IMG/VR virus record: IMGVR_UViG_3300028666_000074
Location: 1 to 34,113 of that record
DNA: 34,113 nucleotides
Direction: 5' to 3' (one strand)
Source: a virus
The translations under genes and the position numbers were made by a program. How positions within the stretch are numbered: the stretch's first letter is position 1; the number at the start of each line of letters is the position of its first letter. Below, piece by piece: positions 1-34,113 of this stretch. The notes beneath the pieces are model-generated. The model had not been told where the DNA came from, did no database searches, and saw nothing but the letters and a program-made list of their open reading frames with translations.

Positions 1-102
1 TCAGAGCAGTCGGAACGGCCCATCACCGACGCATATCCCGAGCTCCGGGCAAGGATCGTAAAGCTCTACGACAAGTCAGCTTTCCCACTAATACCAAGAT
101 GA
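1..102 (+). CDS. C-terminal fragment of the 94-aa protein completed at 33783-34067
   Basis: The open frame enters at base 1 and stops at TGA 100-102. It encodes the last 33 residues of the protein whose full copy lies at 33783-34067. The only difference is Ile instead of Leu at the codon holding the repeat mismatch (ATC versus CTC). It is the edge of the contig overlap, not a second gene. Function unknown. Confidence 0.9.
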   Translation, partial: SEQSERPITDAYPELRARIVKLYDKSAFPLIPR

Positions 103-148
103 GCGCCCCCATACTATCACCCATCGGACCCGAGGAGCTCCGCCGGCA
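1..148. repeat. Terminal direct repeat, left copy (contig overlap)
   Basis: These 148 bases recur at 33966-34113 with one difference: A at 22, C at 33987. The repeat runs through the end of one gene and the start of the next with both frames intact, so the contig joins head to tail into one continuous gene order. It could be an assembler overlap of a circular or circularly permuted genome, or a true short terminal repeat; the sequence alone cannot separate these. Confidence 0.95.
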
Positions 149-539
149 CAGCGAAGGCAGCGTAGGACCGCGGACGAATTGGGATACGAAACATAGGATG
201 CAATTCATCCAGGAGGAGATCATCCGCGGCGCCAGGGACTATGCTGCCAGGGTTGGCGCCGACATTATCATCCAAAAGCGGCGGTCGCTCGAGGGAGCCT
301 TCCATCAGTTCAACGAGGCATTCGGCTCGACGGCGCGTCTTAGCCTACAATCAGTCGAAGCCATGCTCATCTGCCTATCCTCGGTGCCACAGACCATCGG
401 AATGGACCTGATCACCAGGAATGGCTACGTCGAGATGTGCAACATGCTCCATGCCATTCGTCTCGACATCATTCGCGAGAGAGACATGAATATTGCCCGC
501 GGTTATCCACAGAGCACTCCGCCGGCGCCTGGCGTATAA
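99..539 (+). CDS. Hypothetical protein, 146 aa
   Basis: I do not recognise this protein. It looks soluble and mostly helical, with a polar N-terminus (about residues 1-30), an amphipathic middle and a Pro-rich C-terminus. I see no membrane segment, zinc motif or known catalytic signature. The ATG overlaps the previous stop as ATGA (99-102), so translation is probably coupled to the upstream gene. The TAA stop at 537-539 lies inside a perfect TATAAT box serving the next gene. It belongs to the run of small early-region genes between the replication initiator and the methyltransferases. The first 50 bases are repeated at 34064-34113. Confidence 0.75.
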   Translation: MSAPILSPIGPEELRRHSEGSVGPRTNWDTKHRMQFIQEEIIRGARDYAARVGADIIIQKRRSLEGAFHQFNEAFGSTARLSLQSVEAMLICLSSVPQTIGMDLITRNGYVEMCNMLHAIRLDIIRERDMNIARGYPQSTPPAPGV

Positions 540-540
540 T
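535..540 (+). promoter_or_regulatory. -10 box TATAAT, leaderless-type promoter for the gene at 550
   Basis: A perfect TATAAT ends nine bases before ATG 550 and contains the previous gene's TAA stop. A start site about seven bases downstream would fall within two or three bases of the ATG. No convincing -35 is seen. Confidence 0.65.
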
Positions 541-549
541 CACACCATC

Positions 550-807
550 ATGAACGACGAAGTAAAAGTCCTCGACCTTGGAGAAGCGGCAGCCCTCGTC
601 ACCGCAGGCTGGCACATGACCCGGATGGATCAGGCGAGGAACGGACGCCACAAGGTATTCGTATTCTCTGCCGACGAAGTCGCAGTTGAAGCATGCCTCG
701 GTCAGTACCGCAACGCAGACCTCCAGGTGAATGCCAGCACATACTTCCGGGCCATCAAGGATATCAAAAAGCGGATCCACGACATGAATGATCTCGCTGA
801 AGCATAG
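550..807 (+). CDS. Hypothetical protein, 85 aa
   Basis: A small soluble protein I do not recognise. It is rich in charged residues and ends in a basic helical stretch (IKDIKKRIHDMND). An in-frame ATG exists at 493, but it would overlap the previous gene by 47 bases. I prefer ATG 550, the 20th codon of that frame, because it lies just beyond the TATAAT box at 535-540 and the protein-like sequence begins there (MNDEVKVLDLGEAAAL). This is one of the clearest leaderless-type starts in the genome. No domain can be assigned. Confidence 0.75.
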   Translation: MNDEVKVLDLGEAAALVTAGWHMTRMDQARNGRHKVFVFSADEVAVEACLGQYRNADLQVNASTYFRAIKDIKKRIHDMNDLAEA

Positions 808-816
808 GACACTCCC

Positions 817-1281
817 ATGAATACACTATCGCCCAACCAACACGCCACACTCAAGATTCTGATGACCGACACGAGCTCCGCCCAGCCGATCGCTGGACTG
901 GTGCTTGCTAAGCGTATCGGCCTCAAGGCCCGAGCCGCAGGCATAGACGGCGGTGACATGCGCTCGATTATCCACACGCTCCGTGTGAAAGGGTTCCCAA
1001 TCTGTGCCGGCGGTCGGGGCTATTACTATGCCCGCGAGGAAGGCGAGCTGTCGAAATTCATCGACCGGCTCCAAAACCGCATCATCTCCCTCGAGGAGGC
1101 GCTCAAGGGCCTAAAATTCTCCGTGCACAACGTGGGGATAAAGGCTACCGACCCGATCCCCCAAGTGAGATATCGTACCCGGGTACCGCTCCTCAACTCG
1201 AAGGGCAATGTGGTCTATGCCGACATGCCGCTCGGCGATAACGGAGCGATCGCGGTTCCGCCAGGCTACAAACTCATATGA
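817..1281 (+). CDS. Winged-helix-type DNA-binding protein, 154 aa
   Basis: Residues about 1-75 look like a winged helix: an N-terminal helix (LSPNQHATLKILM), a recognition-helix region (DMRSIIHTLRVKG), then the wing-like FPICAGGRGYYYA. That last block is typical of phage helix-turn-helix proteins in early regions. A following helix (about residues 76-100, LSKFIDRLQNRIISLEEALK) may dimerise. The C-terminal 50 residues are not recognised. It likely binds DNA, as a regulator or replication accessory; which one cannot be told. A weak AGGA lies eight bases before the ATG, one of few Shine-Dalgarno-like matches here. It ends in an ATGA overlap with the RusA-like gene. Confidence 0.75.
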   Translation: MNTLSPNQHATLKILMTDTSSAQPIAGLVLAKRIGLKARAAGIDGGDMRSIIHTLRVKGFPICAGGRGYYYAREEGELSKFIDRLQNRIISLEEALKGLKFSVHNVGIKATDPIPQVRYRTRVPLLNSKGNVVYADMPLGDNGAIAVPPGYKLI

Positions 1282-1784
1282 TGAAACATGTCACCACATT
1301 CACGATTGTCGGGAATCACAAGAATTTCCATGGCAATCCGCTGCCGAAGGCTCGCCTGACCTCGCGCCAGAGGTGGACCGACAAGGCCCAGCAGTATGCC
1401 TACTGGAAGATGCACGTGCAGAAGGCATTCCTCGATTCCCTTGTGACCCAGACCGTGAAGGGCGCCGGATACGAGGTGAGCTATCAACATCCGACCGGAA
1501 AGCCGATACATCTCTCGAAGATCGCCACCAATGGCGGTAGGAAGATCGAGGAGATGTGGGCATTCATGTCCGTGAGGATAGCTTGGGCCGACGGCCACCA
1601 CGGCGACCCCGAGAACATATTCGGGTCCATAGCTGACGCTCTATTCGAGAACGACAAGAATCTGTTCGCCTTCATCCTGCCGGCGACGAACCCCGAGCAG
1701 CCGGATGGTAGCGTGAAGGTCGCTATATGGATCGCGCCAGAGTCTGAATTAAAAGAGTTCGCTAATACAGTCACATCAGCATGA
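1278..1784 (+). CDS. RusA-like Holliday-junction endonuclease, 168 aa
   Basis: RusA-family enzymes are small dimeric nucleases that cut Holliday junctions and branched DNA using a cluster of acidic residues. The signature is visible as GDPENIF (residues 109-115), where D110, E112 and N113 match the DxDN block, followed by D120-A-L and the acidic ND (125-126). The N-terminal PKARLTSRQRW matches the family's basic strand. The usual Lys after the DxDN block is not obvious, so the fit is good but not perfect. It starts at ATGATG overlapping the previous stop and ends in ATGA with the next gene. Its partners in recombination would be the Sak4-like ATPase and SSB at 29.5-31.7 kb. Confidence 0.7.
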   Translation: MMKHVTTFTIVGNHKNFHGNPLPKARLTSRQRWTDKAQQYAYWKMHVQKAFLDSLVTQTVKGAGYEVSYQHPTGKPIHLSKIATNGGRKIEEMWAFMSVRIAWADGHHGDPENIFGSIADALFENDKNLFAFILPATNPEQPDGSVKVAIWIAPESELKEFANTVTSA

Positions 1785-2275
1785 CCACTACAAAAATCCC
1801 CAAGCTCTCTGCCCTCATCGAGTCTCGTAAGTTCGACTGGGTGAACTTTGACATCAAAGACGGCCTATTTGAGAAGCCGAAAGAGATAGGTACAGACTTC
1901 AAGCTCTACCACTTTGGCCGATACATCTCATCGGAAGATGCTATCAAGGGGATGCAGAAGGACGGCTACGAGCCAGCTAACGCTTGGGAATTGTTGTCAT
2001 GGGAGGATTGGAATGAAAAAGACTTGGTAGTTGCCCTCGGTTCTGTTGCGAAGGTCGACGGCGGCCGCCGCGTGCCGTACCTCGGCGGGGACGACTCCGA
2101 GCGGTACCTGAACCTGCGTTGGTTCGTCAGCGACTGGGTTGCCCACTGTCGCTTCCTGGCCGTTCGCAACTCGTCTCTTGGTACCTCGGAATCTGGGACT
2201 GGGCCCTCCGACACTCTGGCCCTTGCGATAGAAACCGTGAAGAAGGCAGGGTACGTTATTTATAAGCCAATATAA
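1781..2275 (+). CDS. Conserved hypothetical protein with VALGS / LRWF-DW / RFLAVR blocks, 164 aa
   Basis: The C-terminal half carries the blocks DLVVALGSVAKVDGGRRVPYL, then GDDSERYLNLRWFVSDW and CRFLAVR. From memory, this pattern belongs to a hypothetical family abundant in Patescibacteria genomes and their phages; I know of no proven function. The aromatic, Gly-rich end could be a binding domain, possibly of C-type-lectin type, but that is a guess. The N-terminal third has a YEPA-ELL block that usually precedes it in that family. No signal peptide or membrane segment is seen. It starts by ATGA overlap. Its stop lies inside the TATAAT box (2271-2276) of the next gene. It is one of the main host clues in the window. 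Confidence 0.75.
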   Translation: MTTTKIPKLSALIESRKFDWVNFDIKDGLFEKPKEIGTDFKLYHFGRYISSEDAIKGMQKDGYEPANAWELLSWEDWNEKDLVVALGSVAKVDGGRRVPYLGGDDSERYLNLRWFVSDWVAHCRFLAVRNSSLGTSESGTGPSDTLALAIETVKKAGYVIYKPI

Positions 2276-2276
2276 T
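2271..2276 (+). promoter_or_regulatory. -10 box TATAAT, leaderless-type promoter for the gene at 2282
   Basis: A perfect TATAAT holds the TAA stop (2273-2275) of the previous gene and ends five bases before ATG 2282, so a transcript could only begin at or next to the start codon. Confidence 0.65.
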
Positions 2277-2281
2277 CTATC

Positions 2282-2779
2282 ATGAAAGAAGAATTGCAAG
2301 CAGAGTTCAGGACCGAGCTCGAGAAGAAGTACCAGATGCGTGCCTTCGAGGCATTCGCCATATACACATACTGGGGCGAGAAGTTCGCTGCGATAGAGAA
2401 GCAGGTGACGACGCTCGACGACCGGAGGAAAGCTGCCGAGGCGGAGATCAGGCGCATCCAAGACTTGCCGGATCATCATAGCGTCCAGAACCGCGAGCTC
2501 ATGAAGAAGCTCAAGATCGACGCAGACACCTATGCCGCTCGAATCAAAGGCGTCGAGAACGCCTCCAAGAAGGTATTCGACAATTCGGTGAGGTGGCGCG
2601 AGGAGGCGCTTGAATCCGTCGAGGTGAGCGAGCACATCGCCAAGTACAAGCTCAACACACCAGAGCAGGCGGCGAAGGTGAAGGCCGATCGTGAGAAGGT
2701 CGACCAGGCCGTCGGGGAAAAGGTCGAGGTTCCGGCACTCGAGCCGGTGGTTGCGGGAAGTGCGAGCGAGCCGAAGTAA
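2282..2779 (+). CDS. Coiled-coil hypothetical protein, 165 aa
   Basis: The protein is almost entirely charged and helical, with long stretches of heptad-like Glu/Lys/Ala sequence (residues 1-25, 45-100 and 125-145). It has a short low-complexity Val/Pro/Ala tail. It is probably a coiled-coil dimer or scaffold-like accessory protein. I recognise no catalytic motif. It starts immediately after a TATAAT box with no Shine-Dalgarno sequence. It lies among early-region genes, so a DNA-metabolism or host-interaction role is more likely than a structural one, but this is inference only. Confidence 0.75.
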   Translation: MKEELQAEFRTELEKKYQMRAFEAFAIYTYWGEKFAAIEKQVTTLDDRRKAAEAEIRRIQDLPDHHSVQNRELMKKLKIDADTYAARIKGVENASKKVFDNSVRWREEALESVEVSEHIAKYKLNTPEQAAKVKADREKVDQAVGEKVEVPALEPVVAGSASEPK

Positions 2780-2788
2780 ATATCTATC

Positions 2789-3274
2789 ATGGCAAATAAA
2801 AACAACGTCAGATACATGCTCGAGCTCGATGCCGAACAGATAGTCCCTGATGACGGTAGGGCAATGAATGGCTACGACCACTTCGTTCACGTATGCCCAA
2901 AGAGATACTTTCTTATGGGAAAAACCGATTTGACTCCGAATTCACTCCCAAAAATATCCCTCAAAAAGGAGGGGAGCGATTATATGCAGCTGTTCAATAT
3001 CGATGACGAAGGCATCATGATATTCGATACCATGGCTAAGGCAGAGCTCGCGGCATTCAAATGGAACAAACGCGCTAAGCGCAGGGCCTTCGAGCGGTTC
3101 ATGGGGCTCGAAACCACGGTCTACAGTCTTGCTAAAAAGGTCAATAATCCGCCGTCGCCGATAGTCATCTCTAAGCAGGGGAATCCATTCACAGTCGGCG
3201 AGGTGATCATTGGGCTCGTAGCATCGGCCGCGATCGGTGCGGCCATCGTGGTCGGCATAATGAGCAGCATATGA
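2789..3274 (+). CDS. Hypothetical protein with C-terminal membrane anchor, 161 aa
   Basis: Residues 1-135 are soluble and unrecognised. The last about 25 residues (VGEVIIGLVASAAIGAAIV and following) form one strong hydrophobic segment, so this looks like a tail-anchored membrane protein. The leader AAATATCTATC-ATG has no Shine-Dalgarno site and resembles the TATAATCTATC-ATG leader of the gene before it. The end overlaps the next gene by ATGA. A membrane-anchored early phage protein could serve superinfection exclusion or host takeover, but nothing in the sequence proves that. Confidence 0.7.
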   Translation: MANKNNVRYMLELDAEQIVPDDGRAMNGYDHFVHVCPKRYFLMGKTDLTPNSLPKISLKKEGSDYMQLFNIDDEGIMIFDTMAKAELAAFKWNKRAKRRAFERFMGLETTVYSLAKKVNNPPSPIVISKQGNPFTVGEVIIGLVASAAIGAAIVVGIMSSI

Positions 3275-3783
3275 AATTCATCGACCCACACGGCGAGCGA
3301 CCGACCATACCGAGGGGCTTCGAGCTCTACTATCATCGCCGACCGAAAAGCTGTGGTCAGGAGACTCCCGACGGAGCGGGTTTGAGAACCAAGGTCAAGC
3401 TGTTCTCCTACGGCCGTCAGAAGCATGCCGATTGGGAAACCGGGCACTACATCTTCAAGAAGGTCAAGAATCCGATGTCGGTATCGATCCTCGACGACTT
3501 CCTCCAACACCCCGAGAACATCCCAACCGCCTGGGAGGGAATGCTTGTCTGCTTCTGGGGGACGATCTACTCGAGGAAAGAGACGCTCCCGGTCATGGGG
3601 ATGAGCGGTGATCTCCCGCCGGTGTCATACGAGCGGCTCTACGTACGCTGCCTATTCAAGTCTGGCGGCACATGGAGGGATGATATGATACCCCTTGACG
3701 ATCAGTTCGGACCATCCCGCGTCTCGGTCGAGATGTGGCGGCCGGGATGGTTTAAAAGATTAACCGCAAAGCTCGGCATATGA
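3271..3783 (+). CDS. Hypothetical protein, 170 aa
   Basis: A soluble protein rich in aromatic and basic residues, with Trp in several blocks (HADWETGHY, AWEGMLVCFWG, WRPGWFKR). I recognise no family or catalytic motif. It starts and ends with ATGA overlaps, which ties it to the membrane-anchored protein before it and the methyltransferase after it. Coupled translation suggests these three are made together. Confidence 0.7.
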   Translation: MKFIDPHGERPTIPRGFELYYHRRPKSCGQETPDGAGLRTKVKLFSYGRQKHADWETGHYIFKKVKNPMSVSILDDFLQHPENIPTAWEGMLVCFWGTIYSRKETLPVMGMSGDLPPVSYERLYVRCLFKSGGTWRDDMIPLDDQFGPSRVSVEMWRPGWFKRLTAKLGI

Positions 3784-5108
3784 CATACTTCCCTATCTCA
3801 CAGCTCAAGCGTGCTGACTACAATCCTCGCATCATGCCGGACACGGAGATGCAGGCTCTCATGAAGTCGATTGAGGAGCATGGATTCGTTGAGCCGATCG
3901 TCGTGAACGTCGCCAAGGATCGATACGGTGTCATTGTCGGTGGCCACCAGCGCCTCACAGCAGTCGAGAGGCTAATTGCGAAAGGTCACGTGCCAAAGGA
4001 AATAAAGGATGTCTTGGCGGAGCCCGGAGCATTGGGTGGCATATCAAGCGACCAAGAACATCCTACGCCGCTATATTGGATCCCGTGCTTCACCGTCGAG
4101 CTTGACCTCGAACACGAGAAGATACTCAACATCGGCCTGAACCGCATCCACGGCAAGTTCGAGGAGGACAAGCTCTATAGCCTCGTTGTCGAGCTCAAGA
4201 CAAGCACGATCCTCCCGAGCTCCGGCCTTCGGGACGACGAAATTAGCCGCATTCTCGATAGGGGCATGGTCATGGGACCCGAGGACGAGGAGGAAGGAGA
4301 AGGGCTGCCGGCCGAGCCGCGCTCGAAGCTCGGGGAGATATACGAGCTCGGGCCGCACCGCCTCATCTGCGGCGACTCGACCGACCCCGAGATGTATGAG
4401 AAGCTCCTCGGCAAAGAGCAGGCGGATATGATATGGACCGATCCGCCATACAACGTCGCGGCGCACTCCCGCTCCGAGAAGCTCCAGGACGAAGGGAAGG
4501 GATCCATCATGAATGACAATATGGACCCAAAGGCTTTCGCAGAGCTCATCGACAAGGCGTTCGTGTGCATCTTCCGAAAGGCGAAGATTGGCGCGAGCTT
4601 CTACATCTGCACCGGCTGGCAGAGCTATCCGCAATTTGTGACGAGCATGATGAAGAACGGATTTTATCACTCCGGCGCCATCGTCTGGGTGAAGCCCAGC
4701 GCCTCGCTCGGGTGGAGCGACTACCACAAGAAGCACGAGTGGATTGGCAAGGCCAAGAAGCCCGACGCCAAGACCGCAGCAGCCATCATATACGGCTGGC
4801 AGAAAGACGGCGCCCATACGTTCTTCGGCGATAACGAATTCGACGTCTGGGAGATGCCAAGGAAGAACGTCTCTGACTACCTTCATCCGACCGAGAAGCC
4901 CGACTGGCTCCCAATGCGTGCGGTGAGGAACAGCACGAAGCGCGGCGATATCGTCCTCGACTGCTTCGCCGGCTCCGGCTCCGTCATGAGTGCATGCGAA
5001 AAGACCGGCCGCCGGGCATTCATGATCGAGCTCGACCCGAAGTTTTGCGATGTTATCAGGGACCGCTGGGAGCGCATGAATAAGCCGCCCCAGGACAAAA
5101 AATCATGA
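3780..5108 (+). CDS. ParB/sulfiredoxin-like domain fused to beta-class DNA methyltransferase, 442 aa
   Basis: Residues 1-125 form a ParB/Srx-type nuclease-like domain with the signature GGHQRL (54-59). Residues about 185-435 form an S-adenosylmethionine-dependent amino-methyltransferase. The catalytic motif DPPY (221-224) comes first, HPTEKP lies at 369-374, and the cofactor loop DCFAGSGS (394-401) comes last; this order defines the beta class. It should methylate adenine N6 or cytosine N4 in DNA; the target site cannot be read from the sequence. Phages use such enzymes to escape host restriction, and the ParB-like front domain is a known phage and mobile-element fusion. It overlaps both neighbours by ATGA and pairs with the C5-type methylase that follows. 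Confidence 0.93.
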   Translation: MTYFPISQLKRADYNPRIMPDTEMQALMKSIEEHGFVEPIVVNVAKDRYGVIVGGHQRLTAVERLIAKGHVPKEIKDVLAEPGALGGISSDQEHPTPLYWIPCFTVELDLEHEKILNIGLNRIHGKFEEDKLYSLVVELKTSTILPSSGLRDDEISRILDRGMVMGPEDEEEGEGLPAEPRSKLGEIYELGPHRLICGDSTDPEMYEKLLGKEQADMIWTDPPYNVAAHSRSEKLQDEGKGSIMNDNMDPKAFAELIDKAFVCIFRKAKIGASFYICTGWQSYPQFVTSMMKNGFYHSGAIVWVKPSASLGWSDYHKKHEWIGKAKKPDAKTAAAIIYGWQKDGAHTFFGDNEFDVWEMPRKNVSDYLHPTEKPDWLPMRAVRNSTKRGDIVLDCFAGSGSVMSACEKTGRRAFMIELDPKFCDVIRDRWERMNKPPQDKKS

Positions 5109-5719
5109 GGACTGTAGAGATATTTAGTGGCACCGGCTCGTTCTCCGCAGTCATGGCGGCTCATGGACATTCGACGCTCACGATCGATAACGACCCGACG
5201 CTCCACCCAGATATATGTGCTGACGTTCTCCTGCTCGAAAGCAGCGCGTTCAAGGGCTACGACATGATGTGGCTAAGCCCGCCATGCCAGGGGTTCAGCG
5301 TCGCAGCGATCGGCCATAGCTGGACGGGGGGGGTTGGCGCCTATATTCCGAAGTCAGAAAGCGCGCGGACCTCCATAGCGCTCGCCAAGAAAGCCGTGGC
5401 CTTCGTAAAGGAATCGGCCCCGACATGGTGGTTCATCGAGAACCCGCGTGGCCTCCTGCGCAAGATGCCTTTCATGGACGGCCTCATCCGACAAACGGTG
5501 ACCTACTGTCAATATGGAGACGGACGCATGAAGCCGACCGATATATGGACGAATGCGACGTGGTGGAAGCCGCGACCAGTCTGCAAAAACGGCAATCCGT
5601 GCCATGTAGCTGCGCCACGCGGTGCCAGGACTGGGACGCAGGGGATCAACGGAGCCAAGGACCGCGGACGGATTCCTTGGGCTTTGTTTTACGAGATATT
5701 GCAGCAGATGCCTAAATGA
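5105..5719 (+). CDS. Small C5-cytosine DNA methyltransferase, 204 aa
   Basis: C5-cytosine methyltransferases transfer a methyl group to cytosine through a covalent Cys intermediate. The motifs are all visible: FSGTGS (7-12, cofactor loop), PPCQGFS (59-65, catalytic C61), ENPRG (112-116) and YCQYG (134-138). At 204 residues it is much shorter than typical bacterial enzymes (over 300). The target-recognition domain is minimal: only about 50 residues separate YCQYG from the final RIPWALF block. The core looks intact, so it may be active with relaxed specificity, or may need a partner. A run of eight G (5326-5333) lies in the coding sequence and keeps frame here. ATGA overlaps link it to both neighbours. 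Confidence 0.88.
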   Translation: MRTVEIFSGTGSFSAVMAAHGHSTLTIDNDPTLHPDICADVLLLESSAFKGYDMMWLSPPCQGFSVAAIGHSWTGGVGAYIPKSESARTSIALAKKAVAFVKESAPTWWFIENPRGLLRKMPFMDGLIRQTVTYCQYGDGRMKPTDIWTNATWWKPRPVCKNGNPCHVAAPRGARTGTQGINGAKDRGRIPWALFYEILQQMPK

Positions 5720-5925
5720 CCAGCCGCCTCCGACAGCCAGACGAATGGGGATATCCCGAGGGCCTGATGGCCTTCCTTCGGTGCCCGGAGTGCTCGCTAC
5801 CACTCACGCAGATCAGGCGGGTGGAGAATCAGCGTAACCATGCCGCCGCGACGATATGCAGGAACCCGCTGTGCTGGAGATATACCGACCTCGCTAACAT
5901 ATCCTCATCATGGACCAGGGCGTAA
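5716..5925 (+). CDS. Small zinc-ribbon protein, 69 aa
   Basis: Two cysteine pairs, CPEC (23-26) and CRNPLC (48-53), are spaced as in a zinc ribbon. The rest is polar. Such small proteins are common in phage early operons and often bind nucleic acid or host proteins; the actual role is unknown. It begins in an ATGA overlap with the C5 methylase gene, so it may be made with the methylases. The next gene starts inside its last codons (5910). Confidence 0.75.
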   Translation: MTSRLRQPDEWGYPEGLMAFLRCPECSLPLTQIRRVENQRNHAAATICRNPLCWRYTDLANISSSWTRA

Positions 5926-6194
5926 CGATGGAAACCATCCTCTCGAGGAACCTCGACGATGTGCTCGCCGCAATGCCGGCCAAGGCGACTATCGGGATGT
6001 CGACTGTCGTGGGGAAGTGGTTCAGGAGGGCAGATTTGCTCATCACCCGCGGAGAGACAGGCGTATGGGTCGTGAAGTATGTGAATGGGAACAGCGGGGA
6101 AACGTACAAACAATACCAGGATGACAGTCTGAAGGAGGCAGCCGCGCGCATGTTGACGTTTCTTTCAGAAAATGGTACAGAGGTCAAGCTGTGA
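5910..6194 (+). CDS. Hypothetical protein, 94 aa
   Basis: A small soluble protein I do not recognise, with a possible beta-hairpin (GVWVVKYVNGNSGETYKQY) followed by a helix (LKEAAARMLTFL). Two starts are possible. ATG 5910 has the leader CATATCCTCATC, like other leaders here, but overlaps the previous gene by 16 bases. ATG 5928 lies two bases after that stop. I list 5910 because TAACAT, a weak -10, ends nine bases before it. It is the last gene before the terminase block. Confidence 0.65.
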   Translation: MDQGVTMETILSRNLDDVLAAMPAKATIGMSTVVGKWFRRADLLITRGETGVWVVKYVNGNSGETYKQYQDDSLKEAAARMLTFLSENGTEVKL

Positions 6195-6219
6195 CGTTCT
6201 TGACAAGGCGGAGTATAAT
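6191..6219 (+). promoter_or_regulatory. Promoter before the terminase genes (-35 GTGACG, -10 TATAAT)
   Basis: A perfect TATAAT (6214-6219) has GTGACG (6191-6196, four of six matches to TTGACA) 17 bases upstream, the best -35/-10 spacing in the window. It is the likely late promoter for terminase and the head genes. The true TTGACA at 6200-6205 is only eight bases from the -10 and is misplaced for it. Confidence 0.65.
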
Positions 6220-6223
6220 AGGC

Positions 6224-6286
6224 ATGACATCATCCAAAACAGTCCACATTCACTATGCCTATCGTCACGCCAAACAAGGAGATTGA
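6224..6286 (+). CDS. Possible 20-codon leader ORF before the small terminase
   Basis: ATG 6224 lies four bases after the TATAAT box, the same geometry as other starts in this genome. It opens a 20-codon frame (begins MTSSKTVHIH) that ends inside the small-terminase gene in another frame. It may be a translated leader that feeds ribosomes to ATG 6255, or may be chance. No homology can be judged at this length. Confidence 0.25.
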   Translation: MTSSKTVHIHYAYRHAKQGD

Positions 6287-6992
6287 AGTCAGCCGCACCG
6301 TCCGCGATGCATTCGTCCTCGATCCTCTCATAGGAACCAGGCGCATGACAGCTCTGCTCGAGCAACGATTCAACAGATCGTTCGACCGGGCATATGTCAT
6401 CAAGCTCATGAAGAAGGTGCACCTTATAGTGCGCCACGAGGTGAGCACGGCCGACGCCACCGACCGCATCGGACAATTCAGAGAGAACGCCCGCATCGCA
6501 CTCGAGAATCTCCGCAAGATTGCTCATGGCCAAGTAGACGCTGGCAAGCCTGCCCCATCGTACAAAGACCAGATCGCTGCTTGGCGCGCAATGGCGATGA
6601 TCGACAAGATGGTCCTCGAGGCGGAGTTCGACGCCGGCATCTTCGAACGCAAGCTCGGCACGGTAGACGTCGAGCACCACCACACCATCGACCTTGACCG
6701 GGCCGCGAAGATGATAGGCGCCATCAAGATGTGGACGATAACGCCCCCCCAGCCACGTAGGATTGAGGCAAGAGAGGTGTTCTCCGGCCAGACGGACAAT
6801 GTGCCATCCTACCCCCTCGGGAAGCCCCCAGAGCGAAAACAGAGCCCATTCGTACCCAGGCCTATGCCAACCGACCAAGGGCCTGTTATCCCAGGCCCGA
6901 ACGGATCCGCCACCATTATCCCGACGCCGGTGAAGCAGCCAATGATAAGCATCGGCCAAAATGGCAATGTTGTTATTACCCCCGCCAAGTAG
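6255..6992 (+). CDS. terS: Putative terminase small subunit, 245 aa
   Basis: The small terminase subunit binds the packaging site on phage DNA and loads the large subunit. The call rests mainly on position directly before the large terminase, which it overlaps by 32 bases. The architecture is compatible. Residues about 10-60 form a helical DNA-binding-type domain (SRTVRDAFVLDPLIGTRRMT and the helix after it), followed by a helical middle. From about residue 170 there is a long Pro-rich, low-complexity tail that may contact TerL. Its ATG has no Shine-Dalgarno site and lies 35 bases after the -10 box. The run CCCCCCC at 6744-6750 keeps frame. Confidence 0.65.
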   Translation: MPIVTPNKEIEVSRTVRDAFVLDPLIGTRRMTALLEQRFNRSFDRAYVIKLMKKVHLIVRHEVSTADATDRIGQFRENARIALENLRKIAHGQVDAGKPAPSYKDQIAAWRAMAMIDKMVLEAEFDAGIFERKLGTVDVEHHHTIDLDRAAKMIGAIKMWTITPPQPRRIEAREVFSGQTDNVPSYPLGKPPERKQSPFVPRPMPTDQGPVIPGPNGSATIIPTPVKQPMISIGQNGNVVITPAK

Positions 6993-8451
6993 CTACCGGC
7001 CCGAGCATATCACCGCAGAGGATATGCAGGTCTATGAAGTGCGCCGCGCCATCGTGGCACAGTTCGGCTTCCTTGGATTCTGCATGGTCTATCTGCCGCA
7101 CTATTTTTATCTCGAGCCGGCGGTGTTCCATGCCGAGATGGCACAGGAGATCGAGCGCTGGGAAAATCGAATGCTCGAGATCATCGGCGGCCGCGGCACC
7201 GCAAAGAGCGTCTACGGATCGCTCGCTTTTGTGCTCTACGCCGCGCTCGAAAAGGCCGATTTGTATCCCTTCATCATCCCAATCGCCGATACTGGCACCC
7301 AGGCGGGCGTGAACATCGCCAACATCAAGGAGGAGCTCGAGAACAACGAGCTCATCCGCCACGACTACGGCCGGGCCAAGCTCAACGAGCCGGTGACCGA
7401 CTCGACGCCCGAGCGCGACAAGATTGGCCGACCGCTCGAGAGTGAGGAGGAGTGGCAGGCGAAGAACATGCTCCTGGCGAATGGCGTGCGCATCCTTGCG
7501 CGGTCGCGCGGCCAGAAGGTCCGCGGATTGCGCCACCGGGAGCATCGGCCCAAGCTCATCGTTGTCGACGACCCGGAGGACAACGAGTGGGTGCAGAAGA
7601 AGAACAATCGCAACAAGACCGCGCGCTGGATGCAGGGCGAGGTCATCCCGGCCCTCGACGAGCTCGTCGGCCGCCTCATTGTTATCGGCAACTTCCTTCA
7701 CGACGACGCGATTATGATGAGGCTCAAAAAGACGAAGCAGTTCAAGGTCATGGAGTATCCGCTCATCAAGGATGGATTTGTGCTATGGCCGGCTATGTAT
7801 CCGACGCAGGCCGCAATCGACAAGAAGCGCGAGCTTATGGGCGAGGTGGCGTGGATGCGCGAGATGCTCCTCAAGGCTGTGCCCGAGGAAGGTCAGGAGG
7901 TATACCCGAAGGATATCCACTACTACGACCGTGAGCCGACCGATTCGCCGCTCTCGATTACCGCCCACGGCGTCGACCTCGCCATATCGACCGAAGCATC
8001 GGCTGACTACACGACGGACGTCTGCGGCCGCGTCCGATACGTCGACGATTACCCGAGAATCTACATACAGCCGCACTCCATGAACGCCCATATCGACTTC
8101 CACCAGACGATGCAATACTTCGTCGGGATGCCGAACAAGGGCTCGCATCTGTTCTTCGTCGAGGACGTGGCCTATCAGAAGGCCGCGCTCCAAGAGCTCG
8201 AGCGCCGCGGTGTGCCGGTCACCGCGATTCATCCGACCAAGGACAAGCGCGCGCGCCTGCGCGTGGCCTCAATCTTCATAAAGAACGGCACGGTGCTATT
8301 CCCGAGGACAGGCTGCGAGGACCTTCTCCAACAGATATTCGGCTTCGGCACGGAGGAGCATGACGACCTCGTTGACGGACTGACCAACCTCATCATCGGC
8401 CTCGTAGACGCTGGGCTCGATCCGCAGCGTGTTGTGGGGATAGACATGTAG
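6961..8451 (+). CDS. terL: Terminase large subunit, 496 aa
   Basis: The packaging motor ATPase and nuclease. The Walker A loop is GGRGTAKS (76-83). The Walker B strand is KLIVVDDPED (198-207), with acidic residues D203 and D204. VIGNF (241-245) fits the coupling motif. The C-terminal RNase H-like nuclease has acidic positions at GVDLA (D339), ED (401-402) and DDLVD (468-472). Length is normal for the family. The start at 6961 lies within the end of terS, and the first about 15 residues are low complexity, so a start slightly downstream is possible. The next element is the initiator tRNA, whose -10 box begins three bases after the stop. Confidence 0.95.
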   Translation: MAMLLLPPPSSYRPEHITAEDMQVYEVRRAIVAQFGFLGFCMVYLPHYFYLEPAVFHAEMAQEIERWENRMLEIIGGRGTAKSVYGSLAFVLYAALEKADLYPFIIPIADTGTQAGVNIANIKEELENNELIRHDYGRAKLNEPVTDSTPERDKIGRPLESEEEWQAKNMLLANGVRILARSRGQKVRGLRHREHRPKLIVVDDPEDNEWVQKKNNRNKTARWMQGEVIPALDELVGRLIVIGNFLHDDAIMMRLKKTKQFKVMEYPLIKDGFVLWPAMYPTQAAIDKKRELMGEVAWMREMLLKAVPEEGQEVYPKDIHYYDREPTDSPLSITAHGVDLAISTEASADYTTDVCGRVRYVDDYPRIYIQPHSMNAHIDFHQTMQYFVGMPNKGSHLFFVEDVAYQKAALQELERRGVPVTAIHPTKDKRARLRVASIFIKNGTVLFPRTGCEDLLQQIFGFGTEEHDDLVDGLTNLIIGLVDAGLDPQRVVGIDM

Positions 8452-8460
8452 AGTTATAAT
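8432..8460 (+). promoter_or_regulatory. Promoter for the tRNA gene (-35 TTGTGG, -10 TATAAT)
   Basis: A perfect TATAAT (8455-8460) ends 11 bases before the tRNA. TTGTGG (8432-8437, partial -35) is placed 17 bases upstream, inside the end of terL. Transcription would start a few bases before the mature tRNA 5' end and may continue into the portal gene. Confidence 0.65.
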
Positions 8461-8471
8461 TCGGGCATCAC

Positions 8472-8543
8472 CGCGGGGTGGCGCAGCGGTAGCGCGCCGG
8501 GTTCATATCCCGGAGGTCGCCGGTTCGAGTCCGGCCTCCGCAA
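8472..8543 (+). tRNA. Initiator tRNA (tRNA-fMet, anticodon CAT)
   Basis: A complete 72-base cloverleaf. Acceptor arm 8472-8478 pairs with 8536-8542, the D arm GCGC/GCGC flanks AGCGGTA, and anticodon arm CCGGG/CCCGG carries loop TTCATAT with CAT at 8504-8506. The variable loop is AGGTC, and the T arm is GCCGG/CCGGC with TTCGAGT. Two features mark it as initiator rather than elongator: the unpaired C1 and A72 (8472 and 8542), and three consecutive G-C pairs at the base of the anticodon stem (GGG 8499-8501 with CCC 8509-8511). The 3' CCA is not encoded, so it would need a CCA-adding enzyme. One departure from E. coli tRNA-fMet is C-G rather than A-U at pair 11:24. Confidence 0.95.
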
Positions 8544-8562
8544 CAAGCATCTCATTTAAACC

Positions 8563-10848
8563 ATGTTCGAACGCATCAAAAAGCTCGGCACGATCTTCCA
8601 AAAAGTACGCGACGTCCAAGGGCATATCACGTTCGATCGCCGCGGCATTCTATCCACCCCGAAGAAGAAGGGCATGGACGCGTACATCGACGGCAACCCG
8701 CTCGCCATCTACCGCCCGGGCGGCTCTGGCCTTGTCGATACCTCGAAGGCCATGGGAGCCTACAACCAGCTTACCTTTGCATGTGTGCATGCGATTGCCG
8801 ACGAGATGGCTAATATCCAGTTCCGTCTCTACCAGATCACCGATGGCGGAGAGCACGAGGAGCTCTATGAGCACGAGGTGCTCGACATCCTCGATGGTGT
8901 GAACGAGAACATGACCGGCCCGGAGTTCCGGCACATGGTCGCGGCTCACCTCGAGCTCACCGGCAATGCCTATATCCTGCTCGAAGGCGTCAAGAGCTTC
9001 GAAGCAAAGCCGACAGCGCTCTACCTTCTCAACCCGGCCGGGGTCAAAGTCATCCTCGACAAGCGCACATTCCCATACAAGCTCATGGGCTACGTCTATC
9101 GCTTCGACAACAAAGAGTACAAGTACGAGCCCTATGAGATTGTCCACCTGAAATATCCGAACCCAGCAGATCCTTGGCTCGGTGTCGGTACTGTGCAGAG
9201 CATCGCCGAGTGGATAGACCTCGACAGCTACCTGATGGAATTCAACAAAGAGTTCTTCAAGAATGGCGCCAGACTGAATGGCGTCCTCAAGACGAACATG
9301 ACCTCCGAGGAGCAGCTCTTTAACCTCAAGATATCCTTCGAGGAGCAGTATGCCGGCGTGAAGAACGCCTACAAGACCGTAGCGCTTCCCAAGGGTGTCG
9401 AGTTCGCGCCGACCCAGGCCCAGGCAAAGGACATGGACTTTACGAATCTCGCCAAGGAGATATTTGACCGCGTGCTCGCAGGCTTCCGTGTCTCGCGTAC
9501 GATCCTCGGCACGGCCGAGAGCGATACCAACCGCGCGACCGCAGAGACGGCCGACTATGTGTTCGCCAAGCGAACCATCAAGCCGAAGATGCAGCTCATC
9601 GTTTCGTACCTCAACGAATATCTGGTGCCGCGCTATACCGACAAGGCGTATCTCTCATTCGTTGATCCGGTGCCGGAAGATAAGGCATTCAGGACGCAGG
9701 AGATGCAGGCCGTGCTCGGCAACGCGCCGGCAATGAGCGTGAACGAGGCTCGTCAGCACTTTATCGGGCTCGGACCGGTCCAAGGAGGCGACGTGCTCAT
9801 GGGACTATCGACATTCACCCCCATCGGCACCACAGAAGGTCATGAAGGCTCGCGTCCGAATGAGCCGAAGTCTGCCAAGAAGCCCACAATGAAAGCAGCC
9901 GTTGTGCCCGCGGCGAGAGCCGTGAGAAATCGGAAGCTCAAGACGCAGTTCGCCAGGAACCGAAATCTGCGCGCCGACATGGCAAAGTCTCTCGCCAATC
10001 GCATTGCTGCCAAGGTGAAGGAGATTAAGGACCGGGCTGACGAGGTGCGCAAGATGGACGCCGACACATACGAAAAAGAAATCGTCTCGAAAGAGAATCA
10101 GCGCATCAGCGAATTCAAGCAGGAGGTGCACAACGCTCTTCGCGGCGTGAACGCTAAGCAGGAAGCGGTCGTGCTCAAGAACCTCGAGAAGTCAGTCAAA
10201 GGCCTCATCACGAAAGGCGTCGACATGACGCGCTTGCTCAACCTCGACGAGTGGATCACCGCGACTGTGGATGCTCTTACCCCCATATTCACGAATCTAT
10301 ACGGCAAGCAGGGAGCGACCGCGGCGGAGATCATCGGCCGACCGGACATCAATGTCTTCGACAGCGAAGTGAACAAGCAGGCGCTCAACGATTCCATAGA
10401 CCTCCTCTCGAGAAGCTATGAGCAGAGCGTGGTCGATACGCTCAAGACCAAGATAGACGAAGGGCTCAAGGATGGCCTCGGCATGGCCGACATCAAGGAG
10501 CGCGTGAAGGATATCTACGTCTGGCAGAACGACGTCGCCGCAGATCGCGTAGCCCGCACGGAGGTCGTGCGCGTGTCGAACATGGCCAATAAGGCGGCAT
10601 GGGCCGATTCAGGCACCGTCAAGACGGTGAAGTGGTACACATCCGAGAAGGATACCGTCTGCCCCTTCTGCGAGAACATGAGCGGCACCGTCATTGACAT
10701 CGCCGACAACTTCGCCGACTTCGGCGATAAGCTCTCGGTGGGTGACGATCAGACCATGGACATCGATTACTCCGACATCGGCGGCCCACCGCTCCATCCC
10801 AACTGCGGGTGCTACATCCGTCCTGATTCGTTCACGCCCATCGAATAG
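8563..10848 (+). CDS. Portal protein fused to Mu F-type head morphogenesis domain, 761 aa
   Basis: Residues about 1-430 are an HK97-family portal, the dodecameric ring through which DNA enters. The recognisable wing and stem region includes HLKYPNPADPWLGVG and later RVSRTILGTAESDTNRATAE. A basic helical linker follows (about 450-560). Residues about 640-761 form a Mu F-type minor head domain: RTEVVRVSN (665-673), CPFC (700-703) and HPNCGC (745-750), the Cys/His set typical of that family. The two are normally separate adjacent genes; here the frame is continuous. The ATG at 8563 follows the tRNA by 19 bases with no Shine-Dalgarno site. Confidence 0.93.
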   Translation: MFERIKKLGTIFQKVRDVQGHITFDRRGILSTPKKKGMDAYIDGNPLAIYRPGGSGLVDTSKAMGAYNQLTFACVHAIADEMANIQFRLYQITDGGEHEELYEHEVLDILDGVNENMTGPEFRHMVAAHLELTGNAYILLEGVKSFEAKPTALYLLNPAGVKVILDKRTFPYKLMGYVYRFDNKEYKYEPYEIVHLKYPNPADPWLGVGTVQSIAEWIDLDSYLMEFNKEFFKNGARLNGVLKTNMTSEEQLFNLKISFEEQYAGVKNAYKTVALPKGVEFAPTQAQAKDMDFTNLAKEIFDRVLAGFRVSRTILGTAESDTNRATAETADYVFAKRTIKPKMQLIVSYLNEYLVPRYTDKAYLSFVDPVPEDKAFRTQEMQAVLGNAPAMSVNEARQHFIGLGPVQGGDVLMGLSTFTPIGTTEGHEGSRPNEPKSAKKPTMKAAVVPAARAVRNRKLKTQFARNRNLRADMAKSLANRIAAKVKEIKDRADEVRKMDADTYEKEIVSKENQRISEFKQEVHNALRGVNAKQEAVVLKNLEKSVKGLITKGVDMTRLLNLDEWITATVDALTPIFTNLYGKQGATAAEIIGRPDINVFDSEVNKQALNDSIDLLSRSYEQSVVDTLKTKIDEGLKDGLGMADIKERVKDIYVWQNDVAADRVARTEVVRVSNMANKAAWADSGTVKTVKWYTSEKDTVCPFCENMSGTVIDIADNFADFGDKLSVGDDQTMDIDYSDIGGPPLHPNCGCYIRPDSFTPIE

Positions 10849-10879
10849 CCGCGCTCTGTTCATTACTCAAATACCAAGC

Positions 10880-10885
10880 TATAAT
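10880..10885 (+). promoter_or_regulatory. -10 box TATAAT, leaderless-type promoter for the gene at 10895
   Basis: A perfect TATAAT ends nine bases before ATG 10895 in a 46-base intergenic gap. The intervening AAAAACACT has no ribosome-binding site, and no good -35 is seen. Confidence 0.65.
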
Positions 10886-10894
10886 AAAAACACT

Positions 10895-11188
10895 ATGGCA
10901 AGAATACCCCAGCACCAGACAGTAGCGCTCACGACCCACGCGACCGAATACTCGATCGCTATCCCGGCTGCCGCCGGTAACGTATCGTTCCAGGTCCGCG
11001 AAGGCGATACCGCCCTCAAGTACTATTTCTCCTCGACCGGTGGCAATCCGACCGGAGGCAAATACCTTACGCTCCAAGCAGGAGCATCGAAGCAGATCAG
11101 CGGCGTGGTCGGAGCCTTCACCCTCTACGTTCAGGCCGTCACGAACGACGGCAAGAATCTCGAAGTCGAATATACGACCGAGATATAA
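10895..11188 (+). CDS. Hypothetical beta-rich protein, 97 aa
   Basis: A small protein that looks all-beta (TVALTTHATEYSIAIPAA, VSFQVREG, ALKYYFSS, LTLQAG, FTLYVQAV, LEVEYTTEI). It has no cysteine, no signal peptide and no membrane segment. I do not recognise it. Position after the portal and the beta pattern would suit a head decoration or neck protein, but this is inference. The open frame extends upstream to 10694 inside the portal gene. ATG 10895 is chosen because it follows a TATAAT box in the intergenic gap and begins the protein-like sequence. Confidence 0.75.
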   Translation: MARIPQHQTVALTTHATEYSIAIPAAAGNVSFQVREGDTALKYYFSSTGGNPTGGKYLTLQAGASKQISGVVGAFTLYVQAVTNDGKNLEVEYTTEI

Positions 11189-11189
11189 T
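11184..11189 (+). promoter_or_regulatory. -10 box TATAAT, leaderless-type promoter for the gene at 11201
   Basis: A perfect TATAAT contains the previous gene's TAA stop (11186-11188) and ends 11 bases before ATG 11201. Confidence 0.6.
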
Positions 11190-11200
11190 AATATCTCGCC

Positions 11201-12565
11201 ATGAAAAAGCTCATCTCAAAGATCGCTCTGGCTGCGTTCGCGCTTATCGCCATGGCCACCCCTGCGCATGCGCAGGTATTCAATCCGAATTATTGGTCTC
11301 TCTCGAGCGGTAATCTGTCCCCCATAGTCTCATCGTGGGGCCTGACCGTTGGAGGGCTGACTATATCCTCGAGTGGATCGATCATCAACGGCCAAGTCAT
11401 CCCGAGGATGGGAACATACGCAGCATATTCATCCGTGGTGCCCCTCGCCGGCGAGAACATATACCTCACAGACACAGGCCAGCTATGCACAGGTGACGGC
11501 AATCATTCGATAGCGAATCTATTTTGCACGATCGCTGCTACATCGACGACCGGCTACTATGGGGTGGACAACAGGACGCCTGTGGCGAAGCTCGATATCG
11601 GCAACACCTTTGATGTGGCATCCCCGAACCTCGGTGATCCGAGCGCAAGCATTATGAACTCCAAGACGGGTTCAATGACCATCATGAGCGGGACTATCAA
11701 TGACGGCGGGGGCACCAGCGGTTTTCGTACAGACCCCTCGCAGACATGCTTGGGCGACATCTATGGCACTACCGCGGCTGGATTGGAATTGTGTTCCAAA
11801 ACTAACGACATCGTTTTTTTGCAGGGGGGGAACATCATCATCGACTTCAACCAAAATGACTCGACGTTCGGTGCGCAAAACAATCTGCACCTGGTGGCGG
11901 ACGGCGGACTGGAGGCAGCCACGATCGAAGGCATCTATGGAGGATTTAACTTGAATTACCCTATATTCGGTATTGGCACTACGAGCATGGCAGTATCTGG
12001 CTCGGCACCGGCCAATGAGCTTACAGTGGAACAGACGACTGCTCCGCAAATCGCCTTCTCTGATAAGGCTGGCGTCGCGCTGTGGACGATGAGGAATGCT
12101 GGGGGCAACTTCTACATCGCTCCGACGAATGTGTCGGGTACGGCGACGACCACGACCGCGATCATGCTCCAGGGGTCGAACAACAACGTCGGCATTGGCT
12201 CGACGACGCCCTTCGCGTCCCTCTCGATCAAGGGCACGCCCAGCATCGTGCCATTTCAGATAGGGTCATCGACAAACGCGGTGATACTCCAAGTCAACCC
12301 ATCGGGCCATATCTTCGCCTCGACGACAAAGCCGACCGTATCGTCGGGATCGGTCGACGGCACCGATTTATACGGCAGGGTGCTCGGTGCGACCTCGCCT
12401 GTCACGATCACGTGGTTCACGCCATATACGAAGGTTCCAGTCTGTGTCGTCTCACCAGAGGGCGGCAGCGTGACAAACACATTCTCTTATACGCCATCGG
12501 CAACGACCCTTGTAGTGACCGAGACAGGGCTTGGCACGTTCGACTACGATTGCCATGGACAATAA
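11201..12565 (+). CDS. Secreted adhesin/fibre-like protein, 454 aa
   Basis: It begins with a clear Sec signal peptide (residues 1-25: MKKLISK, a hydrophobic core, then a TPAHA-Q cleavage-type site). This is unusual for a virion protein, since phage particles assemble in the cytoplasm. The rest is Gly/Ser/Thr-rich and beta-predicted, with blocks such as FGIGTTSM and NVGIGSTTPFASLSIKG that resemble surface proteins of Patescibacteria. It may decorate the infected cell surface or act in adhesion. Homopolymers T7 (11814-11820) and G7 (11824-11830) lie four codons apart in the coding sequence and could allow slippage. It is followed closely by the exported protease. Confidence 0.75.
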   Translation: MKKLISKIALAAFALIAMATPAHAQVFNPNYWSLSSGNLSPIVSSWGLTVGGLTISSSGSIINGQVIPRMGTYAAYSSVVPLAGENIYLTDTGQLCTGDGNHSIANLFCTIAATSTTGYYGVDNRTPVAKLDIGNTFDVASPNLGDPSASIMNSKTGSMTIMSGTINDGGGTSGFRTDPSQTCLGDIYGTTAAGLELCSKTNDIVFLQGGNIIIDFNQNDSTFGAQNNLHLVADGGLEAATIEGIYGGFNLNYPIFGIGTTSMAVSGSAPANELTVEQTTAPQIAFSDKAGVALWTMRNAGGNFYIAPTNVSGTATTTTAIMLQGSNNNVGIGSTTPFASLSIKGTPSIVPFQIGSSTNAVILQVNPSGHIFASTTKPTVSSGSVDGTDLYGRVLGATSPVTITWFTPYTKVPVCVVSPEGGSVTNTFSYTPSATTLVVTETGLGTFDYDCHGQ

Positions 12566-12569
12566 ACGC

Positions 12570-13913
12570 ATGAAAAAAGCATGGGCCATCATAACGTGCC
12601 TGATCCTACTGGCGGGAGCAAAACCGGCTTTTGCTGTAACGATTAAATATAGCGCAAGCCGGTACATCGTCGGGCACAGCGTGCAGGGATCGGTCACAGC
12701 GAGCAGCAGCGTCATCGACATCACGGCAACGAGCACCCCTGTCGCCATTTCCTCGACTACTCCCAGCTCTTTTATTACCTACAGGGACCTTTCATTCGGG
12801 ATATCATTCGGGGCTGATCTCCTAAAAACCATCGCGCCGGTGCTCCTGACGACGCAGGACACGCCGCCGCAGACGATCACATGTACGAGCGCCACTCCTT
12901 CGATAGTAGCGGTTTCTTCTGACTGCAAAACGGTGACATACATCTCCGATGGCACAGCGCGCATAAACGCGAGCATCCCGGGAATGACTCGCCAGATATG
13001 GGGTCCGCAGTCATATACGGTAGGCACGACGGTGACAAAGCCCAATTCATTCTCCACGACGTCGGTCGCCTACAACATGAACAACTTCGCCACATCAAGC
13101 GTGAACGGCCTGTCGCCTGTGACCTCGACCCAGACCATATTCTCCTCCACCGACGATACGAATCATGTCTACGTCAGGAACGCCTCAAACTTACTGGCCG
13201 CGAAGGGGGTAGACCTGACTTGTATCCCCGCGGCCAATTCGACGAGCAATTTTTACCTTGAAAACGGAGCACTTATCGGGTCTGACATCATGGTCAATGC
13301 TCTGCACGTCAAGACTCCAGCAGGGACGACTTTCTACTTCGTGAATGCCGCGAACCAGACGTTCTCTGCCACTCTTTTATCGACGACCACGATTCCAGGA
13401 AATGAAATAAACGATGTTAACGACGTATGGATCGGACGACTATCAGCCCCAGTCGACTCGAGCATCCATCCGTGCCCCATATTCGACCAAGGAGAGCTCA
13501 CAAGCGCGACAACGCACTTCTCGACAACCTCATTAGAGACTATGATCCTCCCGGTATTTTTCGAGAAAGCCATACCGTACACAAACGATCTGTTTAATTC
13601 CCGCAGCATATTCGCAGGGATGTCGTGGCTGATAGATTCGCAGCAATATCTCTACGGCATCTCCCAGCCGGCATCAACGTCCCCGTTCTCCTCATGGTAT
13701 AGGGTACCGGTTCAAGGGGACAGCGGATCGCCAGCCTTTGCTATTGTCGGGGGCAAGGCAGTCATCATAGGGACAACCTTCGGTAGCGGCGTTGGAGTAT
13801 CAATATATGGGAACCTTTCAAACTTCAAGAATGCAGTACAGACAGCCGTGACATCTTTAGGGAGCGCCGCCATCATAGCCACCACAAGCCTGTCGAGCTA
13901 TCCGAGCTACTAA
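12570..13913 (+). CDS. Secreted trypsin-like serine protease with Ig-like domain, 447 aa
   Basis: A signal peptide covers residues 1-22 (MKKAWAI, hydrophobic core, PAFA). Residues about 75-155 resemble a bacterial Ig-like repeat (SIVAVSSDCKTVTYISDGTA). Residues about 225-425 carry a chymotrypsin-fold triad. The His motif is LIGSDIMVNALHV (H246, in the place of the usual AAHC). The Asp motif is NDVWIGRLSAPV (D285). The nucleophile motif is GDSGSP (383-388, S385). It should cut proteins outside the cytoplasm. The open frame extends upstream to 12531 and an ATG lies at 12555, but only ATG 12570 gives a normal signal peptide and avoids overlap. It lies in a cassette of exported proteins inside the head module. 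Confidence 0.85.
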   Translation: MKKAWAIITCLILLAGAKPAFAVTIKYSASRYIVGHSVQGSVTASSSVIDITATSTPVAISSTTPSSFITYRDLSFGISFGADLLKTIAPVLLTTQDTPPQTITCTSATPSIVAVSSDCKTVTYISDGTARINASIPGMTRQIWGPQSYTVGTTVTKPNSFSTTSVAYNMNNFATSSVNGLSPVTSTQTIFSSTDDTNHVYVRNASNLLAAKGVDLTCIPAANSTSNFYLENGALIGSDIMVNALHVKTPAGTTFYFVNAANQTFSATLLSTTTIPGNEINDVNDVWIGRLSAPVDSSIHPCPIFDQGELTSATTHFSTTSLETMILPVFFEKAIPYTNDLFNSRSIFAGMSWLIDSQQYLYGISQPASTSPFSSWYRVPVQGDSGSPAFAIVGGKAVIIGTTFGSGVGVSIYGNLSNFKNAVQTAVTSLGSAAIIATTSLSSYPSY

Positions 13914-13915
13914 AA

Positions 13916-13921
13916 TATAAT
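13916..13921 (+). promoter_or_regulatory. -10 box TATAAT (with TAAAAT at 13911) before the gene at 13925
   Basis: A perfect TATAAT ends only three bases before ATG 13925, which is very close. TAAAAT at 13911-13916, which holds the previous stop, ends nine bases before it and may be the working box. Either would give a leaderless transcript. Confidence 0.55.
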
Positions 13922-13924
13922 GCC

Positions 13925-14257
13925 ATGAACGAACACGAGCAAAAATTGAATGACCACGACCTCCTCATCGATCTGCGCGCCGAAGTGCGCGGGCTCCGGG
14001 AGGAAATCCACGACATGCGCGATAACACCATCCGCCGCCTCGAGCGCGTGGAGAGCTCGTATGTCGCCCGCGATGAGTATGATGGCCGTATGAAGCTCAC
14101 TATCTCGCGCGCGGAGTTCTGGCCTGTGCGAGCCGTCGTATACGGCATGACCGGCCTCATCCTCATCACCGTCCTCGGACTCATCGTGAAAGGGGTGCTG
14201 GTAACCGATCCGCCGACTGCATCCACAAAGGCTTCCACTATTCAGCTATCAAATTAA
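13925..14257 (+). CDS. Coiled-coil protein with C-terminal membrane segment (XhlA-like), 110 aa
   Basis: Residues 1-55 form a charged coiled coil (LIDLRAEVRGLREEIHDMRD). One membrane helix follows (about residues 70-92, VYGMTGLILITVLGLIVKGV), then a short polar tail. This order matches XhlA/haemolysin-type phage proteins, which act with holins at the membrane. Length is slightly above that family's usual 80-95 residues. Its position, between two exported proteins and far from the lysis genes at 27 kb, is odd, so a role in anchoring the secreted cassette is also possible. Confidence 0.65.
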   Translation: MNEHEQKLNDHDLLIDLRAEVRGLREEIHDMRDNTIRRLERVESSYVARDEYDGRMKLTISRAEFWPVRAVVYGMTGLILITVLGLIVKGVLVTDPPTASTKASTIQLSN

Positions 14258-14261
14258 GAGT

Positions 14262-14267
14262 TACAAT
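14262..14267 (+). promoter_or_regulatory. -10-like box TACAAT before the gene at 14274
   Basis: Five of six matches to TATAAT, ending six bases before ATG 14274, in the 16-base gap between genes. It follows the leaderless pattern of the perfect boxes. Confidence 0.5.
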
Positions 14268-14273
14268 ATCATC

Positions 14274-14966
14274 ATGAAAAAGCTCATCATCAACTCGATC
14301 TCCACGCTCGCCTTCGCCTTTGCTCTCACGGTCGGATTACTATTAGGTGCCGCATCCAACCCAGCCCGGGCCGCTCTCGTTCTCCAGACGCTCACTGCCA
14401 TCGTGAACGGCAACCAGACAACCTACAGCGTCGACAACGCGAATCCGCTCTGGGCTATCGGCATTCCCATGCAGTCGCCAATCATCACCTCTGCCGCGAC
14501 CTCGACCGGCGGTTCTCTTGCGTCCTCGACGGTATACCGCTTCGAAGTCGACGCGACCGACAACTTCGGATCAACGACGCCTTCGGCAGAGCTCGATGCA
14601 GCTTCTACCATCTTTGGCACTACTACCACCCAGATACTCGTATCGTGGTATCAGCCGACCAACTCGACAGGATCGCGCGTCTACTTCGCCACCGGTACGA
14701 ATGCATTCAGCCAGTACTTCGCAGCCACGACCTCCGGCCAATACAACTTCTCGACGACCACGAGCGCTCTCACCGGATCGCCTGTGACCCAGACGACTGC
14801 CTATAGCGCCCGATTCAACCCGCTTGGCACCTCATACATCCTCGGCGGTAACCTCCTCATGGGCACGTCGACCGGATTCATCCTCAAAGATACGACCCGC
14901 GGCACTTGTGCCCTGATCCAACTTACCGGTGGCGCCGTCGCAACCACGTCCCACGCTTGCAATTAA
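14274..14966 (+). CDS. Secreted Ser/Thr-rich surface-type protein, 230 aa
   Basis: A signal peptide covers residues about 1-34 (MKKLIINSIS, a long hydrophobic core, then NPARA-A). The mature part is Ser/Thr/Ala-rich and beta-predicted. It includes a fibronectin-like stretch (SSTVYRFEVDATDNFGSTTP, then ILVSWYQPTNSTGSRVYFA). It ends with a short Cys pair (C222 and C229). No enzyme motif is visible. Like its neighbours at 11201 and 12570 it should be exported from the infected cell. It may coat the cell or engage other cells; this is inference. It is the last gene of the exported cassette before the prohead protease. Confidence 0.7.
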   Translation: MKKLIINSISTLAFAFALTVGLLLGAASNPARAALVLQTLTAIVNGNQTTYSVDNANPLWAIGIPMQSPIITSAATSTGGSLASSTVYRFEVDATDNFGSTTPSAELDAASTIFGTTTTQILVSWYQPTNSTGSRVYFATGTNAFSQYFAATTSGQYNFSTTTSALTGSPVTQTTAYSARFNPLGTSYILGGNLLMGTSTGFILKDTTRGTCALIQLTGGAVATTSHACN

Positions 14967-14987
14967 AAGCCCAACAACGATATCGCC

Positions 14988-16502
14988 ATGAACAAGACAT
15001 ACGAGAAAGTGAGCAAAGAAGCCGCCGAGACGCTCCACAAGTACCTCGCTACTCCCGAGGTCATCGGCATTCTCTCCAAGACGAAGGCCGCGACTGACGG
15101 CGATGCCGGCACGTTCAAGGTGATTGTCTCTACCGACACCAAGGACCGCCAGGGCGAGATTGTGAACCAAGAGGGCTGGGACCTTTCGGCATACACCAAG
15201 AATCCAGTCGTCCTCTGGGCCCACAAGTATGACCAACTTCCCATCGGCATGTGCACGGCCATCAAGACCGAGAACGGCCAGCTCGTCGCCGAGGGCAAGT
15301 TCGCCCCGGCTGATGCCAACCCCTTCGCGCAGCAGGTCCGCAAGCTCTATGACCTCGGTATGCTGAACGCCGTCTCTGTCGGATTCATCCCGACCGAGAT
15401 GGACGAGAAGGATCAGACCAAGACCTCCAAGCAGGAGATGCTTGAGTTCTCATTCGTGCCTGTGCCGGCGAACGCCGAGGCCCTGCGCCTTTCATACGAT
15501 CAGGTCCGCACCCTCAATCTCGACGTCGCAATGCTCATGACCAAAGGCCTCAAGTTCGACATGAGCGAGAAGGTCAAGAAAGAAGCCCAAGCCGGCGATC
15601 ATTGCGAGCTCGATGACGGCGGTGCGGGAATACTCGCGGCAGATCCGAAGAACCCGGACGGTCCGATGGTCTGCGTACCGTCTAAGGCGGCCGACAAGGC
15701 CCCCAATACCCCGGGGGACGATGGAGATGCCATCAAGGCCGCTCATGAGGCCATAAAGGCCTTCCACAAGGCCGTAGGGGCTGCCCATGAGGACTATAGC
15801 GCCGCTATGAAGGACTTCGGGGACGGTGATGCCGCCGACGGCCAGCCAACCGCTGACAGCGCCAAGACTGCGAAGGCCAAGGGGGCACTCTCCGATGAGA
15901 TAGCCGCGATCGAACAGAACGAAAAGAAGTGGCAGAACATGTGCCAGATATTCGAGGCTGTGGACGCTATGTGCTCTGTCTACTTCGACGAGGCCACGCC
16001 AGTCGAGAATTTCGGAGGGCTCGCGACCGAGCTCTCTGCCCTCATCGCATCGGTCGCTGGTGATGCCACCGCAAGCAAGGCGGCTGTCGTGAAGATGCTT
16101 GGCGCACACAAGGCCCTGCACTTCACTCTGAAGGATCACATGCCGGCCGTGAAGGAGGCTATAACGTGCCTCGATGCGGCGATGAAGTCCCACAAGAACG
16201 CGCAGAATTTGCATAAGGACACCATGGAACACACCAAGAACGCATACTCCGCCTTAGGAGGCATCAAGCCGGCCGAGGGTGGTGAAAGCGGCGACGAGGG
16301 TGCTGACGGATCGAAGCCGGAAGGCAACGACGCCGGTGGCACGAAGGCCGCTCCCCAAAGGTCGAAAACCCCAGAGGCCACGGACCCGGATTTGAACGAA
16401 TTCGTGGAGACACGTGAGCTTTTGAGGATGTTCGTAACTTCGGGCGGTGCTGCCCTCGAGCGCATGAATAAGAAGGCTCGTGAGCACGCTGCCCGCAAAT
16501 AA
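14988..16502 (+). CDS. HK97-type prohead protease with long C-terminal extension, 504 aa
   Basis: Residues about 40-170 form the HK97-family prohead protease, which trims capsid proteins during head maturation. Its catalytic set is visible as LWAHKYDQLPIG (H79), NAVSVGF (S130) and MLEFSFVPVPANAEAL (E153). The family is usually about 200 residues. Here another 330 residues follow, Ala/Lys/Asp/Glu-rich and helical (about 175-440), then a low-complexity acidic segment and a basic end (NKKAREHAARK). No separate scaffold gene is seen, and the capsid protein starts three bases later, so the extension is a good candidate for the internal scaffold. The leader CGATATCGCC-ATG lacks a Shine-Dalgarno site. 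Confidence 0.9.
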   Translation: MNKTYEKVSKEAAETLHKYLATPEVIGILSKTKAATDGDAGTFKVIVSTDTKDRQGEIVNQEGWDLSAYTKNPVVLWAHKYDQLPIGMCTAIKTENGQLVAEGKFAPADANPFAQQVRKLYDLGMLNAVSVGFIPTEMDEKDQTKTSKQEMLEFSFVPVPANAEALRLSYDQVRTLNLDVAMLMTKGLKFDMSEKVKKEAQAGDHCELDDGGAGILAADPKNPDGPMVCVPSKAADKAPNTPGDDGDAIKAAHEAIKAFHKAVGAAHEDYSAAMKDFGDGDAADGQPTADSAKTAKAKGALSDEIAAIEQNEKKWQNMCQIFEAVDAMCSVYFDEATPVENFGGLATELSALIASVAGDATASKAAVVKMLGAHKALHFTLKDHMPAVKEAITCLDAAMKSHKNAQNLHKDTMEHTKNAYSALGGIKPAEGGESGDEGADGSKPEGNDAGGTKAAPQRSKTPEATDPDLNEFVETRELLRMFVTSGGAALERMNKKAREHAARK

Positions 16503-16505
16503 AAC

Positions 16506-17762
16506 ATGAACAAAGAAATGATACAGCAGGCACTCGAGGGCGGCATGAATGAGCTCTTTGAGAAGAAGCTGGCCCCTTACATCACCGAGGAATCAGCCAA
16601 GGCTGCCCGCAAGGCAGTCGAGGTCCTCGGCGCGCAGCGCTCCCTGTTCGGCCGCGACATCACCGGCTTGTCCGAGAAGGTCAAGAAGGACTTCGTCGCG
16701 ATCGCCCAGGCAGCTGCACGGCTCGATGGCGTCTCTCTGAAGGCGAACGAAGCTCTGATCGAGGAACAGGACAATCGCGGCGGATACTTGGTATCCCGCG
16801 ACGTCGCTGACGCGATTATGAGGGTCGCTGCCTCCGTAGGCACCATCTTGAGCCAAGCGATGAAGTGGCCGATGAAAACCGACGAATTGGGCGTGCCGAA
16901 TTACACCGGCGCATTCCTCACCGGCGCCTATATTGGCGTCGATGTCGCCGGCACCGTGACTGGCTTGACCTTCGGTCAGGCTGTCCTCATCGCCAAGAAG
17001 TGGCAGCTCGCCTTCGTGGTCGGCAACGACCTTCTCGCTGACGCATCGGTTCAGCTGGCAGACTGGCTCCTCGCCCTCGCAGGCGAAGCCCTCGCCAACA
17101 TGATCGACCAGCAGGGTCTCATCGGCACCGGCGCTCCGTTCGTGGGAGTTCTCAACTTCCCGACTGGCGCGCTTCCGACTGACTCTGCCGGAAAGACGTA
17201 TCCTGGTAACACCACCGGCCAGTACTTCGCCGGCAACAGCTCGACGTCCGGCAAGACCGGATTCTCGAATTGGGACGTCTTGGTCGACTCGTCGAACCTG
17301 ATCGGTCAGCAGGAGGAATCCGTCCTCGAAGGTTCGGCCTTCTACATGCACCGCTCTGTATGGGCGTCTCTGCGTGTTCAGAAGGACACCGCGGGCAACT
17401 TCATCCTGCCTTTCGCTGGTATCGCATCGATCGCCGGTCTCGCCTCGCCCTTGGAGGTGAACCCGACGGGCGGCCCTGTCCGCCCGGCTGGTGAGATCCT
17501 CGGCTTCCCGGTTTACACGAACCGCTGGATGCCGGCCCTCTCGGCGACCGCCGCCAACACTCCGTTCATCATCTTCGGCAACTTCAAGGCTGCCGCATTC
17601 GGTGATAAGGGTGACATTCGCATGGAGCAGTATAACTCCGGCGCATTCGGCGGTAAGGAGATCGCACTCGCAGATCAGCGCGGCATCGTGTACAAACACC
17701 GCCACGCCTTCTCGATCGTTCTCCCTGGCGCTTTCCAGGTCGGCTACACCTCGGCTTCCTAA
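16506..17762 (+). CDS. HK97-fold major capsid protein, 418 aa
   Basis: The main shell protein. Residues about 1-90 form a helical, charged leader resembling a delta domain. The HK97 core starts near the GGYLVSRDVADAIMRVAASV block (92-111). Typical core elements follow, including FGQAVLIAKKWQLAFVVGNDLLADA and a Gly-rich loop region. The C-terminal IALADQRGIVYKHRHAFSIV is usual for the fold. Length is typical, and the position after the prohead protease fixes the call. The leader AAATAAAAC-ATG has no Shine-Dalgarno site. How this protein is made in large amount without one is of interest. A short hairpin follows the gene. Confidence 0.95.
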   Translation: MNKEMIQQALEGGMNELFEKKLAPYITEESAKAARKAVEVLGAQRSLFGRDITGLSEKVKKDFVAIAQAAARLDGVSLKANEALIEEQDNRGGYLVSRDVADAIMRVAASVGTILSQAMKWPMKTDELGVPNYTGAFLTGAYIGVDVAGTVTGLTFGQAVLIAKKWQLAFVVGNDLLADASVQLADWLLALAGEALANMIDQQGLIGTGAPFVGVLNFPTGALPTDSAGKTYPGNTTGQYFAGNSSTSGKTGFSNWDVLVDSSNLIGQQEESVLEGSAFYMHRSVWASLRVQKDTAGNFILPFAGIASIAGLASPLEVNPTGGPVRPAGEILGFPVYTNRWMPALSATAANTPFIIFGNFKAAAFGDKGDIRMEQYNSGAFGGKEIALADQRGIVYKHRHAFSIVLPGAFQVGYTSAS

Positions 17763-17786
17763 GCCAGTAGCCCTCGACTTCCGCAT

Positions 17787-17806
17787 TCCGGCTGCCTCGA
17801 GCCGGA
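17787..17806 (+). other. Hairpin after the capsid gene
   Basis: TCCGGC (17787-17792) pairs with GCCGGA (17801-17806) across an eight-base loop. No T run follows, so it is not a standard terminator. It may stabilise the 3' end of capsid mRNA or partly stop transcription. The rest of the 83-base gap holds no gene I can support. Confidence 0.4.
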
Positions 17807-17845
17807 GAGCGGGGGCCGAGATTATCCACGCTAACCACCAATATC

Positions 17846-18151
17846 ATGCTGACAGTCAAAGCACTCGTTCGCGTTTCATATGATGGAAATCTGTACGACG
17901 TCGGTGAGACGTTTGAAGTCTCGCCTACCGATGCAGCCTTCCTCGGATGGGATCGGACGAACGGTACGGTGGCGGAGGTGGAATCCGGCGCCGAAGCGGC
18001 GGATACACAAGCCGAGCCCAAGGTCCCGACGGACCCCAGCCCGACACCTTCCGCCGATCAAGCACCCGCACCCACTCCTGAAGTCCCCGAGGACCAAGGA
18101 CAGGGCGAGCAGGTCGCGCCTGCGGGGGATACAAGCCAGTCCAACGGATAG
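17846..18151 (+). CDS. Hypothetical protein with small beta domain and Pro-rich tail, 101 aa
   Basis: Residues 1-45 look like a small beta domain (LTVKALVRVSYDGNLYDVGE, then FEVSPTDAAFLG). Such short proteins often follow the capsid gene in siphophages. Residues 46-101 are acidic, Pro/Ala/Glu-rich and disordered. No function is established from what I can see; a head-completion or capsid-associated role is inferred from position. The leader CCAATATC-ATG has no Shine-Dalgarno site. Confidence 0.7.
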   Translation: MLTVKALVRVSYDGNLYDVGETFEVSPTDAAFLGWDRTNGTVAEVESGAEAADTQAEPKVPTDPSPTPSADQAPAPTPEVPEDQGQGEQVAPAGDTSQSNG

Positions 18152-18244
18152 CCCCATCCGTCTCGCTCGTTCGATGGAGCGTCCGCTCCTCGAAAAAGTC
18201 GACGAGAGAGAAGCTGACAAGCTATAGGACATAACGAAAATATC

Positions 18245-18700
18245 ATGCGTTCATTGTATGACAACGTAAAGCTGACCGGTGTGACCTCGATCTCTCCCCA
18301 GAGCGTGACGGGTTCCTCGGCAGTGAATGGCACAGTCATCGACACCAAGGGATACAGCTCGGGCGCACTTGTGGCATACGCCGTCAAGTCGACCAGCAAC
18401 CCCTCGGCCGCCACGCTCGCAGTCAAGCTCCAGGAGGGAACCCTGGCCAACGGTGGCGACATGGCTGATGCTCTCGACAACACCGGTACCGTCATTGGGT
18501 TCACCCTCAATGCCGTCGCCGCTGATGCAGAGAATGCCGCTCGCATTGAAGGCCTCGGCCTCAACCGCAAGCGCTATCTCCGTATCGTCGTGACCCCGGC
18601 TTACACCGGTGGCACCAGCCCGTCGATGGTATCGGCCGCCGATATCCTCCTCGGCCGCGGATACGTCCGCCCGACCCAGACCACCACTTCGAACACATAG
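18245..18700 (+). CDS. Putative capsid decoration or head-associated protein, 151 aa
   Basis: A beta-rich, Thr/Ser/Ala-rich protein with blocks seen in phage head-associated proteins (KGYSSGALVAYAVKS, TLAVKLQEG, RKRYLRIVVTPAYTGGTSPS and ILLGRGY near the end). No cysteines, signal peptide or membrane segment. Position between capsid and connector supports a decoration or minor capsid role. I am not sure of the family. A 93-base gap before it contains a short GGAGC/GCTCC hairpin (about 18174-18188) and ends with AAAATATC-ATG. Confidence 0.65.
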   Translation: MRSLYDNVKLTGVTSISPQSVTGSSAVNGTVIDTKGYSSGALVAYAVKSTSNPSAATLAVKLQEGTLANGGDMADALDNTGTVIGFTLNAVAADAENAARIEGLGLNRKRYLRIVVTPAYTGGTSPSMVSAADILLGRGYVRPTQTTTSNT

Positions 18701-18718
18701 CTGTTCGCGGCATCGCCG

Positions 18719-18748
18719 CTCCTCGCCAACCGATTGGATGGCGGGGAG
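18719..18748 (+). other. Strong intergenic hairpin before the connector gene
   Basis: CTCCTCGCCA (18719-18728) pairs with TGGCGGGGAG (18739-18748) over ten positions, one of them G-T, with a ten-base loop. No T run follows. It separates head genes from tail genes and may attenuate transcription or mark an mRNA processing point. Confidence 0.5.
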
Positions 18749-18774
18749 AAGCGAGGACACGATCCTCCAACACC

Positions 18775-19662
18775 ATGGCAGAATCCATAGCACCATACGC
18801 CCTCACGACGCTCCAGCGCGTCAAGGACCGCATTCAGATAACCGTGTCGACCTTCGACCCGGTGCTGACGCGCATGATCAACTCCGTGACCGACTTCGTG
18901 GAGCGCGAAACAGGCAATCGGCGCTTTGCCCTCTCGACCTACACGGCCGAGATGTACTCCGCCTATGGTCCGCGCCAGAGATACCTTCCGCTCCGCCAGT
19001 CTCCGGTGACATTCATTACCCTCATCTGCAACACAGTAAGCGGATCGAACCAGATCAGCGTCACCGGCGCGACCGTAAACGGCATCAGCGTCGGGGACTT
19101 CACCAAGATTGGCCTCGTGGTCGGCCAGCCGGTCCGAGGCGATGGTATCCCAGGGACAGCGAACAACAGCCCCTATGGCACCGTCATATCTGTCATCGCC
19201 TCCAGCGCGATCACCCTCTCCGCCAACGCCAACGCCTCGGTGACTGGCGCGGTCGTACAGATATCAGGCGTGATAAAGTTCCAATGGCGCTCCGGCACGC
19301 CCTCGAATCCGTCATGGACCGACTTCATCGTCGACCAATATGAGCTCGTGAACGACGGCAAGGCGGGCCTCGTCCGCATCTATGGCGTGATGCCGAGGCT
19401 TTACAACAACATGGTTCGCGCGACCTACACCGCCGGCTATCTGATCAACTTTGCCAACGCTGGTGACAACCTGACACACACCCTGCCCGCCGATCTGACC
19501 GACCTCGTCGAGAACCTCATCATCCGCAGATGGAAGCGCCGCGAGCTTGCCGGCAAGCAGTCCGAAGGCCTCGAGGGGGCACAGACCAACTGGAAAGACA
19601 ACCTCGATTCCGAGGACCTCGACGTCATAAACCACTACCGCCGCGCGCCGAGCGTATACTAA
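18775..19662 (+). CDS. Head-tail connector (gp6-like) with inserted beta domain, 295 aa
   Basis: The N-terminus (APYALTTLQRVKDRI, MINSVTDFVERETGNRRF) and C-terminus (DLTDLVENLIIRRWKRRELAG) match the helical phage connector family that caps the portal. That family is usually near 100-200 residues. The excess is explained by an insertion at about residues 88-165, a beta module with GDGIPGT, YGTVISVIASSAITLSANA and a repeated VTGA. A similar module appears in the tail tube protein at 20769. The insert would probably lie on the particle surface. Start ATG 18775; no Shine-Dalgarno site. Confidence 0.8.
   Translation: MAESIAPYALTTLQRVKDRIQITVSTFDPVLTRMINSVTDFVERETGNRRFALSTYTAEMYSAYGPRQRYLPLRQSPVTFITLICNTVSGSNQISVTGATVNGISVGDFTKIGLVVGQPVRGDGIPGTANNSPYGTVISVIASSAITLSANANASVTGAVVQISGVIKFQWRSGTPSNPSWTDFIVDQYELVNDGKAGLVRIYGVMPRLYNNMVRATYTAGYLINFANAGDNLTHTLPADLTDLVENLIIRRWKRRELAGKQSEGLEGAQTNWKDNLDSEDLDVINHYRRAPSVY
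19655..19660 (+). promoter_or_regulatory. -10-like box TATACT before the gene at 19664
   Basis: Five of six matches to TATAAT. It meets the TAA stop of the connector gene and ends three bases before ATG 19664, so it is close for a working promoter. Weak evidence by itself. Confidence 0.35.
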
Positions 19663-19663
19663 A

Positions 19664-20113
19664 ATGGCTGGGTCATTCAACGTAGACATTCAGGGACTTG
19701 ATACGCTCACGGCCTTGCTAAAAGAGGCGCCCACGACTGTCGAACCGATCCTCCAGCAGGCCATCGTGACTGCATCTGACGTTCTCGCAAAGTACACGGC
19801 GCGGCCGCAGGTACCATATCGCACAGGCTTTCTGATTCAGACGTTCCGGCGGGATGTGCAGAGGCTCATGGCGCGGTGGTTTCCTACTGCAAGCTATGCA
19901 AAGTGGGTAGAGGACGGTACTGATCCCCATTGGATAGAACCGACGAGCGGGTATCTGTATTGGAAAGGTGCCCCACATCCAATGGCTCGAGTGTTCCATC
20001 CTGGCACTAAAGGGCAGCCGTACATGGAGTCTATTCTTGCAGCAGCAAAAAGTGATATAAATGATGTATTCCGCCAAGCAATAAGTGCCGCGATCGCAAA
20101 ACTCTCATCATAA
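19664..20113 (+). CDS. HK97 gp10-like neck/tail completion protein, 149 aa
   Basis: The family signature is visible at the C-terminus: RVFHPGTKGQPYMESIL matches the HPGTK-QPF block of HK97 gp10-like proteins. The N-terminal GLDTLTALLKEAP and the VPYRTGFLIQTF stretch also fit. These proteins act at the head-tail joint or in tail completion. Length is normal. It lies in the expected order: connector, gp10-like, tail terminator, tail tube. Confidence 0.85.
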   Translation: MAGSFNVDIQGLDTLTALLKEAPTTVEPILQQAIVTASDVLAKYTARPQVPYRTGFLIQTFRRDVQRLMARWFPTASYAKWVEDGTDPHWIEPTSGYLYWKGAPHPMARVFHPGTKGQPYMESILAAAKSDINDVFRQAISAAIAKLSS

Positions 20114-20116
20114 GCC

Positions 20117-20566
20117 ATGTCATCACTCCAAAATAGCATCAAGATCGCCATCGCTACGCAGCTCCAGGCCCTCGTCACGGCCGGGAGCCTTGGCGCATTC
20201 ATCGAGGAGGACCTCTCCAAGAATGTGCTCGATCTCGACTTCCCAGGCTTTCCCTGTGCCGTCCTCGGCATGGCTTCGGTCGGTAGCCAATACGAATATC
20301 AGCAGGCGAACCTTCGGACATACACGTTCGATATCCTCGTCGTCGTGAAGGGAGAGAATGTGACGACTGCCACGGACGTCGAGGATACAGCCGACGCAAT
20401 CCTGAACCAGTTCGACAACAACTTCACTCTGGGAGGCGTGGCCCAGATAGGCATCGAGGCTACCACGACACCCACCGCGCCGGTATCCTCCCAAGGAAAG
20501 ACGTATATTGTTTTTAATGTTACAATAAAGGCGAAGGCTCTCCAAAGCCTCACCTATAATTTCTAA
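20117..20566 (+). CDS. Putative tail terminator protein, 149 aa
   Basis: Siphophage tail terminators cap the growing tail tube and sit in gene order just before the tube protein, as here. The sequence is compatible: an N-terminal helix (NSIKIAIATQLQALVTAG), a central strand set (YTFDILVVVKG), a helix (DVEDTADAILNQFDNN) and a C-terminal strand (YIVFNVTIKAKALQ). The call is by position and general shape, with no strict motif. Its TAA stop comes four bases after the TATAAT box used by the next small gene. Confidence 0.7.
   Translation: MSSLQNSIKIAIATQLQALVTAGSLGAFIEEDLSKNVLDLDFPGFPCAVLGMASVGSQYEYQQANLRTYTFDILVVVKGENVTTATDVEDTADAILNQFDNNFTLGGVAQIGIEATTTPTAPVSSQGKTYIVFNVTIKAKALQSLTYNF
20555..20560 (+). 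promoter_or_regulatory. -10 box TATAAT, leaderless-type promoter for the gene at 20569
   Basis: A perfect TATAAT inside the end of the tail terminator gene ends eight bases before ATG 20569, with the TAA stop lying between. Confidence 0.6.
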
Positions 20567-20568
20567 CC

Positions 20569-20763
20569 ATGAACATCGCATCAAAAGACAAGATGATTCA
20601 CCCGCCCACTCTCATCGACTACCACTTCGCCGGTGCCGGCGTCCACCCGCCCATCACTATCAAAGCCGCGAGCCGTGAGGAGGCCGAGGCGAAGCTCCGA
20701 GAGATCCTCGCCAAGGCCGACACGTCGAAGGTCGAGCCATTACAAGATTCGGGTAACAAATAA
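20569..20763 (+). CDS. Hypothetical protein, 64 aa
   Basis: A small soluble protein with a beta N-terminal half (HPPTLIDYHFAGAGVHPPIT) and a charged helix (SREEAEAKLREILAKADTSK). I do not recognise it. It sits between the tail terminator and tail tube genes and starts just after a TATAAT box. Its TAA stop overlaps the AATAAT box before the tube gene. It may be a tail accessory protein. Confidence 0.65.
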   Translation: MNIASKDKMIHPPTLIDYHFAGAGVHPPITIKAASREEAEAKLREILAKADTSKVEPLQDSGNK

Positions 20764-20764
20764 T
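20759..20764 (+). promoter_or_regulatory. -10-like box AATAAT before the tail tube gene
   Basis: Five of six matches to TATAAT. It contains the previous stop (20761-20763) and ends four bases before ATG 20769. Confidence 0.45.
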
Positions 20765-20768
20765 TTTC

Positions 20769-21962
20769 ATGCCACTCACTCGCGGAATCGGTAAGCAGCT
20801 ACAAATCGGCGTCGCCAAGGAATCAACCCGCGGCACCGCTAACACCACCGTCGCCTACTGGCTTGCGGCCAGCGAATGGGCAATCGAGGAGCGTTTCAAT
20901 AACGCCGTCGATATCGAGACGTACGGTGTGATTGAGGACAACGTGGGCCAGACGCGCGTCAAGAATCTCTCGGAGGGCGAGCTCTCGCTCCCTCTGGCAG
21001 ACCTATCGACGCCGCTCCTGTTCCTTTCGATCTTCGGAACGGATACGCCGGCGACCCACTCCGGTGAATCGGTCGTCTACGACCATGTCATGACGGTAGC
21101 CCAGAGCGTCCAACACCAGTCCCTCACCTTCGCCATGCACGATCCGATCGTGGCCCAAGACTATGTGTTCGCCAATAGCGTAGTCTACAAGGCGAACCTG
21201 GCATACGAGCTCGGCAAGTTCGTCTCTTTGAAGGCATCCGTCAAGGGCCTCAAAGGCGCGACCCAGAGCGCCTATACGCCCTCCCAGAGCGCAGAGAACC
21301 GCTTCGTGCCGCAGTACCTCGCGTTCTATGTCGCTCCGACCGCAGCCGGCGTGAACGGAACCCTGACAGCGACTGGGACGGCCGCAACGACGATTCACGT
21401 CACGGGCCTTTCGATCAACACGAGCCTCCTGCGCGTCGGCATGACCGTGACCGGGACGAACGTACCGGTAGGCGCCATGATTGCAACCATCGTATCGGGC
21501 ACCGCCTTCGACCTTTCGGCCGCAACGACCGGAGCCGTCGGCACAATGACCTTCGGCGGATACAACATCAAGCTCAAATCCGCGCAGATTAACATCGAAT
21601 CGAACGTGACTGACGACGATGTGCTCGGCTCGACATCTCCCCGAGACTTCCTCAACCAGGAGTTCAAGGTCGAGGGCCAGATCGAGTGCATCTGGCAGAA
21701 CGAGTCCGACTTCAAGACCGGCGCCCTCGCCAATCTCGCCCAGGCCATGCGCTTCGACCTCGTCAATAGCGATGTCACAATCGGCACGTCCGCGCACCCC
21801 GAGATCAACATCGTCATGAACAAGGTGGTATTAACCGAGTTCACCAGGCCGGTCAAGATCAAGGACATCATGTACCAGACCGTTAAGTTCAAGGCCGCAT
21901 ACTCCGTGACCGACGCGAAGATGATCACGGTCACTTGCACCAACACGGTATCCGCATATTAG
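20769..21962 (+). CDS. Major tail tube protein with inserted beta domain, 397 aa
   Basis: The N-terminal GIGKQLQIGVAKESTRGTAN and the later DNVGQTRVKNLSEGELSLPL match siphophage tail tube proteins. Length, abundance-type codon use and order (after the terminator, before the chaperone) agree. An insertion near residues 195-263 (TLTATGTAATTIHVTGL, VGMTVTGTNVPVGAMIATI, FDLSAATTGAVG) has the same pattern as the insert in the connector at 18775. It probably projects from the tube. The core resumes at YNIKLKSAQINIESNVTDDD. Confidence 0.85.
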   Translation: MPLTRGIGKQLQIGVAKESTRGTANTTVAYWLAASEWAIEERFNNAVDIETYGVIEDNVGQTRVKNLSEGELSLPLADLSTPLLFLSIFGTDTPATHSGESVVYDHVMTVAQSVQHQSLTFAMHDPIVAQDYVFANSVVYKANLAYELGKFVSLKASVKGLKGATQSAYTPSQSAENRFVPQYLAFYVAPTAAGVNGTLTATGTAATTIHVTGLSINTSLLRVGMTVTGTNVPVGAMIATIVSGTAFDLSAATTGAVGTMTFGGYNIKLKSAQINIESNVTDDDVLGSTSPRDFLNQEFKVEGQIECIWQNESDFKTGALANLAQAMRFDLVNSDVTIGTSAHPEINIVMNKVVLTEFTRPVKIKDIMYQTVKFKAAYSVTDAKMITVTCTNTVSAY

Positions 21963-21993
21963 ACATCGGCACCTTATCCACAGGATATAAACA

Positions 21994-21999
21994 TATAAC
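21994..21999 (+). promoter_or_regulatory. -10-like box TATAAC before the tail chaperone gene
   Basis: Five of six matches, ending six bases before ATG 22006. A second candidate, TATAAA, lies at 21986-21991. Both are in the AT-rich 43-base gap after the tail tube gene. Confidence 0.5.
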
Positions 22000-22005
22000 A
22001 AAAAC

Positions 22006-22272
22006 ATGAACGACATCAAAGAATTGGTCACCACTACCGGCAAGAAGTTCGTCATCAAGAGCTTCCTTTCCTTCGAGGAAGTCGAGCCCGTCCTCGCCAT
22101 CGAGGACAACCTCAAGAAAAGCGCCAAGCTCATCGAGACAGCGCTGGTCTCATTCGAGGGAGATACCAAGGACGCATATGCCAAGATCCGCAAGCTCTCG
22201 GTCGCTGACTACGGCGAGATCGCCGCGGAGGTCACCAAGGTGCTCACCGGAAATTTTCCCCAGGGGAAATAG
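22006..22272 (+). CDS. Tail assembly chaperone, short (G-type) form, 88 aa
   Basis: A small helical acidic/basic protein between tail tube and tape measure, the position of lambda gpG and its analogues. These chaperones coat the tape measure protein during tail assembly and are not in the finished virion. The short form ends at TAG 22270-22272. Just before the stop, AAATTTT at 22251-22257 (read as A AAT TTT) is a good -1 slippery site, and the -1 frame is open to 22466, giving the longer GT-type form. Confidence 0.85.
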   Translation: MNDIKELVTTTGKKFVIKSFLSFEEVEPVLAIEDNLKKSAKLIETALVSFEGDTKDAYAKIRKLSVADYGEIAAEVTKVLTGNFPQGK

Positions 22273-22466
22273 AGCACGCTTGGGAGCGATTCTTCCGCTG
22301 GAATGTTGCTGATTTCCCCGACCAGATGTCCATGGCCGTGCTCTGCCGCGAGATGAAATGGACCTGGCACGAATACCGTCGGCAGCCGACGTGGTTCGTC
22401 CACTTCCTCTTAGCTCTCATGCAGGAGGAGATCAAGGCAAAGAAGCGGCCGCAATCCAATGAATAA
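22006..22466 (+). CDS. Tail assembly chaperone, frameshifted (GT-type) form, 153 aa
   Basis: After a -1 slip at 22251-22257, reading continues from 22257 in the new frame. It gives 69 further residues, starting SPGEIEHAWERFFRW, including WTWHEYRRQPTWFVHFLLAL, and ending KKRPQSNE at TAA 22464-22466. This part has no in-frame ATG near the junction. It carries Trp/Arg-rich helical sequence typical of T domains and ends eight bases into the tape measure gene. In lambda-like tails the GT form binds the tail tube and tape measure proteins. No standard stop-to-stop search would report this extension as a gene. Confidence 0.85.
22251..22257 (+). promoter_or_regulatory. -1 ribosomal frameshift site AAATTTT
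   Basis: A perfect X-XXY-YYZ heptamer in frame with the chaperone gene. It is followed at once by the inverted repeat TTTCCC-CAG-GGGAAA (22255-22269). The palindrome is too close to be a standard stimulatory stem, but it may add to pausing. Confidence 0.8.
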
Positions 22467-24321
22467 CAACCTCCAAATCCTCATAGAGGCGGTCGACAAC
22501 GCCTCAAGCACAATCAAGGGCGTAGCGGATCAGCTCGAGAATATGGGCGGAGCTTCGCAGGAAGCCGCCAAAACAGTCGACACGTCGATGAGCGATATCG
22601 GAGCGTCCATTGCCAAAGCCGGCGTGGGCGTGACTGCTATTGGGACAGGCATACTGGCTCCGATATACGAGATGGTCAAAGCGGCCGCAGATTCGCAGGC
22701 CGTGACCGAAACGCTGAATACGACGATATCGGCCAGCGTCGATATGGTGAATGCCGCGGCCAAGGGCCAAGGATCGCTCGCCGATGAGATCGAGTATGCA
22801 ACCCGCCAGGCGAATCTCGCAAAGGATTCTCTGAACAAGATGAATGCGGCGAATGCCGACGTCGGCACGGTCTCGAGCTCGACAAAGAATAAGCTCGTCG
22901 ACCTGAATAATACGCTCATGGACGAGCAGACAAAGCTCGGTATCCTTAAGGCCGAGCACGTTAAAGCTGGCACGGCGGCCCAGAGCCACGCTCTCCAAAT
23001 CACGACGCTTCAGCAGAGCATTCAAAAGACCACGACCTCGATAGCCGAGCTCAATGGAAAGGTCAACGATTCCTCGACGACCATAAAGTACAACGCTGAC
23101 CAGATCGATCAGGCACAGCTCAAGTATGACCTCGCGGCGGACAAATTGAGCATTCTCAAAGCACGCATGTCGGATGCTGGGAAGTCAGCGGCCGATATCT
23201 CCGCGGCCTTCCAACCGGCCATCGACGCCGGCATCAAGCTCGGTTTCACGGCGGAGGAAACTGGCAAGGCGCTGAACATCCTCGAGCCGATCATGGGTAG
23301 CAAGCTCTCCGAACAGACTATCCAAGCCGCGGAAGGCTTGGCCCGCATGAGCAATGGCACTCTCGACCTCACTTCTGCCGCCAAGCTCCTGGGCGTCGCC
23401 ATGGAAACCGGCGTCGGCAAGGGATTGGCACCCTACGGCATCGTCATCAAGGACGGCCTCGGACCAACCCAGCTCCTCGGGGCGGCGATGGATGCCACTA
23501 AAGGACAGGCCGAAGGGTTCGCGCAGACGCTCTCGGGAAAGCTCGCAATTGCCTGGGCGACTGTAAACGAGACGCAGGACGCAGCTGGTATGACCCTGAC
23601 GGACGTGCTCGGCAAGATCATCGACGCCATAACGAAGGTGGTGGTGTGGGTGGATAACTTCATCGCCCATCATCAGACCTTGGTAAAGAACGTGCTCATC
23701 GGAGCTGCCGTATTCGGCGGTCTCCTCGTCGTATTCGGAACGATCGCCATAGCGGTCGGTAGCCTGATAGCCTTGTTCACCGTGGGCCTTCCTGTCGCCA
23801 TCGGCATCCTTGTCGCCGGCGCCATCGCGGCGCTCGGAGCGGCCGCGGCTCTCGTCATCGCAAACTGGACAGCGGTTAAAAACTTTTTCATGAAGATGTG
23901 GGACGATATAAAGTTGGCATGGTCGGTCGCCATCAACTGGATCGAGGGCATACTCGATTCCCTCACGCAGAAAATACAAGCTGTCGGATCAGCCATAGCG
24001 AATAGCGCGATCGGCAAGGCAATATCAACCGTAGGCGGCGCAGTCGGCGGCGTCGTGTCGTCTGCCATAGGCGGGGTATCGAGCCTCCTTCACCTTGCGA
24101 CCGGTGGCATTGTAACGCAGCCCACGCTCGCTCTCATAGGTGAAGCCGGCCCGGAAGCCGTGGTCCCCCTCTCCGGCTCGTCTGGGGGCAGCCCAGGAGG
24201 CGCAGGGGCCATAAATATCAGCATAGGAAACCTCTACGGCACCGATCAGTCAGCCGCAAGGGACTTCGCCAACATGATCGCCAAGATGCTGAATCAACAG
24301 CTGAAGCTCAAAACCTACTAA
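22459..24321 (+). CDS. Tape measure protein, 620 aa
   Basis: It sets tail length and is ejected into the host with DNA. It is largely alpha-helical and coiled (residues 1-270), with a hydrophobic region at about residues 410-472 (LIGAAVFGGLLVVFGTIAIA and two more segments) likely to enter the host membrane. The Gly/Ala-rich C-terminus contains the common tape-measure block IGEAGPEAVVPLSG. At 620 residues it predicts a rather short tail, near 90 nm by the usual 0.15 nm per residue rule. The ATG lies inside the frameshifted chaperone end. Confidence 0.93.
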   Translation: MNNNLQILIEAVDNASSTIKGVADQLENMGGASQEAAKTVDTSMSDIGASIAKAGVGVTAIGTGILAPIYEMVKAAADSQAVTETLNTTISASVDMVNAAAKGQGSLADEIEYATRQANLAKDSLNKMNAANADVGTVSSSTKNKLVDLNNTLMDEQTKLGILKAEHVKAGTAAQSHALQITTLQQSIQKTTTSIAELNGKVNDSSTTIKYNADQIDQAQLKYDLAADKLSILKARMSDAGKSAADISAAFQPAIDAGIKLGFTAEETGKALNILEPIMGSKLSEQTIQAAEGLARMSNGTLDLTSAAKLLGVAMETGVGKGLAPYGIVIKDGLGPTQLLGAAMDATKGQAEGFAQTLSGKLAIAWATVNETQDAAGMTLTDVLGKIIDAITKVVVWVDNFIAHHQTLVKNVLIGAAVFGGLLVVFGTIAIAVGSLIALFTVGLPVAIGILVAGAIAALGAAAALVIANWTAVKNFFMKMWDDIKLAWSVAINWIEGILDSLTQKIQAVGSAIANSAIGKAISTVGGAVGGVVSSAIGGVSSLLHLATGGIVTQPTLALIGEAGPEAVVPLSGSSGGSPGGAGAINISIGNLYGTDQSAARDFANMIAKMLNQQLKLKTY

Positions 24322-24324
24322 GCC

Positions 24325-25755
24325 ATGTCAGTTATCCTCAAACAGAACGGCACGGACGTGAGCTCGAGCATCAATACCCAATCGCTCGCGCTCAAGAGCG
24401 TGCTCACCAAGGAGATATCCACGCTCCAATTCACGGTGCTCGACACCGCCGGCAAGGCACAGTTCGTCGACGGCGATCAGGTAGACCTCTACGAGAATGG
24501 AGTGCACATATTCGGCGGCACGGTCGTCACGATCGAGAACGTCAACACCGGGGGCCGGCTCATCGGTTCGCAGATATCATGCATCGACTGGAGCTTCCGC
24601 CTCAACTCGAAGCTCGTGAGGAAGAATTACGCGAACATGGACCCGGCCGACATCGTCGCTGACATCCTCTCAAATTTCACCGATGGCACCTACACGACGG
24701 CTAATGTGATCCGCGGCGGCTTCAATGTCTCGACGATCAAATTCAACTACGAGCAGGTGACCGTCTCTATCGAGAAGCTCGCCAAGCAGATCGGGTGGGA
24801 GTGGTACGTCGACCCTGACAAGGGTCTCCATTTCTTCCCTCCAAACGTGGCGCCCAACGCGCCGTTCGGTATTGATGACACGTCGGGAAAGCTCAATTGG
24901 CCGACGCTCGACATCACCCAAGACCTGACGAATATGAAAAACAGCATCTTTGTCGTCGGGGGCACCTACACAAAGACCTTCAACGTATCGAATACCCCCG
25001 ACCAATACAAGACCGACGGCGTGCGGACCGTCTTTGCGCTCGCCTATCCCTACGACCTCTCCACGCTCGTCATCACCTTGAACGGCGTATCCCAGACGAT
25101 TGGCACCGACAATGTGACGCCCGACTCCTCCGTTCAGGTCCAGTACAACGACTCGGGCCGCTTCATCCGCTTCACAAGCGTCCCGACGACCGGCGAGACG
25201 GTCATCATCTATGGCAATGCAAAGGTGCCTATCCTTGCACATGTTCAGAACAGCGCGGCCATATCCGCATACGGAGAGATCCAGGATGTGATCATCGACA
25301 AGAACATAGCCTCGGTCACAGAGGCCCAGGAGCGTGCACAGGCACAGCTCGACCTCTACGGTGGGCCAGTCTACACGGTGAAGTTCGATACGCTCCAACC
25401 TGGCCTCACTATCGGCCAGACGATCAATGTGAATTCGGCGATATGGGGGGTAAATATCAATGTGATCGTGAAGGAGATAGACAGCAAAACATATAGCCCG
25501 ACGAGCCTCATCCACACCGTTACCTGCGTCGGTACCGAGGTCGTGAGCTTCATCGACATCATGAAGGTGCTCCTCTTGCAGGCAAATTCGTCCACCCAGG
25601 TCGATGACAGCACCATCCTCCAAGTGCTATTATCTATCGAGGAAACGATCGGCACGACAGACACCCTGAACGCACCGACCACGACATCTCCACCATACCT
25701 CTGGGGCGCGAGCGCCGGCAACGTCGGCAAATGGAATTTCGCCACGTGGGGATAA
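24325..25755 (+). CDS. Baseplate/tail hub protein, 476 aa
   Basis: It follows the tape measure gene, where siphophages encode distal tail and hub proteins. The N-terminal half (VILKQNGTDVSSSINTQSLA, DGDQVDLYENGVHIFGGTVV, CIDWSFRLNSKLV, WEWYVDPDKGLHFFPP) resembles the hub (gp27/gpD-like) fold that forms the tail tip ring. Residues about 220-300 form a different beta module with a Thr/Val-rich pattern, and the C-terminal 100 residues are beta-rich. It probably combines distal-tail and hub functions in one chain. No peptidase motif is seen. Confidence 0.8.
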   Translation: MSVILKQNGTDVSSSINTQSLALKSVLTKEISTLQFTVLDTAGKAQFVDGDQVDLYENGVHIFGGTVVTIENVNTGGRLIGSQISCIDWSFRLNSKLVRKNYANMDPADIVADILSNFTDGTYTTANVIRGGFNVSTIKFNYEQVTVSIEKLAKQIGWEWYVDPDKGLHFFPPNVAPNAPFGIDDTSGKLNWPTLDITQDLTNMKNSIFVVGGTYTKTFNVSNTPDQYKTDGVRTVFALAYPYDLSTLVITLNGVSQTIGTDNVTPDSSVQVQYNDSGRFIRFTSVPTTGETVIIYGNAKVPILAHVQNSAAISAYGEIQDVIIDKNIASVTEAQERAQAQLDLYGGPVYTVKFDTLQPGLTIGQTINVNSAIWGVNINVIVKEIDSKTYSPTSLIHTVTCVGTEVVSFIDIMKVLLLQANSSTQVDDSTILQVLLSIEETIGTTDTLNAPTTTSPPYLWGASAGNVGKWNFATWG

Positions 25756-25756
25756 T
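25751..25756 (+). promoter_or_regulatory. -10-like box GATAAT before the gene at 25763
   Basis: Five of six matches. It holds the hub gene stop (25753-25755) and ends six bases before ATG 25763. Confidence 0.5.
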
Positions 25757-25762
25757 ACACCT

Positions 25763-26287
25763 ATGCTGAATACCATTATAAAAAAGCTCATCAAGACATC
25801 ACCGGACGGCATCAAAGTCAAAGGCCGCGTGACGATCCGCGAATATAAAGCCGGCACCAAAGAGCTCGTCCAAGAGATCAGCCAGGACAACCTGATCATG
25901 GTCGGGGTCAACACCGGCAAGGACCTACTCGTCCAATGGCTCCTCTCGGGATTCACCGGCGTCGATATCGGCCTCGGTGTGAATTATGGAGCTATCGGGA
26001 CAGGCGGCACGGCGCCAGCCACTACCGACACGCAGCTAACCGCAGAGACGAACCGCGTCATCGTCGCATACGGAGCAGATATCACGAACAGCCAGGCCAA
26101 GCTCCAATTCTTCTTTCCTGACGGCGTCCTCACGACAGGATTGACCTACAAGGAGTTCGGCATGGTCGTCGGCGGGACGGCACTCGCAAATACCGGGAAT
26201 ATATTCAACCACGCCCTGTTCTCCCCCACCTATACGAAGTCAGCCGGCACGGACACCACGGTGGAGGTGGATATCACTTTCCCATGA
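25763..26287 (+). CDS. Tail tip/baseplate-type protein, 174 aa
   Basis: A short basic N-terminus (MLNTIIKKLIKTSPDG) is followed by a beta-rich domain. The block NYGAIGTGGTAPATTDTQL, then NRVIVAYGADI and TYKEFGMVVGGTAL, is of a type I associate with phage tail-tip and baseplate proteins. It lies between the hub and the fibre-like protein. Its exact part in the tail tip cannot be told from sequence alone. Confidence 0.65.
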   Translation: MLNTIIKKLIKTSPDGIKVKGRVTIREYKAGTKELVQEISQDNLIMVGVNTGKDLLVQWLLSGFTGVDIGLGVNYGAIGTGGTAPATTDTQLTAETNRVIVAYGADITNSQAKLQFFFPDGVLTTGLTYKEFGMVVGGTALANTGNIFNHALFSPTYTKSAGTDTTVEVDITFP

Positions 26288-26293
26288 TAGAAT
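26288..26293 (+). promoter_or_regulatory. -10-like box TAGAAT before the gene at 26300
   Basis: Five of six matches. It lies just past the previous stop (26285-26287) and ends six bases before ATG 26300. Confidence 0.5.
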
Positions 26294-26299
26294 AAAGCC

Positions 26300-26791
26300 A
26301 TGCCAATCACACCAGGTACGACAATCTTTGCATCCGACGTTATCTCCTCCTCTGGCGGTGCGGGCGACTCCGGGAAGATCCCGAAGCTCAACGTATCGGG
26401 TAAGCTCGATACGACCTTCCTTCCCACGCTCGGCGTATTCAATACAGGCGCGACGACGCACAGCTCCGCGTCGACCGGTAACCAGGCCATCGCGCACGGT
26501 CTCGGTGTAACACCAAAGCGTGTGAGGATCACCGCAGTCTTGACGAATGGGGGCGTAATCTCGATGGCCGAGATTGTCTATGCAGGCGGTACATCTGCCG
26601 CGGTTAGCGCCGCCAAGGGTGGTTCGACCGACAATGCATCGGGTACAGGTTTTACTCTCTACGCAAATATCGGTAGCGGCTACAACTGTTCGGCATCCAT
26701 ATCCGTCGACGCTACGAATATCACCTTGAATTGGTCCAAGTCTGGGACGCCGGCTGATACGGTCAGCCTCATGTGGGAAGCCGAAGGATAG
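26300..26791 (+). CDS. Tail fibre/spike-type protein, 163 aa
   Basis: The block DSGKIPKLNVSGKLDTTFLP is the classic tail-fibre linker that precedes receptor-binding domains. The C-terminal part starting at IAHGLGVTPKRVRI is a small beta domain also found at fibre ends. At 163 residues it is short for a fibre and probably acts as a tip or adaptor trimer that contacts the host surface. It has no chaperone neighbour. It is followed by the peptidase gene behind an extended -10 promoter. Confidence 0.75.
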   Translation: MPITPGTTIFASDVISSSGGAGDSGKIPKLNVSGKLDTTFLPTLGVFNTGATTHSSASTGNQAIAHGLGVTPKRVRITAVLTNGGVISMAEIVYAGGTSAAVSAAKGGSTDNASGTGFTLYANIGSGYNCSASISVDATNITLNWSKSGTPADTVSLMWEAEG

Positions 26792-26793
26792 CA

Positions 26794-26802
26794 TGCTATA
26801 AT
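26794..26802 (+). promoter_or_regulatory. Extended -10 promoter TGC-TATAAT before the lysis-type peptidase
   Basis: A perfect TATAAT (26797-26802) with the extended TG (26794-26795), ending seven bases before ATG 26810. It is the best leaderless promoter candidate here and would let the lysis region start separately from the tail genes. Confidence 0.7.
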
Positions 26803-26809
26803 CATCACC

Positions 26810-27916
26810 ATGATACTCGCTGAAGAAACATACGGTCTCGGTATCGTCGATCGCCCCGGGGACCAAAAGGACGAAAGAGACTATCTTCACGATGAGATAG
26901 CGGAAGGGCTTGCTCCGGCCGTATGGGTGGAAAAGGCGCCGGCGGACTTCTTCACGGTGCCGGCATCAGATCAGGCAGTCGCCAACGACTGCGTCGAGCA
27001 CGCATACGCGAAGGAGCTCGGCATCGAGAACATGAATCTGAACAGCGGCATCTTCCGAAAGCTGTCCCCTGTATCGGTCTACCCATTCGTCGCCATCCCG
27101 GGCGGAGGCTCGAGCAATCGGACCGCCGGCACGTGGATCCAACAGAACGGCATGACGCTCGACGCAATCCTGCCCGGTGACATTCTCACCGAGACGCAGG
27201 CCACAGACAAGGCGCCATACGTGGACGATGCAAAGGCCATCGCTACCATCTACAAGCCGGCCGCGGTCGTCTTCATGACGACGTTCGACTTCGATTCAAT
27301 TGCCGCGATCATCGACAACTACCGGAAGGCCGGCATCAAAAAGGGCGTCGGCATCTGCATCATCGGATTCAATAATGGCACATGGCGCACCGCGTTCCCG
27401 ATGCCGCCCCAGAGCCAGGCACAAATAGGCCTTTGGTACCACAAGGTTATCGTCACGGACTTCGGCCTCATCAATGGGGTGAAGTACCTATGCATCGTTA
27501 ATTCGTGGGGCGGCTCGATCGGCATGAATGGCGCACAACTCTTAAGCCAGACATACGAGCCATTTATATACTCCGCTGACTATGTGACCAAGACCGCATA
27601 TGGAAACCTCGGCGACGTCCCAGCGCCTTCCCATACATGGACCGCAGCGCTCTCGGTAGGCGCGCGAGGCCCCGAGGTGCTCGTGCTCCAACAGGCACTC
27701 CAGTCCATGGGCATGTTCCCTTCGGGATCCATCCTGAAGCCGACCGGATATTTCGGAGGCATCACGAGGAACGGCGTACAGATGTTCCAGGACAGCTTCG
27801 GCATCCCCGAGACTGGCGTATTCGACGCCCCGACGATGGCAAGGTTCAACCAGATATTCGGCGCGCAGCAAGCGCCCGCTCCCGAGTCAAGCGCGGCAGG
27901 CGAGAGCACTCCGTAA
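26810..27916 (+). CDS. Papain-like (C1) cysteine peptidase with peptidoglycan-binding domain, 368 aa
   Basis: Residues about 1-265 carry the full catalytic set of a papain-fold peptidase. Q55 and C61 are in SDQAVANDC with the six-residue spacing of papain Q19/C25. H211 is in WYHKVIV, and N231 is in IVNSWGG. The front has a bacterial C1-type pre-motif (RPGDQKDERDYLH). Residues about 280-350 form a PG_binding_1 domain (VGARGPEVLVLQQALQSMG, TGYFGGITRNGVQMFQ). Cutting wall peptides and binding peptidoglycan would make it an endolysin. It has no signal peptide. It sits beside a two-helix membrane protein and an exported SLT-like protein. C1 peptidases are rare as phage endolysins. Confidence 0.88.
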   Translation: MILAEETYGLGIVDRPGDQKDERDYLHDEIAEGLAPAVWVEKAPADFFTVPASDQAVANDCVEHAYAKELGIENMNLNSGIFRKLSPVSVYPFVAIPGGGSSNRTAGTWIQQNGMTLDAILPGDILTETQATDKAPYVDDAKAIATIYKPAAVVFMTTFDFDSIAAIIDNYRKAGIKKGVGICIIGFNNGTWRTAFPMPPQSQAQIGLWYHKVIVTDFGLINGVKYLCIVNSWGGSIGMNGAQLLSQTYEPFIYSADYVTKTAYGNLGDVPAPSHTWTAALSVGARGPEVLVLQQALQSMGMFPSGSILKPTGYFGGITRNGVQMFQDSFGIPETGVFDAPTMARFNQIFGAQQAPAPESSAAGESTP

Positions 27917-27996
27917 AGCACAATTTTCGTGCTATCTATGGGGTGCTCCCGCCCTCCGATTGGAGAGTGGCATTAGCAACATCATCATTCATCGCG

Positions 27997-28329
27997 ATGA
28001 AAAATATAGTCCTTAAGGCTGGCTCGTGGTTCGACACAGCGTGGAAGTGGCTCGTCTACTCCTCCGCCAACCCGAACCAGATATCCGGTACTATCAAGTA
28101 CGGATTCCTGACGGCAGGAGTGCTCCTATCCGGCGCCCTCGGTTTCGCCCATCTCCAGTTCCCCACAGATCAGTGGACTGCGATCGGCGACAACACGATA
28201 GGGGCCGTGCAGGACATCCTGCTCTCTGTCGGTGCTATTGGCACCGTCGTCTCGGGCCTGAGAAAGCTCTGGCTGACGATCGTAGGCGAACATGCCTCGC
28301 TCAATGTGACCCCGGCCCCCCAACAGTAG
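27997..28329 (+). CDS. Holin candidate, two-helix membrane protein, 110 aa
   Basis: Two membrane segments, about residues 34-54 (KYGFLTAGVLLSGALGFAHL) and 68-88 (GAVQDILLSVGAIGTVVSGL), with a polar tail. Size, topology and place directly after the endolysin-like peptidase fit a holin, which would open the inner membrane to release the lysin. The longer open frame starting at 27637 overlaps the peptidase gene out of frame. ATG 27997 is the first start giving a membrane-protein sequence. The 80-base gap before it (27917-27996) holds a weak AGCAC/GTGCT hairpin at 27917-27933 and no clear promoter. Confidence 0.7.
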   Translation: MKNIVLKAGSWFDTAWKWLVYSSANPNQISGTIKYGFLTAGVLLSGALGFAHLQFPTDQWTAIGDNTIGAVQDILLSVGAIGTVVSGLRKLWLTIVGEHASLNVTPAPQQ

Positions 28330-28355
28330 GGAGGCACTATCGCGGGCAAGCTGTG

Positions 28356-28378
28356 AAGCCGGCCGACGGGCCGGCTTT
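28356..28378 (+). terminator. Rho-independent terminator-like hairpin after the holin-like gene
   Basis: AAGCCGGCC (28356-28364) pairs perfectly with GGCCGGCTT (28369-28377) around GACG, ending in TTT. The T run is short, but the nine-pair GC stem is strong. An extended -10 promoter begins two bases later. Confidence 0.7.
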
Positions 28379-28379
28379 G

Positions 28380-28388
28380 TGCTATAAT
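28380..28388 (+). promoter_or_regulatory. Extended -10 promoter TGC-TATAAT before the gene at 28406
   Basis: A perfect TATAAT (28383-28388) with the TG element (28380-28381), placed directly after the terminator stem, so its -35 region is the hairpin itself. ATG 28406 is 17 bases downstream, so the leader would be about ten bases. Confidence 0.65.
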
Positions 28389-28405
28389 CCAAGCGGATTA
28401 TTTCC

Positions 28406-28594
28406 ATGAAAATCGTATGTCAATGCGGTCGAGATGTCAGATTCGAGCCGCCCTTCGACGACTTCCACGTTGAGCGCGTCAAGTGCTCGGCAACGTGCCG
28501 CCGGATCGCAGCTCTCGAACAAGACCCAGAACCAAAACAGTCGGCATTTACCAGCCCGACATTCATTCGAAAGGAGGTAGTCGTGGCTCGGTAG
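28406..28594 (+). CDS. Small Cys-rich (zinc-ribbon-like) protein, 62 aa
   Basis: Four cysteines (C5, C7, C27, C31) in CQCG and CSATC could bind one zinc. The remainder is polar with a charged C-terminus. I cannot name a family. Its gene is boxed in by its own promoter and by terminators on both sides (28356-28378 and 28619-28644), the usual form of an independently expressed accessory gene (moron). The ATG has only a weak GGAT upstream. Confidence 0.65.
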   Translation: MKIVCQCGRDVRFEPPFDDFHVERVKCSATCRRIAALEQDPEPKQSAFTSPTFIRKEVVVAR

Positions 28595-28618
28595 CGGGGA
28601 CAGCCGACACCCGCAAGC

Positions 28619-28644
28619 AAGGGCGACAGCAATGCCGCCCTTTT
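28619..28644 (+). terminator. Rho-independent terminator before the SLT-like gene
   Basis: AAGGGCG (28619-28625) pairs with CGCCCTT (28636-28642) over a ten-base loop, followed by TTTT at 28641-28644. It is the most standard terminator in the window. The next promoter's TG element overlaps the last T. Confidence 0.8.
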
Positions 28645-28652
28645 GATATAAT
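28644..28652 (+). promoter_or_regulatory. Extended -10 promoter TGA-TATAAT before the SLT-like gene
   Basis: A perfect TATAAT (28647-28652) with TG at 28644-28645, directly attached to the terminator. The mRNA would carry a leader of about 40 bases with a hairpin at its end. This is the clearest non-leaderless start in the genome. Confidence 0.65.
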
Positions 28653-28681
28653 GAAGGGCACACACATCACCAACCGGCACC

Positions 28682-28698
28682 CCGGCCAGAGCGGCCGG
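28682..28698 (+). other. Hairpin touching the SLT-like start codon
   Basis: CCGGCC (28682-28687) pairs with GGCCGG (28693-28698) around AGAGC. ATG 28699 follows directly. Six GC pairs next to the start would slow ribosome entry and may delay translation. Confidence 0.55.
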
Positions 28699-28701
28699 AT
28701 G

Positions 28702-29115
28702 ATGAAAAAATATCTAATGATAGCCGCCGTTGCGCTTCTCCTCACATCCATAGCGCAGGCGAATATACAGGACATGATTGCCTCCTACGCCACAAAGTAT
28801 GGCGTGGATGCCATGCTCGCAACAATGATAATCTCTTGCGAAAGCCGGGGCGATCCTGGCGCCGTGCATGAGAACCACATCGGTACGACGACCGAAGTAT
28901 GGTCGCGCGATATAGGGTACTGGCAGCTCAACGACTACTTTCAAAGGAGCGACGCGGCCCGGGCAGGATTCGATATACATGATCCCGAGCAAAACCTTGA
29001 GTTCGGATTCTTGCTCCTCTCAAAGAAGGGCACGGACCCATGGAAAGCGAGCCAGAAATGCTGGCTTGGGTTATCCACTCCCCCCTATACACATGCGAAT
29101 GCGAATACGATATAG
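28702..29115 (+). CDS. Exported SLT/lysozyme-like muramidase, 137 aa
   Basis: A signal peptide covers residues 1-20 (MKKYLMIAA, hydrophobic core, SIAQA). The mature part matches the soluble lytic transglycosylase/lysozyme-like fold. ISCESRGDPGAV holds the catalytic E47, DIGYWQLND is the glycan-groove block, and PWKASQKCW is the typical end motif. It should cut the sugar backbone of peptidoglycan from outside the membrane. ATG 28699 adds one Met and is equally possible; ATG 28651 is the first A of the TATAAT end and unlikely. With the peptidase at 26810 it could cover both peptide and glycan bonds of the wall. Confidence 0.85.
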   Translation: MKKYLMIAAVALLLTSIAQANIQDMIASYATKYGVDAMLATMIISCESRGDPGAVHENHIGTTTEVWSRDIGYWQLNDYFQRSDAARAGFDIHDPEQNLEFGFLLLSKKGTDPWKASQKCWLGLSTPPYTHANANTI

Positions 29116-29148
29116 TTACCCAGGTCGAGCTTACCCATAAACGAGGTT

Positions 29149-29167
29149 CCCCGCATTGTGGGCGGGG
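29149..29167 (+). other. Hairpin in the gap after the SLT-like gene
   Basis: CCCCGC (29149-29154) pairs with GCGGGG (29162-29167) around seven bases. No T run follows. The surrounding gap (29116-29233) shows no further gene. It may end the SLT transcript weakly. Confidence 0.4.
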
Positions 29168-29233
29168 TAGCGATGTACCGGCGCGTGTCGGTGTTCGCTC
29201 ACACCCACAGCGAGGGGAATCTCAAAATATTAA

Positions 29234-29464
29234 ATGAGAAAGAACATCGCCAATACAGGCGGACGAGTGCTTCTTCGGACAAAGGGCCGGGCACACTTCA
29301 AGAAGCTCGCGCGTCGACGGTGGATCATGGCGATGGATCGTCCCACCGTCATCGACGAGCTCCGTCGATTCGTGCCGCCGGGCCAACCATGGACCCGCAT
29401 TATGTCGATCAGGACGGACTACCTCCAGCGTCTCCTCATCGAGTACCAGATCGGAAAGAGTTAG
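29234..29464 (+). CDS. Small basic protein, 76 aa
   Basis: Very rich in Arg and Lys (MRKNIANTGGRVLLRTKGRA, FKKLARRRW), followed by a helical C-terminus (SIRTDYLQRLLIEYQIG). It could bind nucleic acid, but I do not recognise it. The leader AAAATATTAA-ATG is AT-rich with no Shine-Dalgarno site. It is the first gene of the recombination block, 34 bases before the Sak4-like gene. Confidence 0.6.
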   Translation: MRKNIANTGGRVLLRTKGRAHFKKLARRRWIMAMDRPTVIDELRRFVPPGQPWTRIMSIRTDYLQRLLIEYQIGKS

Positions 29465-29498
29465 ATATCAATCGCAACGCTAACGAACAACACACACT

Positions 29499-30509
29499 AT
29501 GGTAGTTCAAATACGCAAAGCTGAACGCGCGCAGTCGAAGCTCCGCATCGGTCTCGCAGGACCGTCCGGCGCCGGCAAGACCATGAGCGCGCTCAAGCTC
29601 GCCAGGGGCATCGCAGGGCCGACAGGCCGCATCTGCATGATCGATACCGAGCGCGGCTCGGGCGACCTATATGCCGACATTACCAACTACGACATCATCA
29701 CCCTCACGCCGCCCTACGCCCCGAAGAATTACGTCGAGGCCATCGAGGCGGCCGAGGATGCCGGGTACGATGTCATCATCGTCGACTCACTCTCCCACGC
29801 ATGGACGGACGAAGGCGGCCTGCTCGACCAAGCAGACAAGCTCTCGAAGGGCGGCAACAGATTCACCGTCTGGGCCGACCTAACCCCACAACACCGCAAG
29901 CTCGTGAATGGGATGCTCAACTGTGACGCCCACATCATTGGCACGGTCCGCTCTAAGCAGGAATACGCCATCGAGCACGACGACAAAACCGGCAAGAACA
30001 CGGTCAAGAAGCTCGGCATGGCGCCGGTCCAGCGCGAAGGCATGGAGTACGAATTCACCGTCTTCATGGACATCGAGCAGAACCACATCGCCCACACCTC
30101 GAAGGATCGCACCGATCTATTCAAAGATGAAGCATTTATCATCGACGAATCGGTCGGGGAGCGCCTCCTCTCCTGGCTCATGAGCGGCAAGCCGGCGAGC
30201 CAGCATCCGACGAATAAGGACTCAAGGCTCACCTCCAAGAAATCTCGCATCATCCAACAGCTCAATATGCTCGGCATCCCGACCAAGGATGTCGCCAAAG
30301 AGAGACTGGCGGCGATCATCAAGGAGAAAACCGGCACAGACCTCTCCGATCAGAGCCTCGACGAGATCACAGGCAAGCTCCACATCTTGCTCCAAGAGGC
30401 TAAGGAATCCGGCCTGCTCGATGACCGAGGCTTTATGAAGCCCACGGCACCCACCGCGGCGCCTACCCCTGCACCAAAGGCCGAAGCACAACCAGCTCCG
30501 GCCATATAG
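29499..30509 (+). CDS. Sak4-like RecA-fold ATPase, 336 aa
   Basis: Phage Sak4-type proteins are RecA-core ATPases that promote single-strand annealing and recombination with an SSB partner. The Walker A is GPSGAGKT (21-28), ICMIDTERGSGD (45-56) forms the second strand, and the Walker B is DVIIVDSLSHAW (91-102, with D96). The later RKLVNGMLNCDAHIIGTVRS matches the family core. The C-terminal 100 residues are a helical tail ending in a Pro/Ala-rich stretch. The ssb gene at 31157 nearby strengthens the call. No phage exonuclease is seen beside it. Confidence 0.85.
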   Translation: MVVQIRKAERAQSKLRIGLAGPSGAGKTMSALKLARGIAGPTGRICMIDTERGSGDLYADITNYDIITLTPPYAPKNYVEAIEAAEDAGYDVIIVDSLSHAWTDEGGLLDQADKLSKGGNRFTVWADLTPQHRKLVNGMLNCDAHIIGTVRSKQEYAIEHDDKTGKNTVKKLGMAPVQREGMEYEFTVFMDIEQNHIAHTSKDRTDLFKDEAFIIDESVGERLLSWLMSGKPASQHPTNKDSRLTSKKSRIIQQLNMLGIPTKDVAKERLAAIIKEKTGTDLSDQSLDEITGKLHILLQEAKESGLLDDRGFMKPTAPTAAPTPAPKAEAQPAPAI

Positions 30510-30546
30510 CCAGGACAGTAGGGATACTCAAACTAAAACACAAACT

Positions 30547-30984
30547 ATGGCAATTGAAATGATAGAGCTCATCACGGAGAAGGCCACCAAGCTGAACAAC
30601 CTCCGCCGGGTGATCGACGACATCGAGAAGCGGCATCAGGAGGAGATCGGCACGCTCAAGCAGCAGAAAGAGATCCTCCAAGAGGAGCTCCTCCAAGAGT
30701 TCGACCGGGTCGGTATCACGCAGGTCAAGGTCCCCTCGGGCGAGACGATCGCCAAGGCGACCAGAAAGGGCATCGAGGTCGTGAACGAGATACACGCCTT
30801 CGGATGGGCATATGAAAACCGGGCCGTCTCGATCAGCAAGACGCTCGTAAAGCAGAAGCTCGAAGGCATCATGAAGGAGGGCAAAGAGCTCCCCGCGGGC
30901 TTCGAGTACAAGGAGATTGCATACATCTCCGTCCGCAACGCGAAGGTCGAAGCACAACAGGCCGAAGTGGCCCCGGTAGCATGA
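30547..30984 (+). CDS. Gp157-like coiled-coil protein, 145 aa
   Basis: An N-terminal coiled coil (about residues 10-55, NLRRVIDDIEKRHQEEIGTL) precedes a small beta/alpha domain (ITQVKVPSGETIAKAT, RAVSISKTLVKQKLEGIM, ISVRNAKVE). This architecture resembles siphovirus Gp157-type proteins found beside phage recombinases. I offer that as a likeness, not a firm assignment. It lies between the Sak4-like ATPase and the SSB genes and ends in an ATGA overlap with a small membrane protein. Confidence 0.6.
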   Translation: MAIEMIELITEKATKLNNLRRVIDDIEKRHQEEIGTLKQQKEILQEELLQEFDRVGITQVKVPSGETIAKATRKGIEVVNEIHAFGWAYENRAVSISKTLVKQKLEGIMKEGKELPAGFEYKEIAYISVRNAKVEAQQAEVAPVA

Positions 30985-31154
30985 AAAGGAACAAGCTATC
31001 CCTGCTCCTGCGCACCGGCATCGCCCTCATGTTCGTCGGCGCCTTCCTGACGATGTTCATCATCGGAGCCATCCTTGGCGTCCCGATGATGGTGGCCGGG
31101 GTGGTGTGCATCATTATCAGCATCGCTCGAGGCGATCTTAAGAAGCTACGCTAA
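30981..31154 (+). CDS. Small two-helix membrane protein, 57 aa
   Basis: This gene is short and easily missed. ATG 30981 overlaps the previous stop as ATGA and the frame ends at TAA 31152-31154, two bases before ssb. The product starts MKRNKLSLLLRTG and has two hydrophobic segments (about residues 12-30 and 32-48, ILGVPMMVAGVVCIIISIA), with basic ends (ARGDLKKLR). A membrane protein between a coiled-coil protein and SSB is unexpected. Roles such as holin-like, exclusion or toxin activity are guesses. Tight spacing on both sides argues that it is real. Confidence 0.75.
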   Translation: MKRNKLSLLLRTGIALMFVGAFLTMFIIGAILGVPMMVAGVVCIIISIARGDLKKLR

Positions 31155-31156
31155 CT

Positions 31157-31678
31157 ATGAATGTCAACCAAGCAGTAGTCGTGGGCCGGCTCACCCGGGA
31201 CCCCGAGCTCAAAGCTCTCCCATCAGGGTCGAAGGTCGTGAACATGTCGGTCGCTACATCCCGATCCTACGTCAGAAAGGATGGCACCAAGGAGGAAACG
31301 ACGGAATTCCACAACGTCATCGCCTTCGGAGCCACAGCAGAAACGTGCGGCAGATATCTCACCAAGGGCCAGCAGGTTGCGGTGACCGGCAGGCTTCAGA
31401 CAAGGACGTGGGAAAAGCAGGACGGCTGCAAGGTGTACCGGACCGAGATCATAGCCGACAACATCCAGTTCGGCGCAAAGCCTCAAAATGCGCCCAAGGC
31501 CGCCGCGGAACCCCAGGACGAGCCAAGTATCGAATATGGGGGTGAAAACGCCCCCAGCGAGAGCGTGGCCCCCGCAGCAGCCCCTAAGAAGCCCGAACGC
31601 AAGCCTATGAAGGTGGGCGGACCGGATGGCATCGACTATCCTCAGGAAGATATCAACCCGGACGACATACCGTTCTAA
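31157..31678 (+). CDS. ssb: Single-stranded DNA-binding protein, 173 aa
   Basis: A standard bacterial-type SSB. The OB fold covers residues 1-110 (NQAVVVGRLTRDPELKALPSG, SYVRKDGTKEETTEFHNVIA, YLTKGQQVAVTGRLQTRTW). A Pro/Ala-rich disordered linker follows, then the acidic tip DDIPF, which binds partner proteins. It coats single-stranded DNA during replication and should act with the Sak4-like ATPase. The leader ACGCTAACT-ATG has no Shine-Dalgarno site. Confidence 0.97.
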   Translation: MNVNQAVVVGRLTRDPELKALPSGSKVVNMSVATSRSYVRKDGTKEETTEFHNVIAFGATAETCGRYLTKGQQVAVTGRLQTRTWEKQDGCKVYRTEIIADNIQFGAKPQNAPKAAAEPQDEPSIEYGGENAPSESVAPAAAPKKPERKPMKVGGPDGIDYPQEDINPDDIPF

Positions 31679-31687
31679 CCAACGACC

Positions 31688-32470
31688 ATGCCACTAAATA
31701 TCGAATCATTCAACCCGACGATTGCGGAGCTCAACAAGATAGCTGCCGAGGTCGCCGCGATCGGAGCGGATAGGCCACTCAAGGAGATCAAGGCCGCGCG
31801 CCTAAAGCTCCGAGATGTCCGCATCGGCATCACCAAGAAAGGCAAGGAGATGCGAGATGAAGCTAACCAGTTTTCCAAGGCGGTCATCGCCAAGGAGAAA
31901 GAGCTGGTCGCCATACTCGAGCCTCAAGAGGCACGCCTCCAGGGTATCGAGGACGAGGCGGCCGTCGCACTCGAGCATGAACGTCGCAAGGTGGATCTAC
32001 CGCGCCGCCGCGGACTCCTTGTCGACATAGCGAACCCGACCGACGACGAGCTCCTCGCCATGGACGATACCCAATTCGCTGAATGGCGAAACCAGCAGAT
32101 CGAGACGAAGAACCGCTTGGCACAGGAAGCCCTTGATGCCGATCGTCGGAAGCTCGAGGCAGAGAAGGCCGAGCTCAAGCGCCAACAGGACCTGAAGGAC
32201 GCCGAGGACCGCGGCCGCAAGGAGGCAGCCGAAAAGGCAGAGCGAGATCGCATCACTGCCCAACAGGAAGCGGAACGTAAGGAGGCGGAGCGTATCGAAC
32301 GCGAGGCCCGCGACAAGCGAGCCCTCGAGGCCGAGGAAGCCTTCCAGGCATGGGCTCTTGATCACGGAATGACCAAGGAAAACGCCCGAGAGTTCGAGAT
32401 ACGAAGAATCGGCTCGACCGTCGAGCTATGGAAAAAGGTCGGCACCTACAAGCCCAACCAAACAGCATGA
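31688..32470 (+). CDS. Long coiled-coil protein of the recombination block, 260 aa
   Basis: Residues about 10-95 are helical and resemble proteins that accompany phage recombinases (DUF1351-like pattern: ARLKLRDVRIGITKKGKEMR). Residues about 140-225 are a highly charged coiled coil (KLEAEKAELKRQQDLKDAED and more). The last 35 residues form a small domain (MTKENAREFEIRRIGSTVEL). I see no enzyme motif. Context, next to SSB and the Sak4-like ATPase, suggests an accessory role in recombination or replication. Confidence 0.65.
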   Translation: MPLNIESFNPTIAELNKIAAEVAAIGADRPLKEIKAARLKLRDVRIGITKKGKEMRDEANQFSKAVIAKEKELVAILEPQEARLQGIEDEAAVALEHERRKVDLPRRRGLLVDIANPTDDELLAMDDTQFAEWRNQQIETKNRLAQEALDADRRKLEAEKAELKRQQDLKDAEDRGRKEAAEKAERDRITAQQEAERKEAERIEREARDKRALEAEEAFQAWALDHGMTKENAREFEIRRIGSTVELWKKVGTYKPNQTA

Positions 32471-32643
32471 TCGCAAAGACCCGGGGCACAAAGAAGGGCA
32501 TGGGATATGACGCAAAGGTCGACTATATCCGCCGGCAGCTCGATGGAGCTGCAAACGATGGCCACATCCCCTACTGCATGGACAATGCGGATGACCGAGC
32601 TGCCATGGCGGAGTGGATCGCCGACAACATCCTGCCGCTATGA
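32467..32643 (+). CDS. Hypothetical protein, 58 aa
   Basis: ATG 32467 overlaps the previous stop as ATGA. A longer frame starts at 32428, but that start lies inside the previous gene. The product is small, with a basic front (MIAKTRGTKKGMGYDAKVDY) and a helical acidic end (DDRAAMAEWIADNILPL). I do not recognise it. It also ends in an ATGA overlap. Confidence 0.65.
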   Translation: MIAKTRGTKKGMGYDAKVDYIRRQLDGAANDGHIPYCMDNADDRAAMAEWIADNILPL

Positions 32644-32921
32644 AGTACATCATCACGGACAGGGATGAGGCGGTCGTAGGCACCGGATTCCACGCGGACC
32701 TCGCCAAGCTATGCAAGGGCAAGGTGATCCGAGCCGGCCATTGCAACCGCAGGACCGATGGAACATTCGATGTATCCGGGTGGAGCGTCGGGTTTGACAT
32801 CGACGCGAAGCCCGAGGACGCAGAGATTCTCAAGAGGCTCATCGGACCAGCGACACCGGAGGAGATGCGCACAGGTTATGCACAATCGGCGAATGTCATA
32901 CCGCCAAGCCAAGGAGTATGA
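32640..32921 (+). CDS. Hypothetical protein, 93 aa
   Basis: ATG 32640 forms an ATGA overlap with the previous gene, so I prefer it to the in-frame ATG at 32613. The sequence looks like a small alpha/beta domain (MKYIITDRDEAVVGTGFHAD, FDVSGWSVGFDIDAK, AEILKRLIGPATPEEM). Function unknown. Its end carries AAGGAG at 32911-32916, which may serve the replication gene that follows. Confidence 0.65.
   Translation: MKYIITDRDEAVVGTGFHADLAKLCKGKVIRAGHCNRRTDGTFDVSGWSVGFDIDAKPEDAEILKRLIGPATPEEMRTGYAQSANVIPPSQGV
32911..32916 (+). promoter_or_regulatory. Ribosome-binding site AAGGAG for the replication gene
   Basis: The one good Shine-Dalgarno sequence I found, six bases before GTG 32923. It decides the start choice for the initiator gene and is an exception in a genome where such sites are nearly absent. 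Confidence 0.55.
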
Positions 32922-32922
32922 T

Positions 32923-33786
32923 GTGAAAAATCAAACCTCTATGCCCGAGCTGACCCAAGACAAAGTCATCCACGACGCGAGCTCCGACCGGAAGTACTTC
33001 GCCACGATACCCAATATCGTGATCGACGAAGCCACGCCGACGGAGCTCGCGCTCTACTGCCACCTCAAGCGGATATGCGGAGAGTTCGGGTTGTGCTACG
33101 TCAGCCGGCGAAACCAAATCGTGAAATTCAAAATGGACGCCCGGGTGATCAAGCGCGACATGGCATCCATCGTATTGAAGGGGTGGATCATCGACCAAGG
33201 AAAGAAGCGCATCGCTGGCCACGGTCAGTCGGTCAACCACTACTCCGTCGCCGACATCTGGTCCACTAATATGGCTCAATTCAAGGACGACCGGGTAGGT
33301 GGTACAAATATGCACCATCTAGGTGGTACAGATTCGCACCACTCTGAAACCCAGAGTGAGCAAGGTGGTACAGAATTGCACTCCATAGGTGGTACGAAAA
33401 CGCAGACAAAGAAGAACCTATATACAAAGAAGATAAACACAGGCGCCGGCACACCGGCGCAGGCGACGGAGGTGAAGTCGCCCGAGGAGATCCAAGCATC
33501 GAAGGACACCGTCGACATCATCGACGCATTCGAGCCGGTGAATCCGACCTATCGGAAGTGGTACGGAAACACCACACAGCGGAAGTCCATCGTAGGTCTC
33601 TTGGCCGATCACGGCAAGGACCGCGTCCTCCGGGTGATCGCCCTCTTGCCGAAAACGAACGCGATCCCATATCTCCCCACGATCACGACGCCAGTTCAGC
33701 TCGAGGACAAGTGGGCCGCCCTTGCCGCCGGTCTCGTGAAGGAGAAGTCGAAATTACAAGCTAAAATGAAACCCATCATCACATGA
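32923..33786 (+). CDS. Replication initiator-like helix-turn-helix protein with internal iterons, 287 aa
   Basis: The N-terminal part (about residues 25-105 from GTG 32923) looks like a winged-helix initiator domain: ATPTELALYCHLKRICGEFG, then VSRRNQIVKFKMDARVIKRD and GWIIDQGKKR. A low-complexity linker encoded by four GGT-type iterons follows (GGTNMHHLGGTDSHH, GGTELHSIGGTKTQ), and then a C-terminal helical domain (RKSIVGLLADHGKDRVLRVI). This layout, origin repeats inside the initiator gene, is that of the lambda O gene. GTG 32923 is chosen for the AAGGAG upstream; ATG 32941 is the alternative. No helicase or loader gene is seen, so host proteins are probably recruited. Confidence 0.75.
   Translation: MKNQTSMPELTQDKVIHDASSDRKYFATIPNIVIDEATPTELALYCHLKRICGEFGLCYVSRRNQIVKFKMDARVIKRDMASIVLKGWIIDQGKKRIAGHGQSVNHYSVADIWSTNMAQFKDDRVGGTNMHHLGGTDSHHSETQSEQGGTELHSIGGTKTQTKKNLYTKKINTGAGTPAQATEVKSPEEIQASKDTVDIIDAFEPVNPTYRKWYGNTTQRKSIVGLLADHGKDRVLRVIALLPKTNAIPYLPTITTPVQLEDKWAALAAGLVKEKSKLQAKMKPIIT
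33298..33406. repeat. Four iterons, putative replication origin
   Basis: Four 19-base copies start at 33298 (GGTGGTACAAATATGCACC), 33322 (GGTGGTACAGATTCGCACC), 33364 (GGTGGTACAGAATTGCACT) and 33388 (GGTGGTACGAAAACGCAGA). The first two have GGTG...CACC symmetry. Start-to-start distances are 24, 42 and 24, so the copies form two pairs. An A-rich stretch (33396 to about 33442) follows, suitable for strand opening. Repeats of this type inside an initiator gene mark the origin in lambda-like phages. Confidence 0.8.
33340..33358. repeat. Inverted repeat between the two iteron pairs
   Basis: CACTCTG (33340-33346) and CAGAGTG (33352-33358) are perfect inverted copies around AAACC, centred between iterons 2 and 3. 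It may be an extruded stem or a second protein site in the origin. Confidence 0.7.
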
Positions 33787-34067
33787 GATACCAAATCGTT
33801 ACATCATGCGGGGAGAGAGTCATTGCCGACGAAGCCGACGTCGAAAAGGTGATCCTTGCCAAAGCGAGTGGAGGCTTGGCGATGTGCAAGCGCGGTATCG
33901 TGAATGCCGCCCACCTCGTCGTCATCGTCCCATTCAACGAGAACGAAGGCTCGAATATTCCGAGGTCAGAGCAGTCGGAACGGCCCCTCACCGACGCATA
34001 TCCCGAGCTCCGGGCAAGGATCGTAAAGCTCTACGACAAGTCAGCTTTCCCACTAATACCAAGATGA
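33783..34067 (+). CDS. Hypothetical protein, 94 aa
   Basis: The full copy of the gene cut at the left edge. ATG 33783 overlaps the initiator stop as ATGA, and it ends in the ATGA overlap at 34064. The front has a beta/alpha pattern (RYQIVTSCGERVIADEADVE, LAMCKRGIVNAAHLVVIVPF). The C-terminal part is polar (TDAYPELRARIVKLYDKSA). I do not recognise it. It may be co-made with the replication initiator. Confidence 0.75.
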   Translation: MRYQIVTSCGERVIADEADVEKVILAKASGGLAMCKRGIVNAAHLVVIVPFNENEGSNIPRSEQSERPLTDAYPELRARIVKLYDKSAFPLIPR

Positions 34068-34113
34068 GCGCCCCCATACTATCACCCATCGGACCCGAGG
34101 AGCTCCGCCGGCA
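33966..34113. repeat. Terminal direct repeat, right copy (contig overlap)
   Basis: The 148-base partner of 1-148, with C at 33987 where the left copy has A (Leu versus Ile codon). The difference suggests a strain mixture in the sample or a sequencing error rather than two maintained copies. Confidence 0.95.
34064..34113 (+). CDS. N-terminal fragment of the 146-aa protein at 99-539
   Basis: The first 16 codons plus two bases, identical to 99-148, cut by the window edge. It shows that the gene order runs on from 34 kb to the start of the window through an ATGA overlap. Confidence 0.9.
   Translation, partial: MSAPILSPIGPEELRR

Follow-up and report, generated by a model that had tools for sequence, protein, structure and literature searches.

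The window, by which we mean the whole stretch of DNA that was analysed (34,113 nt, IMG/VR virus record IMGVR_UViG_3300028666_000074), carries a single tRNA gene on the + strand at 8472–8543, set between two genes of the head module. Upstream lies terL, the gene for the terminase large subunit (6961–8451, + strand; PHROGs family phrog_38, E 1e-58); the first gene downstream is that for a portal protein with a C-terminal head-morphogenesis part (8563–10848, + strand; phrog_2662, E 2e-95). These assignments bear out the location between terminase and portal given in a preliminary description of this DNA. The gap between the two genes is only 111 nt long and is mostly filled by the tRNA, and the portal gene has no Shine-Dalgarno site. 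Since a direct repeat is found at both ends of the window (1–148 and 33966–34113, both + strand, identical at 147 of 148 positions), the record, although classed as linear, probably contains the entire genome (about 33.97 kb). The idea that the tRNA marks an attachment site was rejected, as it is complete and lies inside the structural genes.

To characterize the tRNA we combined gene-finding programs with a base-by-base reading. ARAGORN called 8472–8544 as tRNA-Met(CAU), and the Rfam tRNA model matched 8472–8543 at 63.9 bits, well above its gathering score of 29 (E 8e-12); neither program found a second tRNA in the window. Read base by base, the gene divides into CGCGGGG-TG-GCGC-AGCGGTA-GCGC-G-CCGGG-TTCATAT-CCCGG-AGGTC-GCCGG-TTCGAGT-CCGGC-CTCCGCA-A, a full tRNA fold with a 7-nt D-loop and the anticodon CAU at 8504–8506. 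Both hallmarks on which initiator identity had first been proposed were confirmed, namely an unpaired C1xA72 and three G-C pairs in the lower anticodon stem (G29-C41, G30-C40 and G31-C39). The acceptor stem also has G2-C71, C3-G70 and G4-C69 together with A73, while CCA is not encoded (CAAG comes after A73). These three acceptor pairs are known to favour formylation. Two features depart from the usual pattern: position 11:24 is C11-G24 and not A11-U24 (purine 11, pyrimidine 24), and the anticodon loop, UUCAUAU, has U32 (8502) and U38 (8508) in place of C32 and A38, which are typical of initiators without strictly defining them. In the E. coli initiator Cm32 pairs with A38, and 11:24 is a secondary determinant of formylation (PMC4611024). 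As the primary determinants are all present, we regard C11-G24 as a variant feature that does not exclude the tRNA from the initiators.

The same C11-G24 pair is elongator-like, and CAU is common to initiator, elongator Met and Ile2 tRNAs, so that the molecule could in principle be used as an elongator Met tRNA, or as Ile2 after lysidine modification. A 1x72 mismatch disfavours EF-Tu, however, and a GGG/CCC anticodon stem is a P-site signature; moreover, elongators from the same host genomes pair G1 with C72 or U72 and lack GGG/CCC, which makes this use highly improbable. Judged by its sequence, the gene probably encodes a real, functional initiator tRNA.

We then considered how the tRNA might be expressed. 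A TATAAT at 8455–8460 (+ strand) ends 11 nt before the first base of the tRNA and is a candidate -10 element for the tRNA and the head operon; with a spacer of 17 it is preceded by TTGTGG (8432–8437, + strand), a weak candidate -35 element with 3 of 6 consensus matches, under the threshold of the strict scan. That scan for promoters and terminators gave no strong consensus promoter and no terminator at the tRNA. The earlier claim that the tRNA has its own promoter is therefore upheld in part: a promoter-like site is present 11 nt upstream, but the strict scan did not list the pair. On the + strand of the window TATAAT occurs 11 times, where dinucleotide shuffling leads one to expect 2.96 (the highest count among 100 shuffles was 8), and in 8 of the 11 copies an ATG follows 3–11 nt downstream (binomial p = 2e-5). 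Given this over-representation and the closeness to ATG, the copy at 8455–8460 is unlikely to be a chance occurrence and is a plausible promoter of the tRNA. Across solitary phage initiators generally, an upstream TATAAT was found in 14 of 84 cases against 6.9 expected, which is suggestive only.

The copies directly before start codons (at 535, 2271, 6214, 10880, 11184, 13916, 20555, 26797 and 28383) look like leaderless transcription. The copy at 28647 has no close downstream start codon and is preceded by a GGGCGaca..gccGCCC hairpin; it may drive a small RNA or a gene starting near 28700. Shine-Dalgarno-like motifs, for their part, were seen upstream of 3 of 37 window genes versus 4 of 37 in a control interval further upstream, and a looser motif gave 4 versus 10. 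Relatives found through terL are likewise without such sites (5/43 versus 7/43 in the control), and the TATAAT-ATG pattern was found in none of the relatives lacking Shine-Dalgarno sites. The abutment of TATAAT and ATG suggests that mRNAs of the window phage are leaderless or have very short leaders. When fMet-tRNA is raised, leaderless translation is strongly enhanced and canonical translation only slightly (PMC9031893); mRNAs with no leader or a short one are reported to be more responsive to initiator supply than Shine-Dalgarno mRNAs. A general tie between initiator tRNA genes and missing Shine-Dalgarno sites across phages was rejected as a rule, as many carriers have sites. The link between initiator and leaderless mRNAs is therefore one that we infer for the window phage specifically. 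A role of the tRNA in late expression is likewise inferred; leaderless-type starts and genes without Shine-Dalgarno sites make it more specific.

Alignment searches with terL at E <= 1e-10 found matches in 40 of 380 Patescibacteria genomes, reaching 675 bits in almost full-length alignments, versus 25 of 150 Pseudomonadota genomes with at most 165 bits, mostly partial. In four Patescibacteria genomes (L339–L342) prophages carry a head module that is homologous and syntenic with that of the window, with identities of 44–56% for terL, 38–43% for portal and 52–57% for the major capsid protein, which places the window phage in a lineage of tailed Patescibacteria phages. The comparison with host tRNA-fMet called for in the preliminary description, which itself had mentioned neither the U32/U38 loop nor a likely host, pointed the same way: the closest cellular matches found were patescibacterial initiators, 85% identical over 72 nt, ungapped and with the identical 7-nt D-loop. 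Since the tRNA itself was searched in only six genomes from other phyla, this line is supportive, not conclusive. Altogether, there is a strong case that the host most likely belongs to the ultra-small Patescibacteria, an assignment at phylum level only.

The portal protein as query gave no close relatives, while terL did. (L294 and L296 are one and the same stretch, and L281 and L297 overlap, so each pair entered the counts a single time; automatic neighbour-gene calls in viral contigs, unreliable at high G+C, were excluded.) ARAGORN found no tRNA in six relatives (the four prophages L339–L342 and the viral contigs L294 and L295), and permissive Rfam searches of four of those six found no degenerate tRNA remnants. 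As relatives with the same head module do without the tRNA, the lineage does not need it. At the junction between terL and portal all six show promoter-like sequence and, immediately ahead of the portal gene, a strong hairpin followed by a U run, whereas the window phage has a promoter-like site, the tRNA and no terminator; the tRNA thus looks like a lineage-specific gain that replaced a head-operon leader. The leaders of these six relatives are 90–130 nt long and conserved in layout but hardly in sequence; three of them, folded alone, gave z-scores of -3.6 to -5.4, and the pre-portal hairpin leader may be a point at which antitermination or attenuation controls the head operon. This difference in layout would fit a role as operon punctuation, where the tRNA serves mainly as an RNase P site that gives the portal mRNA a short 5' end in place of the relatives' promoter-plus-terminator leader. 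Any tRNA-like element would do for that purpose, and the initiator-specific features that have been kept would go unexplained; we consider such a role quite unlikely.

The absence of the tRNA from all relatives found, along with the substitutions at 11:24, 32 and 38, is also what one would see if a captured host initiator were drifting as a relic or as cargo, without benefit to the phage. We compared the window tRNA with the closest cellular initiator found (L298, in genome G362). Eleven bases differ: pairs 11:24, 29:41 and 51:63 are changed on both sides, one further G-C has become G-U, and the remaining differences, including C32U and A38U, fall in loops. Stem-preserving changes of this kind argue for a folded tRNA that is in use. 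Together with the intact core hallmarks, the candidate promoter placed for the tRNA and the similar genes in unrelated phages, they render the relic reading distinctly unlikely.

To see how unusual the loop is, we looked at positions 32 and 38 in host and phage initiators. C32 and A38 are present in every one of the 94 initiator pattern matches from 89 Patescibacteria genomes. Among 349 Pseudomonadota genomes, 196 have an A38 initiator and only G002 a non-A38 one, which it carries besides three normal copies and for which it was picked as a search centre. A scan of IMG/VR with 32 and 38 left free gave at least 90 CAU tRNAs with GGG/CCC, of which, among the matches listed, at least 51 also have a 1x72 mismatch. 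Eleven of these 51 listed phage initiators are not A38, versus 0/94 in Patescibacteria (Fisher p = 5e-6); related sequences are not independent, so p-values on this contrast are indicative only. Some host flanks may be included in the scan, which would dilute the difference at 32/38 and not create it. C-G at 11:24, singled out as a departure in the preliminary description, is real but not unique to the window tRNA: it recurs in 8 of the 51 phage initiators among the matches listed. Phage CAU tRNAs without the initiator hallmarks vary as well (among the matches listed, 12 of 24 have a loop other than CTCATAA, and 6 are not A38). About ten patescibacterial initiator-like matches (e.g. in G590, G599, G513, G446 and G382) have C33 and not the near-universal U33 (GGCCCATAACC), and Janthinobacterium phage Donnerlittchen (L040) has a loop identical to this one, GGCCCATAACC. 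The Bacteroides LoVEphage L044 carries at 4001–4074 an initiator-type tRNA whose loop, ATCATAG, has A at 32 and G at 38.

Relative to the host group, position 38 of the window tRNA has changed from A to U, at a place where cleavage is known to occur. In Shigella and Salmonella, the cut that VapC makes in tRNAfMet falls between A38 and C39 (PMC4105405), and van den Berg et al. (PMC10264068) have put forward loop changes as a way for phage tRNAs to escape nucleases of this kind. During infection, a VapC-type host nuclease might cut the host initiator at A38/C39 while the U32/U38 phage copy resists, so that initiation goes on. The near-invariance of host initiators at these positions and the 11 deviating phage copies are consistent with this; on the other hand, since the loop also varies in phage CAU tRNAs without hallmarks, the change is not initiator-specific, and A38 is kept in about three quarters of the phage initiators among the matches listed. 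We hold nuclease evasion to be possible but doubtful, and see in it the main rival, or else an addition, to a role in supplying leaderless mRNAs.

The reading we prefer, with a probability of roughly 45%, is that the locus encodes a functional phage initiator tRNA that is transcribed with the head operon and supplies leaderless phage mRNAs. RNA polymerase would start a few bases upstream of the tRNA and read into the portal gene; RNase P and 3' trimming would then free the tRNA, leaving the portal mRNA with a leader of ~16–19 nt. Following addition of CCA, host MetRS and formyltransferase would charge and formylate the tRNA, and the extra fMet-tRNA would favour phage mRNAs that are leaderless or have short leaders. 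Against this reading speak the six relatives that share the head module yet do without the tRNA, the replacement of a secondary formylation determinant by C11-G24, and the missing TATAAT-ATG pattern in relatives that likewise have no Shine-Dalgarno sites. A bolder version, in which the phage seizes start-codon selection with a rebuilt-loop initiator that withstands host initiator-cleaving toxins and gives the phage's own leaderless mRNAs, free of Shine-Dalgarno sites, preference over those of the host, seems unlikely to us. Placed at the head of the capsid genes, the tRNA may help the phage to steer or safeguard the initiation of protein synthesis, and a leaderless-type genome is the setting in which the supply of initiator could count for most. 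Few bacterial RNAs vary as little as initiator tRNAs, yet phage copies vary at 32/38 while the sampled host copies do not. With this contrast, the connection proposed between anticodon nucleases and phage tRNAs can be tested on a phage that has a single tRNA.

The preliminary description had called initiator tRNAs rarely reported in phages, which is too strong. Using blastn, we found a stretch similar to the window tRNA in 123 phage records, some of which are not initiators; initiator-type genes are unannotated in NTR1, PHB04, PaMx74, PHB09 and CBW1004C-Prop1, and some matches are annotated as tRNA-fMet (e.g. QDWS359). Public phage genomes hold many such unannotated initiator tRNA genes. Unannotated initiator-type or initiator-like tRNAs were seen in the GenBank phages L032, L033, L034, L035, L038 and L039; in the last of these, Mesorhizobium phage P1, the tRNA overlaps a CDS called a transcriptional repressor. 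Phages are described as generally avoiding fMet genes (PMC10264068).

Finally, we compared the window tRNA with the closest known systems. It shares with the chromosomal initiator L298 85% of its bases (ungapped, 72 nt), the D-loop AGCGGTA, C1xA72, CAU and A73, but differs in having C11-G24, U32, U38 and no CCA where the host has A11-U24, C32, A38 and an encoded CCA. Bradleyvirinae (QDWS359, Donnerlittchen) and Pamexvirus PaMx74 also have an initiator-type tRNA just downstream of terL. Their hosts are different, their tRNAs have A11-U24, an encoded CCA and the loops UUCAUAA, CCCAUAA and UUCAUAC, and other genes (e.g. ribonucleotide reductase) come after the tRNA, in contrast to the portal gene of the window phage. 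Single phage-borne tRNA-fMet genes are likewise known in phiLM21-like Sinorhizobium prophages, a different phage group with a different host, for which the comparison here covers gene counts (PMC12429752). Anticodon-nuclease-evading phage tRNAs resemble the window tRNA in their loop substitutions at known cleavage positions, but the mycobacteriophage examples come from tRNA-rich clusters (PMC10264068) and the window phage has a single tRNA. Lastly, RSA-ATP1 is, like the window phage, a Patescibacteria phage with a tRNA-Met(CAT), there one of four tRNAs that include a UGA suppressor (PMC13059738).
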